Of a DNA stretch of 64,000 nt, positions 1-64,000 are shown piece by piece. The DNA is from Sulfuracidifex tepidarius (lineage in GTDB: Archaea; Thermoproteota; Thermoprotei_A; Sulfolobales; Sulfolobaceae). Location: positions 124,001 through 188,000 of the forward strand of contig NZ_AP018929.1 in NCBI RefSeq assembly GCF_008326425.1, given 5' to 3'. Numbering within the stretch: the stretch's first letter is position 1; each line of letters begins with the position of its first letter. Below the pieces are notes generated by a model. It did no database searches. It had not been told where the DNA came from and was given only the letters and a program-made list of their open reading frames with translations. The translations under genes and the position numbers were made by a program.

Positions 1-795
1 TTGGTGACTGCTCTGAACTCCACTGCTGTGAGGGTTACTTTGGAGGGTTCATCAGCAGTCCTTGTGAGCAACTACACTGTACTGACTTCAAAGGTGACAG
101 TGGACATAGTTAACAAATACTACTCCGAGACCGGTTCAGTATACATCGATGTGGACGGTCATGAATACGAAGTGGGGTCCTCGCTCCCTGTTCAGGTTAG
201 GGCTGGGTACGTGAATATCACCGCGATAACTACCTCAACTTGTTTGAAACAGGACAACGGCGAAGAGAAGAGTTACTTTAACTTCTCTAACTTTACTTAT
301 AACGGAGTTACGTACAAGGGAACTGAGGCGTTAATACTCATCCCGCCCACATCATCATCTTCCACTGTTTACCTGAATTATTACAATGGAGTAAACTGCT
401 TCCAAGTTACTATAGTGCAGAAAGTATATAACAACGGCTATCCTAATAACGTGAGTGGAATTGAACCGCAACCTAGCGAATACCCAGAAGAAGCTTATTT
501 CAATGGGACTGGATATTCCTTAAATTCAATACCTAATACCTTCTGGCTAAAGCAGGGTAATTACAGCATTGGAGGTACAGGAAGTCCAGAAGGTGGCAAC
601 TCTTTGGACTGTTATATCGTCTATTATAATGATGATACTTATCAGTACTTCTCTGAAATTAATTGGATGTGCTATTACGTTCAAACGAGTTCTGGTGAGA
701 AAGTAGCCAATGGCTACTATTATGTGGACTCCCCAGTTACTCTCTATTTCTATTACTACTTTGGTGTGGGTTATAACCCTATAATAGGTGTTTAA
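1..795 (+). CDS. Secreted sequon-rich protein, C-terminal part (5' end outside window)
   Basis: The reading frame is open from the first base, so the start is probably upstream; the TTG at position 1 may be only an internal codon. The 264 visible residues are rich in Tyr, Asn, Ser and Thr and carry many N-glycosylation sequons (NST, NYT, NIT, NFT, NYS, NVS, NGT), as expected of Sulfolobales surface proteins. There is no C-terminal membrane anchor. The stop lies directly before the pilin-like gene at 797, and the next three genes overlap or nearly touch, so this is the first visible gene of a surface-protein operon. I do not recognise a named family. Confidence 0.75.
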   Translation: MVTALNSTAVRVTLEGSSAVLVSNYTVLTSKVTVDIVNKYYSETGSVYIDVDGHEYEVGSSLPVQVRAGYVNITAITTSTCLKQDNGEEKSYFNFSNFTYNGVTYKGTEALILIPPTSSSSTVYLNYYNGVNCFQVTIVQKVYNNGYPNNVSGIEPQPSEYPEEAYFNGTGYSLNSIPNTFWLKQGNYSIGGTGSPEGGNSLDCYIVYYNDDTYQYFSEINWMCYYVQTSSGEKVANGYYYVDSPVTLYFYYYFGVGYNPIIGV

Positions 796-796
796 C

Positions 797-1234
797 ATGT
801 TTCCATCTCCCCGTTTTACTAAGGCTCAGGCTAACCTTATCGCATTCCTCATCGCAATAGTCGTGATCTTGATCTTCGTGTTCGGGATCTTCTTCGCCAT
901 CTCAAACGTGTCCTCTCCTGCTCAACACAACTTGGACTACCACTCCGTGATCCAGCAACAAGTGAACGGAGGGGCAGTCCTCATCTACTACAACGCAACG
1001 TCAAATCCTTTTCTTTACGTGGTGAACTCCACCTCGGGTTACAAGCTCGAGGCGGTTTACGCGAACGAGGGTGGTGTGTGGGTTCAGGTATATAACACGC
1101 CTACACCCCTTTCACCAAAGGAGAAGATCTACCTCCCCGCCCAAGTGGCAGGGGACGAAGTGTCCCTTCTCCTGTTCGCTTATAACACCACCCAGTTCGC
1201 GTTCGCTACACCTAATTCAACGGTGGTATCATGA
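797..1234 (+). CDS. Small membrane-anchored protein with pilin-like N terminus
   Basis: About 145 residues. The N terminus is a short basic stretch (RFTKA) followed by one long hydrophobic helix (about residues 11-33) and a polar extracellular domain with sequons. This resembles a class III signal sequence or type IV pilin-like protein, but the processing motif is only approximate, so a simple signal anchor is possible. I chose ATG 797, right after the previous stop; an in-frame GTG lies at 788. Its stop codon overlaps the next start in an ATGA arrangement (1231-1234), implying translational coupling. Confidence 0.7.
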   Translation: MFPSPRFTKAQANLIAFLIAIVVILIFVFGIFFAISNVSSPAQHNLDYHSVIQQQVNGGAVLIYYNATSNPFLYVVNSTSGYKLEAVYANEGGVWVQVYNTPTPLSPKEKIYLPAQVAGDEVSLLLFAYNTTQFAFATPNSTVVS

Positions 1235-3612
1235 ACGGCCCTACTCGTATAATTTTAATAGTAGCAACAGTCTTGATCTCCCTGGTTTTCTTTTCCCTAT
1301 ACTCGTTTTACGGGGCCATGTTCACGGGTCAAGCTAACGTAGAGAACACCTTGGTCTCTGAGGGAAAGAGCATATCGGTCTCTTTCTCTCCTACTTCCAT
1401 AGTGAATAGCTCTTCATATACGGAACAAGTTAATGGACAGTACCTGAAGTTCGAGATAGACGTGCTTTCCTCTATAGATGGTCCGTTGCCTTGGTACATC
1501 GTAGTCCCGTTCGTACAGAACGGTACTTATAACCTAGATACCACATTCCAGAACGGCGGACAGAACGCTACCATACAAGGTATCTCCCCTATCACGCTCA
1601 CAAAGGAGTACATCCCTCAGACTAACAGCTTCTACTCGTTCACCCTGAAGGGATATAACGTGAGTAACCTGCAGGTGTTCAATATCACAGCTAACATGAC
1701 CAGGGGAGAGTCCCTTATCCTGTGGGTCTTCACAGAGTATGACGGTAAATTCTACAGGCTAGCAATAACTTACCTTACACCAAATGACGAGTCTATAGTT
1801 CCACCAAAGGGTACCGTGGGTCTTGAACTTTGCACTAACATATACGTGATACATCAGGATACCAAGAGTCCCGTGACTTTGCAGTACGACGGAAACACCA
1901 TCTATTTGTCCAATAATTCCATCATCATAACTCCCATCCAAGTTTTACCAAAGGTAGCATCAGGAGACATTACCTTAAGCCTACCTCAAGGAACAGTGAT
2001 TTCTAGCGGAGGGATGAAGATCACTCTCTCCTCACCCGCTTCGCTTAACCTTAACGGGAATGCGATTACGGAAGACTGTATTTACGACGCATATCTGCCT
2101 TTTTCCTCTTTCTTCACGGGATATCAAAGCGATAATGACAACATAGGAACCACTGTGGAGGATCCTAACCCAGAGCTTGAGTCGCAGACGCTAGCTCAGT
2201 GGTTTGTTGCAAGCGGTAACTTAGAGCCTATCACCCTTGTGACGGACAATAACCAATTCGAGCCTAATTACGTGTACATAACGAAATATCCTCCTGCAGG
2301 AGGTTACTTAGTATGGACCGGCGACGCTGGACTGATAGTCGGGGCACAATATAATCTGGAGGCCTCGCCTAATGCGCCTGGAACTTACAGTCCACCCTAC
2401 TATGTTGCTTTCACAGTTCACCTCAGTAATGGGGAATGGGCTACTATAGTTTCCACGCAGCAGATAAGCGACAATGCAGGCGAGGAGAACGGCCAATCTT
2501 CCTCACCACTGGAATTAGCAGTTGGAGTTTACAACGCCTCTAACGGAGAGATGACCCTACTGCTCAACAACACTGTTGTTAGCGAGGCTCAAGTTCCATC
2601 GTCAATCAACCCTGCACTGCTCATTAACGCCACCAGTATATTCTCAGTAGGTGCTGTGTACAACGGTAGCAACAAACTTATTTCCTACATTCCTGGCATG
2701 GCAGGAGACTACTTTGATGGAGGGTCTCCGGTTTATTCCTTTAATGGTGCCCTCGGTCCTACTCTAGTTTACGGACAAGCACTTACTAAATCTGAAGCTC
2801 AGTCTATTTATCAGGGCGACGTTCCCGATCCTGCCGAACTTCAAGTCGTGTGGACTCAAAACACGGCACAATACGTGAAGGTGAACCCTCAAGACGGTTG
2901 GACGGTTCAACCTTGTTATGATTACTCAGGTAACGGACCCGGCGGAGGACCAGGAGGAGGACCAAGTACCATTGACTATTGTGTACCGAACTTGGCAGAT
3001 ACCTCGGAATACAACGGGCTCTGGGGACTCGCCGGTGCTATACCTACGTCGTTCGCACCATTCAGCGATCTAGTACTGTGGGGAGGAGTGTCTCCCTTAG
3101 TGCTTAACCCATCCCTATTGCTTAACACTCCCGTAAATGTGACCAGCGAGTATTCCGGTATCATTGCCCCTCAATCCTCTGGAGTGTACAACTTGAGCGT
3201 CAACTTTACAGATCCTCTCCCCGGCGCTACGGTGGAGAGAAGCCAACAAACAATCTCTTACGCTAACGAATACGCTAAGGTCTACTTGGACGGTAAGCTA
3301 GTCTTCGTGGGTAAGTTCACTCAACAGAATTTACAAGTGTTATACAGTAACGACCCATATTTCCTTAAGCACAACATCCCAGAGTTTCAGGCTAACCTGT
3401 CTGGTCCTGCTAACATATCGATAATCTTCTCCTTCAACATGGATAATTATATGTCGTCTTCACCACCCCCACCCGGTCCACCTTCACCACCCCCAAATCA
3501 GCCAGGTTCTTCAGGTTATCCAGTTATATACTTCGGAATGATGTGGCAGCCTCCGGGAGCACCGTGGTTCCAGTATATACCTTTAAGTAATCTGAAACCC
3601 CTGCTGGTGTGA
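1231..3612 (+). CDS. Large secreted protein with lectin-like (ConA/LamG-type) region
   Basis: A 793-residue protein with one N-terminal hydrophobic segment (about residues 6-29) and no C-terminal anchor, so most of it should be outside the cell. It has many sequons. Roughly residues 390-560 show a pattern like concanavalin/LamG sandwiches (a strand ending in short LNNT-type turns, then an FNGALG...VYGQALT segment typical of the last strands). A Gly/Pro linker (GPGGGPGGGP) lies near residue 570 and a poly-Pro stretch near 745-757. It starts inside the stop of the preceding gene and is followed after 4 nt by the next gene. A carbohydrate-binding or adhesion role is inference. Confidence 0.7.
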   Translation: MNGPTRIILIVATVLISLVFFSLYSFYGAMFTGQANVENTLVSEGKSISVSFSPTSIVNSSSYTEQVNGQYLKFEIDVLSSIDGPLPWYIVVPFVQNGTYNLDTTFQNGGQNATIQGISPITLTKEYIPQTNSFYSFTLKGYNVSNLQVFNITANMTRGESLILWVFTEYDGKFYRLAITYLTPNDESIVPPKGTVGLELCTNIYVIHQDTKSPVTLQYDGNTIYLSNNSIIITPIQVLPKVASGDITLSLPQGTVISSGGMKITLSSPASLNLNGNAITEDCIYDAYLPFSSFFTGYQSDNDNIGTTVEDPNPELESQTLAQWFVASGNLEPITLVTDNNQFEPNYVYITKYPPAGGYLVWTGDAGLIVGAQYNLEASPNAPGTYSPPYYVAFTVHLSNGEWATIVSTQQISDNAGEENGQSSSPLELAVGVYNASNGEMTLLLNNTVVSEAQVPSSINPALLINATSIFSVGAVYNGSNKLISYIPGMAGDYFDGGSPVYSFNGALGPTLVYGQALTKSEAQSIYQGDVPDPAELQVVWTQNTAQYVKVNPQDGWTVQPCYDYSGNGPGGGPGGGPSTIDYCVPNLADTSEYNGLWGLAGAIPTSFAPFSDLVLWGGVSPLVLNPSLLLNTPVNVTSEYSGIIAPQSSGVYNLSVNFTDPLPGATVERSQQTISYANEYAKVYLDGKLVFVGKFTQQNLQVLYSNDPYFLKHNIPEFQANLSGPANISIIFSFNMDNYMSSSPPPPGPPSPPPNQPGSSGYPVIYFGMMWQPPGAPWFQYIPLSNLKPLLV

Positions 3613-3616
3613 AAAC

Positions 3617-5122
3617 TTGGACAGACGATCCCTAATAATTTCAATTTTCCTTTTATTTCTCTACATTTCCCTAGTTCCCGTGTTGACTTCGTCTCAGACC
3701 GCAACACAGACTAGCTCAGACACGTCCTTCATACCCCTTAACTTCACACCTGTCTCACTGTCTGTCATGAACGGCAACCTCTTAGTAGCGTCGAACAACG
3801 AGGTATACCAGTACCAAGGTGGTAACCTGACTCCTTTCCTTCACGTGAATAACATTCAGGAGATAGCGTCTTCTGCTCAAGGAGTGTACGTGGAGAACTC
3901 GTCTGGGCTGTACTACTATCAACAAGGAGTGCTAACCCCTCTGCACGTAATGGCGGGGAAGCTGTTCTTCGATAACTTCACTGGGTCTCTCTACGCTACG
4001 TGTGGATATGACGTCTACGTGTTTCAGGGCTCTAAAATGGTACAGAACTTCAGCGTCTATGAGAGCTTTGGCTATGTGACCTTCAACTCCAAGGAAGCCA
4101 TAGTGGACAGCCAGAACGGATTTGCTATCTATTACTACAATGGTTCATTTCATTGCACTATAGACTACCAAGACGCGCTATGCGCAATGACGTTTTACGG
4201 CAACAAGTTCGTAGCTGGCTCCTTCGATCCCATAGGGGTTTTCGTTTTCAATAACATCAATGTTCTGTATGACAAGGTAATTCCGGTGATTTACCTGGAC
4301 CAGTTGTCCGAGTACAACATGTCATTGGTGTGCACTAACGTACTTCCCCAGTACATGCTTGTCCATAACGGACTGATATATACGGGATCGTCGAGGGGAA
4401 TAGCTGTGATCAACACTAATGACAGTCAGGTGGTATATTACAGCCCTAGCCCTGCTTATTCGATGGTGGAATACCACGGGAAAGTCTACGTCGCTACAAA
4501 CGGCGGTATCATGGTTTTGAACGTCAAACCGCTCCCCATTTTTTACGTTACCTTAGTCAGAGAAGGAGGACCTCAGAGCGTCTTCTTCACAGTCAACGGG
4601 TCAATGAAGGAAATGAGCTTCTCTTGCACTATCCCGCTTGAGGAAGGGGTCTATAACTTCACCTTCTTCAATGATACGGACTACCACGCTGAGAACTCCA
4701 CTATGATTGTGAGGGTAGACTACAACACCACTTTCACAGTTAATTACGTAGGAGTACCGGAGGTGTTATATATCAATCTTCCTCAAGGTGTCAAGGGAGA
4801 CGTATACGTTAACGGTACAGAATATCAAGCAGACGGACTAACTAAGATTATCCTACCTTACGGCGTTTACGATCTGAAGGTCGAAGCTGGAGGAGAGGAG
4901 TTCAAGTACACTGTATTCCTAACTGATGACACCGTGATCACTCCAAATGTGCACATTACGTCTAGCGTTAACGTCAACACCTCATCTACAAGCGGAGTTC
5001 CTAGTACCCAAACTGTCTCTTCAGTCACATCGTCAAATAGCTTCACTTTTATAGCTATAGTCGCAGTATTCGTAGTAGCTCTGGTCATGATCTTACTGAT
5101 ATATCGTGCTTCAAGAAAGTAA
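3617..5122 (+). CDS. Membrane-anchored extracellular protein, beta-propeller-like
   Basis: 501 residues, TTG start 4 nt after the preceding stop. There is a cleavable-looking signal peptide (about 1-25), a long extracellular part with repeated short units of the type 'GNLLVASNNEVYQY' and 'GKVYVATNGGIMVLN' that suggest a beta-propeller (about 30-310), a second beta-rich region, a Ser/Thr-rich stalk (about 440-472) and one C-terminal membrane helix followed by RASRK. That is the usual layout of a crenarchaeal wall-anchored protein. It is probably the last gene of the operon, since the next 480 bp are non-coding. Function unknown. Confidence 0.72.
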   Translation: MDRRSLIISIFLLFLYISLVPVLTSSQTATQTSSDTSFIPLNFTPVSLSVMNGNLLVASNNEVYQYQGGNLTPFLHVNNIQEIASSAQGVYVENSSGLYYYQQGVLTPLHVMAGKLFFDNFTGSLYATCGYDVYVFQGSKMVQNFSVYESFGYVTFNSKEAIVDSQNGFAIYYYNGSFHCTIDYQDALCAMTFYGNKFVAGSFDPIGVFVFNNINVLYDKVIPVIYLDQLSEYNMSLVCTNVLPQYMLVHNGLIYTGSSRGIAVINTNDSQVVYYSPSPAYSMVEYHGKVYVATNGGIMVLNVKPLPIFYVTLVREGGPQSVFFTVNGSMKEMSFSCTIPLEEGVYNFTFFNDTDYHAENSTMIVRVDYNTTFTVNYVGVPEVLYINLPQGVKGDVYVNGTEYQADGLTKIILPYGVYDLKVEAGGEEFKYTVFLTDDTVITPNVHITSSVNVNTSSTSGVPSTQTVSSVTSSNSFTFIAIVAVFVVALVMILLIYRASRK

Positions 5123-5609
5123 CTTTATTTTCTTAATATTCGTATTTTTTATAATTTGATAATATAATTTGTTACTTGATTCTTTTTTAAAGAAACAGAG
5201 ATAGAAGTTAGACCTCGAATTCAGCATTAGTCCCGTGCGAGGGGATGAAGGTCTCCTCTTACAAGAGGTGAGCCTCATGAAGTTATTCCTGCCCTTTTTA
5301 AAAATCCAAGATATTTTTATCTTGTGAATATTTCATGACATTCAGGTCGTATAGGATTATTACTCTTTAATTACATTTAACTCTCAATTTGAGGAGAAGT
5401 TGTTAGATTGATAACTAGACAGACTAGACAAATGAGGTCTAAAAAGACTATAATGAGGATCTTGCGGTTCGCAACGGTGACTGAAGCTCTAGAGCGTTGA
5501 TCCCATCTATAATACGCAAACTTCTATAAAATTCTTTTTTACGTTAGATACTTGGAAGGTATCTCGGTAGCTGATGTCTATTTATCAGCTATACGACCTC
5601 TTTTTTTAC
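5123..5609. other. Intergenic region with IS605-like left-end remnant
   Basis: No convincing gene. A T-rich stretch just after the preceding stop could act as an archaeal terminator. Bases 5238-5268 resemble the structured left ends seen near 13840 and 44340 (see the separate entry). The rest is AT-rich with no recognisable RNA. Confidence 0.5.
5238..5268 (+). repeat. Possible solo left end of an IS200/IS605-like element
   Basis: The stretch reads as a CCCGT-spacer-GGGATG-GTCTC pattern that also occurs at 13859-13885 (CCCGTCAGC...GGGATGGACGTCTC) and 44351-44380 (CCCGTCAGG...GGGATGGATAGCTCC). In those two places it sits at the left end of an element. No matching right end was found nearby, so this may be a decayed solo end. 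Short similarity; chance is not excluded. Confidence 0.35.
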
Positions 5610-5945
5610 CTACGTCTTCCCCTTCCTCTCGAATGAAGATCTTACCTCTTTGTATACCCCTAGCGCCTTCTCCCAGAAGTTATCGTCTTTAAGTAGAACT
5701 TTCCCCTCTTCCATTATCTGGAGGAAGAAAGGTGAGCCTTCCCTGAGCTTCTTTAGGAAAACCTCGGAGTTGACGAACACCGGGTCAACTTCGCCTGGGA
5801 ACATCTTAGTTGCTCGAACGTAAACATCCTCCGGTATCATCCTGGGGTCTCTAGGTACCTCGTCACCTACTAGGAGGGCGTCGTAGTCACTGGTCTCTGT
5901 GAAGTCTCCCCTTGCTCTGGAGCCGAAAAGTATGACCAACTTCAT
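5610..5945 (-). CDS. MNT-domain nucleotidyltransferase (HEPN-MNT module)
   Basis: About 111 residues. The N terminus has the minimal nucleotidyltransferase signature GSRARGDFTETSDYD, with the G-S motif and the paired aspartates of the metal site, followed by DPVF carrying a third acidic residue. In HEPN-MNT pairs the MNT protein is the antitoxin, reported in some systems to modify the HEPN toxin. I chose ATG 5945 because it overlaps the HEPN stop (ATGA); an ORF start at 5966 would lie well inside the HEPN gene. Translationally coupled with the upstream HEPN gene. Confidence 0.85.
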   Translation of the reverse strand: MKLVILFGSRARGDFTETSDYDALLVGDEVPRDPRMIPEDVYVRATKMFPGEVDPVFVNSEVFLKKLREGSPFFLQIMEEGKVLLKDDNFWEKALGVYKEVRSSFERKGKT

Positions 5946-6289
5946 GATATTTCCCTCTTTACCCATGAGAGGATCTTCTCAGCGCAGGATATACACTCAT
6001 CAGCTTCTTTCTCTGTATAATACTCGAAAGGAGATCCCTCATCGTAGACATCGGGATATCTTGAAGGTGTGTATTGCTTATCCAAGTACGATGCACACTG
6101 GCGTATGTTGTCTGGAGGGTTATCTATGAGGTGGAGTACTGAATTACCCTTTCTTTCCATACCGTGAAACTGTAGGAGTCCCTTTACCGCCTTCTCAGCG
6201 GACTGTTGAGAGAGAAAGCAGGAGAGTTCGTAATACCTACCTTGTTTAGAGTACTTCGCCTCCTCTAAGTCCCTCTCTGCCTGCCTCAA
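5942..6289 (-). CDS. HEPN-domain protein, start altered by an in-frame UGA
   Basis: About 115 residues matching HEPN proteins: the helical start RQAERDLEEAKYS, the middle SQQSAEKAVKGLLQFHG and the C-terminal pattern SRYPDVYDEGSPFEYYTEKEADECISCAEKIL. I see no RX4-6H nuclease motif, as in many archaeal MNT-associated HEPN proteins. The open frame begins at TTG 6289. In the same frame upstream lies GTG 6310 followed by KRVED and then a UGA codon (6292-6290) exactly where homologues often have Trp (DWLRQAERD). So either translation re-initiates at TTG or the gene carries a fresh nonsense mutation. Likely partner: the MNT gene. Confidence 0.8.
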   Translation of the reverse strand: MRQAERDLEEAKYSKQGRYYELSCFLSQQSAEKAVKGLLQFHGMERKGNSVLHLIDNPPDNIRQCASYLDKQYTPSRYPDVYDEGSPFEYYTEKEADECISCAEKILSWVKREIS

Positions 6290-6310
6290 TCAGTCCTCTA
6301 CCCTTTTCAC

Positions 6311-6626
6311 TTGTTAAATTCACTTTAAGGGCTAAAATCTCTTTATGAGAATACTCAGGGGAGACGGTTTTCCCTGTGTTGAAGACTTCCTTATTTTTTC
6401 TCTTATGAAAACTGTATAATTTTTCTAATTTTTAGATCATGTCATTTTCTGAACAAACCCTCCTTCTCTCTACTAGCTATCATTTCGTGCGTTGTCAGAG
6501 AACGCCTAACCCTGGGTAATAAGGTACTATCTAATAAATCGAATGTATCGTTAGGTATACTAAGGGTCGTAACCAGGTAGAATTACTGGTACATTTACGA
6601 TGTAGAACAAGTTAGAGAAAAGAGCA
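6311..6626. other. Intergenic region, no gene seen
   Basis: AT-rich and without a credible ORF. One small inverted repeat (CAGGG...CCCTG, about 6356-6376) could form a hairpin; its role is unknown. Confidence 0.4.
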
Positions 6627-6902
6627 CTATACCTTTCTGAGCGAGACGAAAAGTGTGTTGCTCCTGGGGAACTCCCTTTCTATGGCCTTCTTCAGCTCCT
6701 TTGACAAGGTCTCCTTGTCGAGCTCCTTTTCCTCGTTCAAGTATCCCGACTCCTTCATCACGAACTTTGTTTCCCCTACCTTGGCTACGGAGACAGATCT
6801 GTCCTTTTTGAAGCTGAGTAGCTCTACCTCGTATCCGTTCTCCATCCTTTGGAGTTGGCTCATCACGTATTTGTGTGCACTTCTGGCGGAGATAGATCCC
6901 AT
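6627..6902 (-). CDS. Conserved-looking small hypothetical protein
   Basis: 91 residues, cytosolic, rich in Lys and Glu. It has a mixed beta/alpha pattern (YEVELLSFKKDRSVSVAKVGETKFVMKESGYL) and a helical C-terminal half. It lies 59 bp downstream of the RCK channel gene on the same strand and could be co-transcribed with it. A competing plus-strand ORF covers almost the same region (6655-6909) and reads as low-complexity Ser/Phe, so I take the minus-strand frame as real. No family recognised. Confidence 0.6.
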   Translation of the reverse strand: MGSISARSAHKYVMSQLQRMENGYEVELLSFKKDRSVSVAKVGETKFVMKESGYLNEEKELDKETLSKELKKAIEREFPRSNTLFVSLRKV

Positions 6903-6961
6903 GTCCTAACGATGCGAAATTGGGGAAAAATTTCTTTTTCCTCCCTGCAGGAGGTGAAGGC

Positions 6962-7975
6962 TCAGGAACCCAGGACCTCCTTTACTTTCCTGAAAAGTGA
7001 GGGGTTCCCTATCACGACTAAGCTCTCCCCCACCCTCAGGGTAGTGTCCTTGGAGAAGAAAGGGTCAAGGGAACCTTCCCTTACTATCGCCAGTGGAACG
7101 ATCCCCTGTGGTAGGTCTCCTATCTTCACTTCCCTGCTGACCTGGAAGAAACCGATGATTATGTCGTCCCTTATCCTGCTCGAGAAGATGAGCCCTGACA
7201 CGTTGTTTGACAGCGCAGCGGACGCTGTTATCCTCCCGAGGATGTCTTCAGACGTTATGACCATGTCTGCGCCAGCTGTCTTGAACTCCTCCACTAGTGA
7301 ACTGTCCCTGACTATGCACGTCACTGGCAGGGGAGGGTTCAACTTCTGTACCTTGAGGGTCACCAGGAGTGAGTCCATGTCGTTGTTCATGCTTATGATA
7401 GCGTTCTTTGCTTCCATTATTCCAGTGGAGAGTATGTCCTTTTCGTCTTTCGGGTTCCCTACGATCACCCTGTCACCCTTGAGGTTCCCCTTGTCGTCTG
7501 TGAGGACAACGTAGTCTACACCATATATTTCAAGCCTCCTGATAGCACCCTTTAGGACTTCACCCTCTCCTATGAGGACTGTGTGCTGTCTCATGTGGGA
7601 CCCCCTCCACCTAGCCCTAGCGTCTATCCATGAGTCCCTCCTCACCACAGTGGAGACCAGGGACTGGATTATGCTTGTGTAAAGCCCCACAGCGAAGATA
7701 ATTGTGAGGATCAGCACCACTTTCTCCGTGGAGGGCATCTGTGAGATCGGAGGGGCGTAAAGACCTACTGTGGTTACCACGTTCACCCCAGCGTATATAG
7801 CTGAGAGCAGGTCTAGGTGTTGAAAGGTCATGAAGACTACCGCGTTCACGTAGACTGCGACCCCCAGGAGGAGGACTTGTGGGAACACCTTCCTCAGGAT
7901 AGAGTAAGGTGCCATGAATGTCTCCAGTGTGGGAACTATCACCTTGTTCCACACGTCGGTCCAATTCAAAAACAC
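6962..7975 (-). CDS. Two-TM ion channel with RCK domains (MthK-like)
   Basis: 337 residues. TM1 about 31-51, a pore loop with TTVGLY at 68-73, TM2 about 86-108, then a cytosolic RCK_N Rossmann domain from about 130 (HTVLIGEGEVLKGAIRRLEI with a nucleotide-binding-like glycine motif) and a C-terminal TrkA_C/RCK_C-like domain (about 265-337). This is the architecture of ligand-gated archaeal K+ channels. The usual selectivity filter TVGYG is changed to TVGLYAPP, so the ion preference is uncertain. The start ATG 7975 gives a short N-terminal helix before TM1. It could instead be a non-selective or regulatory pore protein. Confidence 0.8.
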   Translation of the reverse strand: MFLNWTDVWNKVIVPTLETFMAPYSILRKVFPQVLLLGVAVYVNAVVFMTFQHLDLLSAIYAGVNVVTTVGLYAPPISQMPSTEKVVLILTIIFAVGLYTSIIQSLVSTVVRRDSWIDARARWRGSHMRQHTVLIGEGEVLKGAIRRLEIYGVDYVVLTDDKGNLKGDRVIVGNPKDEKDILSTGIMEAKNAIISMNNDMDSLLVTLKVQKLNPPLPVTCIVRDSSLVEEFKTAGADMVITSEDILGRITASAALSNNVSGLIFSSRIRDDIIIGFFQVSREVKIGDLPQGIVPLAIVREGSLDPFFSKDTTLRVGESLVVIGNPSLFRKVKEVLGS

Positions 7976-8292
7976 TCAGATTAATAGTAGGCCTCAAGTA
8001 AAAATAACTTATTGAGGATTTCCTTCACCTATTTAGAGATAGAGGAAGGATAACACCTCATATATTATTTCAATTGGAGAGGAACAAGGATCACAGTCTA
8101 CTGCTACGACCAGATAATACGAAGTACCAAGAACTGGTCAGGCCTGGCGTAAGACATGAGAGAGGTGAGAGGAAGTCAGTTCGTCTGTATTAGTAAAAGC
8201 GGTGATCAGGAGTTTCCTTAATCTCGTCTGGGGTACACGTGTAAGCCTTAAGCATACAAGGCGATGAGTGCCTTGTGACTCTCCTCGTCTGT
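7976..8292. other. Intergenic region with a hairpin next to the thermopsin stop
   Basis: No ORF of note. A perfect 7-bp stem (CTCGTCT / AGACGAG, 8284-8305) spans the stop codon of the minus-strand thermopsin-like gene and could be a transcript 3'-end structure; there is no clear T-run after it. Confidence 0.4.
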
Positions 8293-9360
8293 TCAGATAG
8301 ACGAGATGATTTTTCTGAAAATTGAGGCTAGGATAAGGATAAACAGTAGGAACGACAGGATTACGCTCTGTATCGGGCTAATGGTATTCTGCACAACCAA
8401 GGTTTTTCCTCCGTCCACTGAGATCGAACCCTCACCTCTACCAAGGTAGTAGTAACTCTGTCTTCCAGTAGTTACCTCAAACAAGTTCCCAACCCTGTGC
8501 GTTACCAGGTTAGACGTCCCCTCTGCTGTATCAGAACCGAAGTCGAAGTACGACGGGAAAGAGACGTACTTCCCGTCCTTTTGGTAGTAAAGAGAAAGGA
8601 AAGCCTCAAGCTGGTTGAAGCTGACTACCTTTCCGTTCCCTTCTCCTCCGAAGACCAGCTCCGCGTCGTAGAAGGAGAACCCTTGGTACGGTGAACTGTC
8701 TGAGAGGTAATTATACCCAGACACGTAAATTGAGGCTCTGTACACGTAAGGGAAGTGGATGACCACGTTATCGAAAAACACTGTCTTACCGTCGAAGCAG
8801 TTTCCCTCGATTCCCTTGAAGCCGAAGAGGATTCTGACCTCGCTAGTCGAATGTGTTACATTTATAATAGGTAAAAATGAGAACGGAAGAGAATAATAAT
8901 AATTTCCTATATAATTAACGTAGTAGCACTGTCCGTCGCTCCCCTGGATGAAGCTTCCGTCTCCCGACACGTTGTGGAGCGGGCTATCGAGCGAGGTGAG
9001 GTTCAACACGCTGGAAGACAAGTAGAACTGATCTTCAGAGGGGTTCATGACTACGACGTCCTGCAACCAGAAAGTCTGGTCGTTGACTATTAGCATTACA
9101 TTTAATTGAATGGAAAAGGGGTTCTCGGAGTTAACGCTATCAACCTTCACGAATCCCACAACTGAGTCCGTCTTGATGAAGTAGGGAATCATGGAGTTGC
9201 CCTTCTGGTAAACACCGTAAGAAGCTATCCCTATTGCGTAACTGTGGAAGGGATATTCTTGAGTGTCGACGTAAGGGTTAATTGACGCCATAGAGACCTG
9301 AGCGAAAATCAAGGAAAGGAAGACCAGGAACCCCCACTTCATGAACTTCAATGAATACAT
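8293..9360 (-). CDS. Thermopsin-family (peptidase A5) protein, membrane-anchored
   Basis: 355 residues. Signal peptide about 1-26, then the thermopsin-like N-terminal pattern (INPYVDTQEYPF...IGIASYGVYQKGNSMIPY, then NDQTFWLQDVVVMN), which I recognise from thermopsin, the acid protease of Sulfolobus. A sequon-containing region follows and then a C-terminal membrane helix (about 331-349), so it is probably tethered to the outer face of the cytoplasmic membrane and acts at acidic pH. The ATG at 9360 was taken; an in-frame ATG six codons later is an alternative. Two 18-bp direct repeats lie about 80 bp upstream. Confidence 0.85.
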   Translation of the reverse strand: MYSLKFMKWGFLVFLSLIFAQVSMASINPYVDTQEYPFHSYAIGIASYGVYQKGNSMIPYFIKTDSVVGFVKVDSVNSENPFSIQLNVMLIVNDQTFWLQDVVVMNPSEDQFYLSSSVLNLTSLDSPLHNVSGDGSFIQGSDGQCYYVNYIGNYYYSLPFSFLPIINVTHSTSEVRILFGFKGIEGNCFDGKTVFFDNVVIHFPYVYRASIYVSGYNYLSDSSPYQGFSFYDAELVFGGEGNGKVVSFNQLEAFLSLYYQKDGKYVSFPSYFDFGSDTAEGTSNLVTHRVGNLFEVTTGRQSYYYLGRGEGSISVDGGKTLVVQNTISPIQSVILSFLLFILILASIFRKIISSI

Positions 9361-9439
9361 TTTTCATCACGTAAATAAGGTCTTTCGTACTACGCTGTCC
9401 ATTTACTACACCTTCTCCGCGTTAAATAATGATATCCTT

Positions 9440-9475
9440 GTTAATACGGTTCCTTTCGTTAATACGGTTCCTTTC
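9440..9475. repeat. Two exact 18-bp tandem direct repeats upstream of thermopsin gene
   Basis: The unit GTTAATACGGTTCCTTTC occurs twice head to tail. It lies in the non-coding gap upstream of the minus-strand thermopsin-like gene (start 9360). The spacing would suit a dimeric or tandem activator site, but no transcription data are visible. Confidence 0.9.
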
Positions 9476-9588
9476 CCTTTTTCGCGTGCCCTAAACCATC
9501 TCTAGAGAAGGTGGAGAAATTACACGATAATGTATACAATAAATAGAATAGTTTTAAATCAAACTAAAAAGGGTATGTAGGAGGAGAT

Positions 9589-9924
9589 CTAGCCTTCACT
9601 GTCCTTCAAGGAGTCTAGGACAGCTTTGAGCATTTTTCCTATCCAGCAACTTTCGTTCGTTATGATTAGGTCGTATGCCATCCCTTTCAGTAAGTTTAAA
9701 AAGGATCCGAAAGTAATCTCGCTGGACTCAATCTTAGTCACTCCTTGGTTCTCTCTAGCTGTGACTGCGAAAGGGAAGGACTGTACAAATAGCAACAGAT
9801 GTCCTACTTTAGCTACTGGCTCAACCTCAGTATACTCTGTTCTGTCAGCGCTGATAAGCACGGCATATAATAGCGTCTCTCTTCGCATCCCGATCTCCAT
9901 TCTAGACCACTGTGGATTCTCCAT
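9589..9924 (-). CDS. Hypothetical protein, about 111 aa
   Basis: The minus-strand frame reads as a compact mixed alpha/beta protein (ETLLYAVLISADRTEYTEVEPVAKVGHLLLFVQSFPFAVTA). A plus-strand ORF overlaps it (9626-9937), but its composition looks less like protein. It stands alone: AT-rich DNA upstream and a 228-bp gap before the thermopsin-like gene downstream. There are no membrane segments or known motifs. A small regulatory or substrate-binding role cannot be argued from sequence. Confidence 0.5.
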   Translation of the reverse strand: MENPQWSRMEIGMRRETLLYAVLISADRTEYTEVEPVAKVGHLLLFVQSFPFAVTARENQGVTKIESSEITFGSFLNLLKGMAYDLIITNESCWIGKMLKAVLDSLKDSEG

Positions 9925-9937
9925 GGGTATTCATTGA

Positions 9938-10422
9938 CGAGTTAGATTAATAAGTATTGCTTATATGAAAGAAATCGAGTTTATGTAAAGAAAATAACAT
10001 AAAACTGATAAGGAAGTGATATAAGGCAAGTATTACTGTTCAGGCACGAGAATAGTAAAACTCTACATGATTTGAATGAGGACTTTTCTAAAATAATTCT
10101 CTAGAAATGATAGATCAAATGGGAAAACTTTATATAGAATCAAAATATAGGCGCTCATAGATATAAAAGATAATATTGAAACGTATATCTAAATATTTAG
10201 CATCATACTATGAAATATAATAACTCTTTCATGCTTATTAAGCTATGTGTTTTCATTGTTAACAATAATTTTTAACTGTATATTATAGTTGAGTCGTATA
10301 TATTTTTAAATTGGACTGGAGAGAGCTAATTAAATTAAAAGTTAGATGAAAGCAATTCTCAAGGCGTAGAATATCAAGTCTATTCCCATACTTTCAATTA
10401 TATTCATCCGGGCTCGTCTGAC
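9938..10422. other. AT-rich intergenic region, no gene seen
   Basis: About 485 bp, very AT-rich, without a credible ORF or RNA. A short stretch CTTTCAATTATATTCA near 10394 recalls the start of Sulfolobales CRISPR repeats, but there is no second copy. Confidence 0.4.
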
Positions 10423-11337
10423 TTAAAATTCCTTTAGTGAGGAGAGGAGAGAGTTGTCTACCTCCACGTATCCAGACCTCTTTATCTCATTCATTATCTT
10501 CAATCCGTGTCGGCCCGGAAGCTCTTCCCATGGGACGTGTTTGACCTCATGGTGGTAGTTGAACATGATTAAGACTTCACCCTTGTTAGGTCTCTTAGAC
10601 GTGTCCAGGACCCCGACGACGTTCTCTGACAGTTCAGAGCCGGAGATAGTAGCGGTGAGCATGTCTAGGAAAAGGGATAAGAAGAACCCTTTCTTTCCTC
10701 CTATAGGGATGATCCCGCCCTTGAGTGCCAGGTCTGGGTCGTCAGTCTCCTTTCCGTCTGGACCTACTGCCCAGCCTAGAGGTATCCTCTCTCCCCTCCT
10801 TTTAGCCTCTAGTATCCTTCCCCTTGAGGTAGATGCGAGGGACATGTCAAGGACCACATCAGGCGGTATTCCTATACTTATGGGAGAAGTGGACAGTATC
10901 CTCCTCGATGTACCCGGAGCTACGACAGACGGCTCTGCGTTTCCGAACATGATGGAGGGTATACCTGCAGAAGCTAGTCTGGAAGTGTAATAACCTAAGT
11001 AGCCAATGTGGGAAGAGTTCCTGACTGCTATCATGAACACGTCAGAATCCCTCCTCTCCCTGATAAGGAGGTCCCAGACTACTATTCCTATGGAGGAATT
11101 GCCGTCTACGAACTTGGAGGAGTCGGTCTCCCTCTCTACCTTGAAGTCTAGGTGACTCTTTATTGTCCCAGCGTCCAGACCTCTCAATAACGGGATCATC
11201 CTCTGTATCCCGTGTGAGGAATGCCCCTTCATCTCGGCCTCGAGGAAATGGTCAACTACTACCTCCGACCCTTGGACTCCCCTCTTCTCAAGGAGTTCCA
11301 GGAGGAACTGTCTCAGCTCATCAACCTTTACCTTCGT
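10423..11337 (-). CDS. Malate/L-lactate dehydrogenase-type (Ldh_2 family) oxidoreductase
   Basis: NAD(P)-dependent 2-hydroxyacid dehydrogenase of the family that includes sulfolactate and ureidoglycolate dehydrogenases. Visible signatures are GHSSHGIQR (active-site His region), VRNSSHIGYLGYY, the STSPISIGIP segment and the glycine-rich IPIGGKKGF. The first ATG in frame is 11232, but the frame stays open upstream and encodes a typical family N terminus (KVKVDELRQFLLELLEKRG). That stretch begins at ACG (11337-11335) and contains no ATG, GTG or TTG. I annotate from the ACG, giving about 304 residues; the 269-aa form from ATG 11232 would lack the N-terminal helices. The 5' end overlaps the GDPD gene by 17 bp, so it is probably in an operon with the two upstream genes. 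Confidence 0.75.
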   Translation of the reverse strand, partial: TKVKVDELRQFLLELLEKRGVQGSEVVVDHFLEAEMKGHSSHGIQRMIPLLRGLDAGTIKSHLDFKVERETDSSKFVDGNSSIGIVVWDLLIRERRDSDVFMIAVRNSSHIGYLGYYTSRLASAGIPSIMFGNAEPSVVAPGTSRRILSTSPISIGIPPDVVLDMSLASTSRGRILEAKRRGERIPLGWAVGPDGKETDDPDLALKGGIIPIGGKKGFFLSLFLDMLTATISGSELSENVVGVLDTSKRPNKGEVLIMFNYHHEVKHVPWEELPGRHGLKIMNEIKRSGYVEVDNSLLSSLKEF

Positions 11338-11986
11338 TTTCCTTCACCTTCAGGGGCACGTTGCTCGTGACGCTGTCCACCCCAAGTCTCTTGACCCTCA
11401 GGAACTCCTCCGGGTCGTCAACTGTCCACGTCCCAAGCTTGAATTTCCCTTTGCTCTTCACGTCCTCCTCGAAGAGAAGAGTGTGAGAAGGGTGAATCCA
11501 GTTAACCTCAAGTTCCTCAGCGATAGGGAGGAACCACTTCACTTTCCCCACGAATATCATCCCTGTCTCAGCGTTGGAAATTTCCCTTATTCTCTTCAGA
11601 GAGTCAAAGTCGAAGGAGATTACCTGAAAGTTCCTGACTGAGGAGGCGATGTCGAGTACCTTTTCCTCTATCCCTGGGTATACCTTGTAGGAGTGTTTTA
11701 TCTCTATCAAGAAATAAGGTATGTGCAGGGAGATGACCTCGCGTAAGGTAGGGATGTGAAATCCCCTGACGTTAATTTTCCTTATTTCTTCCAATGTAAG
11801 GGAAGAGATCTTCACTTTAAGGTTGGCTAACCTCGTCAAATCGTCGTCATGAAAGACTACGACTTCCCCGTCCCTTGTGAGGTGCACGTCTAGCTCTACT
11901 GGGAGGTTGTGTGACTCAGCCTCTTGGAATGCTTCTAAGGAGTTCTCCAAGGAATTACAGTGGAGACCTCTGTGCGCAACGATCAT
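11321..11986 (-). CDS. Glycerophosphodiester phosphodiesterase
   Basis: 221 residues from ATG 11986; the longer open frame to 12178 would overlap the FAD oxidoreductase gene and does not look like protein. The protein begins IVAHRG (catalytic His-Arg), followed by SLEN, ELDVHLTRDGEVVVFHDDDL (metal-binding Glu/Asp and second His) and IEIKH, all landmarks of the GDPD TIM barrel, ending in LGTWTVDDPEEF and GVDSVTSNVP. It hydrolyses glycerophosphodiesters to glycerol phosphate and an alcohol. It starts 38 bp after the oxidoreductase and overlaps the downstream dehydrogenase. Confidence 0.9.
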   Translation of the reverse strand: MIVAHRGLHCNSLENSLEAFQEAESHNLPVELDVHLTRDGEVVVFHDDDLTRLANLKVKISSLTLEEIRKINVRGFHIPTLREVISLHIPYFLIEIKHSYKVYPGIEEKVLDIASSVRNFQVISFDFDSLKRIREISNAETGMIFVGKVKWFLPIAEELEVNWIHPSHTLLFEEDVKSKGKFKLGTWTVDDPEEFLRVKRLGVDSVTSNVPLKVKENEGKG

Positions 11987-12024
11987 GGGTAACAGAGAGG
12001 CGAATACGTATAAAAAGAGAATTG

Positions 12025-13296
12025 TTATCTCCTGTCCTTCAAGAGGGTCATGGCTGAGTTGTAACCCGGTATCCCAGTGATCTGACCTCCTGGGTATGCT
12101 CCTGACCCACCCACATAAAGGCCTTTTATAGCCGTCCTGTACCCTGAGGGTGTAGGTCTCTGGAAAAGATAGGGGCATCTCATGGGTAGGTGGTTCAAGT
12201 CACCAGAGGGCAGGTTGTACTCCCTCTCAGCTTTTCCTGGGTTCATCTCGTCTATGTGTAGGATCTTCTCCTCGTCTATTCCTAGATAGTCTACTGCTGA
12301 GTCAGGATCCCCCATGACTGTGATCACGTTTCCTCCTAGGTCGTCGCACATGGAGGGAATTGTGACCTCGCCCACGGGTAAGGTGAAAAGAGTACATACT
12401 TCTTCTCTCACGGGTTCTGGGAGACGATCCACCTTAATTTCCGAGGTGAATACTGTGTACCTCCTCCATCCGGGGACTGGAGGTCTCTCCATCTTTATCC
12501 CTGCCATGCCCTCAAGGAGTACTGGGCTCCCTGTCATTATAACTGAGTCAGTCTCAATCTCTCCCGACGTAGTTGATACCGACCTTACCATCTCGTCGTA
12601 GTTAACCCTCTGTACTTTCGTGGAGAACATGAAGTCTACTCCAAGCTCCCTCGCCCTCCGTGAGAGGACTTCTCCTACAGTTCCGGTGCCTCCTCTGACC
12701 ATTTTCCACTCCAAACTGAAGAAGTACGCCATGAGGTAAGCCGGCTCTCCCAACATGAAACGGTAAGCGAAGTAGGGGTGGAACTCCTCGTCGAGGTACT
12801 CCGAGAGCACTCTCCTGGTCGGCTCCATGAAGACCTCGAGACCGCTGTCCTCCAGTTTTTCCCTGAACTTCTCCTTAGAGGGAGGGTTAGTGGTGAACGT
12901 GAGTCCGTTCTTCATCATGAAATTTTTCAGACGGAGAATTTTTTCCTCCAACTTAGGGTAATTAGTCTGGCCCAACCTCGTGAACTCCCTGTGTCTCCTC
13001 TCCCTGTCCTTGAAGAACCTTATCACGTTCCCTTCCTCGGTCACGAACGTTCCATTCCTGTCCCTCTCTAAGGTGGGGAATGACACACCGAGGTAGTCCT
13101 GCAGTTCCTTGGGGAAGAGGCCCAAGACATATGAAGACCTGGGGTACCTTATCCCGTTCCAGACGTTGGTGTCAGCCATCCCTCCGGCTCTCTCCCTGGA
13201 CTCTATCACGGCTACCTTGAGGCCGTTCTTAGCAAGAGTGATGGCAGCCACGAGCCCGTTATGCCCCGCACCCACTATGACGGTGTCATATTTCAT
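12025..13296 (-). CDS. FAD-dependent oxidoreductase, phytoene dehydrogenase-like
   Basis: 423 residues. The N-terminal dinucleotide motif is VIVGAGHNGLVAA with an acidic end of the second strand (VIESRERAGG), typical of the phytoene desaturase/amine oxidase superfamily. The C-terminal FAD motif is YVGGSGAYPGGQITGIPGYNSA, close to PYROXD2-like proteins. The substrate cannot be read from the sequence; carotenoid or lipid redox chemistry is possible. It is the first gene of a minus-strand run with the GDPD and the Ldh_2-type dehydrogenase. ATG 13296 fits the family N terminus. Confidence 0.85.
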   Translation of the reverse strand: MKYDTVIVGAGHNGLVAAITLAKNGLKVAVIESRERAGGMADTNVWNGIRYPRSSYVLGLFPKELQDYLGVSFPTLERDRNGTFVTEEGNVIRFFKDRERRHREFTRLGQTNYPKLEEKILRLKNFMMKNGLTFTTNPPSKEKFREKLEDSGLEVFMEPTRRVLSEYLDEEFHPYFAYRFMLGEPAYLMAYFFSLEWKMVRGGTGTVGEVLSRRARELGVDFMFSTKVQRVNYDEMVRSVSTTSGEIETDSVIMTGSPVLLEGMAGIKMERPPVPGWRRYTVFTSEIKVDRLPEPVREEVCTLFTLPVGEVTIPSMCDDLGGNVITVMGDPDSAVDYLGIDEEKILHIDEMNPGKAEREYNLPSGDLNHLPMRCPYLFQRPTPSGYRTAIKGLYVGGSGAYPGGQITGIPGYNSAMTLLKDRR

Positions 13297-13379
13297 GATA
13301 TGATTTAGTGTCTCAGAGGGGAAAAATGTGTCTATAAGAAAAGGGAGGAAGAAGACTTATTGTTTTCTATGACGAGCGA

Positions 13380-13389
13380 TTTTTTAATA
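13380..13389 (+). promoter_or_regulatory. TATA-like box for the GOLD-like gene at 13411
   Basis: A T6AA(TAC) box centred about 26 bp before ATG 13411, the spacing expected for a leaderless archaeal transcript. Confidence 0.55.
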
Positions 13390-13410
13390 CATATTTCCTT
13401 TCATCTCTAG

Positions 13411-13800
13411 ATGGGTCTATTCAAGATAGTGACGTTAATTGTTCTCGCGTTGGTCATAGCTACCCTCTTCACGGTCCTTTTTTTGATACCAATAGATCAG
13501 ACCTATCAGGTAACCATGAGGCTTTCTCCACTGCAGAGGCATTTCTTCATATTTAACGATAGTTCAGGTACGACTACTAAAATAAGTGTGGTTGAGAGCG
13601 GAGGTTATGTAACGCTAACATTGATCTCACCGACGGGAGAGAAAGTGTTAAATGGGGTGGAAGTGCATTCTTCCTATACCTATACGTTCACCGCGAGAGG
13701 GACAGGGACGTATACGCTGTGCGTACTGAACTCCCCGCTTTATAATACCAACATCACATTGAACGTGGTGAAGGAACACAGTCTGATCGATTTCCTGTGA
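13411..13800 (+). CDS. Single-pass membrane protein with GOLD-like domain
   Basis: 129 residues: a hydrophobic anchor (about 5-28) and a beta-sandwich-like extracytoplasmic domain. The C-terminal part (YTFTARGTGTYTLCVLN...ITLNVV) matches the closing G-x-Y-x-x-C/F-x-x-N pattern of GOLD domains, as in eukaryotic p24/emp24 cargo receptors. A diverged paralogue is encoded at 43588-44019 with the same layout. A role in surface or vesicle protein handling is inference. Alone on the plus strand with its own promoter. Confidence 0.65.
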   Translation: MGLFKIVTLIVLALVIATLFTVLFLIPIDQTYQVTMRLSPLQRHFFIFNDSSGTTTKISVVESGGYVTLTLISPTGEKVLNGVEVHSSYTYTFTARGTGTYTLCVLNSPLYNTNITLNVVKEHSLIDFL

Positions 13801-13839
13801 GGAGTGTAGAGATGAAACCATAGATGATTTATCTCGGTG

Positions 13840-14120
13840 TGGGCTCATTGGGGAGACCCCGTCAGCAATGGGATGGACGTCTCTTTGTAGTGAAAATTAA
13901 ATACAAAAAGCCGTATGTATTTCAATGATAATCCTTAACTTAGCAAAAATCACCGAGACGCCTTTAAACTAGGGTTTACGTGGTACACCTCTTCTCCGAA
14001 CAATGTCACCTGAGACACCGAGAAAATTTGAGATCAGTGCCGTGGCTAGTGTGGAGCTCTGCCCTCTGCCATTGGTAATGGGGCTATGAAGCAGGAAGTC
14101 GGTGAAGGCGTGGTTCATTC
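13840..14120 (+). mobile_element. Mini-element derived from an IS200/IS605-type (tnpB) transposon
   Basis: The left part (GGGGAGACCCCGTCAGC...GGGATGGACGTCTCTTTG, to about 13887) aligns by eye with the left end of the tnpB element at 44333. The right part (CTCTGCCATTGGTAATGGGGCTATGAAGCAGGAAGTC, then GTGGTTCATTC) resembles an IS605-type right end with a hairpin. Only about 170 bp without an intact ORF lie between. It is probably an internal-deletion, non-autonomous copy. Confidence 0.5.
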
Positions 14121-14171
14121 TAGCCTAAAACTTTGTTGTATCCTCGAGATCACTCATCGTAAACTTTTATC

Positions 14172-14729
14172 TTGCAAGGAGAAAATAATCCTATCGAGAA
14201 GGATCTCTATAAGCTTGGAGAAGACTACATTGAAGCTAGAGTAATTGAAACTCTGTCCGACTTACTCCTCTCCCTTACCTTGTGGAAGGAAGGTTATACT
14301 AGGAACTCCGCTGGAAAAGCTTTCAGTGCAGTGAAGGCATTGCTAAATGCGCTCATATTAACTAATGAAGAGAAATTAGTCAATTTGGCCAAGGACGACC
14401 GGGAAAAGGAGTGAATCAAAGAGAAGGCACATGTAATCCCTACTCATAGTATGTATGGGTTGGCACAAGCACTGAAGGATACAGGGATTGATATTATAAA
14501 CCTTGTGAAATATGCTCTAGACCTTCATAATTATCAGTATAATGGCTTTAAACCTGACTTCAGCATATACAGTAGAAAGCGGGACGTGTTGAGAGACCTA
14601 TTTACCGTAATAAAGGAGACTAAGAAGGCAATAGAAACCTATTTCCCTAAGTACGAAGTTAAGGAAATTTCGGAAAAGATTGATGAGGTACTAAAGGATA
14701 TGGACGATAGAGATGTACATGCTACTTGA
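14172..14729 (+). pseudogene. PaREP1-family gene split by one in-frame UGA
   Basis: Two ORFs in the same frame (14172-14414 and 14451-14729) are separated only by the stop at 14412-14414; reading through gives one continuous protein of about 185 residues. The N-terminal half (KDLYKLGEDYIEARVIETLSD...EGYTRNSAGKAFSAVKALL) is characteristic of the PaREP1 family, a crenarchaeal group with a HEPN-like helical fold. The UGA stands between KE and IKEKAHVIPTHS, a place where Trp (UGG) would fit. Start TTG 14172 is uncertain. The flanks are IS-derived debris and another gene fragment. Confidence 0.7.
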
Positions 14730-14767
14730 CGTATTGCCAAATTATAGTTTCAGATAAATGTTGGATA

Positions 14768-14950
14768 TGCAAAGGTTCTTTGCGACCACTCAATTCCTCT
14801 AGACGTTATACTCGCTGATGTTAAGGATAAGATGGGATTGCTTAATAACTCCTTTCGAGCTATGGGCTAATCCATGATTGCCTTGGCTTTTTAAGGTCTA
14901 AGGAGGCGGATGTCCATTTACCTGGGTCATATGCTTGGCTTATTCTCAAA
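14768..14950 (+). pseudogene. Degenerate gene fragment, homologous to fragment at 62683
   Basis: The frame beginning AKVLCDHSIPLDVILADVKD, then LLNNSFRAMG, reaches a stop and continues after a shift as IHDCLGFLRSKEADVHLPG. A second copy near 62683-62793 reads VILAQAIKAGCKLPNNFRAHNS, stop, then LRSDEV. The two align at the DNA level over about 90 bp. Family not recognised; both look like remnants of one gene type. Confidence 0.4.
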
Positions 14951-15214
14951 TCTTTTTATAAATATTAAAAAATAATAAATAAATATTTTTATTTTAAAAA
15001 TATATAAATAAAAATATTTTCTTTCTAGATATTTTTCATACATACATACTAATATAGATTTATTGATCAGTATTATATTTAGCTAAGCTATTTCGGGTCT
15101 ATCACGGATGGGTCTTCCTCCCCTCAACTCCTGTTAACTTAAACCTCAGGGAGTGAATTTCGCCTTGGGACAGTGACATGAAAACCTTATTGCTAACCAA
15201 GTGGATTTCAAGAC
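14951..15214. other. Very AT-rich intergenic region
   Basis: Between the gene fragment and the gene at 15215 lies a run of A/T (about 14945-15070) with no ORF, then a stretch of mixed composition with no recognisable RNA or repeat. Confidence 0.4.
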
Positions 15215-16255
15215 ATGGAGGATCTTAAGGACTGTTTAATGTCAAAGTTCAGCAAGTTAATGGGTGATAAGACAAGTTTACCGGTTCTTACCCTGATTCT
15301 CTCCCTTCTTGAGTACAGGACGTGGGGGTGTGTAGACTTCTCGATAAATTCGATAGAAATGTTGCTGTCGTCTGCAAGGAGGAGGATGACCATAGTAGAC
15401 AGGGAATCGTTCGATTCCTTGATTCAGGAAGTGAAGCAGTGTTTCAAAGACTCTAGATGTGAAGGAATAGACCACTCAGTATGTATCCAAGACATCCGTG
15501 ACGTTGTACAGCTCACGTCAATGAACTTGAGCAACGTTGAGATTAAATCGATCATGAGAGGGAACGTGGACGACAGGGTCCTGAAGTTACTCAACTCCGG
15601 AAGAAAAGAGGAGGGGGAGATCGCGTCAGCGTTCGAGATATTGAAGGAGGACTATGAGCTTAACAACGAACTGATGGAGAGGATAGTAAACGACTTACCG
15701 GTGACAGTGGTGAAGCCGGAGTTCACTCTCGAACACTCCACCAACAACGATAGGGTAGTGCACTTCGTAATGCCAAAACAACTTTTAGAAGCCCTTTCCT
15801 CTGGAACCAGCAGGAATGAAGTGGGACTGGAGGAGTCGATCTCTTTCCTTTTAAGTAAACTTGGGTTTTCGGTTACTTCCAGGGAAGTTGATGTACCCGG
15901 AGAAGGGAGAGTGAGGATAGACCTGATAGGCGAAAGGAACTCTACGAGGATTAAAAACAGGGTATGGGTCTTCACTTCGCCAAAGGACAGGGAGTGCACC
16001 GTGAACGACCTAAGAAACGTCCTCAACTCGGTCGTGATAACCAGGGAGATTCCCAATCTAGTGTTCGTGGTGTGTGGAGGTGGGGACGAGAAAGTCCTCT
16101 CATTAGCTCACGAAATAGGAGTCCATGTCCTCAGTCGAGAGAACGCTGAGAGGGAGATGTTTTACTCCTTCCTCGACTCCTTGCCTGTCTTCAGGGACCT
16201 CTTTGAGAAGATAAGCGACATCTCGGACTTAATCACCATTTACAAACTGAAGTAG
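15215..16255 (+). CDS. Unknown protein with nuclease-like (REase-fold) C-terminal domain
   Basis: 346 residues, no membrane segments. The N-terminal 200 residues are mainly helical. From about 205 the pattern EESISFLLSKLGFSV...GRVRIDLIGE...NRVWVFTSPKDRE, then a VVITREIPNLVFVV strand and HEIGVHVLSRENAERE, follows the order of Mrr/archaeal Holliday-resolvase-like folds. An Asp sits where the metal-binding residue is expected (IDLI), but the usual E-x-K is replaced by FTSPK, so catalysis is doubtful. The neighbours are mobile-element remnants; a similar C-terminal pattern occurs in the ATPase at 18985. Fold call is by eye only. Confidence 0.6.
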   Translation: MEDLKDCLMSKFSKLMGDKTSLPVLTLILSLLEYRTWGCVDFSINSIEMLLSSARRRMTIVDRESFDSLIQEVKQCFKDSRCEGIDHSVCIQDIRDVVQLTSMNLSNVEIKSIMRGNVDDRVLKLLNSGRKEEGEIASAFEILKEDYELNNELMERIVNDLPVTVVKPEFTLEHSTNNDRVVHFVMPKQLLEALSSGTSRNEVGLEESISFLLSKLGFSVTSREVDVPGEGRVRIDLIGERNSTRIKNRVWVFTSPKDRECTVNDLRNVLNSVVITREIPNLVFVVCGGGDEKVLSLAHEIGVHVLSRENAEREMFYSFLDSLPVFRDLFEKISDISDLITIYKLK

Positions 16256-16706
16256 ATAAAAAACACGTAGGATTTTCCGATAAAAGCTATCCGACAAAAG
16301 CTAATCGAGAATAGAGCTGTAGCTCTTATTCTCCTGATGGGTTAGAGGGGACAGAAGGCCCACTTAGTCTTCTTGAAGCCTCCACTATCAGTGGCACAGT
16401 CCTTGCTAATAAGGAATTGAAAAGAATAAGTGAGGTCATTGAAGGCGTTTTGATCTACTAGAACTTTTGGCTGGAGATTAGACTTCGGACTGTGGGTCTA
16501 GAAGAGACGATCCTCGGTCGAACCTGAACTCTAACGTCTAAAATCTACTGGGGGAAATCTATCATGAAATATTTCAGTTAAAGAGAGAGAAAAATAACAT
16601 GCATTTACGAGAACTTCGAGGCGTTTCCCTGTCCGCTATACAGCTTGAACTTGAGCTTAAAGGAAACTCTTTTCTAATACTCTGATTAATAGTAGCATGT
16701 TAAATC
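16256..16706. other. Intergenic region with hairpins and possible IS remnant
   Basis: About 450 bp without a credible gene. A strong inverted repeat (GAGAATAGAGCT...AGCTCTTATTCTC, 16307-16333) could form an RNA hairpin shortly after the gene at 15215. A second small stem, CCACT-ATC-AGTGG near 16402, preceded by TGAAGCCT, recalls IS605-type right ends. Confidence 0.4.
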
Positions 16707-17396
16707 ATGCTAAATGACTTCTCAATTTCACTGGAGGACTATTATGATCAATTTCATGATAAGAAATATAAAAACTTCCCTATAGAACTATTAGAAAAAA
16801 TGCGGGAGTATCTCGTTAAAAAATACGAGGAGAATATCATTTCAATAATGGAATCTACTCTGTCTTTATTAGGAGGCAACGAAGAAGAGGCACCTGAGGT
16901 GTTAGACAACGTAAACGAAATAGGAGAAGACATAAAGCTCTACAATTCCATCATAGAGCATAACACCACTATTGGACAATATAGGGATATTATAATAAGA
17001 GGGCTTGAAAAACTAATTGAGTCATTAAGCAAAAATGAGGATAAGTTCTGGAAAGAAGTAATGAACTCCTCCTCATTAAACTTTCAAATAACTATATATT
17101 ATTCTTTGTATCTCAAGTTTTTAACAAAAGCCTATCTGAGACTAACGGAGTTAAAGGTGGATCCTAACATGAAGACTGCAGAGTGTCCAAAGAAGAGGAT
17201 CCTTGGTGCTGTAAATTCGTTGGTGGGAATTTTAGGAACCCCTCTGATCATGTATGTTAAGGAAAATAGGATATACCCCTACATCTCTGATCTGACAGGG
17301 ATTCTTTTATATGTGACCAAAGACGAGGTCTTACCCTCAGGAAATTCTCTAGGTTATTATCTATTTTCTAGAATTCATGGTACAGAAAATGAGTAA
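16707..17396 (+). CDS. Unknown helical protein, partner of PIN-domain gene
   Basis: 229 residues, predicted mostly alpha-helical, with an acidic middle (GGNEEEAPEVLDNVNEIGED) and no membrane segment or known motif. DNA and codon use are more AT-rich than in neighbouring housekeeping genes, suggesting acquired DNA. It overlaps the start of the PIN-domain gene by 20 bp, so the two were probably translated together. The pairing recalls toxin-antitoxin or effector pairs, but the protein is larger than typical VapB antitoxins. Function unknown. Confidence 0.6.
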   Translation: MLNDFSISLEDYYDQFHDKKYKNFPIELLEKMREYLVKKYEENIISIMESTLSLLGGNEEEAPEVLDNVNEIGEDIKLYNSIIEHNTTIGQYRDIIIRGLEKLIESLSKNEDKFWKEVMNSSSLNFQITIYYSLYLKFLTKAYLRLTELKVDPNMKTAECPKKRILGAVNSLVGILGTPLIMYVKENRIYPYISDLTGILLYVTKDEVLPSGNSLGYYLFSRIHGTENE

Positions 17397-18259
17397 TAAG
17401 CCTACTAATACTGCATACATATTTGATACCAATGCAGTGATCACCTGGTTATATTACAATGATGATAAGAAAAGGAAATTGGCTGAGTCCATCGACAAGC
17501 TAAACAACTGCTACATTTTAGTCTACACGATTGAAGAGGTTCTAGGAATAATCTCTGATAGCTATAAACTATTCTCTCATATTATCATATGTGAAGTCCT
17601 ACGAAACGACAGCTGGGATTCCCTGAAAATTTCTGATAGATTAAGAATAATAGAGGGCATTGAAAAGGACTTCGAGGAGCACTATGAAAGGATATGGGAG
17701 ACATATTACAAAGATAGCATCCCCCACGGTCATATAAGGGTGTATATCTCTAAGTTATTCTTTAAGGCGTATAAAGAAAGAATATTAAGGTATAAAAGAT
17801 GAGGATATAGAGGAAGAGATTACTACAAAGAGAAATGCAAAGGGTCTAGAAGACTATGCAAATTCAGTGATTAACCTTATCGCAAGTAAGTTTAAGATAA
17901 TAGGGCACGTTCATTTTAGCACAGATATGCTAGTGGAACTTCAATTAATAGAGGAGGGAATACAGAACAACAGAAAAAATAAGAACAAAAAGCCTAGTAG
18001 GTTTGATCAAATAATGTTCAAATTGGTTTATATAATATTAAGAAATTAAATTTTTGATAGAGTAATTTTTGTCACTAACGATGACGATTTCTCGAATATG
18101 CGTAACAATATTGTAGAACTGTTAGAAAATATTATAAAAAACAGTTCGAAAATAACAATTAATACATCTGCAGAGAATTGTAAAGATATATTGACTAATG
18201 AATTGGAAATATTTGATATCGATAGACTATTTCAAGTCATTAATGCGGGGAAAATCTAA
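17377..18259 (+). pseudogene. PIN-domain nuclease gene inactivated by a frameshift and a stop
   Basis: The first part (17377-17802) begins AYIFDTNAVITWLYYNDD, the PIN N-terminal Asp motif. A 1-bp shift in the A-run at about 17793-17798 moves the frame; reading on gives DEDIEEEITTKRNAKGLEDYANSV and continues to a UAA (18047-18049). In the same frame after the UAA comes FDRVIFVTNDDDFSNMRNN, the C-terminal PIN motif (TND..DF), ending at UAA 18257-18259. The rebuilt protein is about 290 residues, longer than VapC. AT-rich like its partner gene. Sequencing error at the A-run is possible, but two lesions make real decay more likely. Confidence 0.7.
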
Positions 18260-18595
18260 GGTGGGATATCTCATATTTAAAGAATGTCTTTCTAATATTT
18301 CTAAGGAATTTATAACCTTCTGCTCGTAACTGGAAGTTATAATCCCTCTTCTTTCAGCTGCAGCTACTAGAAGAGCTGACATACAATTAACCCACCGTAT
18401 TCGGACAGACATATTTTACTCAAAGTCTCAAAAGCTCTAGCTAAGTTGAAAGATCTTTTGATACTCTAATACTCTAAAAGCCTTACGTCAGAAAAGAACG
18501 GCTCCTTGTCGCTCTGTAGCTTATCTTATATATTAAGTGCTTTTTCAAAAGTGTTAGAGAATCGCTGAGAAAGTTTCATTTAGGTCTCCATGGAC
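18260..18595. other. Intergenic region, no gene seen
   Basis: Follows the PIN pseudogene. A weak minus-strand ORF (18227-18412) reads SALLVAAAERRGIITSSYEQKV, which could be a scrap of a small toxin-antitoxin gene, but it is too short to support. Confidence 0.35.
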
Positions 18596-18750
18596 GATTC
18601 GCGTCTCCTTTGCGAATTCAGTTTATTTATAGAATTAGAATGAATTTAATCAAACGCTCTAGTATAGACTGGGTGAGGGTTCGCGCTTAGCAGTTTCCTT
18701 TATTTGGTCTATTTTTGCTATAATTACAATTTAAGATGGAAACCTGAATT
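18596..18750 (+). repeat. Dispersed 155-bp repeat, copy A (MITE-like)
   Basis: Aligns over its full length with 24841-24993 at roughly 80% identity by eye, in the same orientation. The ends carry imperfect inverted sequences (GCGAATTCAGTTTATTT near the left, GGTAATTCAGGTTTCC read from the right), and the element has no ORF. Size and ends fit a miniature inverted-repeat element of the kind known in Sulfolobales; the mobilising transposase is not in the window. Confidence 0.65.
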
Positions 18751-18984
18751 ACCCCATATCTTTCAGACGAAATAATTTGGTGAAACAACAGTGAAAATAT
18801 CCTCTTGCTATTCCTATATTCGGCTACTAAAGTAGCCCGGCCTACCTTATCTTGATCTAATGAGAGATATCAAGAAAGGAAACATGAGAACATGCAGAGG
18901 AAGAGCGAAACGATCACAAAAACGTCTTAAGAGTCCTCTACAAAGAAGACTTTCTTCGACAAGGCTTCACGGCAAGGGGCAACT

Positions 18985-20334
18985 TCATGCTGGCTGTTCG
19001 GCCTCCTGGGTTTGCTGTAGTTCTAATGATCTGACTTTCAATGCTTTCCTCAGCTTCTCTATGAGGATGTCCAAGTCACCGTCTATTATCCTCAGCGCTT
19101 CTATTGTACTTAGCTGTATGAAGTTATCTCCGGTCACGTTAGCGTTAGTGATTACAAACTTACCTTCCACCTTGTACTCCTTCTTCTCATGTTCTACCGT
19201 GTTCACGGTAAGGAAGCTGTCCACATCTACCTTGTCAGGCAGATTGCCGTCTTTCGACAGCTTGACAGTGCCTATGAAGGCTCTGTCGTCGCTGATGAAG
19301 AATATGGACGCTAGGACGCCCCTTCCGTTAGCGTCGAATACCCTCTTACCCCTAGGGTGTAGGTACTTTATGGAGAGCTCCGCTGTGAGAAGCGAAAGGG
19401 CTTCCCTCACTCTCTTCTCCATCTTGGACGTTTCCTCTATTGGGTCCTTCAGTGACATCGACTTCTCCACATATCCCCTCAAGCACTCCAGCGAGTTCCC
19501 GCATTCCTTTTCAGCCTTCTCGGACTCAGACCTCAGGAACTGCAGGATCGAACTTATGGATGGCAATTCCCTTCCCTTCCACAGTAAGTTCACCATGGGT
19601 AGTAGAAGGTCTCCGAACTCACCGCAGTAAGTCTCCACTATCTCCTTGACGTCCTCCTCAGTCACCCCGTCGTCTAGGGATATCCTGCTCTCCTCTATCC
19701 TCCTGCGGAGAGCTAAGTCCTCTATCCTGCTGAACGAGTCCGTCGGTATGGCCATGATAATGGGTATGTTCAACCCAGCGTTTATTACACGGTGTATCAA
19801 GCTCAGGTGAGTGTCCCTCACCTCGTCTATCAGTAATCCTATCTTGTGGCCTTCCTTCAGGTCCCTGATCAGGGATATCATCCCGTCATAGTTGTGTGGG
19901 TAGTTCATGCAGAAGAGCCTCATGTCTAGGTCGTCGGCTTTCCCGCACATCTTCTCCACGTGATCCCAGAACTTGACCCCCATCAGTTTCTTCCAGAAGT
20001 TGTATCCTAACTCTTTCTTTCTGTTCTCGAGCTTTGAGATGGACTCTTTCCTTATCTCCGTTACGTCTATCTTCGTCCAGAACTCCGAGGATAGGTCGTC
20101 CTTGTTTGCCATATCGAGGAAGATCGGTTTCATCCATTCCTTGGAACTCTCCTCCAGCTTCTTCAGGATCGTCGTCTTCCCCATCCCAGGCTGGCCTATT
20201 ATGGAAGCGACCTGACCTTCCTTCATCAGGGATAAGCTCTTCTCATAGTATTTCCTGTAAGTTGGCCCGGCTAATACCACGTTCTTGACGCTCCACGTAG
20301 TCACGGTTACCTTGGGAATCTTACATAAGGTCAT
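18985..20334 (-). CDS. AAA/STAND-type ATPase with unusual C-terminal domain
   Basis: 449 residues. Walker A GQPGMGKTT at 47-55 and Walker B IGLLIDEV at 165-172 lie in a Cdc6/Orc-like P-loop domain, followed by helical lid-type sequence with RRRIEES (sensor-like arginines). The last 120 residues (GVLASIFFISDDRAFIGTVKLSKDGN...KFVITNANVTGDNFIQLSTIEALRIIDGD) resemble an Mrr-like fold in which the catalytic E-x-K is GTVK. It starts inside the stop of the winged-helix gene (ATGA, 20331-20334), so the two form an operon. A DNA-binding regulator/ATPase pair for defence or replication of an element is inference. Confidence 0.7.
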   Translation of the reverse strand: MTLCKIPKVTVTTWSVKNVVLAGPTYRKYYEKSLSLMKEGQVASIIGQPGMGKTTILKKLEESSKEWMKPIFLDMANKDDLSSEFWTKIDVTEIRKESISKLENRKKELGYNFWKKLMGVKFWDHVEKMCGKADDLDMRLFCMNYPHNYDGMISLIRDLKEGHKIGLLIDEVRDTHLSLIHRVINAGLNIPIIMAIPTDSFSRIEDLALRRRIEESRISLDDGVTEEDVKEIVETYCGEFGDLLLPMVNLLWKGRELPSISSILQFLRSESEKAEKECGNSLECLRGYVEKSMSLKDPIEETSKMEKRVREALSLLTAELSIKYLHPRGKRVFDANGRGVLASIFFISDDRAFIGTVKLSKDGNLPDKVDVDSFLTVNTVEHEKKEYKVEGKFVITNANVTGDNFIQLSTIEALRIIDGDLDILIEKLRKALKVRSLELQQTQEAEQPA

Positions 20335-20852
20335 TTCTTCTCACCCTTCTTCCTCTTTATTATGCCGAACAGGACGCCTTTCCTCACGTACCCGTCGTCT
20401 CCGCCCGCTATCATTTCGTAGTTCTCCTCAATGTGTCTCCTGAACTTGCTGTAGAAGTCTTCCTTGGACATCCCAAGCTCTATCCTGATCCTCTCAAGGG
20501 AAGCGTAACCTAGGGAATCACTTATCCTCTGGTAAGCCTCGTCAAAGGAAGCGTAATCCACCTTTGCTTTGCTCTCCTTCAGTTCCCTCACTTCTTCCTT
20601 AAGTGATTTCACCTCGTTCATTAGGGTCTTTATCACGTCGTCCGCTCTTTCTGTCATAACTGGAGAGAAAGATCTGCCTGACCCTGAAGTCTTCTCGCTT
20701 ACCTTATTTTCGTTCTTGAGCTCAGCCAAGGCTTTAAGTAACTCGGAGCTATCCCTTATCCCTAGCCTCTTCTTAAGCCTGGAGAGAGAGACCGGCTTCC
20801 CTTCCTTGTGGTATGTGTCCTTGATGAGTTGTAGAACAGTTTCCTTGTCCAT
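20331..20852 (-). CDS. Winged-helix protein with coiled coil, partner of AAA ATPase
   Basis: 173 residues. Residues 1-60 (KETVLQLIKDTYHKEGKPVSLSRLKKRLGIRDSSELLKAL) look like a winged-helix DNA-binding domain, about 70-100 is a Lys/Glu-rich coiled coil (LMNEVKSLKEEVRELKESK), and the C terminus (SLERIRIELGMSKEDFYSKFRRHIEENYEMI) is a second helix-turn-helix-like unit. It is probably a dimeric DNA binder. The stop overlaps the ATPase start by 4 bp. No named family recognised. ATG 20852 is the natural start. Confidence 0.7.
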   Translation of the reverse strand: MDKETVLQLIKDTYHKEGKPVSLSRLKKRLGIRDSSELLKALAELKNENKVSEKTSGSGRSFSPVMTERADDVIKTLMNEVKSLKEEVRELKESKAKVDYASFDEAYQRISDSLGYASLERIRIELGMSKEDFYSKFRRHIEENYEMIAGGDDGYVRKGVLFGIIKRKKGEKK

Positions 20853-20964
20853 CCAAATCGATTATTTTGCTTCAAGTGTTTAGGTTCAAAAGGATTTGCA
20901 CCTTATCCGCTTACATTCTCCTTCAAGACTTCAGATATTAGGAAGACGACGAGTAGAGCTCGAC

Positions 20965-21234
20965 GTTTAACCTAATGGGGGAAGGGAGCCCCCTTGTAAA
21001 AATGTTTTTTATGTTTAATGTAAAAATTTTCCTAGAATTAGGCTGTAGGAGCTTGGTCATACTCTTAGGGGGACAAGCTTATGGAGAGTAACCCTCCGTA
21101 CCCTCTCCGCACTGGGTGTTAAGGCGTTTCCGTTCGGTAGAAAGCTGTGGGTGAGGAGGGATCGAGGTTCCTTTGAGAAGTAGGAAGTCTCTGTCGCGAG
21201 TTAGAGATACCGTCCGTAAGGCAGGATAGTTCAC
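20965..21234 (+). mobile_element. IS605-like mini-element or tnpB remnant
   Basis: The left side has a GGGGGAAGGGAGCCCCC structured stretch (20977-20993) followed by TTGTAAAAATG, similar in layout to the left end at 44333. The right side ends TAGGAAGTC...CCGTCCGTAAGGCAGGATAGTTCAC, a form I associate with right ends of Sulfolobus tnpB elements. In between, a frame reading LRTLSALGVKAFPFGRKLWVRRDRGSFEK could be a scrambled tnpB 3' end. No intact ORF. Confidence 0.5.
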
Positions 21235-21274
21235 ACGCTAATCGAGAACATGTAAACAGTAAATATAGACATTT

Positions 21275-21496
21275 ATGTCACTTGTGAAACACCTGATACA
21301 TATGGACGAAACCGAAATCAGAAGGGAATTGAACATAATTGAACTGAAAATAGAGGGGTGTAACCAGGACGAATGCGAGGAAATTGAAGGCAGGCTGAAA
21401 GAGCTCATGACAGAAGCGAAGTCGCAGAAAATGAGAGGGTTGGAGGAGAGAATATCGGAGCTTATGAGGAAATTGGAGGAAAAAGAGGCTCTCTGA
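21275..21496 (+). CDS. Small coiled-coil protein
   Basis: 73 residues, highly charged, almost wholly helical with heptad-like Leu/Ile spacing (IELKIEGCNQDECEEIEGRLKELMTEA and LEERISELMRKLEEKEAL). Two cysteines lie in CNQDEC. A TATA-like AAATATA stretch precedes the start. It stands alone between the mini-element and the metallophosphoesterase. An internal ATG at codon 10 is an alternative start. Function unknown; a dimerising regulator is possible. Confidence 0.55.
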   Translation: MSLVKHLIHMDETEIRRELNIIELKIEGCNQDECEEIEGRLKELMTEAKSQKMRGLEERISELMRKLEEKEAL

Positions 21497-21655
21497 AATA
21501 TATATACTTCTCAAGATTTATACATATAAAATTAATAAAAACTAATTATAGTTTTTAGTATTAGTCTTGATTAAAGAAGAAAGTTGTGCTTTCCTGTCCA
21601 AGTTTCTCTCATTTCTCACAAAAAAATAAAAGGAACCTAGGTTACATCTATCTCA

Positions 21656-22372
21656 ATGAGGATTCTAGCTTCATCTGATATCCATTCTCCGAAATGGACG
21701 GGAAAGTTCTTGATATCACTCAAGCGTAAAATAGTTGACGGGGGCTTCGACCTTTTCGTTTTAGCCGGGGACTTGGCGGAGAGGGGAGGGTATAAGCACT
21801 TATACCCAATTTACGAAGAATTAAAAGATAGGAGGTGTGTCGCGGTCTTCGGGAACGAAGACTTTCGTAATTTCAGGGAGAGATATAAGGAGGAATACCC
21901 GTCTTTTACGTGGCTTGATGATTCCTCCGAGGTATTCAGGATAGGAACAAAGAGGGTTCTGGTCGTCGGCAGTGAGGGGGTCCTGCAACGCCCAACTAGG
22001 TTTCAGAGACTCCTGGGGATAGACGAGAGTTACTTTAAAAAGAGAATGGAAAGGATAGACGAACTTCTCTGCGAGGAAGCTGATTTCAGGATCTTGGTAA
22101 CACACTATGCCTCTTCTCTCGAGACGGTTTTAGGTGAGAAGGAATCTATTTACCCTTACCTTGGATACCCGTTGGTGGAGAAAGTGAGGTGCGCTCCCGA
22201 TATAGCTATTCACGGTCACGCTCACTTCGCGAAGAGGACGCTCTACTTTAACGGTAAAACCAAGGTGTATAACGTCGCCCTCCCCGCCAACCAGGACGTG
22301 GTGAAAATAGATGTACCGAATATTGTGACGGACAGTAATGATAGAGACGAGAGAGAAAAAGAGGTAAAATGA
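21656..22372 (+). CDS. Calcineurin-like metallophosphoesterase
   Basis: 238 residues. The metal-binding motifs appear in order: SSDIH (D8, H10), AGDL (D39), GNED (66-69), THYA and GHAHFAKR. The usual GNH[DE] is GNED, so the catalytic His is replaced, as in some YfcE-type phosphodiesterases that have GNCD. The substrate is unknown; small phosphodiesters are typical of this subgroup. Monocistronic by spacing; convergent with the peroxiredoxin gene. The C terminus ends in a charged tail. Confidence 0.88.
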   Translation: MRILASSDIHSPKWTGKFLISLKRKIVDGGFDLFVLAGDLAERGGYKHLYPIYEELKDRRCVAVFGNEDFRNFRERYKEEYPSFTWLDDSSEVFRIGTKRVLVVGSEGVLQRPTRFQRLLGIDESYFKKRMERIDELLCEEADFRILVTHYASSLETVLGEKESIYPYLGYPLVEKVRCAPDIAIHGHAHFAKRTLYFNGKTKVYNVALPANQDVVKIDVPNIVTDSNDRDEREKEVK

Positions 22373-22469
22373 TAGCGTGTATAATATTTAGACGTAAAAT
22401 AATAAATTCACGATTATTCTAAAAAGATAAAAATATAGATATGGGGGCTGTTAAAAAGAGAGCAGTATT

Positions 22470-23114
22470 TCACACTTTCTGGTCTGAAGGGAGTTCGTTG
22501 TAGTCCTTGAACAGTAGGTACCATGCCTTAGCCTTTGGCATCTTCATCCTCATGGTTGCCTCATCGAAGACGTTTGGTGGAGGCACTATGACGTCCTGAC
22601 CTGGCTCCCAGTTTGCTGGTAGGACTACCTTTGCCTTGTAGTTCACTATCATCGCCTTAGTTATTCTCAGTAATTCGGATATCTTTCTTCCTGCCTCGAG
22701 AGGATAATAAGCCATGAACCTGATTACTCCGTCAGGGCTAACCAGGAAGACTCCCCTTATTGTCTGTCCTGATGCCTCGTCTACTATGTCGAGGAGCCTT
22801 GCGAACTTCTTGTCTGGGTCGGCTATGACGGGGAACGGTACCTTTACTCCGTATTTCTCCTGGATGTCCTTGAGCCACTCTATATGGGAGTACACGCTAT
22901 CAACGCTCAGCCCTACTAACTGTACTCCGAGGTTAGCGAAGTCGTTATACGCTTTGGAGAACTCAACGAACTCCGTCGTGCATACTGGAGTGAAGTCAGC
23001 TGGGTGGGCGAAGAGGAACAACCACTTTCCTTTCCCGAATATATCCTTGTAGAAGTCGATTACACCTTGAGTCGTGAGGACTTGTGTCTCAGGGAACTTT
23101 TGGTAGAGTTTCAT
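22470..23114 (-). CDS. Peroxiredoxin, Bcp2/Prx6-like
   Basis: 214 residues from ATG 23114; a GTG 8 codons upstream (23138) extends the frame but adds sequence unlike the family. The peroxidatic Cys45 lies in ADFTPVCTTEF. The C-terminal extension (VVLPANWEPGQDVIVPPP...KAKAWYLLFKDY) is that of the archaeal Prx6/TPx subgroup. I see no second resolving Cys, so it is probably a 1-Cys enzyme. It reduces H2O2 and organic peroxides and is typically induced by oxidative stress in Sulfolobales. Confidence 0.92.
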   Translation of the reverse strand: MKLYQKFPETQVLTTQGVIDFYKDIFGKGKWLFLFAHPADFTPVCTTEFVEFSKAYNDFANLGVQLVGLSVDSVYSHIEWLKDIQEKYGVKVPFPVIADPDKKFARLLDIVDEASGQTIRGVFLVSPDGVIRFMAYYPLEAGRKISELLRITKAMIVNYKAKVVLPANWEPGQDVIVPPPNVFDEATMRMKMPKAKAWYLLFKDYNELPSDQKV

Positions 23115-23194
23115 TTTGTATTCACTACAACTTAACACTCACTGTATCCTTTAAGGTTATCTTAAGATTAATGGAGAAAAACCGTTTTTATTGG

Positions 23195-24175
23195 TCAATG
23201 AGACATTGCTCTATTCTCTCTGAATTCCTGAAATCCAGCGTTCCTGATTGCGTTCTCTACCTTGTCGGTGACCCAGTTCATCATGAACCTCCTCACTCCT
23301 ATCCTCCTGAAGAAGCGGTGAATTGCAGGGACCCTAAGTGCCGCTCCAGCTGCTAGGGGATGCCCCCCACCGCCGAACTCTAGGGCGAACCTCCTAATCT
23401 CGTATTTTGAGCTCCTGAATGAAATTGATTTTCCGTTAGCTGACACGAAGACCACTGCACCAGTCCTGGTCATGATGTACTGAGAGGCGTAACTTATGTC
23501 AGGAGGGCCGCGCCACCTTATGGCCACGGCGACCTTCTTTCCGTCTATCTCTATGACCTTGAAGTACTTGTTGAGCTTGTTGTACCCTTTGAGTTCCTCG
23601 TCCACTTTCCTCTCCAGTATAGACTGGAACTCATCGTTCCAGAGGACTCCTTTGTAGAAAATCTCCATCAGGTGTATTTTCCACGAGAAATCCGGTGAGT
23701 ACTCTACTACCCTCCTGAGCTTCTCCCCCATTGGATCGTCGTGGAGCCATATGTCCACAGAGCAGTCCGCTGAAGCTAGCTTCGACGAGAAATCATCGTC
23801 AGGGTTCATGTTCTTGTGTACGACTCCTGCTCCGCACGTTGAAACGTCGTGATACAGCTTGACTCCAGCCTCTGTGACTTTTGTCTTCCACTCGTCCTTC
23901 CAAACGTGATGGTCGAACCATTGAACTTCAACGCCTTGAGAGGTTATCCACTTCAATCTCTCCACTACAGCGTCTATTGTGGAACCGTTAGCTCCGAGGT
24001 CAGCCATGACTATTTTCTTTACTCCTCTGAGTTCCAACTTGTTGAGGAAGTTGTGGAGACGAGTAGGTTCAGTGAAAAAAGTGTTTTTAGGCAGTTGACC
24101 CACTGCTCTTGCATAGACTGCTGCAGACGCAGTGCCGTCAAAGTCATTGTGGACTATCGCGTAGTAATCTTCCAT
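23195..24175 (-). CDS. DHH-family phosphoesterase
   Basis: 326 residues. The DHH motifs are visible: HNDFDGTASA near the N terminus, MADLGANGS, WFDHHVW (the DHH triad) and the DHHA1 signature FGGGGHPLAAGAA near the C terminus. Such proteins are Mn2+-dependent phosphodiesterases acting on oligonucleotides or cyclic dinucleotides (nanoRNase or RecJ-like); which one cannot be told here. It follows the isochorismatase-like gene with a 6-bp gap, so the two are co-transcribed. Confidence 0.88.
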   Translation of the reverse strand: MEDYYAIVHNDFDGTASAAVYARAVGQLPKNTFFTEPTRLHNFLNKLELRGVKKIVMADLGANGSTIDAVVERLKWITSQGVEVQWFDHHVWKDEWKTKVTEAGVKLYHDVSTCGAGVVHKNMNPDDDFSSKLASADCSVDIWLHDDPMGEKLRRVVEYSPDFSWKIHLMEIFYKGVLWNDEFQSILERKVDEELKGYNKLNKYFKVIEIDGKKVAVAIRWRGPPDISYASQYIMTRTGAVVFVSANGKSISFRSSKYEIRRFALEFGGGGHPLAAGAALRVPAIHRFFRRIGVRRFMMNWVTDKVENAIRNAGFQEFRENRAMSH

Positions 24176-24181
24176 TTCTTG

Positions 24182-24778
24182 TTAATCTTGTAGGTTAACT
24201 CCTTTAAATGTAGTTATTATGCCCTTGTAAAGGAAATCCACTTGTCTCAGGGTGGAGAAATAATCGAATTCGTCAAGTGCGGAGATCCCCTCTTTCGGGA
24301 CTATCACGTTGTACCACCTAAGCGCTGCGCTCCCTGCAGTGTGAAGAACGCATATGTTAGCGACCGTACCCGTCACTACGATGTTCTTGATGTTCTTAAC
24401 CCTCAGGAGGTAGTCCAGTGAAGTACCGAAGAACGCATCGTATCTGTATTTCCTGATCAGGAAGTCGTCCTTGTCTGGAGACAAGTCAGAGTATATCTCA
24501 GCTCCCCAAGTCCCAGCTAAGGCGTGCTCTCCCCATATCTTGAACTCCGGGTCGTCCTTCATGTGCCAGTCTTGTGTGTAGATTACCAATGAGCCGGAAT
24601 TCCTGAACTTCTTGATCAGATCCCTTATTGGCTCCACGGTTTTCTCAGCGTCAGGGACGTAGAGCTTCCCGTCCTTGTGTACGAAGTCGTTCTGCATGTC
24701 AACTATCAGGAGAGCCGTTGACGATGGAGGGAGATCAACCTTCTCCTTTTCGTGGATTTCCGGTACTTTAACCTGCAT
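24182..24778 (-). CDS. Isochorismatase-family hydrolase, nicotinamidase-like
   Basis: 198 residues. Catalytic triad positions of the cysteine hydrolase family are visible: Asp in LLIVDMQNDF, Lys in IRKYRYDAFFGT, and Cys in VANICVLHTA. The motif TQDWH matches the nicotinamidase (PncA) metal-site region (D-x-H). Nicotinamidase would release nicotinate for NAD salvage, which would fit nadB elsewhere in the window, but other amidase roles are possible. First gene of a two-gene operon with the DHH protein. A dispersed repeat lies 60 bp upstream. Confidence 0.85.
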   Translation of the reverse strand: MQVKVPEIHEKEKVDLPPSSTALLIVDMQNDFVHKDGKLYVPDAEKTVEPIRDLIKKFRNSGSLVIYTQDWHMKDDPEFKIWGEHALAGTWGAEIYSDLSPDKDDFLIRKYRYDAFFGTSLDYLLRVKNIKNIVVTGTVANICVLHTAGSAALRWYNVIVPKEGISALDEFDYFSTLRQVDFLYKGIITTFKGVNLQD

Positions 24779-24840
24779 ATATACTACTTTTGCTATCTAT
24801 ATTAAAATGGATTCACGTTGTTGATGGCTACTCGTTTGGG

Positions 24841-24993
24841 GATCACGTCTCCTTTGCGAATTCAGTTTATTTATCTAAATCAAATGAATTTAATTGAACG
24901 CTCTCGCATGGACTGGGTAAGGATTCACGCTTGGCAATTTCCTTTATGTGATCTATTTTTGTGATAATTACAATCTACAATGGAAACCTGAAT
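24841..24993 (+). repeat. Dispersed 155-bp repeat, copy B (MITE-like)
   Basis: Pairs with 18596-18750. The inverted ends are clearer here: GCGAATTCAGTTT on the left and GCGATTCAGGTTT read from the right end on the other strand. It lies between the isochorismatase-like gene and the end of the endonuclease V gene. Confidence 0.65.
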
Positions 24994-25059
24994 CGCTCAG
25001 TTGATTCCTTGCTTTCCCCAATACTGTAATCTGTGTCTCATCTCGCAAAATAGACTATG

Positions 25060-25671
25060 TCATTTTCCCTTTTCCTTTTCCTTCTTTTTATGTTCCTTGG
25101 TTAGCTTGTCCGTCTCTCGAAGAATCTGTGGATAACCCTTTCTTGATAGCTCAACACAGTTATCAAGGTTCGCCTTATTGCCAATGCTGTAGAAATACCT
25201 TCCAACCTTCACGCCTTCTCTTCTCCCGTTAACTACAACATAGTTCACGTCCCCGTCCTGGACTATCTCCCCTGTGAGTCTGGACTTTGCTATTCCAATA
25301 GTTGGGATATCCAGGAGGACTCCGAGGACTACGGCGATCCCGCTCCTCCTGGGGTGAGCGGTCCCGTGCCCGTCTACAAGGAGAAGGTCGCACTCCATCC
25401 CTTCCAATGCCCTCATCATTATCGGAGCCTCCCTCATGAAGAGGTATCCCGAGATGTAAGGGAAGTCCACTTCTCCGGAGTAAACTCGATGTTCCATTAC
25501 CTCGTCTAACGTCCCGCGCGAAGCAACTGCGAACCCGGTCTTTCCTTCATAGGCAACGTCAACTGCGCAAACTTGGTTCACTTCCTGCAAGTCCAGTCTC
25601 TCCTCTTTTATCGATGAGGCGAACATGCCTTGCAGGTACCTCAAGAAGAGGAGAGTATGCTCTTCAACCAT
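25060..25671 (-). CDS. nfi: Endonuclease V
   Basis: 203 residues. Family landmarks: VDVAYEG (metal-binding Asp), PYISGYLFMREAP (the PYIP-like wedge segment, here PYIS), LLLVDGHGTAHPRRSGIA (second Asp) and TIGIAKSRLTG. It cleaves DNA, and in some organisms RNA, one base 3' of deoxyinosine, repairing deaminated adenine. The C terminus is a Lys/Glu-rich tail (KEHKKKEKEKGK). The start ATG 25671 lies inside the phosphatase gene (31-bp overlap). I recall the EndoV, PTP and RecA-paralogue genes as neighbours in Saccharolobus. Confidence 0.92.
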   Translation of the reverse strand: MVEEHTLLFLRYLQGMFASSIKEERLDLQEVNQVCAVDVAYEGKTGFAVASRGTLDEVMEHRVYSGEVDFPYISGYLFMREAPIMMRALEGMECDLLLVDGHGTAHPRRSGIAVVLGVLLDIPTIGIAKSRLTGEIVQDGDVNYVVVNGRREGVKVGRYFYSIGNKANLDNCVELSRKGYPQILRETDKLTKEHKKKEKEKGK

Positions 25672-26126
25672 TCTGCCTTCTCCTCAACTTCCTTTACGAA
25701 TAGCTCTTGTTTGTAGCTTTGGACCGCGCCTTCCCTCTTTTCCCTGACGGTTTCTATCGCTTTGTCGAAGGGTAGACCTTCCAACACTAGCAGGGAGCTA
25801 AGCACGGTTCCAGTCCTTCCTATTCCGCCCACACAGTGAACCAGTGTAGGAGAGTTGTTTCTTTTTTCTTTAATCCACCTCGCAATTTGAACGAACTGTT
25901 CCATGGATGGAGGCATGTTGTCCTCCACAGGGACGTGTATGAAGTCCAAGTTGTATTTCCTCAAGATTGAAAAATAGTAGTCCTTATCTCCCCACGATTC
26001 CTCTATTTCCCATTCCTCCGGCAAGACTACGACCCTCTTGATTCCCTCCATGACCCACTGCTGGATTTCAGCCTCCATGTAAGGGATACATGATCCTGCT
26101 AACTCGTTCTTCTTAACCCAATACAT
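25641..26126 (-). CDS. Protein tyrosine phosphatase, dual-specificity type
   Basis: 161 residues. The signature loop HCVGGIGRTG (Cys nucleophile, Arg) is preceded by a general-acid region with VEDNMPP, matching the small archaeal PTP (SsoPTP type). It dephosphorylates Tyr and Ser/Thr phosphoproteins and could counter the two Hanks kinases in this window (inference). It overlaps EndoV downstream and is divergent from the RecA-paralogue gene. Confidence 0.9.
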   Translation of the reverse strand: MYWVKKNELAGSCIPYMEAEIQQWVMEGIKRVVVLPEEWEIEESWGDKDYYFSILRKYNLDFIHVPVEDNMPPSMEQFVQIARWIKEKRNNSPTLVHCVGGIGRTGTVLSSLLVLEGLPFDKAIETVREKREGAVQSYKQELFVKEVEEKAEWLKSILSSS

Positions 26127-26202
26127 TCATCACGCACCCTTCAGATGATCCGCTGCTCCTCATAGTTCAGCTTATTATCTTACGGGGGGAGAGTTAAATA
26201 TT

Positions 26203-26946
26203 ATGCAGGAGGAATTTGAAAGACTGTCTACTGGAGTTCCTGGATTTGATAGACTTGTAGAGGGAGGGATCCCTCAAGGCTTCGTGGTAGCCCTCACGGG
26301 AGAGCCTGGGACAGGCAAGACGATTTTCTCCCTTCACTTCATAGCGGAAGGCCTACGAAAAGGTGACCCTTGCGTTTACGTCACTACCGAGGAGAGGAGG
26401 GAATCTATAACCAGACAAGCCTCTCAGTTCGGGTGGGACTTCTCCTCACATCTTGGAAAGAAATTGGTGATCATAGACGCCCTCATGAAGGAGAAAGACG
26501 ATCAGTGGTCTCTGATGAAAGTGACTGCAGAGGAGGTCGTGCAGAAGGTAATAGAGGCTAAGAAGGTTTTAGGTTATGGAAAAGGGAGGCTTGTCATAGA
26601 CAGCGTCAGTACCCTCTTCCTCGACAAACCTGCAATGGCGAGGAAGATAAGTTATTACCTGAAGCGTTCTCTCGATAAATGGAAGTTCACAACGTACATG
26701 ACCTCACAGTACGCAGTTACCACCTCGCAAGCTTTCGGGTTCGGAATAGAACACGTCGCTGACGGTATCATAAGGTTCAGAAGGGTAGTCAAGAACGGAA
26801 GGTTGAGGAAGTTCATCATCATAGAGAAGATGAGACAGACCGACCACGATAAGCACGTGTGGGAAGTCGATGTGGAGAAGGGAAGAGGGTTCGTACTCCT
26901 CGGGAAAGTCGATGAGAGGGCCGAGGACTTCAAGCTTATGAAATGA
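26203..26946 (+). CDS. RecA-superfamily ATPase, RadC/RadB-like RadA paralogue
   Basis: 247 residues. LSTGVPGFDRLVEGGIPQG precedes Walker A GEPGTGKT (33-40); Walker B is RLVIDSVS (about 128-135). It consists of a single RecA/KaiC core without the helix-hairpin-helix domain of RadA, as in crenarchaeal aRadC paralogues such as SSO2452, which bind ssDNA and modulate recombination. ATG 26203 follows a purine-rich GGGGGGAG. Neighbouring PTP and EndoV support a DNA-repair setting. Confidence 0.88.
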   Translation: MQEEFERLSTGVPGFDRLVEGGIPQGFVVALTGEPGTGKTIFSLHFIAEGLRKGDPCVYVTTEERRESITRQASQFGWDFSSHLGKKLVIIDALMKEKDDQWSLMKVTAEEVVQKVIEAKKVLGYGKGRLVIDSVSTLFLDKPAMARKISYYLKRSLDKWKFTTYMTSQYAVTTSQAFGFGIEHVADGIIRFRRVVKNGRLRKFIIIEKMRQTDHDKHVWEVDVEKGRGFVLLGKVDERAEDFKLMK

Positions 26947-27142
26947 ACTACTTCCCTTCAGATAATGAGAGAGAGGGAGTCTTTTCTGCTCAACATTAGA
27001 GAAAAGATCACCTCAAGACTGACGGTAAAAATTCCTTATCTAGAATAAAAGGAATGAGACCCCGGTTTTATAGCTTTCATGGATTTATGGTCTTCATACA
27101 GTTTAAAATAAGGCTACTAGAGTGTCTTACCTTCAGATAGAG

Positions 27143-27565
27143 TTATGCTTTACCGCTCTCAGCTTTGCTCGTCAGAAACCTAGAGAACGAGAGGATAGCT
27201 ACTATGCCTGCTAGTACTAGAAGGGTAGAGTTGGTTGTAATTCCGTTGAAGACATCTATCAGTATTTCCCTTACTACGAAAGAGATAGAGGCATCTATGA
27301 CGTAGCTTGCAGTTCTCCCCTTTCCCGACAAGTAGTCCTCAATAGCAAGGTATATCTCCAACAACACTATGATCAGAAGTGCGTCCTCTATAGCAGTTGA
27401 CACCAATGCAGTTACTCCCACGGTTATGGCTGCAAAAGCTGTGAAGAAAATTGTTATTCCTATCTGTACTATTATTGCAAAAACAACTAAAGCCCTTACA
27501 ACAATCCCAATTATTTTAAAAAGTAATTTGTCATCAAATTTTATCTTATCGAAAGGTACTTTCAA
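27143..27565 (-). CDS. PsiE-family integral membrane protein
   Basis: 140 residues with four hydrophobic segments (about 16-40, 42-62, 64-80 and 115-130) and the pattern EDALLIIVLLEIYLAIEDYL found in phosphate-starvation-inducible E (PsiE) proteins. The molecular function of the family is unknown. Monocistronic, next to a molybdopterin oxidoreductase on the same strand but about 75 bp apart. Confidence 0.75.
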   Translation of the reverse strand: MKVPFDKIKFDDKLLFKIIGIVVRALVVFAIIVQIGITIFFTAFAAITVGVTALVSTAIEDALLIIVLLEIYLAIEDYLSGKGRTASYVIDASISFVVREILIDVFNGITTNSTLLVLAGIVAILSFSRFLTSKAESGKA

Positions 27566-27639
27566 GCTATAAGACTTAGACCATCACGATTAAAAAAGTA
27601 CTCAGAGGAGGTCCTCCGTGGTCTGAGGCTCTATTCATG

Positions 27640-28251
27640 TCAAAGTATTGGCCTCTTCCTAGAGTGTTTTCCCGACATGCCTTTAAACCTCTCCTCGTCC
27701 CATACGTTACCTCTCTCGTGATATCCTCTCTCTTCCCAATACCCGTCAATGTATTTGTCCATGAACTGGATCTCCGTCAGCCACTTGGCGCTCTTCCAAC
27801 CATACAAGTGCGGAATTATCGGCCTAGCAGGGAATCCGTTCTTATCGGGAATTGGCTTTCCGTTCATCAGCAAGGCTACCATGGATTGGGGATCGTTCTT
27901 CAAGTCCTCGAACGGTATAATCGTGGTGTATCCATCCAAGCTGTAGAAGTTCACCCACTTAACGTTGTCCTTAACTCCGGCCTTCTCCAATAGGTAAGAG
28001 AAGGGCACTCCTTCCCATTCCACATCGAGTACGCTCCACCCCGTGACACAGTGGAAATCAGTCTTCACTTTGGCGTGGGGCAACTCCTTCATTAGCTGAT
28101 CGTAAGTGAAGGAAAGCTCGTTCTGTACTAACCCAGTTACTTTCAGGTTGTATTTTTGTATCTCCACTTCTGGAATTCCGAACTCCGCGTAAATTATGAA
28201 GTTCTTAACTACGTGTTGATTGGGTGGCATTTCTTTAGTTTGCTTTTCCAT
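27640..28251 (-). CDS. Molybdopterin-dependent oxidoreductase, sulfite oxidase-like
   Basis: 203 residues covering a sulfite-oxidase Mo-pterin domain. Cys68 in FHCVTGW is the predicted Mo ligand, and the motifs [45 protein letters not shown] are typical. No Tat signal is visible, so it is probably cytoplasmic or handled otherwise. The substrate is unknown; sulfite or methionine sulfoxide are family possibilities. A heme or dimerisation domain is absent, as in YedY-like proteins. Confidence 0.9.
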
Positions 28252-28299
28252 ACATTAGTATAGTTAACGCGGTTAAAAAACAAGAGTTAGGAGAATTCT

Positions 28300-29142
28300 T
28301 CACCTCTTCATGCTCTGCATGTGCAACATGTGATGAAGAGCTATTAGAAGGTCACGTTCAGTTATGATTCCCGTCGCACTTCCTTCTTTATCCATGATTA
28401 TGAATGATCCCTTCTTCTTGTCCAACAGCTCCTTCGCTGCGTCGTTCACGTATGTTTCTGGATCTATGGAAAGGATGGGGAACTTCATGATTTCTGAGAC
28501 TTTCTTACCGAAGAACAGTGAAGGGTCTTTTTTCTCAACGAATTTGGCGAACGCTTTTATCGCGTCAGTTGCAGTTATGATCCCTTTCACTTTACCTTCC
28601 TCATTAACAACTGGCAACCTCCTGAAACCCCTCTTCATCATTAGGGATACAGCTTCCTCTAGCCTCACCCCACCGTCTATCGTTGCGACTCTTGTAGTGG
28701 CGAATGACTTCACTTTATAGAGCCTTGGCAGGTCTTGGTAAAGAAGCAGGAATTCTCTTTCAGTTACTATCCCCTTGGGGGAGTGTGTCTTGTCTACTAC
28801 CGGCATTGAACCGTAATCATGAGAAACCATGACATTTATGACGTCCAGTGCAATGTCTTCCTCGTAAGCAACAGAAGGAGAACATACCATGTGGTCCTTT
28901 ACGGGACCGTAAAGTACCTTCTTCATTACGTCTTCTGGGCATTGAGAGGGACACTGTTCAACTATCAGCTCGAGCAGGTCCCTGGTTGTGACTAACCCTT
29001 CAACTTTTTCCTTGCCTACTATAACTCTGCCCAGTCCGAACTTGTTCACCTTTGATATTGCCTCCACCAAAGGTTCGTCCTTGTTCAGCGTAGGAGGGTC
29101 TGGGATCATCAAAGTCTTTATCAAGATATTCCCGAGTGTCAT
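28300..29142 (-). CDS. Protein with four CBS domains
   Basis: 280 residues made of two tandem CBS pairs. Each repeat ends in the GIVT/GLVT/GIIT(E/A)-R/T-D pattern (VEGLVTTRDLL, PKGIVTEREFL, VKGIITATDAI, ATGIITERDLL). CBS pairs bind adenine nucleotides and usually regulate partners. No enzyme domain is attached. Divergent from the Nudix gene with only 38 bp between the starts, so the two may share a control region. Confidence 0.9.
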   Translation of the reverse strand: MTLGNILIKTLMIPDPPTLNKDEPLVEAISKVNKFGLGRVIVGKEKVEGLVTTRDLLELIVEQCPSQCPEDVMKKVLYGPVKDHMVCSPSVAYEEDIALDVINVMVSHDYGSMPVVDKTHSPKGIVTEREFLLLYQDLPRLYKVKSFATTRVATIDGGVRLEEAVSLMMKRGFRRLPVVNEEGKVKGIITATDAIKAFAKFVEKKDPSLFFGKKVSEIMKFPILSIDPETYVNDAAKELLDKKKGSFIIMDKEGSATGIITERDLLIALHHMLHMQSMKR

Positions 29143-29149
29143 ATGTAAC

Positions 29150-29158
29150 TTTTTATTA
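29150..29158 (+). promoter_or_regulatory. TATA-like box for the Nudix gene
   Basis: CTTTTTATTA-type box centred about 27 bp before ATG 29181, within the short divergent gap to the CBS gene. Confidence 0.45.
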
Positions 29159-29180
29159 GTTTTTATGCTTAAAAAATATC

Positions 29181-29642
29181 ATGAACGATTACAGAAGAAC
29201 GTGTCTAGCTATAGTTAGGAAAAAAGGGGAGTTCCTGATGTTTCTGAAGAAGAAGGGGTTAGGTGAAGGGTACTACAACTTCCCTGGAGGAAAGGTAGAA
29301 AAGGGTGAGAAACCTTGTGAGTGTGCTGTAAGGGAACTGAAGGAAGAGACTTGCCTTAACGGCGAGGAGCTAGAGAAGGTGGGCGAAATAACTTACAGGC
29401 TCGACGACGGGGAAATAAGTCAAATGAGCATTTACGAAATCAAGAAGTACAATGGAGAGTTATGTGAATCAGACGAAGGGAGACCGCTATGGGTTAAGGA
29501 GATACCTTTAGACAAGATGTGGGAGGACGATAAGGTTTGGATACCGATGGTCATGAGCGGAAAGAAAGTGAAATGTGAGTTCCTTTTCTCCAGCGATTGG
29601 AAGCAGTATCATGGAGGAGAGTGCAAGGAAGCCTCATTTTAA
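29181..29642 (+). CDS. Nudix hydrolase, 8-oxo-dGTPase-like
   Basis: 153 residues with a complete Nudix box (GKVEKGEKPCECAVRELKEE, then T) preceded by YNFPG. The N-terminal RRTCLAIVRKKGEFLMFLKKKGLGEGYYN and the C-terminal PLWVKEIPLDKMWEDDKVWIP resemble MTH1-type enzymes that clear oxidised purine nucleotides. Probably leaderless. A degenerate ORF follows. Confidence 0.88.
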   Translation: MNDYRRTCLAIVRKKGEFLMFLKKKGLGEGYYNFPGGKVEKGEKPCECAVRELKEETCLNGEELEKVGEITYRLDDGEISQMSIYEIKKYNGELCESDEGRPLWVKEIPLDKMWEDDKVWIPMVMSGKKVKCEFLFSSDWKQYHGGECKEASF

Positions 29643-29691
29643 ATTAGGAGAGAGCCTTACAAACACTATTAAGAGAAGTTATTAAAATTGG

Positions 29692-29894
29692 TAAGTTGGA
29701 GAAATTGAGGAACCTTCAAGTACACATGATGTCTTGTATAACCTGGCTGTCCGTGAAACTTTTCCTTACGGGATATCGTACAATGAAACTTACTACCTCT
29801 CGTCTTACCTTGACTAGGTTAAGCGTTATGGTGGGAGGGAGTCATTTTTCATGCGCACCTATGAAGTTATTCAATGTGAATATAGACGCGTTTG
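29692..29894 (+). pseudogene. Degenerate gene remnant with internal stop
   Basis: One frame reads VGEIEEPSSTHDVLYNLAVRE, then TFPYGISYNETYYLSSYLD, a UAG, then VKRYGGRESFFMRTYEVIQC and a stop at about 29892. The protein-like character on both sides of the UAG suggests a decayed gene, perhaps of the HEPN-like type. Another frame (29696-29935) is open but does not look like protein. Family not identified. Confidence 0.35.
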
Positions 29895-29931
29895 TAATTA
29901 AGGTAATAAAGAAGTATGGCAAAGAAATAAT

Positions 29932-31014
29932 ATGAAAGCAATAGTAGTTAAACCAGGGGAAAAAGGAGCTACTCTAAAAGATGTAGAATTGAAAGAAACT
30001 GTAGGTGAGAATGAAGTAAAGTTGAGGACTCTCAGGGTCGGGATCTGCGGGACAGATAGAGGGATAGTGACGGGGAAGCTGAGCTTCGCTAGACCTCCAG
30101 AAGGAGCTGATTATTTAGTGTTAGGACATGAGGGTCTGGCCAGAGCCGAGGAAGTAGGACAAAACGTTGACCTTAAAGAAGGGGATCTAGTAGTTCCCGT
30201 GGTTAGGAGAGGGTGTAGCAAATGCCTTAACTGCAAGATTGGGAGACAAGACTTCTGCGAGACAGGAGAATTCATAGAAGCTGGGATTAGGGGCATGCAG
30301 GGTTTTATGAGGGAAGAGTTCGTGGACGACGCGAAGTACCTAGTAAAGGTACCACGAGACTTGGGTGAACTAGCAGTCCTAGCTGAGCCCTTATCTAACG
30401 TAATGAAGGCTTACAACGAATTAGTTTTCGTCCAAAAGCGAAGCGTATGGAACTGCGATGATTCCACGTTTGGGTGTAGGAAAGCCACAATCATAGGTTC
30501 CGGACCGATAGGTCAGTTCTTCGCGATGGTCTTCAAGGACAACGGATTTAAGGTCACCGTAGTCAACAGGAGGGATCCTAACCAGATAGAGGATAAAATA
30601 TCTAGGGTGGTGGGATATTCTTTCGTCAATACTTCAAAGGGTCTGGACGACGTGCCTGAGAGCGACGTAATAGTAGATACGTCAGGCTACCCTTCAGCCT
30701 TCATACCGCTCCTCAGGAAAATGAAGCGCAATGGTGTCCTTCTACTCTTCGGGACTGTTGGAGGGGAAAAGGCAGAGATAACCTCAGACCTGATAACGTT
30801 CTTTGTGGAATACAACATTTCCGTGATAGGGAGCGTCAATGCGAGTAAGTTGGACTTCGAACAAGGCATGACTTTTCTCTCGGTATGGAAGTCTAGGTAT
30901 AACGGCGTGCTTCAGGATATGATAACTAAGGTAGTTAAACCTGAAGAAACGCAGGACGCCATACTTGAGAAGGAAAAGGGAAGCATAAAGACTGTCATAG
31001 AGTGGAGCAAGTGA
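29932..31014 (+). CDS. gdh: Glucose 1-dehydrogenase (medium-chain, zinc)
   Basis: 360 residues. Catalytic zinc ligands C39, H66 and E67 (ICGTDRG, GHEG); structural zinc cysteines C95, C98, C101 and C109 in CSKCLNCKIGRQDFC; nucleotide-binding IIGSGPIGQFF near 187-197 followed by NRRD, whose arginines suit NADP. This matches Sulfolobus glucose dehydrogenase, the first enzyme of the non-phosphorylative/semi-phosphorylative Entner-Doudoroff pathway, oxidising glucose or galactose to the lactone. Monocistronic. Confidence 0.9.
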   Translation: MKAIVVKPGEKGATLKDVELKETVGENEVKLRTLRVGICGTDRGIVTGKLSFARPPEGADYLVLGHEGLARAEEVGQNVDLKEGDLVVPVVRRGCSKCLNCKIGRQDFCETGEFIEAGIRGMQGFMREEFVDDAKYLVKVPRDLGELAVLAEPLSNVMKAYNELVFVQKRSVWNCDDSTFGCRKATIIGSGPIGQFFAMVFKDNGFKVTVVNRRDPNQIEDKISRVVGYSFVNTSKGLDDVPESDVIVDTSGYPSAFIPLLRKMKRNGVLLLFGTVGGEKAEITSDLITFFVEYNISVIGSVNASKLDFEQGMTFLSVWKSRYNGVLQDMITKVVKPEETQDAILEKEKGSIKTVIEWSK

Positions 31015-31151
31015 ACTCTAACAAGAAGACCTAATTCTTTTTCTAAAATCTGATATCTTGGCGATTTCCTAATTTAATAATGTACTGGTGACAAAAATAT
31101 GAGAATAAAAAGAGAAATAATATAAGAGAACAATAAAGAACGAAAACGGCT

Positions 31152-33122
31152 TTACTTAGTGGCAGTACTGTTTAGCTGTCTTTTCAGCTCCTCCGATGCC
31201 TTCTTTATCTCCTCCATTGAGGCCTCGTCCTCCATTGTCGAGATGTCCCCGGTGCTGGACCCTGTCACTACTGCCTTGATTACCCTTCTCATAACTTTCC
31301 CCGATCTAGTCTTCGGCAACGCGTTGACGAAGTGCACCTCAGGGATCACTATTGCACCCATAACTGTCTTCACGTGGTTCTGGATTTCTTTAGCTAACTT
31401 CTCAGACGGTTCGTATCCCTGTTTCAGCACGACGAAAGCGTGCGCGGTCTCTCCTTTTTGAGGATCAGGAACTCCTACAACCGCAGCCTCAGCTACGGCG
31501 GGGTATGAAGTTATCGCTGATTCGACCTCTCCTGCGCCTATCCTGTGTGCAGCTATCTTCAGCGTCTCGTCAGCCCTGCCTAAAACCCACACGTAACCTC
31601 CTTCATCTATCATTGCGTAGTCTCCTGGGTAATACATATTACCGAACTTACTGAAGTAAGTCTTCTTTATCCTTTCGTTTCCGGGATCGTTCCACATGGC
31701 TATCATCATGTTGGGCGGGAACGGCGGTTCCATCACAAGGTAACCTCTTTCCCTTGGCGAGGCTAGGCTTCCCTGCTCGTTTACTACCTTTATCTTGTTC
31801 CCAGGCAGAGGGAATCCCGAGGAAGGACCTGACTTCATCTTAAGATAGAACAGACCCGGTAGGTATCCCAAGTTAGGTGCGCCAGTCTCGGTCTGCCACC
31901 ACTGGTGTGACATGTAAACCTTACCTCCTCCGACACTCTCCAGCCCGAACTTCCAGGGGGCATAGTTGAGCACCTCTCCGTTAGTGACTATGACTCTCAG
32001 GGACGAGAAGTCGTGCTCTTTAATGTAACTCTCTCCGTACTTCATGAGGTATCTGAGGAAAGTCGCTGACGTCCCGAACGTAGTTGCACGGTAGTGTTCT
32101 ATCAGCTCAGCCCATTTGTCAGGGTTTGGATAGTCGGGTGCGCTCTCGTAGATTACTACAGTTCTACCCATCACTAGGGGAGAGTATGTGATGTAGGAAT
32201 GTCCCACGATCCACCCTATATCTGAGGTGTTGAAGAGCACATCGTTCTCCTTGTCAAGGCCATAGCTCCAGAGGAGCATCGCTCCCGTTCCAGTGATGTA
32301 TCCTCCCGTTGAATGCGTAATTCCCTTAGGCTTTCCCGTCGTACCAGAAGTATAGAGAATGAAAAGAGGATGGTTAGACTCGACCCACTCAGGTTCAACT
32401 GGCTTGAATTTACCTACATTGTCAAAGAACACGTCCCTTCCTTCCTTCACTGATATCTCGTTGTTTGACCTTCTGAATATCAACACGTGTTTCACGGTTG
32501 ACTTCTCTCCCAAGATTTCCAGTGCTTCATCGACTGCTTTCTTAAGCTCGACTAACTTCCCTCTACGGTAATATCCGTCCGCTGTTATCACTACTTTGGA
32601 TCCCGCGTCCTGAATCCTGTCAGCTATCGCTTGCGGTCCGAAACCAGCGAATATCACGCTGTGTATTGCCCCTATCCTGGCACAAGCTAACATAGCTATT
32701 ACTCCTTCCGGAGTGAGGGGCATGTATATGGTTACTCTGTCCCCTTTCCTGACTCCCAGCTCTAGGAGGGCGTTAGCCCATTTGTTGACCTCGTAATAGA
32801 GGTCTTGATATGTCATTACTTTCCTCTCTCCCTTCTCGCTCTCCCAAGCTATTGCGGCCTTAAACTTCCTTGAAGAGTTAAGGTGTCTGTCAACAGCGTT
32901 ATAGCAAGCATTTACCTTAGCTCCAACGAACCACTCAGTCATAGGATCTTTCTGAACGAAAACTTCCTTCCAAGGTTCCTTCCAAGTTATGAATTCCTCA
33001 GCTACTTTCCCCCAGAATTTTCCTGGCTGTTCCACGCTTTCCTTGTACATTGCCTTGTATACTCTCTCGTTATAGTCGGCAAACTCCTCCAACTCTTTTC
33101 CTTCTGAAGAAACGTTCTCCAT
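31152..33122 (-). CDS. acs: Acetyl-CoA synthetase (AMP-forming)
   Basis: 656 residues, full length for ACS. Adenylation motif YTSGTTGKPKG, QWWQTETGAP with the Trp that limits acyl length, YPGDYAMIDEGGYVWVLGRADE and the C-terminal KTRSGKVMRR with the lysine that is acetylated in bacteria. It converts acetate, ATP and CoA to acetyl-CoA; propionate or 3-hydroxypropionate as substrate is possible in Metallosphaera-type carbon fixation. It is divergent from a DUF3311/SSS transporter pair that probably imports the substrate. Confidence 0.92.
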   Translation of the reverse strand: MENVSSEGKELEEFADYNERVYKAMYKESVEQPGKFWGKVAEEFITWKEPWKEVFVQKDPMTEWFVGAKVNACYNAVDRHLNSSRKFKAAIAWESEKGERKVMTYQDLYYEVNKWANALLELGVRKGDRVTIYMPLTPEGVIAMLACARIGAIHSVIFAGFGPQAIADRIQDAGSKVVITADGYYRRGKLVELKKAVDEALEILGEKSTVKHVLIFRRSNNEISVKEGRDVFFDNVGKFKPVEPEWVESNHPLFILYTSGTTGKPKGITHSTGGYITGTGAMLLWSYGLDKENDVLFNTSDIGWIVGHSYITYSPLVMGRTVVIYESAPDYPNPDKWAELIEHYRATTFGTSATFLRYLMKYGESYIKEHDFSSLRVIVTNGEVLNYAPWKFGLESVGGGKVYMSHQWWQTETGAPNLGYLPGLFYLKMKSGPSSGFPLPGNKIKVVNEQGSLASPRERGYLVMEPPFPPNMMIAMWNDPGNERIKKTYFSKFGNMYYPGDYAMIDEGGYVWVLGRADETLKIAAHRIGAGEVESAITSYPAVAEAAVVGVPDPQKGETAHAFVVLKQGYEPSEKLAKEIQNHVKTVMGAIVIPEVHFVNALPKTRSGKVMRRVIKAVVTGSSTGDISTMEDEASMEEIKKASEELKRQLNSTATK

Positions 33123-33527
33123 GTTATATCGTTTAAGTATGCTTAAACAGTACTAAAAAACTTTGCCAGTTACCGTTAAAAACTATCACGTTATATTTCT
33201 GATCTTTATATTATAATATCAATATTTTGCTTATATCTAGTTTAGCATCGAGCTAAATGAATATGACTTGAAGAGCGTCATTCAATCAAGTCGAGATTTA
33301 TCCGCATAGGCTAATAGGAAAGAACGTTTTTCGCTTATCTAAAGACCTACTGTGTCATATATTTCAATTCTTGAGGCTATATATCAACACGCTTACTAAA
33401 GTACGCAAAAATTTACTGATTTTTATATTTCTAAAAAAGGAATTTATACTTTTTTATAACATTTTCATAAAACAAATTGCTTAAATATTAGAATAGAAAA
33501 AGACAGACTGCTTACGGTGAAAGAAAA
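33123..33527. other. Divergent control region between acs and the transporter pair
   Basis: About 405 bp, AT-rich, no ORF. It holds TATA-like stretches on both sides (for example TTAAATATT near 33481) and a purine-rich GGTGAAAG (33516-33523) before the DUF3311 start, a possible ribosome-binding site. No obvious operator repeat. Confidence 0.5.
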
Positions 33528-33731
33528 GTGAGCATGTCTGGAAATAAATATTATGTCGGAATTCTTGTCATGTTCATCATAGATATAATTCTCTATGCGG
33601 TTTTACCAGTCTTCGATAAAGTCAGTCCGGCCATAGGCGGACTACCGTTCTTCTACACTTACCAAACAATAATGTTGGTAGTCTCATCAATACTCTTCCT
33701 AATACCTTCTTTGGCAGGTGATAAGAAATGA
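33528..33731 (+). CDS. DUF3311-type small membrane protein
   Basis: 67 residues with two hydrophobic helices (about 8-28 and 43-63). Such small proteins (DUF3311) typically precede sodium/solute symporters and are thought to be accessory subunits. The stop overlaps the next start (ATGA, 33728-33731). GTG 33528 and ATG 33534 are both possible starts. Confidence 0.85.
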
Positions 33732-35332
33732 TATCTCCTCACATAGATGACGTAACTCTAGGAGTTTTCATAGCCCTATTCGCTTTATTTTCTTTCTTGG
33801 GATTTTATGGTTCTAGATGGAGAAAAGGTGACTTGAACAAGCTAGGAGAGTGGGCATTGGCGGGGAGGAAGCTAGGATTCTTCTTCGTATGGTTCCTGAT
33901 GGGAGCGGATCTGTTCACGGCGTATACTTTCATAGCAGTACCGTCAGGGTATCTAGTGAACGGATCCCTCTACTTCTTCGCAGTGCCTTACGTTGCATGG
34001 GGTTTCGCGGTTGCCCTGCTAACCATGCCTAAGTTGAACGATTACGCTAGGAAGAGAGGTTTCGTAACAGCTTCAGACTTCGTGAAGGAAAGGTTCGGGA
34101 GCAGGACTTTGTCTATCTTGGTTGCATTAACTGGGGCAGTGGCTGAGCTACCTTACGTAGCTCTTCAGATAGTGGGTATGGAGGCTGTCCTGGAGATGCT
34201 TTTCATAGGGTTAACTGGAAAGCCGCCGACAGAGACAGTGATAGAACTTTCCCTACTTATCTCTTTCTTAGTCCTAGCAGCTTTCACTTTCGCAAGCGGT
34301 CTCAGAGGTGCAGTACTGACTGGAGTATTCAAGGATATTCTGATCTGGGTTTCAGTTATAGTCCCAGTCGTTTACATAGCGTACTCCCTAGGCGGCTTCT
34401 CTGCAGCACTTCACAATGCAGCTTCAGGCCCTATAACATCCGTCATGATAAACCATGCTCTCTCTGGGAGTTCCAAACCAATAGAATACGGATACCTTAT
34501 ACCCTCAAAGGACTTGATCTCGGCATACTTCTCCCTAGCTATAGGAAGCGCTTTCGCCCTTTATCTCTATCCTCACGCGATAAACGGTTCCTTAAGCGCG
34601 CAGGACACTAGAAAGCTGAAGATAGGTACTGCGCTCTTACCAATCTACGGGATAGGTTTAGCTCTCATAACTTTGTTCGGTCTACTCATCTACGCCGTAC
34701 CTGGAGCCATACATTTAATTTACACTAGCCACAACGGGGCCCTCACTGTACCTGCCTTGATATCTTACACCATGCCCGACTGGTTCGTAGGAATAGCCTT
34801 ATTGGGTATCTTCATAGGGGGCTTGGTCCCTGCATCTGTCATGGCAATAGCAGTGGCTAACCTAGTCACAAGAAACGTGGTGGGAGAGTTCAAGCATATG
34901 TCTCCGTTAACGGAAGCAAGGGTAGCGAAATGGATCTCCACTATATTCAAGTTCCTGGCCTTAGGATTCGTATTCGCAGTCCCTGCTACGTACGCGATAC
35001 AGCTACAGTTACTTGGTGGAATTTTTATCTCGCAAACTCTTCCGGCAGTCTTCCTCGGCCTCTTCACGAATAGACTCGAAAAGAACTCCACTATACTAGG
35101 ATGGGTTGCTGGGATGGCCTCAGGGCTTGGTTTAACTCTCTACGCAAACCACTTCTCCAGTCTGAAAACCAGCTTGTTTGCTACCCCGCTAGGACTGATA
35201 TACATTTCGCTGATAGCTTTAGCTATAAACCTAGCAATCACGTTAATAGGATCAGCCGTAGCAATGGGGCTGGGCTGGAAACCTAGAGAGACAGAGTTGG
35301 AGAAGGAGTTACCAGCAGAAGAGAAGAGTTAA
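33728..35332 (+). CDS. Sodium/solute symporter (SSS family), acetate permease-like
   Basis: 534 residues with about 13 hydrophobic segments. The SSS-type start ([28 protein letters not shown], then [10 protein letters not shown]) and [16 protein letters not shown] match the family; the LAGR segment is typical. Its position divergent from acetyl-CoA synthetase and coupled to DUF3311 suggests uptake of acetate or another monocarboxylate (inference). The cytosolic C-terminal tail is acidic. Confidence 0.88.
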
Positions 35333-35346
35333 AAGACTAATTTATC

Positions 35347-35365
35347 CTTTTTCCTTTTCTTTTTA
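35347..35365 (+). terminator. T-rich terminator after the symporter gene
   Basis: A pyrimidine stretch with T-runs (CCTTTTTCCTTTTCTTTTT) 15-33 nt after the stop; oligo-T is the usual archaeal termination signal. Confidence 0.45.
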
Positions 35366-35559
35366 ATAAAAGGAATTCTATTATGAGATATTTAAATACG
35401 TACATTATAATTATTAGTAACACATCACCATTAAGATTGACCAAGTTGTACTTATACCTAAGAGACTTTCGTATTTCCAAAATATTTCCCATGTCTTTTC
35501 ATATAATCCTTAATTAGGTTCAAGAAGAAATTGAAAGGAGTAATTTCAAATTTAAATGA

Positions 35560-36945
35560 ATGAAACGATATTCCTTTATGGACAAAAAAAGCGGAAACGA
35601 GGAAGACAAGGCAAAGGAACTCATAGCCCGCCTTAATAGGCTGGGAGTATGGCCCTTACCTACCTCCTTCATTCTCATAATAGGCGTGGGCTATTTCTTC
35701 ACTTTTTACGATATAGCCGACATAGGCTTCGCGATGCCTGCTATCGATCAGCAGTTCAACTTAGGACAGTCGCTTTCCCTTTTCATAGCTTTGTCTGTGG
35801 GTTTGATAGGTTACGCAATAGGTTCTTACTTGATAGGGACTGTCTCGGACTATTACGGGAGATTTAGAGCAATGATATTGACCATGGCATTAACTGCTCT
35901 AGGCTCTTTCGGAGATGCTTTATCCTTCAATGTACCTGAACTTGCACTGTTCAGGTTTATTACCGGTTTAGGCCTTGGAGCAGACCTTAACTTGGTTTCA
36001 ACCTACCTAAGCGAGCTGTCTCCTCCCAACATAAGGGGAAAAATCACTGTTTACTCCTTCCTGCTAGGTATACTAGGTCAAGCTGTGACTCCTTTCGTGG
36101 CCTTAGCTCTTGTTCCAGTATACTATGACGGCTGGAGGTATCTCTTTGCAATAGGCGGAATAATTGCGGTGGTAGCGCTAGCCCTGAGGTTTGAACTACC
36201 GGAGTCTCCAAGGTGGCTCATATCGAGAGCTGGAGATCTTAAGAAAGCAGAGGAGATAATTACAAGAATGGAAAATACTGTAAGAGACAAGGTAGGAGAG
36301 CTGGCTAAGCCTTCGATTGTAGATGTCAAAATAGGCGAGAAGAAGTTCCCTACGTCTTACGTTTTCAAGAAGCCTTACGTATACAGATTCGCTCTCCTGG
36401 TTGTGATGTGGTTCTTCTGGTATATAGGAAACTATGGATTTCTCGGTGACGCTACAACCCTTTTGTCTGCGAGCGGGATATCAATTTCTAGTTCAATAGG
36501 ATACCTTGCGGTTGGAGCTGTTGGATACCCTGTAGGTGCTGTAGTCATGGCTCTCACAGCTGATAAGTTCGAAAGGAAATACCTGATCTTCGCTGACACT
36601 GTGGTTTGGTTGATAGGAATGCTGTCCTTCTCCACCAGGATTCCTTCACTGATATATGTAGGTTCATTCCTAGCATCATTAGCTCTGGGAATGTACTTGC
36701 AGGTAGCTTATACCTACACTGCTGAGAACTACCCTACAAGGGCAAGGACTTCCGGTTTTGCTCTCACAGACGGTCTAGGTCACATAGGAGGAGCTGTAGG
36801 TGCACTGTTCCTGCCCGTTCTAGTAAGTTTATATAGTTTCCAGTTCGGTTTCACGTTCATAGGGATCACAGGGCTGATAGCTGGAGTGCTAGCTTTGCTA
36901 GGACCCAAGGCATCAAAGATAGCTCTCGAGCAAGTATCTTCTTAA
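35560..36945 (+). CDS. MFS transporter, sugar/metabolite type
   Basis: 461 residues with about 12 TM helices. The cytoplasmic loop between helices 2 and 3 reads GTVSDYYGRFRAM, and PESPRWLISRAGDLKKAEEI is the central motif of sugar-porter-like carriers; AENYPTRARTSG matches the later one. The substrate is unknown. The N terminus has about 35 hydrophilic residues; ATG codon 7 is an alternative start. Transcribed alone, followed by an 8-T run. Confidence 0.85.
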   Translation: MKRYSFMDKKSGNEEDKAKELIARLNRLGVWPLPTSFILIIGVGYFFTFYDIADIGFAMPAIDQQFNLGQSLSLFIALSVGLIGYAIGSYLIGTVSDYYGRFRAMILTMALTALGSFGDALSFNVPELALFRFITGLGLGADLNLVSTYLSELSPPNIRGKITVYSFLLGILGQAVTPFVALALVPVYYDGWRYLFAIGGIIAVVALALRFELPESPRWLISRAGDLKKAEEIITRMENTVRDKVGELAKPSIVDVKIGEKKFPTSYVFKKPYVYRFALLVVMWFFWYIGNYGFLGDATTLLSASGISISSSIGYLAVGAVGYPVGAVVMALTADKFERKYLIFADTVVWLIGMLSFSTRIPSLIYVGSFLASLALGMYLQVAYTYTAENYPTRARTSGFALTDGLGHIGGAVGALFLPVLVSLYSFQFGFTFIGITGLIAGVLALLGPKASKIALEQVSS

Positions 36946-36957
36946 AAAGAGACTTTC

Positions 36958-36965
36958 TTTTTTTT
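36958..36965 (+). terminator. Oligo-T terminator after the MFS gene
   Basis: Eight consecutive T residues 13 nt after the stop. Confidence 0.5.
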
Positions 36966-37254
36966 AAAAAAAATAAATAAATAAAAAGGAAAATACTTTT
37001 TCCCTAAGCTAATACGAAGGTCATTGATATGGGAGAAAGGTAAAATCTCTACTCCGACGAATTAGAGTTTAAAAGATCGTTATGTCTCTCGTTAAAGTGT
37101 TATAAAGGAAATTCTAGAGGAAAGTCTCATGATAATTCTAACTATATTCCAAAGGCTAGTGCAGAGATTTCATGAGGCTTAAATATGATAACATTTCTTT
37201 TGGCCAGGGAGGAGATACACTATTTTTTAAACCTCCTTATATTGTTCCGACCTT
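36966..37254. other. Intergenic region before the PfkB kinase
   Basis: AT-rich, no ORF. A TATA-like TTTTTTAAA at 37223-37231 lies about 28 bp before ATG 37255. Confidence 0.45.
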
Positions 37255-38268
37255 ATGTTCGAAATTTCTTTCTCCTCAAAGCAATTAGATCCTAAAGCTA
37301 ACATGAATAATCTTAAAAATTCTATCTTACATAAAAACATTGAGTTTTTATTTCTGGATGATGACGACCTTTGGGACTTAATTGTGAAGATGTGGCGGCT
37401 GTCTGATTATAGGAGTATTCACTTGGCTGTGGGCAAGCTTAACGTCGACGTTATAATTCGAGGTTTGGAGAAGTTTCCCCAGCCTGACGAACCAGTCTTC
37501 GCTGAGGACATCCAGATACTCCCAGGCGGGGCTGCCACGAACTATTCTGTAGCAATTGCCAAGTTTGGCCACTCAGTGAAGTTGCTGAGTAAGGTAGGTT
37601 CCGGGCACGCAGTGAAAGGAGTTATGACGTCCCTTGCAGAACAGGGAGTAGGACTGGACTACGTCCAGGAAGACTCAGCTCCTCAGAGTCCAACCTTGGT
37701 TTTCTTAAGGAATGATGGATCTATCAGTATAGTCCGAAAGAAGAACTCTATCCCCCCAATGTCTAGAGAGGAGATAGGTCGTTTCGTAGGCCTTTTCGAT
37801 GTGGTTCATTTCGCCTCCATTCCCCCTTCCCTAGTCCTCAGAGACCCTTATTCCAAGGTTACGTCTTACGACCCAGGTCCCGCTGTTAGGGAAATTAAAG
37901 AGCCTGTCCAAGTAGACGTGTTGTTCCTGAACAAGAGAGAGGCTGAATCGGTTAACATGGACTTAGTGAAGACTAAGTACACCGTGATAAAGAAAGGGAA
38001 AGAAGGAGCTACGGTGGTCTCTGAGGTTGAGGAGTGTTCCGTGGAAGCTATTGAAGTTAACGCCGTAGACACCACTGGAGCAGGGGACGTCTTCGACGCG
38101 GCTTTCAACTTCGGTTTGGCTGAGGAGTGGAACATAGAAGACGTCCTTCAGTTCGCCTCTGTAGCCTCCGGTATTAAGGTAACTAAACTGGGAGGGACGT
38201 CGTCTCCAACGTATGATGAAGTAGTCTCGTTTTTAAGTAAGAAGAAACCTAAAGTTAATTGTAGGTAA
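37255..38268 (+). CDS. PfkB-family sugar/nucleoside kinase
   Basis: 337 residues in the longest form. Core motifs: AVGKLNVDVIIRG, GGAATNYSVAIAKFG (sugar-binding region) and DTTGAGDVFDAAF (ATP and catalytic Asp). The core begins near residue 55, so the first 45 residues are extra. ATG 37255 has a well-placed TATA box; ATG 37390 would give a family-typical N terminus. The substrate could be a keto-sugar acid such as KDG, a ribose or a nucleoside. Separated from Dpo4 by 24 bp, so possibly co-transcribed. Confidence 0.82.
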   Translation: MFEISFSSKQLDPKANMNNLKNSILHKNIEFLFLDDDDLWDLIVKMWRLSDYRSIHLAVGKLNVDVIIRGLEKFPQPDEPVFAEDIQILPGGAATNYSVAIAKFGHSVKLLSKVGSGHAVKGVMTSLAEQGVGLDYVQEDSAPQSPTLVFLRNDGSISIVRKKNSIPPMSREEIGRFVGLFDVVHFASIPPSLVLRDPYSKVTSYDPGPAVREIKEPVQVDVLFLNKREAESVNMDLVKTKYTVIKKGKEGATVVSEVEECSVEAIEVNAVDTTGAGDVFDAAFNFGLAEEWNIEDVLQFASVASGIKVTKLGGTSSPTYDEVVSFLSKKKPKVNCR

Positions 38269-38292
38269 TTCCTGCCCTCAGGATGGTGGGTC

Positions 38293-39360
38293 TTGAAAAG
38301 GAATAGAGTCCTCTTCGTAGACTTCGACTACTTTTACGCTCAGGTAGAAGAGGTTCTCAACCCATCCCTTAGGGGCAAGCCAGTCGCAGTATGTGTTTTC
38401 TCAGGTAGGACAGAGGACAGCGGTGCTGTCGCTACTTCAAACTACGAGGCTAGGAGGCTAGGGATTAAAGCCGGAATCCCAATAGTGAAAGCGAAGAAGA
38501 TCAGTAACGAGGTAGTCCTGTTACCCATGAGGAAGGAGCTATACAAGACTATATCGGATAGGATAATGGAATACCTCTCCACCGTGGGTACGATAGAGGT
38601 AGCTAGTATAGATGAAGCCTACGTGGACATAGGGGAGAAAGACGTGGAAGAGTCTCTCTCTATGGCTCGAGAAATAAAGAGGAAGATATTCGAGAAGGAG
38701 AAGTTGAAGGTCAGTGTAGGTGTAGCCACAAATAAGGTCTTTGCTAAGGTTGCGTGTGAGATGGGAAAGCCAGACGGGTTAGTAGTCCTAGACGAGAAGC
38801 AGGAAGAAGACTTGAGGACGAACGTGAAAGTGGGTGATATACCGGGGATAGGACCGGTGTTGGAGGAGAAGCTGAAGGGGATCGGAGTGATCAAGCTCTC
38901 CGACGTCCTTGAACACGAAGCTTCGCTGAGGAGAGCCGTGGGTCAAGCTAAGGCTGAATATCTGATCAGCTTGGCTAACGGTACATATAACGACCCCGTA
39001 ACTCCTAGGCATAGGAAACACCAAGGTAGGTACGTTACATTGAAGAGGAATACCCGTGACCCGGAGGAGATAAAACCGTTTCTTTATAGGGCTATAGACG
39101 AGACTTTCGCCAAGGCTCAGGGTTCCCTCCCGATGGAGATACACGTTGTAGCGATCATGGAGGATATAGACATAGTCAGTAGGAGCAGGACTTTCAGACA
39201 CCCAATAAACAAGGAAGAAGCTTACAAGGTGTGCTATGACCTTTTACTTACCATACTTAAGGAGGACAAAAGGAAGGTGAGGAGGGTAGGAGCCACTCTG
39301 GGTAAATTGAAGAGGGTGGACGGCTCCCTAGACCAGTTCTTTGACTTCAAAATCGACTGA
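38293..39360 (+). CDS. dbh: DNA polymerase IV, Y family (Dpo4/DinB)
   Basis: 355 residues from TTG 38293. Catalytic acidic residues in FVDFDYFYAQVEE and ASIDEAYVDIG; helix-hairpin-helix VGDIPGIGPVLEEKLKGIG; little-finger domain in the last 110 residues; C-terminal QFFDF is a PCNA-interacting motif. It performs lesion bypass. Related genes are called dpo4 or dbh. The last 33 bp overlap the convergent gene at 39328-39759. Confidence 0.93.
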   Translation: MKRNRVLFVDFDYFYAQVEEVLNPSLRGKPVAVCVFSGRTEDSGAVATSNYEARRLGIKAGIPIVKAKKISNEVVLLPMRKELYKTISDRIMEYLSTVGTIEVASIDEAYVDIGEKDVEESLSMAREIKRKIFEKEKLKVSVGVATNKVFAKVACEMGKPDGLVVLDEKQEEDLRTNVKVGDIPGIGPVLEEKLKGIGVIKLSDVLEHEASLRRAVGQAKAEYLISLANGTYNDPVTPRHRKHQGRYVTLKRNTRDPEEIKPFLYRAIDETFAKAQGSLPMEIHVVAIMEDIDIVSRSRTFRHPINKEEAYKVCYDLLLTILKEDKRKVRRVGATLGKLKRVDGSLDQFFDFKID

Positions 39361-39759
39361 TATCCCGTCTACATTAGGCATCCCGTATTTCTTCACGTAG
39401 TTGATGAACCCTCTAATTCCCCTCGATTGTGTCTCGTCGGTGAGCTCTATGTCGTATAGCAAGGGAACTCTGTTTGTAGTCAGAGGTCTCTCAATTTTCA
39501 CCCTTCTGGAGATCACGTCCCATGCTTCTTTCACTCCTTCTGCCTGAACGACGGTCTTCTTTCCCTTTACTAGGAAAGACTTCCCCACATGTAAGATCCC
39601 GAAGTTGTCCCTCACCACAACGAACCTGGCTTTCCTGCCGTTCGGGACGTCCTCCCAGAAATTTACGGTGAGAACATAATAGCCTTTCACAGAGATTGGG
39701 ATCACAGCGTCCTCTTCCTCACCTAAGTAACTTGATATTGAAGGTATTTTCACTAACAT
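39328..39759 (-). CDS. Hypothetical protein, convergent with Dpo4
   Basis: 143 residues, beta-rich first half (VIPISVKGYYVLTVNFWEDVPNGRKARFVVVRDNFGILHVGKSFLV) and a helical C-terminal half. No membrane segment. The 3' end overlaps Dpo4 by 33 bp on the other strand and its start is only 13 bp from the divergent rtcA start, so its promoter must lie within or beside the rtcA coding region unless a later start is used. I do not recognise the family. Confidence 0.65.
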   Translation of the reverse strand: MLVKIPSISSYLGEEEDAVIPISVKGYYVLTVNFWEDVPNGRKARFVVVRDNFGILHVGKSFLVKGKKTVVQAEGVKEAWDVISRRVKIERPLTTNRVPLLYDIELTDETQSRGIRGFINYVKKYGMPNVDGISVDFEVKELV

Positions 39760-39772
39760 ATGTGAAATTACC

Positions 39773-40786
39773 TTGATAGAAGTAGATGGGTCTTTCGGCG
39801 AGGGTGGAGGTCAGATCTTGAGGACATTGCTGACGTTCTCTGCATTGACGGGAACTCCGTTCAGGCTGAATAACATTAGGGGAAACAGACCGAAGCCGGG
39901 TCTACAGAGGAGTCACCTCTCAGCAGTTAACGCTGTAGCTTCGGTCTGTGACGCGTCAGTGAAGGGGAATGTACTGGGTTCACGGACCTTGGAGTTTCGT
40001 CCCAGCAGAATTAAAGAGCCTCTTAAGTTAGTGATAGACGTGGGAACTGCTGGTAGCGCTACGCTTATCCTTCAAAGCTTGATACCCCTCATGATAGGGA
40101 GGAAAATCACGGTCACGATCAAGGGTGGGACGGACGTTCCTAAGTCTCCCACCTCTGATTACATGTCTTGCGTCTTCATGGGCATTATGGAGAGAGTCGG
40201 GATCAAGGGGGAAATAGGCGTAGTGAGGAGAGGATACTACCCGCGCGGAGGAGGAGAGGTGATCGCGTCGGACTTCAGAGGTGGAGGAGAGTTCTCCATC
40301 CTCCGCATGGGAGACGTGAAGAAAGTCGTGGTCATGTCTCATGTGACATGGCTCCCAGTTGAAATAGCTAAGAGGGAGGCTAAAGCTGCGTCTGAAGAGC
40401 TCTCCAACTTCCCTGTAGAGGTCAAAATCAAGGAGGAGAAAGGGACGGGTAAGGGTACTGCTACACTGGTCTACCTAGAGGGTGAGAGCGTGATTGGAGC
40501 GGACTCTCTAGGTGCTATAGGCAAAAGAGCCGAGGAAGTAGGGAAGGAGGCTGCTTCCCATGTGTTGAGTGACTACAGGACGGGAGGTGCAGTTGACTCT
40601 TTTATGGGAGACATGCTGATGGTTTACGCTTCTCTTTTCGGCGGAGAATATAAGGGTAGCTCTCTCACGTGTCACGCAAAGACTAACGCTCAAGTCATAA
40701 AGATGTTCGGAGTTGACCTAGAAATCAACGGAGTTTCCCCCTTCACGGTGAAAGTGAGAAGACCTCTGGTCTCGGGAATTAATTGA
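39773..40786 (+). CDS. rtcA: RNA 3'-terminal phosphate cyclase
   Basis: 337 residues, full family length. Motifs: EVDGSFGEGGGQILRT at the N terminus, GNRPKPGLQRSHL, RGYYPRGGGEV, and the adenylated His in LTCHAKTNAQV. It converts RNA 3'-phosphates to 2',3'-cyclic phosphates with ATP, used in RNA repair or processing. The TTG start at 39773 gives exactly the family N terminus. The promoter must overlap the divergent neighbour. Confidence 0.93.
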   Translation: MIEVDGSFGEGGGQILRTLLTFSALTGTPFRLNNIRGNRPKPGLQRSHLSAVNAVASVCDASVKGNVLGSRTLEFRPSRIKEPLKLVIDVGTAGSATLILQSLIPLMIGRKITVTIKGGTDVPKSPTSDYMSCVFMGIMERVGIKGEIGVVRRGYYPRGGGEVIASDFRGGGEFSILRMGDVKKVVVMSHVTWLPVEIAKREAKAASEELSNFPVEVKIKEEKGTGKGTATLVYLEGESVIGADSLGAIGKRAEEVGKEAASHVLSDYRTGGAVDSFMGDMLMVYASLFGGEYKGSSLTCHAKTNAQVIKMFGVDLEINGVSPFTVKVRRPLVSGIN

Positions 40787-40807
40787 GAACTGCATTTCTG
40801 GGGAAAA

Positions 40808-40816
40808 CTCTTAAAT
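40808..40816 (+). promoter_or_regulatory. TATA-like box for gene at 40838
   Basis: CTCTTAAAT centred about 25 bp before GTG 40838, consistent with a leaderless mRNA. Confidence 0.5.
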
Positions 40817-40837
40817 CTCTAACTCACTTTTTTAAGA

Positions 40838-41416
40838 GTGGTTGAAAAAGAAGAACTAATTGAAAGAATGTTGAGTCGAGGTTTCAGGAAGCTTACCGGA
40901 CCTCCTGAGGACTGGTTGAAGGCTTTAGTGGACATGGAGTGGGGCTTTAGAGATAAGGATAGGTTGAGGAAGGAATGGGAAAACATCGATGAAGGTGACG
41001 TTTTCATATTTCATTCGATGAAGACCGAACACTTAGGAGATTATGATACCCCTACAGGAATAATAGGCGTCGGGATCATCTCTAGCAAGTTCGTAGGTGA
41101 GGATAAAGACACGGGATTTGAACCGCCCAATTTGAGGCCTCTAAGGATAAAGTTTGGGGAAATGTGGTGGTTCGGCGACGTAAACAAAATAAATGCAAAA
41201 GAGACTTTTCACGAAAAAGTGAGGAAAGGAAAGCTGTATCTGAAGAGAGAAATAGACTTCCTGCTCCTGAATTGCGTAACTTTCTCAGAGATGAAAGCCA
41301 AGGGATTCACGATATCCACTCAAGGCGCAATACAGAACGTGAGGCAGGACAAATGGAAGCCTCTTGTAGAGCTCATTTCGCCTAGACTCAGATTTCGCCT
41401 TACGAACTCATCGTAA
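40838..41416 (+). CDS. Unknown protein, possibly PUA/EVE-like
   Basis: 192 residues from GTG. The segment NIDEGDVFIFHSMKT...GIIGVGIISSKF followed by WFGDVNKI resembles the order of strands in EVE/PUA-like domains that bind modified bases, but this is a weak impression. The C-terminal part holds HEKVRKGKLYLKREIDFLLL. It lies between rtcA (51-bp gap) and a glycosyltransferase on the same strand. Confidence 0.6.
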   Translation: MVEKEELIERMLSRGFRKLTGPPEDWLKALVDMEWGFRDKDRLRKEWENIDEGDVFIFHSMKTEHLGDYDTPTGIIGVGIISSKFVGEDKDTGFEPPNLRPLRIKFGEMWWFGDVNKINAKETFHEKVRKGKLYLKREIDFLLLNCVTFSEMKAKGFTISTQGAIQNVRQDKWKPLVELISPRLRFRLTNSS

Positions 41417-41461
41417 AATTTTCCATCAGTTTTAAAACAACATATCTCTCTATTTACTTGA

Positions 41462-42481
41462 ATGCATATAGAAGTTGCTATACCAACTTGCTGTAATGAC
41501 GGAAAGACAATAATTTACACTTTGAAGGGACTGATAGAGCAGAGCTACAAGGACTTTAGCGTTCTCGTAGTTTACAAGCCTACTCCTGAAGATAGAACGT
41601 TGGAGGCGATAAGACCTTTTTCAGAGAAGCTAGATATTCGCGTAGTTGAACAGGATAAGGGGAAAATAGACGAAGCTATGAATATTATATTTGAAAAGTC
41701 AGACGCTGACTTACTCCTTACAACAGACGACGATGAAGTTCCTCAAGTAGACTGGATTAAAGACCATTTGAATTTTCACGAGAAATATCCTGACGCTGGT
41801 GCTCTCAGGGGTAGGGTGAAGAGGAAGGCTTCGGATGCAAGCATGAGGGTCAGAAGTAGCACGTTAAAGCAAGTCGCTAAAAAGGTAATTTACACTGAAT
41901 ATTCTAAGGAATTTCATGAGTACAATGGCTATCTGACAATATTTGGATTACCAACTGATAGAAACAATAACATGTCTCCTCCTAGAGGAGGTTTAATGAA
42001 GACCATTACCCTGTCATATGAGAATAGCTCATTCAAGAGGTCGGTATATAAAGACTTCAGGGTTCCTAGTTATTCCTTGAGGGGGTTCCACAGTGAAGAC
42101 TTAATATCACTTCACGCAATAAAGAAGGGATTCTTCACTGCTGAAATTGACGGGGGTTGGACGACTGAGTTGGACAGAGAGGAGTTTGGCACCCCTGGTG
42201 AATCTTTATCAACTCCCAGCACTATGAAGGGGAGGATAGCCCTTGTCACGGAGCACTTCCTTTTCCCCTACGGGGCCTTCTTAGAGGGGTTTAAACCAAG
42301 GAGGTTATGGTTACTAAAGTCTCTTCTCTCTCTAGGTCGTGACCAAGTTAAGAGAGAAGCGTCTATGCTGGGAGTTTCCTTAGCAGATGAGTCCATTTCT
42401 AAGAAATATTCTCCTTCTAAAGTGAGAGAAGAACTTTCCTTAGGACTGGAAAAACTTTACAGAAAATATTCTATTACGTGA
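41462..42481 (+). CDS. Glycosyltransferase family 2
   Basis: 339 residues. The N terminus EVAIPTCCNDGKTIIYTLKGLIEQSYKDFSVLVV and the DXD-type TTDDDEVPQVDWI are typical of GT-A fold family 2 enzymes. No membrane helix, so it is cytosolic or peripheral. Likely role in protein N-glycan or lipid glycan assembly; the window holds many sequon-rich surface proteins. A TATA-like TTTTAAAA lies about 30 bp before ATG 41462. Confidence 0.82.
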   Translation: MHIEVAIPTCCNDGKTIIYTLKGLIEQSYKDFSVLVVYKPTPEDRTLEAIRPFSEKLDIRVVEQDKGKIDEAMNIIFEKSDADLLLTTDDDEVPQVDWIKDHLNFHEKYPDAGALRGRVKRKASDASMRVRSSTLKQVAKKVIYTEYSKEFHEYNGYLTIFGLPTDRNNNMSPPRGGLMKTITLSYENSSFKRSVYKDFRVPSYSLRGFHSEDLISLHAIKKGFFTAEIDGGWTTELDREEFGTPGESLSTPSTMKGRIALVTEHFLFPYGAFLEGFKPRRLWLLKSLLSLGRDQVKREASMLGVSLADESISKKYSPSKVREELSLGLEKLYRKYSIT

Positions 42482-42611
42482 TATTTTTAAGGAAAGGCCT
42501 TTTAAGCTAAGACCACCTCAGGATCTTCATATCATTGAAAGATACTGTAGATAGATATTTCAAAAATTGATTTAAAAAGAATCTCTTCGCCTTTACGACA
42601 CTTTTGAACCG

Positions 42612-43541
42612 TTAAGTCGGGATCAGTTTACCTTGTTTCTCGAGCTCCATGAGAAAAACTGCGTTCTTTCTGATCTCATCTTCCCTGAAACTCAGCTCAT
42701 TTATCACCTCCTTGCAAGCTGAACAGTCAAAGGTAGACTTAGTGTATTTCAATAGAGATCTGACGTATGAGGGGAGGACAGCCTTAGCTAGTCCCTCTGG
42801 TACTGGAACCCTCAGCCCGCCTCTCTTCCCCAGTCCTTCCCTCATTAGCTCAAAGAAGCGCGTTACGTTGACTGGATCGCACTCAGTAGCGTAAAAATAA
42901 GTGGTTTCCTTCCTCTCTACAAAGTACTCTATCACTTTAGCTAAGTCCGTTGCGCTTACGGCGTTGAACGAGAACGGTAAGGAAGGGATTATGCCTCTCT
43001 TAGACATTTTGTAGATGGTTACGAACTGTACGTGGGCTCCATACTTGCCGTAAACCAAGGTAGGCCTTATCAGAATTAACGGGAAACCTTGCTCTCTCGA
43101 TATTTTCATGAGAACTCTCTCGGCTTCAGCCTTGCTCCTCTCGAAGGGCGTATCTGGGTGCAGGTCTTTCAAGTGAGGTAACTCGGGCTTGACGTTCACT
43201 CCAGTGTATCCGAGCATCCCTGTGAGGTGAACCATGGGTTTTCCCTTAACCATCTTAGCTATCGCGGAGGGCACTTCCACGTTTGCCTTCCTTAGCTTAT
43301 TTTCATCTCCCGCAATTTCTCCAACGAAACTTACTACGACGTCGCTCCAGTCTACCAGTTTCTTGAACTCCTCCTCTTCTGGGCTTACCCTGATTAACTC
43401 TGCTCTCCCTGAGAGAACCTTAGCATATGCCTCCTTCACGGGGTTCATGTTTCTGTACGTTATCTTTACCTCATGTCTCTGAAAGAGGTATTCTGCAACA
43501 TGAGTAGAAATGAAACCGTGACCTACTAGAAGATATCTCAT
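42612..43541 (-). CDS. NAD(P)-dependent epimerase/SDR-like protein (NDUFA9 type)
   Basis: 309 residues from ATG 43541, chosen because the protein then begins RYLLVGHGFIS (Rossmann glycine motif, slightly degenerate) and a TATA box lies 27 bp upstream; a longer frame starts at 43562. The SDR core shows HLTGMLGYTGV, FERSKAEAERVL and LILIRPTLVYGKYG. The Tyr of YxxxK is replaced by Phe, so it may be a non-catalytic or atypical SDR. The C-terminal region holds FDCSACKEVI. Function unknown. Confidence 0.78.
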   Translation of the reverse strand: MRYLLVGHGFISTHVAEYLFQRHEVKITYRNMNPVKEAYAKVLSGRAELIRVSPEEEEFKKLVDWSDVVVSFVGEIAGDENKLRKANVEVPSAIAKMVKGKPMVHLTGMLGYTGVNVKPELPHLKDLHPDTPFERSKAEAERVLMKISREQGFPLILIRPTLVYGKYGAHVQFVTIYKMSKRGIIPSLPFSFNAVSATDLAKVIEYFVERKETTYFYATECDPVNVTRFFELMREGLGKRGGLRVPVPEGLAKAVLPSYVRSLLKYTKSTFDCSACKEVINELSFREDEIRKNAVFLMELEKQGKLIPT

Positions 43542-43563
43542 GATTATCAAAATTATTTTCAAG

Positions 43564-43573
43564 ATTTAAAAAA
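43564..43573 (-). promoter_or_regulatory. TATA-like box for the SDR gene
   Basis: TTTTTTAAAT on the minus strand centred about 27 bp before ATG 43541; it decides the start codon. Confidence 0.5.
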
Positions 43574-43587
43574 GAGGGTAAAAATTC

Positions 43588-44019
43588 TTACAGTTTAATG
43601 TCCTTGATTTGGCTGTAGCTGAGAAGGGGCGTGTCTTCGTGAATTGTGAGGCTACCCGTAACGTTCTTTGTAGCTATTGCAATTACGTTGTTAATTTCAA
43701 ACGTGTAATTCCCTCCAGATATTGCCTTGAAGTTATAGGACATTGAGTTCAATACTGCTATCCTCGTTACGGAACCGTTCGGAGAAACTATGTTAAAGAA
43801 TATAGTCCCTGCCCCTCCTGAAACTTGGAGGTTTATCTGGACCTGAGACCCTTTAGGTATCTTGCAATAGAAGTCTAACTGATGTAGTGGAGGTATTGAA
43901 GCGGAGATCTCACGGGATTCGGTGTGTGGTATAGGAACGACGAAGAGAACTGCTGCGATAACTATAAGGAGAATTATCAAGCCTATTACTTTACCTATAA
44001 GTCCCTTACCTTCTCTCAT
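43588..44019 (-). CDS. Single-pass membrane protein with GOLD-like domain (paralogue)
   Basis: 143 residues: short basic start, TM about 9-30, then a beta-rich domain with IFFNIVSPNGSVTRIAVLN and the closing pattern GGNYTFEINNVIAIATKNVTGSLTI, close to GOLD domains of p24 proteins. Same layout as the protein at 13411. It sits just upstream of the SDR gene on the same strand (47-bp gap between stop and start) and could be co-transcribed with it. Confidence 0.65.
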   Translation of the reverse strand: MREGKGLIGKVIGLIILLIVIAAVLFVVPIPHTESREISASIPPLHQLDFYCKIPKGSQVQINLQVSGGAGTIFFNIVSPNGSVTRIAVLNSMSYNFKAISGGNYTFEINNVIAIATKNVTGSLTIHEDTPLLSYSQIKDIKL

Positions 44020-44332
44020 TAGCTAAGTGCTAGTTCAATCGCTTTTAAGTTTGCTCGACAGTATCTAAATTTATCTAGGTATAGGGAAACTCATGCGTTC
44101 AGGATTCTAGAAATGATGTAAGTTTAATGACTTGAATTTCTGTCTGAGTTAATCGATGATTAGAATGTCATAGAGTAATAAATCAAAATGTAATGAAAAC
44201 TAATATTTATCTATTAAGTACAACAAAGATATGCACATAAAGCTATCTAGAGAGATACGATATTGACTTTTTGAAAGCCTTCCTAAACCTGAAAGAATGA
44301 GGAAACTTTATCTTAACGGGGGTTGAGGGGGC
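44020..44332. other. Intergenic region before the tnpB element
   Basis: AT-rich, no gene. A possible C-box-like AATGATGT (44112) with a CTGA 25 nt later was considered and not accepted as a box C/D RNA. Confidence 0.4.
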
Positions 44333-45583
44333 GGAAGACCCCTTCCCGTCAGGGAGGGGATGGATAGCTCCCTTTGTTTAAATACTTCTTTTTTTCGAAA
44401 TTCTTTTAATGGCTAGGAGGATTAAAGCGATCAGAGCTGCTGTTTCTATGAAGATCGCCCTATCCGATTCCCTCCTAGCCCTCGTGAACGACTACGTGAA
44501 AGCACTCCGTTTTTCGTTATTTTGGTTGAGGAGAACGTGAGAAATCCGGAAGAGAAGGGAGTGTTAGGAAAAGTCCACGAGGAGTTATACACGAGGTTAA
44601 GAGAGGAATACGACCTACCATCAAAGGTTGCTGAGGACTGTTATAGGGACGCCCTCTCAGTGTACAAGGGTTGGTACAATAATCCTAGAAGAGGACGTTT
44701 CCCAAGAGTGTACAGACCTGGTATGGCTAACACCAAAGGCAAGTTATAATGTGGACTTAGAGAGAATGGTAGTTATAGCAAGTGTTGGTGAACTACCACT
44801 GGGTTATCCTAGAAACCTTAAGGAGTATACTAGCTGGATGAGGAAGGAGGCTAGGCTAGTGATCAAGGATGGGAAGGCTTTCCTCAAGGTCGTTTTTGAG
44901 AAAGACGAGAAGAAGATAGACCCGAACTCTAGTATTGCTGTAGACATAAACATGAACGAGGTAGTTGTAGGAAAGGATGACAAGCACTACGTTAGGATTC
45001 AAACTCCTCTCGAAGAGGTTCACCACTGGAAATCATTAGCTGAGAGATTGCAGAAGAAATACCCAAGGAGGTGGAGAGAGAATAAGAGGATCTGTACAGG
45101 ATTCGTTCTTTTCATCTAAAAGATAAGAGGGTTGTGGAGGACTTCGCTAGAAAAGTCGGGAAGTGGGTTGTTGAGATTGCTAGAGATTTTGGTGCTAATG
45201 TTATTAAGTTGGAGAGTCTGAAGAACCTCATCAAGAACGTGGGCAAACTACCTAAAGAGCACCGTGATAAACTGTATTTGATGCAGTACAGTCTTTTGCA
45301 GTACCGGATTTCTTGGCAAGCTAAGAAGCGTGGCATGGTCGTAGAATTCGTGAATCCCAGTTATTCTTCCGTTTCTTGTCCTAAGTGTGGTAGAAAGATG
45401 GAGGAGATCGCTCATAGGTATTTTTCCGTTGTCCGTCTTGCGGTTACGAGAACGACCGTGACGTTATTGTGATCATGAACCTCAACAGGAGGGGTTCTCT
45501 GACCCTCTCGACTGCCCCTCAAATGAGGGATGTAAACCCGAACCGATGAGGGGAACCCCCGCCATGGCGGGGAGGAATTCAGT
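44333..45583 (+). mobile_element. IS200/IS605-type element carrying only a broken tnpB
   Basis: The left end is a structured GC-rich stretch (TTGAGGGGGCGGAAGACCCC...GGGATGGATAGCTCC, 44333-44380). The right end has a perfect CCCCGCC-ATG-type hairpin (CCCCGCCATGGCGGGG, 45557-45572) ending near GAATTCAG. There is no tnpA, so the element would depend on a transposase in trans. Both ends recur in the 327-bp element at 60249-60575. Boundaries come from that comparison. Confidence 0.8.
44409..45549 (+). pseudogene. tnpB: tnpB (OrfB) with four frameshifts
   Basis: From ATG 44409 the frame reads [20 protein letters not shown] and fails at about 44505-44520. Continuation in other frames gives [20 protein letters not shown], then (shift near 44710) [17 protein letters not shown] and [21 protein letters not shown], then (shift near 45100-45130) [20 protein letters not shown] and [11 protein letters not shown], then (shift near 45425) [19 protein letters not shown] to UGA 45549. 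The RuvC-like Asp (AVDIN), Glu region and both CxxC zinc pairs are still present. TnpB is an RNA-guided nuclease; this copy cannot be translated as one protein. Confidence 0.88.
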
Positions 45584-45594
45584 CTTTTCTAGTA

Positions 45595-45774
45595 TTTCTT
45601 ACTAAATCGGACTTCGCCTTGATAGACCCCAGCCCTCAAGTTAAGCAAATAGGTGAGATAATCAAGGGGATTGGTTATCCCAGAATATTTTATAATGATG
45701 GAGAATTTGTTAACAAACTTAATAAAAATATAAAAGATGAGATAATTGGAACTATTAGGAAAGAGTATAAGGGA
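45595..45774 (+). pseudogene. Gene 3' fragment adjoining the tnpB element
   Basis: Directly after the element an open frame reads SDFALIDPSPQVKQIGEIIK, then GIGYPRIFYNDGEFVNKLNK and ends YKG-stop. It has no start of its own and is AT-rich. The element probably landed in, or next to, an already damaged gene. Family not recognised. Confidence 0.4.
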
Positions 45775-45958
45775 TAAGAAGAACAAGATAGTCTCTAAGA
45801 AACTGGAAAATGAACTGAAACTAGGTAGGGACGTTGCAATACGAAGCGTTCTGAAGTGGGGATTGATGATAGCAGACTACATAGTATCTTCTCCTAGAGA
45901 CGTCCAGAATTCCTTTTGGGTAGTGATAGACCCTTACGGTAGGCAATGTAATTGGTGA
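45746..45958 (+). CDS. Small hypothetical ORF, possibly a gene fragment
   Basis: 70 residues from TTG 45746, overlapping the end of the preceding fragment in another frame. It reads KLGRDVAIRSVLKWGLMIADYIVSS and ends GRQCNW. The mixed helical composition looks protein-like, but context and the weak start make a remnant likely. Confidence 0.35.
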   Translation: MELLGKSIRDKKNKIVSKKLENELKLGRDVAIRSVLKWGLMIADYIVSSPRDVQNSFWVVIDPYGRQCNW

Positions 45959-46226
45959 GTAAACATGCTACTAAATATAAAAATACAGGAAAAACAGAAA
46001 TACTACCAAATCTATCTGGCTTAAGGAATAGACATTTCAATAAAACGCAATTCTAGTTTCACTCATTATGATCTTTTTGTAATTGTTCTTAAAATCATCT
46101 AGTGCTTGATTACCTCCTAGAGAAGAAGTCTCTTTATAAAAATCTTTCCAAATCATACATGAAGTACTAATGGCTTGCTGCGTCGTTCTGTGTAATAGAT
46201 TAGTTTGTGAGTATTATGTGTCTCCT
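45959..46226. other. Intergenic region, no gene seen
   Basis: AT-rich stretch between the fragments and the kinase promoter; no ORF or RNA recognised. Confidence 0.4.
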
Positions 46227-46236
46227 CTATTTAATA
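46227..46236 (+). promoter_or_regulatory. TATA-like box for kinase gene at 46261
   Basis: CTATTTAATA centred about 29 bp before GTG 46261. Confidence 0.5.
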
Positions 46237-46260
46237 GCGTCACGGGGGTAATACTCAATC

Positions 46261-48249
46261 GTGCAGTTCGTTGTCTTCAAGGACGGTAACAAGTACTTCT
46301 TTGAGAATGGTAAGGTAATCAGATACGACGGTAAAATAAAGGTCAAAGGGAACGTTGTAGGCTATGTGGTGTCGGTAGAAGGAGGAAAGGTAAAATTAAC
46401 TTCTATACCAGTACTCGTCCCATCAAATGAGGTAGTAGATGTCAGATTGTCAGCTTTCGCTCCAGAACTGGGTTTCATATTTGAGTCTAACGACGCAGTT
46501 TACTTGTATTCAGGTAAACTGGACTCTCCTACCCTGAACGCACCTTATCAATTGATATACGGAGTTCCAGTCCTCAGGGGGTCTAAGTCCTCAGTCATGA
46601 GCGCTGCGAAAGATCCTAAGGTAGCTGAATACGTAATAAGGCTATACAAGGATCAGGACCTTCTGAGGGAAGCCTTCTCCACTCTGGCTTCGTCTGGAGA
46701 GTGCGAGAAGGTAGTTAAATCCTACAGGGAGTTGAAGATCACAGACCCCGAGATATCCATGATAGTTGCACCCTGCATGGAGAAGACAGGAGAAGAGTTG
46801 GAGGCACTGAAGATATACTCCTTCTTCTCTGAGGAGAAATACAGGGAACTTGAGGCTAGACTCAGGGGGAAGGCCAACTCACTGATTGACAATTTCTACT
46901 CCACAAAAAACGTCAAGTTCCTCCAGGAGGCAATGAACGTGCTCCCAACCTACGACGCCCCTTCATTATCCATGGGCTGGTACTTCTTTGACAAGAGGGA
47001 CTTCTCTGCCGCAAAGGACAACTTCGAGGAGGCCAGTAGGAAGAAACCCACCTTTCACAACCTCCTTATGCTTGCTTGGTCATACATTCAGTTAGGAGAT
47101 TACAGGAAGGCGTTGGAGGTGATCGAGAGAGCAGAGAAAATAAAGAGGAACGCTGGGTCGGCCTACGTAAAAGGGCTCGCTTTAGAAGGGTTGAACGCCG
47201 GCTCCATGGCGGAAAGGGAATTCATGTTTGCTTGCAGAGAAGGAGTAATAGATGCTTGCAGGAAATTCAAACCTTACAAACTCTTCGTTCCTGAGGTATT
47301 CGATCCGTCCTCGTGGACAGGCTACGTGATGTATGGCTATGAAATCAAGGGCGTTCTGGGAACAGGGGGCATGGGATACGTGCTCCTGGCCGAGAAGAAC
47401 GGAAAGTCTTTCGCTATGAAGGTTATGAAGAAGGACTACACGTTCGTGGAGATGCTCTATGAAGTAGCTAAGATGCAGGAGATATCTAAGAGGTCTGATA
47501 ACTTGGTCAGGGTATACGCGTCGTTTCTGGACGAGAACTGGACGGACTACTTCTCAAGCCCTCCCACGATAGTGATGGATTACATGGAAGGGGGGGATCT
47601 CAGGGAAGTCCTCGTAAATGAGGAATACTCCGCGCTTAGGCACTCCGTGAAGTGGCCCCAAGTGGTAGCTCTGATGTTCTCAAGGATCGGAAGGGGGGTC
47701 ATAGACGTTCATAAAGAAGGATATGTCCACTGTGACATTAAACCTTCTAATATCCTCTTCAATAAGAAACTCCCTAAGATGGGGGAGGACGCTATGAGGG
47801 CCCTTTTGTCGTTTGAAGTGACCCCAAAGCTCTCCGACTTGGGCTCAGCCCTGAAGGTAGGTGTACCTGCTGTCCATTACACTCCTTATTACGCCCACCC
47901 GATGCAGAGGTTCGGAATGAACGTGGACTATCAATTCGATGTTTACTCTTTCACAGTATCGCTTTATGTTGCGTTGACGAACAACTTCCCGTTCTCCGAG
48001 TGGGCTGAGAACGAAATAGAGGACGCGGTTAAGGACAGGAACAAGAGGCAAACAGTACTAAGGGAATTCTACGAACTCACCCCTCGTCTGGACTACGTTC
48101 CCCATGAGTTCCACGACCTTATCTTGAGCGGGCTTCGTGGAGAGACTACCATGGAGGAAGCTGTCAGATCTCTCGACTCCATATTACTCTACGACTACGG
48201 AATAGAAGTTCCATGGAGCAATCAGAGGAGCGGTGTGACAGTTTTTTAA
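46261..48249 (+). CDS. Hanks-type Ser/Thr protein kinase with TPR-like region
   Basis: 662 residues, GTG start, no membrane helix. Residues 1-110 are beta-rich and unknown. About 115-340 is a helical TPR-like region (for example GWYFFDKRDFSAAKDNFEEA, then LLMLAWSYIQLGDYRKALEV). The kinase domain runs from about 360: glycine loop GTGGMGYVLL, Lys in FAMKVMK, catalytic HCDIKPSN near 490, and DLG (for DFG) near 525. A sensor/scaffold kinase, as known from Sulfolobus, where such kinases control archaella and stress responses. Target unknown. Confidence 0.9.
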   Translation: MQFVVFKDGNKYFFENGKVIRYDGKIKVKGNVVGYVVSVEGGKVKLTSIPVLVPSNEVVDVRLSAFAPELGFIFESNDAVYLYSGKLDSPTLNAPYQLIYGVPVLRGSKSSVMSAAKDPKVAEYVIRLYKDQDLLREAFSTLASSGECEKVVKSYRELKITDPEISMIVAPCMEKTGEELEALKIYSFFSEEKYRELEARLRGKANSLIDNFYSTKNVKFLQEAMNVLPTYDAPSLSMGWYFFDKRDFSAAKDNFEEASRKKPTFHNLLMLAWSYIQLGDYRKALEVIERAEKIKRNAGSAYVKGLALEGLNAGSMAEREFMFACREGVIDACRKFKPYKLFVPEVFDPSSWTGYVMYGYEIKGVLGTGGMGYVLLAEKNGKSFAMKVMKKDYTFVEMLYEVAKMQEISKRSDNLVRVYASFLDENWTDYFSSPPTIVMDYMEGGDLREVLVNEEYSALRHSVKWPQVVALMFSRIGRGVIDVHKEGYVHCDIKPSNILFNKKLPKMGEDAMRALLSFEVTPKLSDLGSALKVGVPAVHYTPYYAHPMQRFGMNVDYQFDVYSFTVSLYVALTNNFPFSEWAENEIEDAVKDRNKRQTVLREFYELTPRLDYVPHEFHDLILSGLRGETTMEEAVRSLDSILLYDYGIEVPWSNQRSGVTVF

Positions 48250-48633
48250 CCTCAAGCGGAACCGTAATTTTTATCTATGACTGTATATAAAAATATTTCT
48301 TGAGCTAATTACAAAAAAGGTTGCAAGTAAAAGTGCATTAAAATCATCTTAGGTAGGCTTCTGCTAGGGACGTGTCAATTTAAGGTTGATGTATTTTTCC
48401 ATATGTCTTTGTCCAATCGATTTCCACAATGTTCTATATAAGAACGAGGAAGAATTAATTGAGGAGCTCTCTATCTAACCTCCTTAAAGTATTCAATTTC
48501 TTACCTTTGATTTCCCCATCATCATTTGCATGTATTTCACTGTTTAACCCAAAATTTTTACATCCTTTTGACCCTCATTGGTGGAAAAGTTTAAAAGAGA
48601 TAAAGAGACACTTATTAGATTAAGTGATCTAGA
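48250..48633. other. Intergenic region, no gene seen
   Basis: About 385 bp, AT-rich. A TATA-like AGTTTAAAAG (48585-48594) lies about 44 bp before the small gene at 48634. No RNA or repeat recognised. Confidence 0.45.
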
Positions 48634-48816
48634 ATGGCGGAATACATCAAAGTGTTCGAAGGCTCGGCATACAGCATAGTAGAAGACGACAAGGCAACTC
48701 TAGTAATGTTAGAGGGCAAGCCTATAGCAGGTTCGTGCATACTGCACGGGAACCACGACCTCTACGATATGCAATGCCCATACCTCGAAGAACTAATGAA
48801 GAAAGTTTTTTCTTAA
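48634..48816 (+). CDS. Small conserved-looking protein, 60 aa
   Basis: 60 residues (start [20 protein letters not shown], then [12 protein letters not shown] and [12 protein letters not shown]). Cysteines and histidine ([14 protein letters not shown]) could bind a metal or form a disulfide. Its last 71 bases are repeated downstream in an exact 202-bp duplication. Convergent with the RidA gene. Function unknown. Confidence 0.65.
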
Positions 48817-49149
48817 GCCTTTTGAGCGATAACACCTATTTCTACTAAAGCGCCTTTAGGCAACCCCTTAACTTCCACTGTTATTCTGGCTGGAGGTTTC
48901 TCGTCAGGCGGAAAATATTTTGAGTAGACCTCGTTCAGCTCAGGGAAACGGGAACCACGACCTCTACGATATGCAATGCCCATACCTCGAAGAACTAATG
49001 AAGAAAGTTTTTTCTTAAGCCTTTTGAGCGATAACACCTATTTCTACTAAAGCGCCTTTAGGCAACCCCTTAACTTCCACTGTTATTCTGGCTGGAGGTT
49101 TCTCGTCAGGCGGAAAATATTTTGAGTAGACCTCGTTCAGCTCAGGGAA
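48746..49149. repeat. Exact tandem duplication, 2 x 202 bp
   Basis: 48746-48947 and 48948-49149 are identical on base-by-base reading. Each unit holds the 3' end of the 60-aa gene and, on the other strand, the 3' third of the RidA gene. The functional genes remain intact because the first copy serves the small gene and the second serves RidA; the middle holds a headless RidA 3' end and a headless copy of the small gene's 3' end. Confidence 0.97.
48813..48947 (-). pseudogene. Truncated RidA 3' copy made by the duplication
   Basis: Encodes the last 44 residues of RidA ([12 protein letters not shown]...GVIAQKA) exactly as in 49015-49149. A hybrid frame to 49037 joins it to antisense sequence of the small gene; this is not expected to be a real protein. 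Confidence 0.85.
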
Positions 49150-49395
49150 CTTGGACATGTCAGTGATGTAAACTAAAGACATCACTACATCAGACATAAG
49201 GTAGCCAGCTTCCTCTAATATTGCTTTGACGTTATTTAGGGACTGTTCGGTTTGTTCCTTCACTGTGGAGGGCATCTTCCCTTCTTGGTCCACGGGGAGT
49301 TGACCTGAGACGTAAAGCGAATCCCCTACTTTGACAGCTTGTGAATAAGGACCTATAGGTTTTGGTGCTTTATTACTATAAATAATTTCTTTCAT
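49015..49395 (-). CDS. ridA: RidA/YjgF enamine deaminase
   Basis: 126 residues from ATG 49395 ([20 protein letters not shown]); an ATG 7 codons upstream is the alternative. Motifs [34 protein letters not shown] fit the family, including the Arg that binds the substrate carboxylate and the acidic residue near the C terminus. It hydrolyses reactive enamines from amino-acid metabolism. The last 135 bases belong to the second duplication unit. Confidence 0.92.
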
Positions 49396-49416
49396 AGTGG
49401 AGTAATGATTCTCCAT

Positions 49417-49749
49417 GATTTAAATTTTGTTGATCATTTCGTGTACGCCTATATTTCAGGGCGATTTTTGTTCTTATTGTTGGATTATGATAATTAGAGT
49501 TGAGGTTCTTCATAAAGAATTCCTGAACGACCTTAACCCTAGATCAAGATGAGCAGGTCGTGGTTAATCTTTTTTGAAAAATCTATCAAACTATTTGGAA
49601 AAGATAAAATAAAGTGTCTATATTCTAGTTAGGCATGTTTTCCTTCAGTGCAAAGAGGATCTTCTAAGTGTGACGGAACAATTTTCAATCAAAGTAAGAT
49701 TCAGAAATATTAAAATAATTTACTTAATGGGAAAAAGAATTTTCGATAC
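49417..49749. other. Intergenic region, no gene seen
   Basis: About 330 bp, AT-rich. An inverted repeat ACGACCT...AGGTCGT (49529-49562) has a long loop; no further support for an RNA. Confidence 0.4.
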
Positions 49750-50046
49750 CTACTTGAATATCTTGAGCCCGTCATAAAGCACTTTCTTGTGTTCCAGCAT
49801 TTTCTTTATTATCGGGTCTTCTAACTTATCAACACTCAGCACTAAAATGTCCGCTGAGAAACCTCTCTTCATAGAATATAGTTTACCCGCCTCTTCCGTG
49901 CTATCTTTCACTTCATCTGCAAATACCATAATGTCGTAATCACTTGATTCCCAGAAATCGCCTCTGGCCCTAGACCCAAAAAGGACTATGGATACTTTCC
50001 CGTCGTAATGCTTTATAATTTCGTCAATGAAATCCTCAAACCTCAT
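49750..50046 (-). CDS. MNT-domain nucleotidyltransferase (second HEPN/MNT pair)
   Basis: 98 residues with SIVLFGSRARGDFWESSDYD and the third acidic residue in SADILVL. Homologous to the protein at 5610 but not close. It is transcribed divergently from the HEPN gene, unlike the first pair. Antitoxin or toxin-modifying role by family. Confidence 0.88.
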   Translation of the reverse strand: MRFEDFIDEIIKHYDGKVSIVLFGSRARGDFWESSDYDIMVFADEVKDSTEEAGKLYSMKRGFSADILVLSVDKLEDPIIKKMLEHKKVLYDGLKIFK

Positions 50047-50084
50047 TATGTTTAAATTATAATGTGTCTTTTTTAAAAAGAATT

Positions 50085-50459
50085 GTGGTAGAAAAGTTTT
50101 GGTTTAAAAAGAGCGAGGAGCTTCTTGAAATAGGGAAGAAACTCCTAAATGACGGATATTTCTGGCACGTATGTTTCAGTAGCCAACAGAGTATAGAATT
50201 CGCGCTGAAAGGAATTCTGGTTAAATACAAGGGAAGTTTTCCTTTCACCCATGATCTTGGAGAAATAATGGAGAAGATAGGAAACGAATTATCCGTAAAA
50301 GTTCCTGAAAATATTATGCGTGACTGCGACTTTTTAACTCCACACTACACAATGTCTAGATATTCTCAATTTGCTGAATATAATAAAAGAAAAGCAGAAG
50401 AATGTATGAGTTCTGCCGTGGAAATTCTTGAATGGCTAAAGAAGAATTTTAACATTTGA
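50085..50459 (+). CDS. HEPN-domain protein (second HEPN/MNT pair)
   Basis: About 124 residues from GTG 50085 (VEKFWFKKSEELLEIGKKLL); an upstream GTG 50064 adds seven unlikely residues. HEPN landmarks: CFSSQQSIEFALKGILVKYKG, THDLGEIMEKIG and HYTMSRYSQFAEYNKRKAEECMSSAVEIL. RX4-6H is not evident. The starts of the pair are 38 bp apart in divergent orientation, so both promoters share the gap. Confidence 0.85.
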   Translation: MVEKFWFKKSEELLEIGKKLLNDGYFWHVCFSSQQSIEFALKGILVKYKGSFPFTHDLGEIMEKIGNELSVKVPENIMRDCDFLTPHYTMSRYSQFAEYNKRKAEECMSSAVEILEWLKKNFNI

Positions 50460-50668
50460 ACAAATATTTTATTTCTTACTATATTTTGTTCAAACTATAT
50501 ATTATTTCAGAACAAAATATAACGCGAAGCATCACCCCATAACGCTTTCAATATTTCTGTAAGACGTAATCGATCTTGATACTGCTCCATTTTCCTTAAT
50601 ATAGTCACGTTTCTACAGCTTAGCCTCAAAGTTAACTATTTAAACACAAAGATTTATATACAAGCGAA

Positions 50669-52018
50669 ATGTCCGAGATCCAGGATTTAAGGAAAGTTGT
50701 AAAAGAAAAGGCTAGTATACACAGCCACGTCTTGGGTCTAGGGCTTGACGAGAAAGGCAAGCCTCTGTTTAAAGGAGACGGCCTCGTAGGTCAAATGGAA
50801 GCTAGGGAAGCTGCAGGAATCGTGGTCAAGCTGGTCAGCGAAGGGAAGATGGCCGGAAAAGGAATCCTTCTAGTGGGGCCGCCGGGAACCGGAAAGACCG
50901 CTCTTGCCGTAGCTATAGCTAGAGAGTTAGGTGAGGACACTCCGTTTAATTCCCTAAATGGATCTGAGATATACTCCACAGAGCTTAAGAAGACCGAGAT
51001 TCTGACGCAGGCAGTGAGGAAATCCATAGGAGTGAGAATAAGGCAGAGGAGGACTGTATACGAGGGAGTTGTAAAGGAGATCAGAGTGAAGGTAGCTAAG
51101 AACAGGATTAACCCCTATTCACAAGTTCCAAGAGAGGCCGAAATAAGGATAGGGACTAAGGACGAGGAGACCACGTTAAGGGTGGGAGAAAGTATTGCGG
51201 AACAAATAGTAGGTAAAGGTGTAAGGAAAGGAGACGTGATATGGATAGACGCCGAGACCGGCGAGCTGGTCAAGGAAGGAAGGTCGAGCGATGCAGAGAA
51301 GTTGGACATTTCAGGGGTGAAGACAGTGGAGATCCCCAGCGGTCCTATAAAGAAGGAAAAGGAACTGACTACCACCTTGACGCTTCACGACCTGGACTTA
51401 AACCTGGCCGCTAGGAACCTTTCCATTACCGCGATCTTCTCCATATGGTCGGAGAGGGAAATCAACCAGGATATTAGAAAGGAGGTGGACAGAATAGTGA
51501 AGGAGATGATAAACAAGGGCAGTGCGGAGCTGCTACCGGGAGTCCTTTTCATAGACGACGCTCACATGCTGGACATGGAAGCTTTCTCATTCCTTACTAG
51601 GGCTCTAGAGAGCGATCTATCTCCGATCCTGATTTTAGCAACCAACAGGGGAGTTACTAAGATAAGGGGAACTGATGTAGAGTCTCCTCACGGGATGCCG
51701 TTAGATCTTCTGGACAGGCTCCTCATAATACCCACGAAGCCTTACTCTACAGAAGAGATAAAGGAGATATTGAAGATAAGAGCCGAGGAACTAGACGTAA
51801 TGATAGAACCCGAAGCGCTAGACGCTTTAACGAAACTCGGAGTCGAGAACAGCATGAGATACGCTGTAGAGCTAATAGAGCCTTCGCTGGTGATAGCCCA
51901 GAGGGAGGGAAGATCCACGATAAAGGTAGACGACGTGAACAAGGCTTCCGGGCTCTTCAGTGACCTAAAGAGAAGTGTTAAATACGTGAAGGAGTATGAG
52001 AACGTATTATTGAAGTGA
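50669..52018 (+). CDS. TIP49/RuvB-like AAA+ ATPase
   Basis: 449 residues. The N terminus [18 protein letters not shown] and [14 protein letters not shown] are characteristic of TIP49 (RuvBL1/2) proteins; Walker A GPPGTGKT at 71-78; the inserted OB-like domain II (about 120-240); Walker [11 protein letters not shown] near 294-303 (DDAH in place of DEVH); sensor LATNRGV. In eukaryotes RuvBL1/2 act in chromatin remodelling and in box C/D snoRNP assembly. A single homologue is usual in Sulfolobales. A TATA-like ATTTAAAC lies about 27 bp upstream. A box C/D sRNA follows 13 nt after the stop. Confidence 0.9.
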
Positions 52019-52030
52019 CCCTTGCCTAAT

Positions 52031-52088
52031 GACCATGATGACTGGCAAACGGCACTGAACAGTGATGTATCGTTGCCTGGCTGACTTC
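52031..52088 (+). ncRNA. Box C/D sRNA
   Basis: All four boxes are present in order: C ATGATGA (52035-52041), 13-nt guide (52042-52054), D' CTGA (52055-52058), 3-nt spacer, C' GTGATGT (52062-52068), 12-nt guide (52069-52080), D CTGA (52081-52084). Guide lengths and spacing are those of archaeal double-guide sRNAs that direct 2'-O-methylation of rRNA or tRNA. It starts 13 nt after the TIP49-like gene on the same strand and may be processed from its transcript. Targets were not identified. Confidence 0.85.
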
Positions 52089-52515
52089 AATTTTCATTAT
52101 GGCTGTCTTGGACTCTATTCTTTGCTTTCTTACAGGTTACCTCGTGCTTGAGACTGTAATTAACACGATATATATATATAAAAAAAAAACGCATATGCTA
52201 CAAAGTCGAGATTAAGGAGCGAGAGGCCTAGAGTTGCGACTATAGCTTCCTTCGTTTAGACGATCATTATTCAAATTACTCTTTAACGATGATAACACTT
52301 CTCGTAGCCCATGAGGACTTAATGAGCCTGTGAGAAGAGAACCGGACTAATGTTCCATCTATTCCGTGAGACAAGGGTGATGTGAATGATTAACCATTTT
52401 CGTGGGCATCTGAATATCCACTTCCCTACGAGATTTTCTGGGTTAATGACGAAAACGACGAATTAAGGAGGAATCTTTGTGCCCGTATGGAAAGTTAGGG
52501 ACTCTGTTGATCTGC
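52089..52515. other. Intergenic region after the sRNA
   Basis: About 430 bp without a gene. It holds an alternating ATATATATATATA tract followed by an A-run (52168-52189) and, further on, unstructured sequence. Confidence 0.45.
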
Positions 52516-52524
52516 GTTTAATAT
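52516..52524 (+). promoter_or_regulatory. TATA-like box for kinase gene at 52547
   Basis: GTTTAATAT centred 27 bp before ATG 52547. Confidence 0.5.
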
Positions 52525-52546
52525 TCTCTGTCTGCTCTTTCTCATA

Positions 52547-54112
52547 ATGAACGATCCAGAGTCTCTAGCAGAGTACGTGTACGTCCTAGTTAGGGAAGTC
52601 GCTAGAAGGATTTCACTTCATGCACAGTTGGAGGAAGACATAACAGGGTACATCATGGATCAATTTCTCTCCAAGCTTAAGCCCGAAGATAGGCTTGTAG
52701 CGATGAAACACATAAGCAAGGTGAAAGTGGACAGAAGGGAAGTCCAATTTAGAGTGAGGAGCCTCACGGCCAGAGCTGAGAGAGAATTCTCCGAGCTGAT
52801 TACCGAACCTCCCCCAATCTTCTTTGTAGACATAATTAAGCTCATAAGGGAAGTAGACAAGTCCGTTACCTCCATCATGAAGTTAGACAACGTTTACAAT
52901 TCCATCTTAGGTAAGGACATTTATGGAGGCGTTCTGATGACTGAGGAGTCCATTGTTAAGTTCCTAAGTTCCATGAACGTATCCCAACAGAGGACAGATG
53001 AATTCCTCAAGTTCATTCGCGATTCTGCCTTTTCCATCTCTTTCACGGTCGGAAGGAAGAACTTCCATTATTTTCTACCGTTCACGCTTACCGATGAGGG
53101 AATTAAGACAGTTCTCTTCAAGGACGGAAAGACTCACGCAGTAGGACAATGGGACTCCTCCCTGTGGATAGGAAAGGAGATAGACGTACTTTACACTGTG
53201 GAGGAGATTATCGCTAAGGGAGGTAACTCATACGTATTGAAAGCTAGGGCCGGTTCGTCTGAGGTAGCACTGAAGGTACCCGTAATCACTCACGATCCAG
53301 GGAGGACTGTCCTCATAACGGGTAACACGCTCATGGATATGTTCAGGGAAGTCTCTGCAGTTAAGGTCATCTCAGAGAACAACAAGGAATACCTTGTAGA
53401 GATAACTGGAGTTAACTTCTCTAAGGAGCGAATTCTCAGGAGCATCAGGGATCCTTCCTTCTATTACGAGAATCCCCCTTACATAGCAATGGAATTCATG
53501 CAGGGGACTCTGAGGTCACTGATGAACGAGAAGCTCATGTCCTCCAGGGTGTGGGAAGAGATAGTGAAGAGGGCAATGTTCTCAGTGGCGAAGGGTCTCT
53601 CGTTCCTTCATGAAGGCGGTTTCGTACATCTGGACATTAAGCCGTCAAATATCCTCATATCCTCTCAGCCGAGAGGAGGAGGGGAAGACGTTCTCTACGA
53701 CATGAAATCTGGAAAGCTTAAGGTGAAGGTAGGCGACCTAGGGTCAGTGACAAGGACAGGGGAAAAGGTAGTTCATGCTACACCTTGCTACGCACCAGGA
53801 GACCAAGTAATTGCTGGTTTGAAGGGAGAACCTTCCTCGCCTTACATGGACGTTTACGCCTTCGGCGCAACTTTCTATGAAATGTTGACGGGTAAGATGC
53901 TTAACCTAGGGATAGCGGAGAAGTTTAACGAGGCTATAACTCTGCACGACCCTGATGTGGCTAGAGAAGTCTGGAACCAGTTTACTCCAGATCGAATTGA
54001 AGGTGAAATAGGAAGTTTAATAATGAAGTGTGTATCGAAGGATCCAGAGAAGAGACCTAAAATGACTGATATCTTGAATGAGGTTGAAGCGATGCTCGAT
54101 CCACTCCCATGA
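52547..54112 (+). CDS. Hanks-type Ser/Thr protein kinase with helical N-terminal region
   Basis: 521 residues, soluble. Residues 1-200 are mainly helical with no known domain. The kinase domain runs from about 215: IAKGGNSYVLKA, Lys in VALKVP, catalytic HLDIKPSN near 360, DLG near 397, and the C-lobe motif MDVYAFGATFYEMLTG. The activation segment VTRTGEKVVHATPCYAPG is short. Different N-terminal module from the kinase at 46261, which suggests different inputs. Confidence 0.9.
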   Translation: MNDPESLAEYVYVLVREVARRISLHAQLEEDITGYIMDQFLSKLKPEDRLVAMKHISKVKVDRREVQFRVRSLTARAEREFSELITEPPPIFFVDIIKLIREVDKSVTSIMKLDNVYNSILGKDIYGGVLMTEESIVKFLSSMNVSQQRTDEFLKFIRDSAFSISFTVGRKNFHYFLPFTLTDEGIKTVLFKDGKTHAVGQWDSSLWIGKEIDVLYTVEEIIAKGGNSYVLKARAGSSEVALKVPVITHDPGRTVLITGNTLMDMFREVSAVKVISENNKEYLVEITGVNFSKERILRSIRDPSFYYENPPYIAMEFMQGTLRSLMNEKLMSSRVWEEIVKRAMFSVAKGLSFLHEGGFVHLDIKPSNILISSQPRGGGEDVLYDMKSGKLKVKVGDLGSVTRTGEKVVHATPCYAPGDQVIAGLKGEPSSPYMDVYAFGATFYEMLTGKMLNLGIAEKFNEAITLHDPDVAREVWNQFTPDRIEGEIGSLIMKCVSKDPEKRPKMTDILNEVEAMLDPLP

Positions 54113-54161
54113 CCTAAATGTTGGATGAAACCGTGAATAGTAAGGAGGTATAAGTAGTAAT

Positions 54162-55349
54162 TTAAGTTGATACTGGAACTGGTGTCCGTTTAGGCCAGGT
54201 GAATATGGAGATAAATACCACCGAAACTGCTATTCCCTCCAAACCGTCGATGAAGAAAGGTAACGTAGACATTCCGAAAGCCTGAATGAAAACACCCAGA
54301 AGTGCTGACACGACTCCTCCCCATACAGCACCTAAGTTGTATGAAGTTCCGGTTATGAAAGCTCTGACCTCAGGAGGTACAGACGAGACAACAAGCGAGG
54401 ATATTAGAGGCCAGAAACCTATGGAGAAGGCATAAAGTATTATGCCGGAAGACATTACCGGTATTGCCTTTATTGATGGTAATAATGGCATGGATAGAAA
54501 TGCAGCAATTATTATTCCAATGAGTCCAAAGTAAATTAACCTGGAAGTGGAGGCAAAGGAGGTCAGCCTTGCAAAAAGGACATAGGAGAAGGCTTGTATA
54601 CCGTTAGCTATAGCCATTACAGTACCCAGTTCAAAGGAAGAGAACCCGTTTAATGACGCGTAGTCTGGATAAATGCTGAATACTGCCATGTAGGCTATGA
54701 ACATTCCAGACATAGCTAGAGACGCCTTTATCAAGTAACCGTAGTAGTCCTTGACGTTGACCTTCATGAACATGTTATTAGTGGGTACGAATCTTTCCTG
54801 TACCATTAATGCAATGTAAGGTACTATCATAAGCGGTATCGCTCCGGTGATCATGAACATCTCGTATTGTTGAAAAGAGCTTATCTGTCCTACTAAAGCG
54901 TAAACTACCCCGGTCATTGCGTAACCCATAGCGTAACCCGCCTGAACTACGCTGTTTACAAGTTGGAGCTTTTTGGGTGGGGCACTTTCCACGGCGAGCA
55001 CGGTTCCAGACGTCCACTGTGCCCCCATGAAAATTCCTTCTATAGCCCTGAGCAACAACATAGCTGGAAGGAAGAAAGTGAACGAAAAGGCTAACTGTGA
55101 CAAAGAGTAACCTGCAGTCCCTATCATGGCTACCGTCTTCCTTCCCTTGATGTCGGCGAGCTTGCCGAAATAGAATGCTCCTATAGCCCTCCCCGCAAGG
55201 CCCAGAGCAAATAGGACAGTCAGATAAGCGTAAGGTATATCTAGATGACTATGAAGAAAGGTATATGCATAAGTTATTATTACAAGGTCATATATATTTC
55301 CAGCCCATCCTAAACTCGAAGAGAGAACAGCATGGACGTAACTGCGCAT
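54162..55349 (-). CDS. MFS transporter
   Basis: 395 residues with about 12 TM helices. The loop motif GKLADIKGRKTVAMIG between helices 2 and 3 is the classical MFS signature. Similar to sugar or carboxylate carriers; substrate unknown. The C terminus ends WPKRTPVPVST. Monocistronic, convergent with the upstream kinase gene. Confidence 0.85.
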   Translation of the reverse strand: MRSYVHAVLSSSLGWAGNIYDLVIITYAYTFLHSHLDIPYAYLTVLFALGLAGRAIGAFYFGKLADIKGRKTVAMIGTAGYSLSQLAFSFTFFLPAMLLLRAIEGIFMGAQWTSGTVLAVESAPPKKLQLVNSVVQAGYAMGYAMTGVVYALVGQISSFQQYEMFMITGAIPLMIVPYIALMVQERFVPTNNMFMKVNVKDYYGYLIKASLAMSGMFIAYMAVFSIYPDYASLNGFSSFELGTVMAIANGIQAFSYVLFARLTSFASTSRLIYFGLIGIIIAAFLSMPLLPSIKAIPVMSSGIILYAFSIGFWPLISSLVVSSVPPEVRAFITGTSYNLGAVWGGVVSALLGVFIQAFGMSTLPFFIDGLEGIAVSVVFISIFTWPKRTPVPVST

Positions 55350-55730
55350 ACACTCATATTTAAATAAATTTAAAAAAATTTAATCTTCTTATTTCTGTAT
55401 AAGTGTTCATTCCTCAATCTAAATCTGACGTCGGATCATGTAAAAGTAATAAGAATACTTATATTTTGATTGAACGGTATTCATAGTCTCTTTATAGAAA
55501 AAGAGAAGGAATTTAAAAATAAATGTACGAAAGAAGAGATACCCCGTAAAGTGATATTAGTCCGCTGAGAGTAGGATCTTTGTAAATATTTATAATTTAA
55601 TAATAAAGTCCATATATTCGTGATAAGATACAATATAAAAACATATTAGAAGAGTGTCTTCGTCTCTCACATTGAAGGCTCAAAAAGGAGAAGTAGGAGA
55701 GACGAGGGTAATTCTCCAATTTCATGAGAG
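55350..55730. other. Intergenic region between two MFS genes
   Basis: About 380 bp, AT-rich with oligo-A/T runs; no ORF, RNA or repeat recognised. Confidence 0.45.
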
Positions 55731-56888
55731 TTATACCTTCTTAGGAAGGAGTGGAGTCATCACTAAGGAGAGAAACGCTAAAACCATCAAGACGATGAAG
55801 GAGGTTGACAAAGGTATGTTGTAAGCTAGAAATGCAGTCACTACCGCATTGCCTAGAGCACCTCCTACAGTCACTCCTATACCCCAGACGTAAGAATTGG
55901 CTACAGTGACGAAAGTCTTCGGAAACACTTGTGAGACGTATCCTAGAAGGACTGGGAAAGAGCTGAAAGCCGAGAAAGTGAAGAAAGTGTATATGATTGC
56001 CGAAATGTAGAACTGCTTTAGGTAAAGGAAAATCACGAAGAATATCAAAGACATCACACTTGACAGTATAAAGGAGAACTTCCCTCCCCTTTTTTCGGTG
56101 AGGAAACCGAAAAACGGTTGGCCGAAAATCGAGCCTATAAACCCTATTGTAAGGAATATCCCGGCTAGGAAGGCCGAATGATAAATGGAGAAAACGTATT
56201 TCCCTGTAAATGTGGTGACTCCTGTGATGAACATACTTCTGAGGAAGACCATCACTCCAAGAAGTATTATAAACCTCACGAACTGCCTCTCCAACTTCTC
56301 CTTGGGTTTCCTTAATCTGGTCGCTTTGCTGTATCCCTCTAGTCCTAACCTGATCACGACAGCTCCTACTATCATTATGACGCCGTATATCAGTAGACCG
56401 TAAATGGCTGTGAAGAGGAGAATTAGGAAAGATACCAAAGAAGGCATTAGAGACCTTCCGACGCTTCCTGCAGACCCGTTTATTCCCAGAGCTCTACCGG
56501 AGGATTTCCCAAACAAGTTTGAAAGGATGCTTCCTCCTATTGGGTGGTAGAAGGCTTGTCCTATGCCCAGTAAGATAGCACCCAACATCATTAAGGGATA
56601 CGTTAACGTCCTAAATGATACGGCGAAGGAAACCATTGCTATCCCTTCCAGGAGGATCCCAGTCATGATCAGGAGAGAGTCCTTCTCGCTCTTATCGGCG
56701 AAGTCCCCTATGAAAGGTGAAAGAATTCCAGAGAGAAGAGTATAAAGTACAGCGACTGTACCCAAGATTACGTCGCTGACATGTATTTCTTCATAGTACA
56801 CTATTAACAATGGGAAAATGAGGAACGTACCGTCATTTAGGAAATGTGCCATGGAAGTGAAAGTTAGCCCTCTGATTCTCGATAGCAT
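55731..56888 (-). CDS. MFS transporter
   Basis: 385 residues, about 12 TM helices. The motif GDFADKSEKDSLLI replaces the usual D-R-G-R loop, and GQAFYHPIGGSILSNLFGKSSGRALGINGSAG resembles the fosmidomycin-resistance-like subgroup. Possibly a drug or metabolite exporter. Separate promoter from the MFS gene at 54162. Confidence 0.83.
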   Translation of the reverse strand: MLSRIRGLTFTSMAHFLNDGTFLIFPLLIVYYEEIHVSDVILGTVAVLYTLLSGILSPFIGDFADKSEKDSLLIMTGILLEGIAMVSFAVSFRTLTYPLMMLGAILLGIGQAFYHPIGGSILSNLFGKSSGRALGINGSAGSVGRSLMPSLVSFLILLFTAIYGLLIYGVIMIVGAVVIRLGLEGYSKATRLRKPKEKLERQFVRFIILLGVMVFLRSMFITGVTTFTGKYVFSIYHSAFLAGIFLTIGFIGSIFGQPFFGFLTEKRGGKFSFILSSVMSLIFFVIFLYLKQFYISAIIYTFFTFSAFSSFPVLLGYVSQVFPKTFVTVANSYVWGIGVTVGGALGNAVVTAFLAYNIPLSTSFIVLMVLAFLSLVMTPLLPKKV

Positions 56889-57036
56889 GATATATTAGTT
56901 AACTAAAAAGTTAAAGAGTTAATTTTGGTCGTAACTTAAAGTAGCGTTATAATTGATTTTGGTTTAGCAGGGAGAGGTAACCTTGAGTCTTTCCCATGAG
57001 CAGGAGAACGCGTTTACGTTATGGGTCATGACATTC

Positions 57037-57046
57037 CTTATATATT
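57037..57046 (+). promoter_or_regulatory. TATA-like box for glycosyltransferase gene
   Basis: CTTATATATT centred about 28 bp before ATG 57069. Confidence 0.55.
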
Positions 57047-57068
57047 TCAAAATTCCTTACATTGTTGA

Positions 57069-58292
57069 ATGAGGCTTGGAATAGTCTACAACAACCTGAT
57101 AGCTCCAACTTTCGCCGGCGGGGGATCGGTACACTCATATGAGGTAGTGATGAGGTTGAAGAAAGAATTCGAAGTAATTTATTACCCCTCAAGTCCATCA
57201 CTCAAGTGGCCTAAAGAAAAGCTCATCGAAAAGGCAAAAGAACTGGAGTCATCTGGTATAAGGCTGGATCAGGGATTTTATTCTATTCTAGATACAAACT
57301 TAGCTCTGAAAAAGTCATTTTTAAATCCAGATAAAATCTCAGAGGTCTTATCCAAGTATTACGACGTCGATAAAGTGGACTTCCTGTACGAGCCAGACCA
57401 CACTTCTTTCGATATTTATTACCTAGGAGCCAAGCACGGAAATTACGGGTTAACCATACACGAACCTCTATATTATTCTAATTCTTTCACTTACCTGAAA
57501 AGGCTGATTAAATTCTATGGTGTAAACCCCAGGACGGGTAAGGGGTTTCATACTAGGTTTCTTTACAACGAGCTCGTATCGAAGAGGATCAACAGGAAAC
57601 TCATCTCTAGGTATCCACCGAGGTTCATAGCGTCTGTAAGTAAAGGCTCCCTAGAGTGGAGTGGGATAGACGGGGATGTAATAAACCCTGGCAACGCTTT
57701 CGATAGCTCCCTTTTGAAATACCGAAACAGAGGGAAAGAAGACTACGTAGTTTTCTGGAGCAGGCTCAATCAGGACAAGGGGATCAGGGAAGTCCCGGAT
57801 ATCATGAGGGTAATAAATTCTAAAAGGAAGGCTAAACTATTGCTTATGGGTAAGTTCTTTGATAAATATAACGAGGAAATATTTTGGAGAAAAATAAAAA
57901 AATATGATATTGATGTAGAATACCTCGGTTTCGTTGATAGAGATAAACTAAATGACGTGGTGTCTAAAGCTAAATGCTTGATTTACCCCAGCCACGTTGA
58001 TGGTTTCTCTTTAGTTGTTCTTGAGTCCTTAGCTTTGGGCACTCCAGTAGTTGCTTATGACATACCCACAGTCAAGAGCGTCTATTCAGGACTCCCCGGC
58101 GTGACCTTTGTGCCAGAGTTTGACGTGAAAGCTGTAGGAGAAGCTACGCTAAAGTTCCTTCAAATGGATGAGGCAAAATACAATGATATGATGAACGACG
58201 AAAGGTTACTTGAATTCCTCGAAATTCACTCCTCCTGGGATAATGTAGCTAGATCAGTTAAGGAGATCATATCTAGGCATATAAAGGGATAA
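57069..58292 (+). CDS. Glycosyltransferase, GT-B fold (family 4-like)
   Basis: 407 residues. The N-terminal domain starts RLGIVYNNLIAPTFAGGGSVHSYEV. The C-terminal domain shows VVFWSRLNQDKGIREVPDIM and LIYPSHVDGFSLVVLESLALG with the E-x7-E pattern of retaining GT4 enzymes. Probably transfers a nucleotide sugar to a glycan or lipid. ATG 57069 is leaderless by its TATA box. Confidence 0.85.
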   Translation: MRLGIVYNNLIAPTFAGGGSVHSYEVVMRLKKEFEVIYYPSSPSLKWPKEKLIEKAKELESSGIRLDQGFYSILDTNLALKKSFLNPDKISEVLSKYYDVDKVDFLYEPDHTSFDIYYLGAKHGNYGLTIHEPLYYSNSFTYLKRLIKFYGVNPRTGKGFHTRFLYNELVSKRINRKLISRYPPRFIASVSKGSLEWSGIDGDVINPGNAFDSSLLKYRNRGKEDYVVFWSRLNQDKGIREVPDIMRVINSKRKAKLLLMGKFFDKYNEEIFWRKIKKYDIDVEYLGFVDRDKLNDVVSKAKCLIYPSHVDGFSLVVLESLALGTPVVAYDIPTVKSVYSGLPGVTFVPEFDVKAVGEATLKFLQMDEAKYNDMMNDERLLEFLEIHSSWDNVARSVKEIISRHIKG

Positions 58293-58396
58293 AGCGTTCC
58301 CTGAAAGAAACAAAATATTAAATTTCACATGATAAATGTCAATTTTGTTATCTATCGTTCCAATCATAAACTTAAATCGCAAATATGGATAAAAAA

Positions 58397-59863
<1,467 letters not shown>

Positions 59864-60248
59864 AAATATTTTGTGTCATTTGATATTTTTTAGATTTACT
59901 ATCCAATCATGTGTCTAAGGCTTAGCGGTCCGGAGTAGAGACCGAGAGGACTTCGAGGGAGGAGACGCGATTTAGTTTCCATTTTTCGTTGGATAAACAG
60001 TTAAATAGCTATTTTCATTATTCTGGCACCTACATTTCTCACGACTAGGTTTTTCTGTATGGTACAACTTTCATACGCTATATCTATAGTAATGCAATCT
60101 ACGCTTCTGAGGAATTATTTGTGAACGCGAAATTCAGTTTCTCCTCAATTAATGTAACCCATTCTTTATGTATATATCTTTTATCTGAAATAGTATATTC
60201 TGTCCACCGTTATATTTTCCTTGATATTTTCCTTGCGTATCTTTTTAT
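59864..60248. other. Intergenic region beyond the mini-element
   Basis: About 385 bp without a gene. Two pieces (GCGATTTAGTTTCC near 59967 and GCGAAATTCAGTTTC near 60126) resemble the end sequences of the 155-bp repeats, possibly decayed copies. Confidence 0.35.
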
Positions 60249-60575
60249 CTGACTCCTCCCCGCCACGGCGAGGGTTCCCTTCCAGAGTGGCTCATCGTTC
60301 CCACCATCTATTCGGGATTACATCTCTCATTTGGTGGGCAGTCAGGGGTAGCCAGAGAGCCCCCCACTTGAAAAGAGGGGACTTTCATTGCCGAGCTCTA
60401 GTCCCTTAAGAGAGAGAAGATGATGATTGATCCTCCCACAGTTCCATTAAGCCCTCGATCGAGCTGAGGAGGAGCGTCATTAGCATTACTAAAAGAAATT
60501 TAAAAAAAGGATTATTTAAACAAAGGGGGCTATCCATCCCCGCCTCACAGAGGCTTTCCGCCCCCTTAACCTCAA
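60249..60575 (-). mobile_element. 327-bp internal-deletion derivative of the tnpB element
   Basis: On the minus strand the left end (60575 inward: TTGAGGTTAAGGGGGCGG...GGGATGGATAGCCCC, then TTTGTTTAAATA) and the right end (GGAACCCTCGCCGTGGCGGGG to 60249) match those at 44333 and 45583. A short remnant of the last tnpB codons (HQMRDVIPNRW against [10 protein letters not shown]) precedes the right end. No transposase gene. A non-autonomous element (PATE/MITE type). Confidence 0.85.
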
Positions 60576-60597
60576 ACTTTGTAATATAATTTTTCAT
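60576..60597 (-). pseudogene. Interrupted start of a gene downstream of the ABC ATPase
   Basis: Five bases after the ATPase stop an ATG (60597) opens a frame reading KNYITKF, which then runs into the mini-element. Sequence beyond the element does not continue as a membrane protein, so the expected permease gene is missing or was lost after insertion. Very short; tentative. Confidence 0.35.
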
Positions 60598-60602
60598 GAA
60601 AT

Positions 60603-61532
60603 CTATTTCTCCTTTGAGGCGTTCTCCATGGCTCTTTCGTATGCTTCATCGAGCTCGTCATTTATAAAGAAGTCCTTTACTTTCACCCCTTGTGTAATGA
60701 GAATTTGAGAGAGCTCTTCTCTCCTGTCTTCCTTCAAAGAGAGAGTAAACCTGTAGTCTTGCCCCCTCTTCTTAACGTCGCTGATAGTAACATACTCGAC
60801 GTTCTTCACCACTTCCTGAAGTTTTTCCGGTGTACTTGTGTCAACTATAACTACAACTCCCAAGAACTTCTTTATCATGTCCTCAACGCTCCCCCTGAAG
60901 AAAACTCTCCCTCTATAAATTAGGTAAACGGTATCTGCCATTTTCCTGACGTCGTCAAGTTGATGAGACGTCATGAACACTGAAGTGCCTCCTCTCTTGA
61001 GCCCCTCAATGATCTCCCTTATTTTTAGGTTTATAATAGGATCTGTCCCTATGTTAGGCTCGTCCATGATTAGGAGAGACGGGTTACCGAGAAGTGCCTC
61101 AGCTATAGCTATCCTTTGTGTCATCCCTTTGCTGTACTTGGCTATCTTCCTGTCTGCGAACTCCTTCATCCCTACCAGCTCTAGAACCCTGCCTACTTCA
61201 GCCTTGTCTATCCCCTTTATGGAACAGGACATCTCCAAGACTTCCCTCCCACTCATAAATGGCGGTAAGTTAGGCAATTCCTGGACGTAACCTATTTCCC
61301 TGAATATTTCCTTTCTAGAGAAGGGGTTCTGACCTAGAACTGATACCTTGCCCTCGTTAGGGTAAATCAACCCCATTACTATCCTTATTGAAGTGGTCTT
61401 TCCTGAGCCATTGGGGCCAAGGAGGGCACTGACTTCGCCTTTACTGACCTCAAACGACACCCCGTTAAGTGCAGGTTTCTTTCCCTTTCTATCATAATAC
61501 TTTACTAGCTGCTCCGCAACTATTACACTCAT
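60603..61532 (-). CDS. ABC transporter ATP-binding protein
   Basis: 309 residues. Walker A GPNGSGKTT, signature SKGMTQRIAIAEAL (variant of LSGGQ), Walker B LLIMDEPNIGTD, switch His in MTSHQ. About 80 extra C-terminal residues as in CcmA/DrrA-type exporters. The partner permease usually follows in the operon; here a mini-element lies directly downstream, leaving the ATPase without a visible partner. Confidence 0.9.
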   Translation of the reverse strand: MSVIVAEQLVKYYDRKGKKPALNGVSFEVSKGEVSALLGPNGSGKTTSIRIVMGLIYPNEGKVSVLGQNPFSRKEIFREIGYVQELPNLPPFMSGREVLEMSCSIKGIDKAEVGRVLELVGMKEFADRKIAKYSKGMTQRIAIAEALLGNPSLLIMDEPNIGTDPIINLKIREIIEGLKRGGTSVFMTSHQLDDVRKMADTVYLIYRGRVFFRGSVEDMIKKFLGVVVIVDTSTPEKLQEVVKNVEYVTISDVKKRGQDYRFTLSLKEDRREELSQILITQGVKVKDFFINDELDEAYERAMENASKEK

Positions 61533-61641
61533 TACCTAATGATGAAGACGGTCGATTAAAACTTTGAGGAAAACGCCGTTTTTACAGTGAAGAGCTCTAC
61601 GGCAGACATCATCTTTTTCCCATATTTTTAACTTTATGATG

Positions 61642-61680
61642 GTTAAGGGGGCGAAAGTCTTGAGCGAGGGTGTAGTTCAC
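61642..61680 (+). repeat. Possible fused ends of an IS605-like element
   Basis: GGTTAAGGGGGCGAAAGTC joins directly to GCGAGGGTGTAGTTCAC. The first part resembles the left end at 60561-60575 and the second the right end at 21220-21234 (ATAGTTCAC), as if the interior had been removed. Short and uncertain. Confidence 0.3.
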
Positions 61681-61805
61681 AGTCCTTCAGTTCTCTGTAA
61701 AACGAAGGTTCTACACTTTATAGACATCAAATTAGACTCTAAAACGTTTAAAGTCACCACAACAATTAAGGAAATTTTTTAACGGCAACGATTGTTTCCT
61801 ACCTT

Positions 61806-62585
61806 ATGATCTCTCCGTTAATACTTATCTTAATAGGCATAGCTGTTGGAATCCTAACTGGAGTCACTGGGTCCAGCGGTGTCCTCATAGTCGTACCTGC
61901 TCTCTCTCTGCTGGGACTCTCTTTTCAGGAATCTGTAGGATCCAGCCTCTTAGTTGACGTGATTACTACAATTTCAGTCATAATAGCTTACATGCGAAAT
62001 CAGAACGTGGATGTGAAACTATCGCTTCTTCTCGGCATAGGTGCAGTAATTGGAGCTCAAGTGGGGGCAAGGGTAGCCTTGTCAGTACCTCAGGAACCTT
62101 TAGAAGCTATATTTGCAGTTTTCGCCATAATTATGGCGCTGAGGTCATTCTCGAAAGCCAGAAACACAACCGAACCGAAGGACGAGGGAGGATATGTAAG
62201 GACTAAACCCTCGTTGGTGAGGAGGGTAGTTGGTATACCTTCAATGAGTTTTCTGATCGGGATAGTAACAGGTACTCTGGGAGCCAGCGGAGGGATCATG
62301 TTCATAGCAGTCATGATGATATTGGAGCCAGGTTTACCAATAAAGAGGATGATTGGAACTGCTACGCTCGGAATGATGATGTCAGCTATTAGCGGAGCTG
62401 CAGCTTATATCTACACAGGAGTAATAGACATTTATGCTTCGATAGTAATAGGACTGATAGCTCTCGTTTCGGGCTATTTCTTCGCCAAGTTAGCAAACAA
62501 GGCTAACCCGCGTTACATATATGCTTTCCTTGGCGCCGTATTTGTGGTCACAGCTATATCTGAAGGATTGAAAATAATTCATTGA
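61806..62585 (+). CDS. TauE/SafE-family permease (sulfite/anion exporter)
   Basis: 259 residues, about 8 TM helices in two similar halves, each starting with a glycine-rich segment (GIAVGILTGVTGSSGVLIVVP and IGIVTGTLGASGGIMF). Typical length for the family. Exports small sulfur or organic anions in known members; the substrate is unknown here. ATG 61806; an upstream AT-rich AATTTTTTAA (61774-61783) may be the promoter. Confidence 0.88.
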   Translation: MISPLILILIGIAVGILTGVTGSSGVLIVVPALSLLGLSFQESVGSSLLVDVITTISVIIAYMRNQNVDVKLSLLLGIGAVIGAQVGARVALSVPQEPLEAIFAVFAIIMALRSFSKARNTTEPKDEGGYVRTKPSLVRRVVGIPSMSFLIGIVTGTLGASGGIMFIAVMMILEPGLPIKRMIGTATLGMMMSAISGAAAYIYTGVIDIYASIVIGLIALVSGYFFAKLANKANPRYIYAFLGAVFVVTAISEGLKIIH

Positions 62586-62904
62586 TCTTCCATCCTCCAA
62601 TTTCTTACCTAGAAAAAATATAATTGATAAGAGATGGGTAAGTTGACCTCAATTCTTGAATTTTATTTTACTAAGGAGGTTATTCTCGCTCAGGCTATAA
62701 AGGCAGGATGTAAATTGCCTAATAATTTTCGAGCTCATAATTCATGAACCGACCTTTGTCTATCTTGGCTTTTAAGATCTGACGAAGTATAAAAGACTTA
62801 TAATATTTTGTATTCAATTATATTTTGCAAAATAAAAATATCATTATATATAGCAGCAAAATATTACGCTCAAAGTTATAAGCTCGATATTACCTTTTAG
62901 TCCA
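62586..62904. other. Intergenic region with decayed gene fragment
   Basis: About 320 bp. Bases 62683-62793 hold a degenerate fragment (separate entry). The remainder is AT-rich and probably contains the promoter of the secreted-protein gene. Confidence 0.4.
62683..62793 (+). pseudogene. Degenerate gene fragment, homologous to 14768
   Basis: Frame VILAQAIKAGCKLPNNFRAH, stop, then LCLSWLLRSDEV. DNA similarity to 14788-14915 (TTAT.CTCGCT, TT.CGAGCT, CTTGGCTTTT) shows common origin. Family unknown. Confidence 0.4.
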
Positions 62905-64000
62905 GTGTCAGCATTGAAGTTCGGAACGGGCATGGGAATTCTCGTCCTAGCTATAGGTTTATCTATAATTGCGTCTCCGTTTGTAGCGAGTTTCTCACAG
63001 AGCGGATTTCACTTCTATTCTCCATCTCAAGACTATCAATCATATAGAGATGGTCAGAGCGTAATTTTGGACTTTACATCTCCGTATCCTAACTCAGAGT
63101 TTACAGTAATAGTTAATCAAGTAATAGTTAATCAAACCACACATAAGGAGACCATTAAACTCTATAATTCATTAGGAGAATTTACTAATTCCACGGGAGG
63201 ATTCTACGGTCCTATAATAAGTGGAGAGTATCCAATCGGACAGTACTTAATACTTATAGAGGATCCGACCTATAACGCATACTCATCCTTTAATATCTCC
63301 ATTACTCCATCTTCATATCCTGCTTACATAGAGGCAAACGTGGAAGCTCAAAATGGCACTCCAATATCAGGAGCTAACGTTCAGGCAAAGGCCCCTAATG
63401 GAACAATTGTTGCAAATAACGTGACCGGAAGTAATGGAGTAGCGTATTTGCAAGTTCAATATCCACTTTCGCCTATAAATTACACCTTGATTGCTTCTGC
63501 TAATGGATATAAAACTGAGTCTGCAGTAGTAGATGTCAATAGTAATACTACTTTTCCAGTCACATTGAAGTTACCTTATATCGGTCTCTATGTAAACTTG
63601 ACTGGAATATTCCAGAACGGTAAGCAAATCACGAATTATAGTCTAATAGAGGGACAACCAGTTACCTTAGAATATCAAGTGATCTATCAAGGTAAATCGG
63701 TCTCGAATGTAGAAGTAGGAGCTTACATTCCTTATGTAAACAAGACTTTAACAGCCCTCACAAACTCTAATGGGTTAGCTAACATAACTTTCACTCCGCC
63801 CCTAGTAGGAAAAGTATCTGTTATGGTTAATGCTTCAGCAGTTTACAATAATACTGCAGGTCACACTGAGGTAAAGTTGAATTTTGAGCCAACCTACTTT
63901 AAGGTTCCCATCAACGTCAAGGTTACAGAGGAGAATGGATCTGCTTTATTCTCCAACATAAGCTTAGTTTACACTAATGGGACTAAGGAGACTGCACAAG
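62905..64000 (+). CDS. Large secreted sequon-rich protein, 5' part (runs off window)
   Basis: The frame is open to the end of the window (about 365 residues seen). Start GTG 62905 (SALKFGTGMGILVLAIGLSI) or TTG 62914. Signal peptide about 5-30. The mature part has many sequons (NQT, NST, NIS, NGT, NVT, NYT, NTT, NKT, NAS) and a carboxypeptidase-regulatory-like repeat (AQNGTPISGANVQAKAPNGT...GVAYLQV; a second near SNVEVGAYIPYVN...NGLANITF). Ig-like surface or S-layer-associated protein; function unknown. Confidence 0.75.
   Translation, partial: MSALKFGTGMGILVLAIGLSIIASPFVASFSQSGFHFYSPSQDYQSYRDGQSVILDFTSPYPNSEFTVIVNQVIVNQTTHKETIKLYNSLGEFTNSTGGFYGPIISGEYPIGQYLILIEDPTYNAYSSFNISITPSSYPAYIEANVEAQNGTPISGANVQAKAPNGTIVANNVTGSNGVAYLQVQYPLSPINYTLIASANGYKTESAVVDVNSNTTFPVTLKLPYIGLYVNLTGIFQNGKQITNYSLIEGQPVTLEYQVIYQGKSVSNVEVGAYIPYVNKTLTALTNSNGLANITFTPPLVGKVSVMVNASAVYNNTAGHTEVKLNFEPTYFKVPINVKVTEENGSALFSNISLVYTNGTKETAQ

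Follow-up and report, generated by a model that had tools for sequence, protein, structure and literature searches.

What does a two-gene unit do when its ATPase appears to have kept the ATP site and lost the active site of the nuclease fold at its C-terminus? The question is raised by two overlapping genes of Sulfuracidifex tepidarius that lie in the window, i.e., the whole stretch of 64,000 nucleotides analysed here, which corresponds to positions 124001–188000 of contig C1 of a 2.56 Mb genome. The features concerned, including those of a neighbour that had been grouped with the pair, are listed below by position in the window; A-type denotes the window's own lineage of the ATPase and B-type a second, related one.

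15215–16255, plus strand: 346-aa protein with a putative, degenerate Mrr-like C-terminal domain (nucleotides 15797–16252)
18985–20334, minus strand: A-type ATPase of 449 aa, nSTAND3/AAA_22-like P-loop NTPase with a C-terminal nuclease-fold domain
19045–19443, minus strand: predicted PD-(D/E)xK-fold domain, residues 298–430, catalytically incomplete (AlphaFold2 domain model and Foldseek)
19261–19269, minus strand: T356-V-K358, replacing (D/E)-[VI]-K (alignment)
19306–19308, minus strand: S343, where all B-type homologues keep the catalytic Asp (alignment)
19822–19827, minus strand: acidic Walker B pair D170-E171, unchanged in 40 of 40 homologues
20173–20196, minus strand: Walker A GQPGMGKT, residues 47–54 (comparison of 40 homologues)
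20331–20852, minus strand: two-winged-helix partner of 173 aa, 5' of the ATPase gene with a 4-base overlap (phrog_38850, MarR-like PDB matches)
20346–20567, minus strand: C-terminal winged helix of the partner, residues 96–169, found in viruses along with the coiled coil (tblastn, tree)

The ATP site is strongly conserved, since residues G47, P49, G50, G52, K53, and T54 of Walker A are, like the Walker B pair, unchanged in all 40 homologues. The best Pfam families across the ATPase members are AAA_22 and nSTAND3; the window protein scores 20.9 against nSTAND3 (gathering cut-off 27.2), and two B-type proteins, L062 (40.1) and L068 (29.8), exceed this cut-off. The top structural matches of the full-length model are archaeal ORC1/Cdc6 and STAND (NB-ARC) ATPases; however, sequence comparison does not place the protein clearly in either, and a C-terminal nuclease fold takes the place of their winged helix or repeat sensor. 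OLD and PARIS systems resemble it in that an ATPase is fused or coupled to a nuclease, but these combine an ABC-type ATPase with a TOPRIM nuclease, and the window protein, which joins an nSTAND3/AAA_22-like ATPase to a PD-(D/E)xK fold that is devoid of an active site in the A-type, is not a member. No specific match to the ATPase was obtained in PADLOC, NCBIfam, or PHROGs, and the ATPase itself was absent from the results of virus and plasmid searches. Five cysteines (C4, C130, C237, C278, and C284) are unusual in that they vary little or not at all among the ATPases of either type and, judging from the sequences, could form a metal site or disulfides.

The C-terminal domain (residues 290–449) was folded separately by AlphaFold2 together with three relatives, the structure prediction covering these four sequences only. 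Comparison of the window model (pLDDT 85, pTM 0.80) with the PDB by Foldseek returned mostly PD-(D/E)xK proteins (probability up to 0.99), among them R2 endonuclease, Bax1, McrC, Can2, R.BspD6I, MGME1, and AF1548, as well as spliceosomal entries containing the dead Prp8 domain. The E-values of these matches are modest (0.002–0.1), and the assignment therefore also rests on the motif in the relatives. In the motif region, VLASIFF...FIGTVKLS of the window protein faces VIVDLYF...YIGDVKLSN of the B-type L060; the catalytic Asp aligns to S343 and the acidic residue of (D/E)xK to T356, while K358 and the helix-1 residue E306 are retained. The protein has the fold of the superfamily but not its catalytic D...(D/E)xK residues, and a PD-(D/E)xK fold without an active site is confirmed for this domain as far as model and alignment can tell, in agreement with the initial annotation, which had described the end of the ATPase as nuclease-like with E-x-K lost. 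Prp8 retains a catalytically dead PD-(D/E)xK fold as a structural part. The likeness to the A-type ATPase lies in the keeping of the dead fold; Prp8 is otherwise an unrelated protein in an unrelated process, which serves only as a precedent for a dead nuclease fold that works. For the S. islandicus protein, a C-terminal PD-DExK domain has been assigned independently (PMC11065993).

The partner matches phrog_38850 with an E-value of 8.8e-20, and its family profile leads to MarR-like PDB matches. The 4-base overlap of the two genes bears out the translational coupling of the ATPase to a two-HTH coiled-coil protein that had been noted at the outset. At every one of the 40 full-length loci, the partner adjoins the ATPase, always on the upstream side, with a gap of −26 to +8 bases. 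All 40 loci hence have the layout of toxin–antitoxin (TA) and abortive-infection systems, in which the genes overlap or adjoin and a small DNA-binding partner comes first; an intact catalytic domain in the would-be toxin is lacking in the A-type, whereas the B-type has the motif. A shared palindrome upstream of the partner, which could serve as an autoregulation site, was not found. Most A-type promoters contain a GTAWTA element (−47 to −51) that recurs in five genera (e.g., L037, L041, L051, and L052) and resembles the GTAWTACC element over the cdvA start codon region in most genomes. It is missing from the window and the window's genus and, having been mined from the same data, survives correction only marginally; for these two reasons it is given no weight and is retained as a lead only.

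Among the 214 genomes of the order that were searched, those with the full-length ATPase are all Sulfolobaceae, and a phylum sample agrees. The A-type, 38–81% identical to the window's protein, occurs as one copy per genome in 27 of 31 Sulfolobaceae genomes, and the pair is not the island feature of this stretch that it had been taken for. It is not strictly universal, being missing in G180, G197, and G198 and in the incomplete G202, and its chromosomal position varies between genera. The B-type (29–35% identical to the window's ATPase) is found in 15 genomes, about half of the family, and coexists with the A-type in many of them. In the midpoint-rooted tree of 40 loci, the 25 A-type rows stand apart from two B groups, which hold the other 15 rows, and cluster by genus with the exception of L053; the A-type is, as this tree indicates, mainly vertical in inheritance.

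The alignment of the same 40 rows separates the two types by their motif. The complete D...(D/E)xK is present in 15 of 15 B-type proteins, all of which have D-x(n)-(D/E)-[VI]-K plus an invariant helix-1 Glu, and in 0 of 25 A-type proteins. The residues lost differ among A-type genera (DVV, LVK, QVK, and TVK), and L055, the deepest A-type row, reads D...DVR, a pattern consistent with a motif that was lost on the A-type stem or shortly thereafter and whose freed positions then drifted. Loss, not gain, is the probable direction since the motif is ancestral in the superfamily. Most A-type proteins retain part of it (K358, or the D of DVV), and L043, L047, and L054 each miss just part of the triad, so that unusual catalysis is conceivable. 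Purifying selection acts on the dead domain: in six A-type pairs with measurable dS (that between the window and its sister species is saturated), dN/dS is 0.016–0.18 for this domain and 0.02–0.17 for the partner, and it stays below 0.2 in both ATPase domains.

The B-type behaves differently in exchange between genera. When B and A copies of the same genomes are compared across genera, the B copies are the more similar (82.6 vs. 54.6%, 65.1 vs. 49.9%, 59.5 vs. 51.4%, and, in a fourth genome pair, 51.6 vs. 48.5%). For genomes of one genus, by contrast, B-type identity is equal to or below that of the A-type. These identities indicate that the B-type moves between genera, and the inter-genus pair L056/L059, with dS near 0.17–0.23 and dN/dS of 0.45–0.58, suggests that a transfer took place recently and was accompanied by rapid change. 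The window's own genome contains a decayed B-type ATPase remnant (G000:C1:552764-553147, about 6764–7150 in L075), which consists of the nuclease part only and has an in-frame stop, with D..DIK still legible. Some B-type loci lie beside cas3 genes or PIN toxins; enrichment of the B-type in defence islands is not significant (PIN neighbours at 4 of 15 B-type vs. 2 of 25 A-type loci, p=0.17).

Viruses have captured the partner from the B-type. ARV3 (gp05), ATV2, and one uncultivated viral contig encode its coiled coil and C-terminal winged helix, with neither the N-terminal winged helix nor an adjacent ATPase; tblastn of the partner matched residues 79–167 in ARV3 and 96–167 in ATV2. The contig (UViG L081, Sulfolobales, 50 kb) carries its partner mimic at 4965–5288, flanked by sequence with short-piece matches to known Sulfolobales viruses. 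The ARV3 and ATV2 genes are 59–70% identical to the B-type partners of L063 and L068–L070, and the L081 gene is 58–66% identical to those of L060, L061, L064, and L066, which are likewise B-type. The viral genes sit in B clades of the tree (best identities 65–70%) and none in A; the tree thus requires at least two viral captures, both from B-type clades. The ARV3 and ATV2 genes have been reported as ADG.51 and proposed to oppose a host abortive-infection system (PMC11065993); if this counter-defence proposal is true, the opposed host system would be the B-type. According to the same paper, ADG.51 retains the N-terminal wHTH, whereas the alignments obtained here correspond to host residues 79–167, i.e., the coiled coil and C-terminal wHTH. 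The mimic in L081 is not named in its main text.

We propose, with somewhat more confidence than doubt, that the window's pair belongs to the A-type as the disarmed branch, passed on vertically, of a two-gene module of Sulfolobaceae, and that it works as a complex that is bound to DNA and controlled by ATP but does not cut. Derivation of the A-type from a mobile ATPase–nuclease module is well supported; its present function as a non-cutting, DNA-bound ATP switch is what we infer. In the ancestral design, which would survive as the mobile B-type, a two-winged-helix coiled-coil protein would hold or steer a second protein, in which a STAND/ORC-like ATPase is joined to a PD-(D/E)xK nuclease. Once triggered, probably by a virus or by foreign DNA, the ATPase may switch and the nuclease cut, and the viral partner mimics may antagonise this assembly of winged-helix dimer and ATP-driven nuclease. 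On or soon after its stem, the A-type would have lost the catalytic residues while keeping the ATP site and, under selection, the fold. The partner would then supply sequence specificity, the dead nuclease fold an added contact to DNA or protein, and ATP binding or hydrolysis would set assembly. The earlier idea of a fold that binds DNA without cutting holds as regards the missing motif, and the binding itself is presumed. The role of the A-type would be chromosomal, in regulation or in chromosome or cell-cycle housekeeping, rather than in DNA destruction.

Cran1, a class 5 OLD-family ATPase–nuclease found in Sulfolobales, appears to be essential, has a role in the cell cycle, with which it is also expressed, and showed no antiviral effect when tested (PMC12796447). 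This defence-family enzyme turned core cell-cycle protein makes a housekeeping role of the A-type plausible, as a precedent only. If our proposal is true, the A-type would be the second Sulfolobales case, after Cran1, in which a defence-type ATPase–nuclease became a core protein, here via loss of the active site; what resembles a weapon would seem to have become a core component of the cell. The initial annotation had named a known chromosomal housekeeping operon as the finding that would speak against a new system, and this applies in part, as the pair is indeed conserved and core-like. A fuller version, which we advance only tentatively, is that a mobile antiviral ATPase–nuclease module was disarmed at about the time when Sulfolobaceae arose and is now a chromosomal DNA-binding ATPase that is essential or nearly so (e.g., in controlling the chromosome or the cell cycle), while the relatives that remained armed still circulate and are mimicked by viruses.

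It is rather unlikely, in our judgement, that the A-type is instead a non-cutting immune factor, i.e., a STAND-type sensor, a guard or buffer to which partner proteins of viruses or of the B-type bind, or a silencer of foreign DNA. Such a factor would be in keeping with a P-loop domain that is nearest to nSTAND3 and, in structure, to ORC/NB-ARC proteins, with B-type paralogues that share many genomes with the A-type, and with domains common to the A-type and the viral mimics. However, near-universal conservation without exchange is unusual for a defence gene, and no viral mimic derived from the A-type was found.

The pair is not undescribed, as had been supposed, since SiRe_2373/SiRe_2374 have been put forward as a hypothetical antiviral abortive-infection/TA system composed of arCOG03737 and an AAA ATPase/PD-DExK fusion (PMC11065993). 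SiRe_2374/SiRe_2373 and ADG.51 share the two-wHTH partner family and the ATPase–PD-DExK fusion with the genes studied here, the identity being taken from the description and not from sequence, and ARV3 gp05 and the ATV2 gene are viral homologues in both analyses. Extended to the A-type, the published proposal would require an active ATPase–nuclease toxin with a winged-helix antitoxin; it has in its favour the overlapping two-gene order with the DNA-binding partner first and the partner homologues carried by viruses. We regard it as improbable for the A-type, in which no member has the full catalytic motif, whose single copy per genome and vertical pattern are unlike a mobile TA module, and from which none of the viral mimics come; it fits the B-type well. 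Whereas all host pairs are counted in PMC11065993 as a single system with a nuclease, the common host copy is here nuclease-dead and the viral genes match the B-type. The hypothetical defence system would be split into two branches, one armed, mobile, and targeted by the viral mimics, the other disarmed and part of the core, and the two are predicted to differ in the outcomes of knock-out and virus challenge. The literature searched contained no experiment on any member of the pair and nothing beyond PMC11065993 on Saci_1228/1229 (tags inferred from position) or SiRe_2373/2374; as far as it shows, it is new that a core lineage without its weapon stands beside a mobile one that is armed, with viral capture from the latter only. 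That the A-type is a functionless, decaying relic of a former mobile element, as the vanished catalytic residues and a split PaREP gene and weak PIN gene nearby might suggest, is scarcely credible given the low dN/dS in both domains and the partner, the invariant ATP site, and frames that are open in every genome carrying the pair.

The disarmed two-gene module probably does not extend to the 346-aa protein that had been grouped with it. This protein has no direct match in Pfam; hhalign aligns the C-terminal domain (prob 91%) with intact Mrr-like nucleases of a Thermoproteota family that passes Pfam Mrr_cat. Its counterpart of the D...ExK active site reads RID...VFTSPK, in which the D is kept and FTS stands at the E-x-K position, so that the loss of E-x-K had been recognised correctly; a relative in G073 has WIDCSK. 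A common origin of the two dead C-terminal domains was considered and rejected, as hhalign gives no signal between them. At useful similarity, the 346-aa protein is found in two of the 214 genomes of the order, both of the window's genus (62% identity), with weak domain matches only elsewhere. Its gene lies on the opposite strand from the pair, past a 229-aa gene without relatives and the weak PIN gene, and its orientation relative to the pair is reversed in the second genome. In the sister species G201 (L036), a TnpB-like gene (10147–11295) lies between the ATPase gene and the 346-aa gene, and the stretch carrying the 346-aa and 129-aa genes is flipped compared with the window. Membership in the pair was rejected because the gene is genus-specific and its relative orientation is not kept; it is probably an unrelated neighbour. 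The description of the surroundings as mobile-element scraps with a toxin-like gene is a fair one, as they include a PaREP1/8 family gene split into two frames (14172–14729) and the PIN gene. Near the 346-aa gene, both genomes encode a 129-aa membrane-anchored protein with a GOLD/emp24-like domain (13411–13800 in the window), whose Pfam match lies just under the cut-off in the window and passes it in G201.
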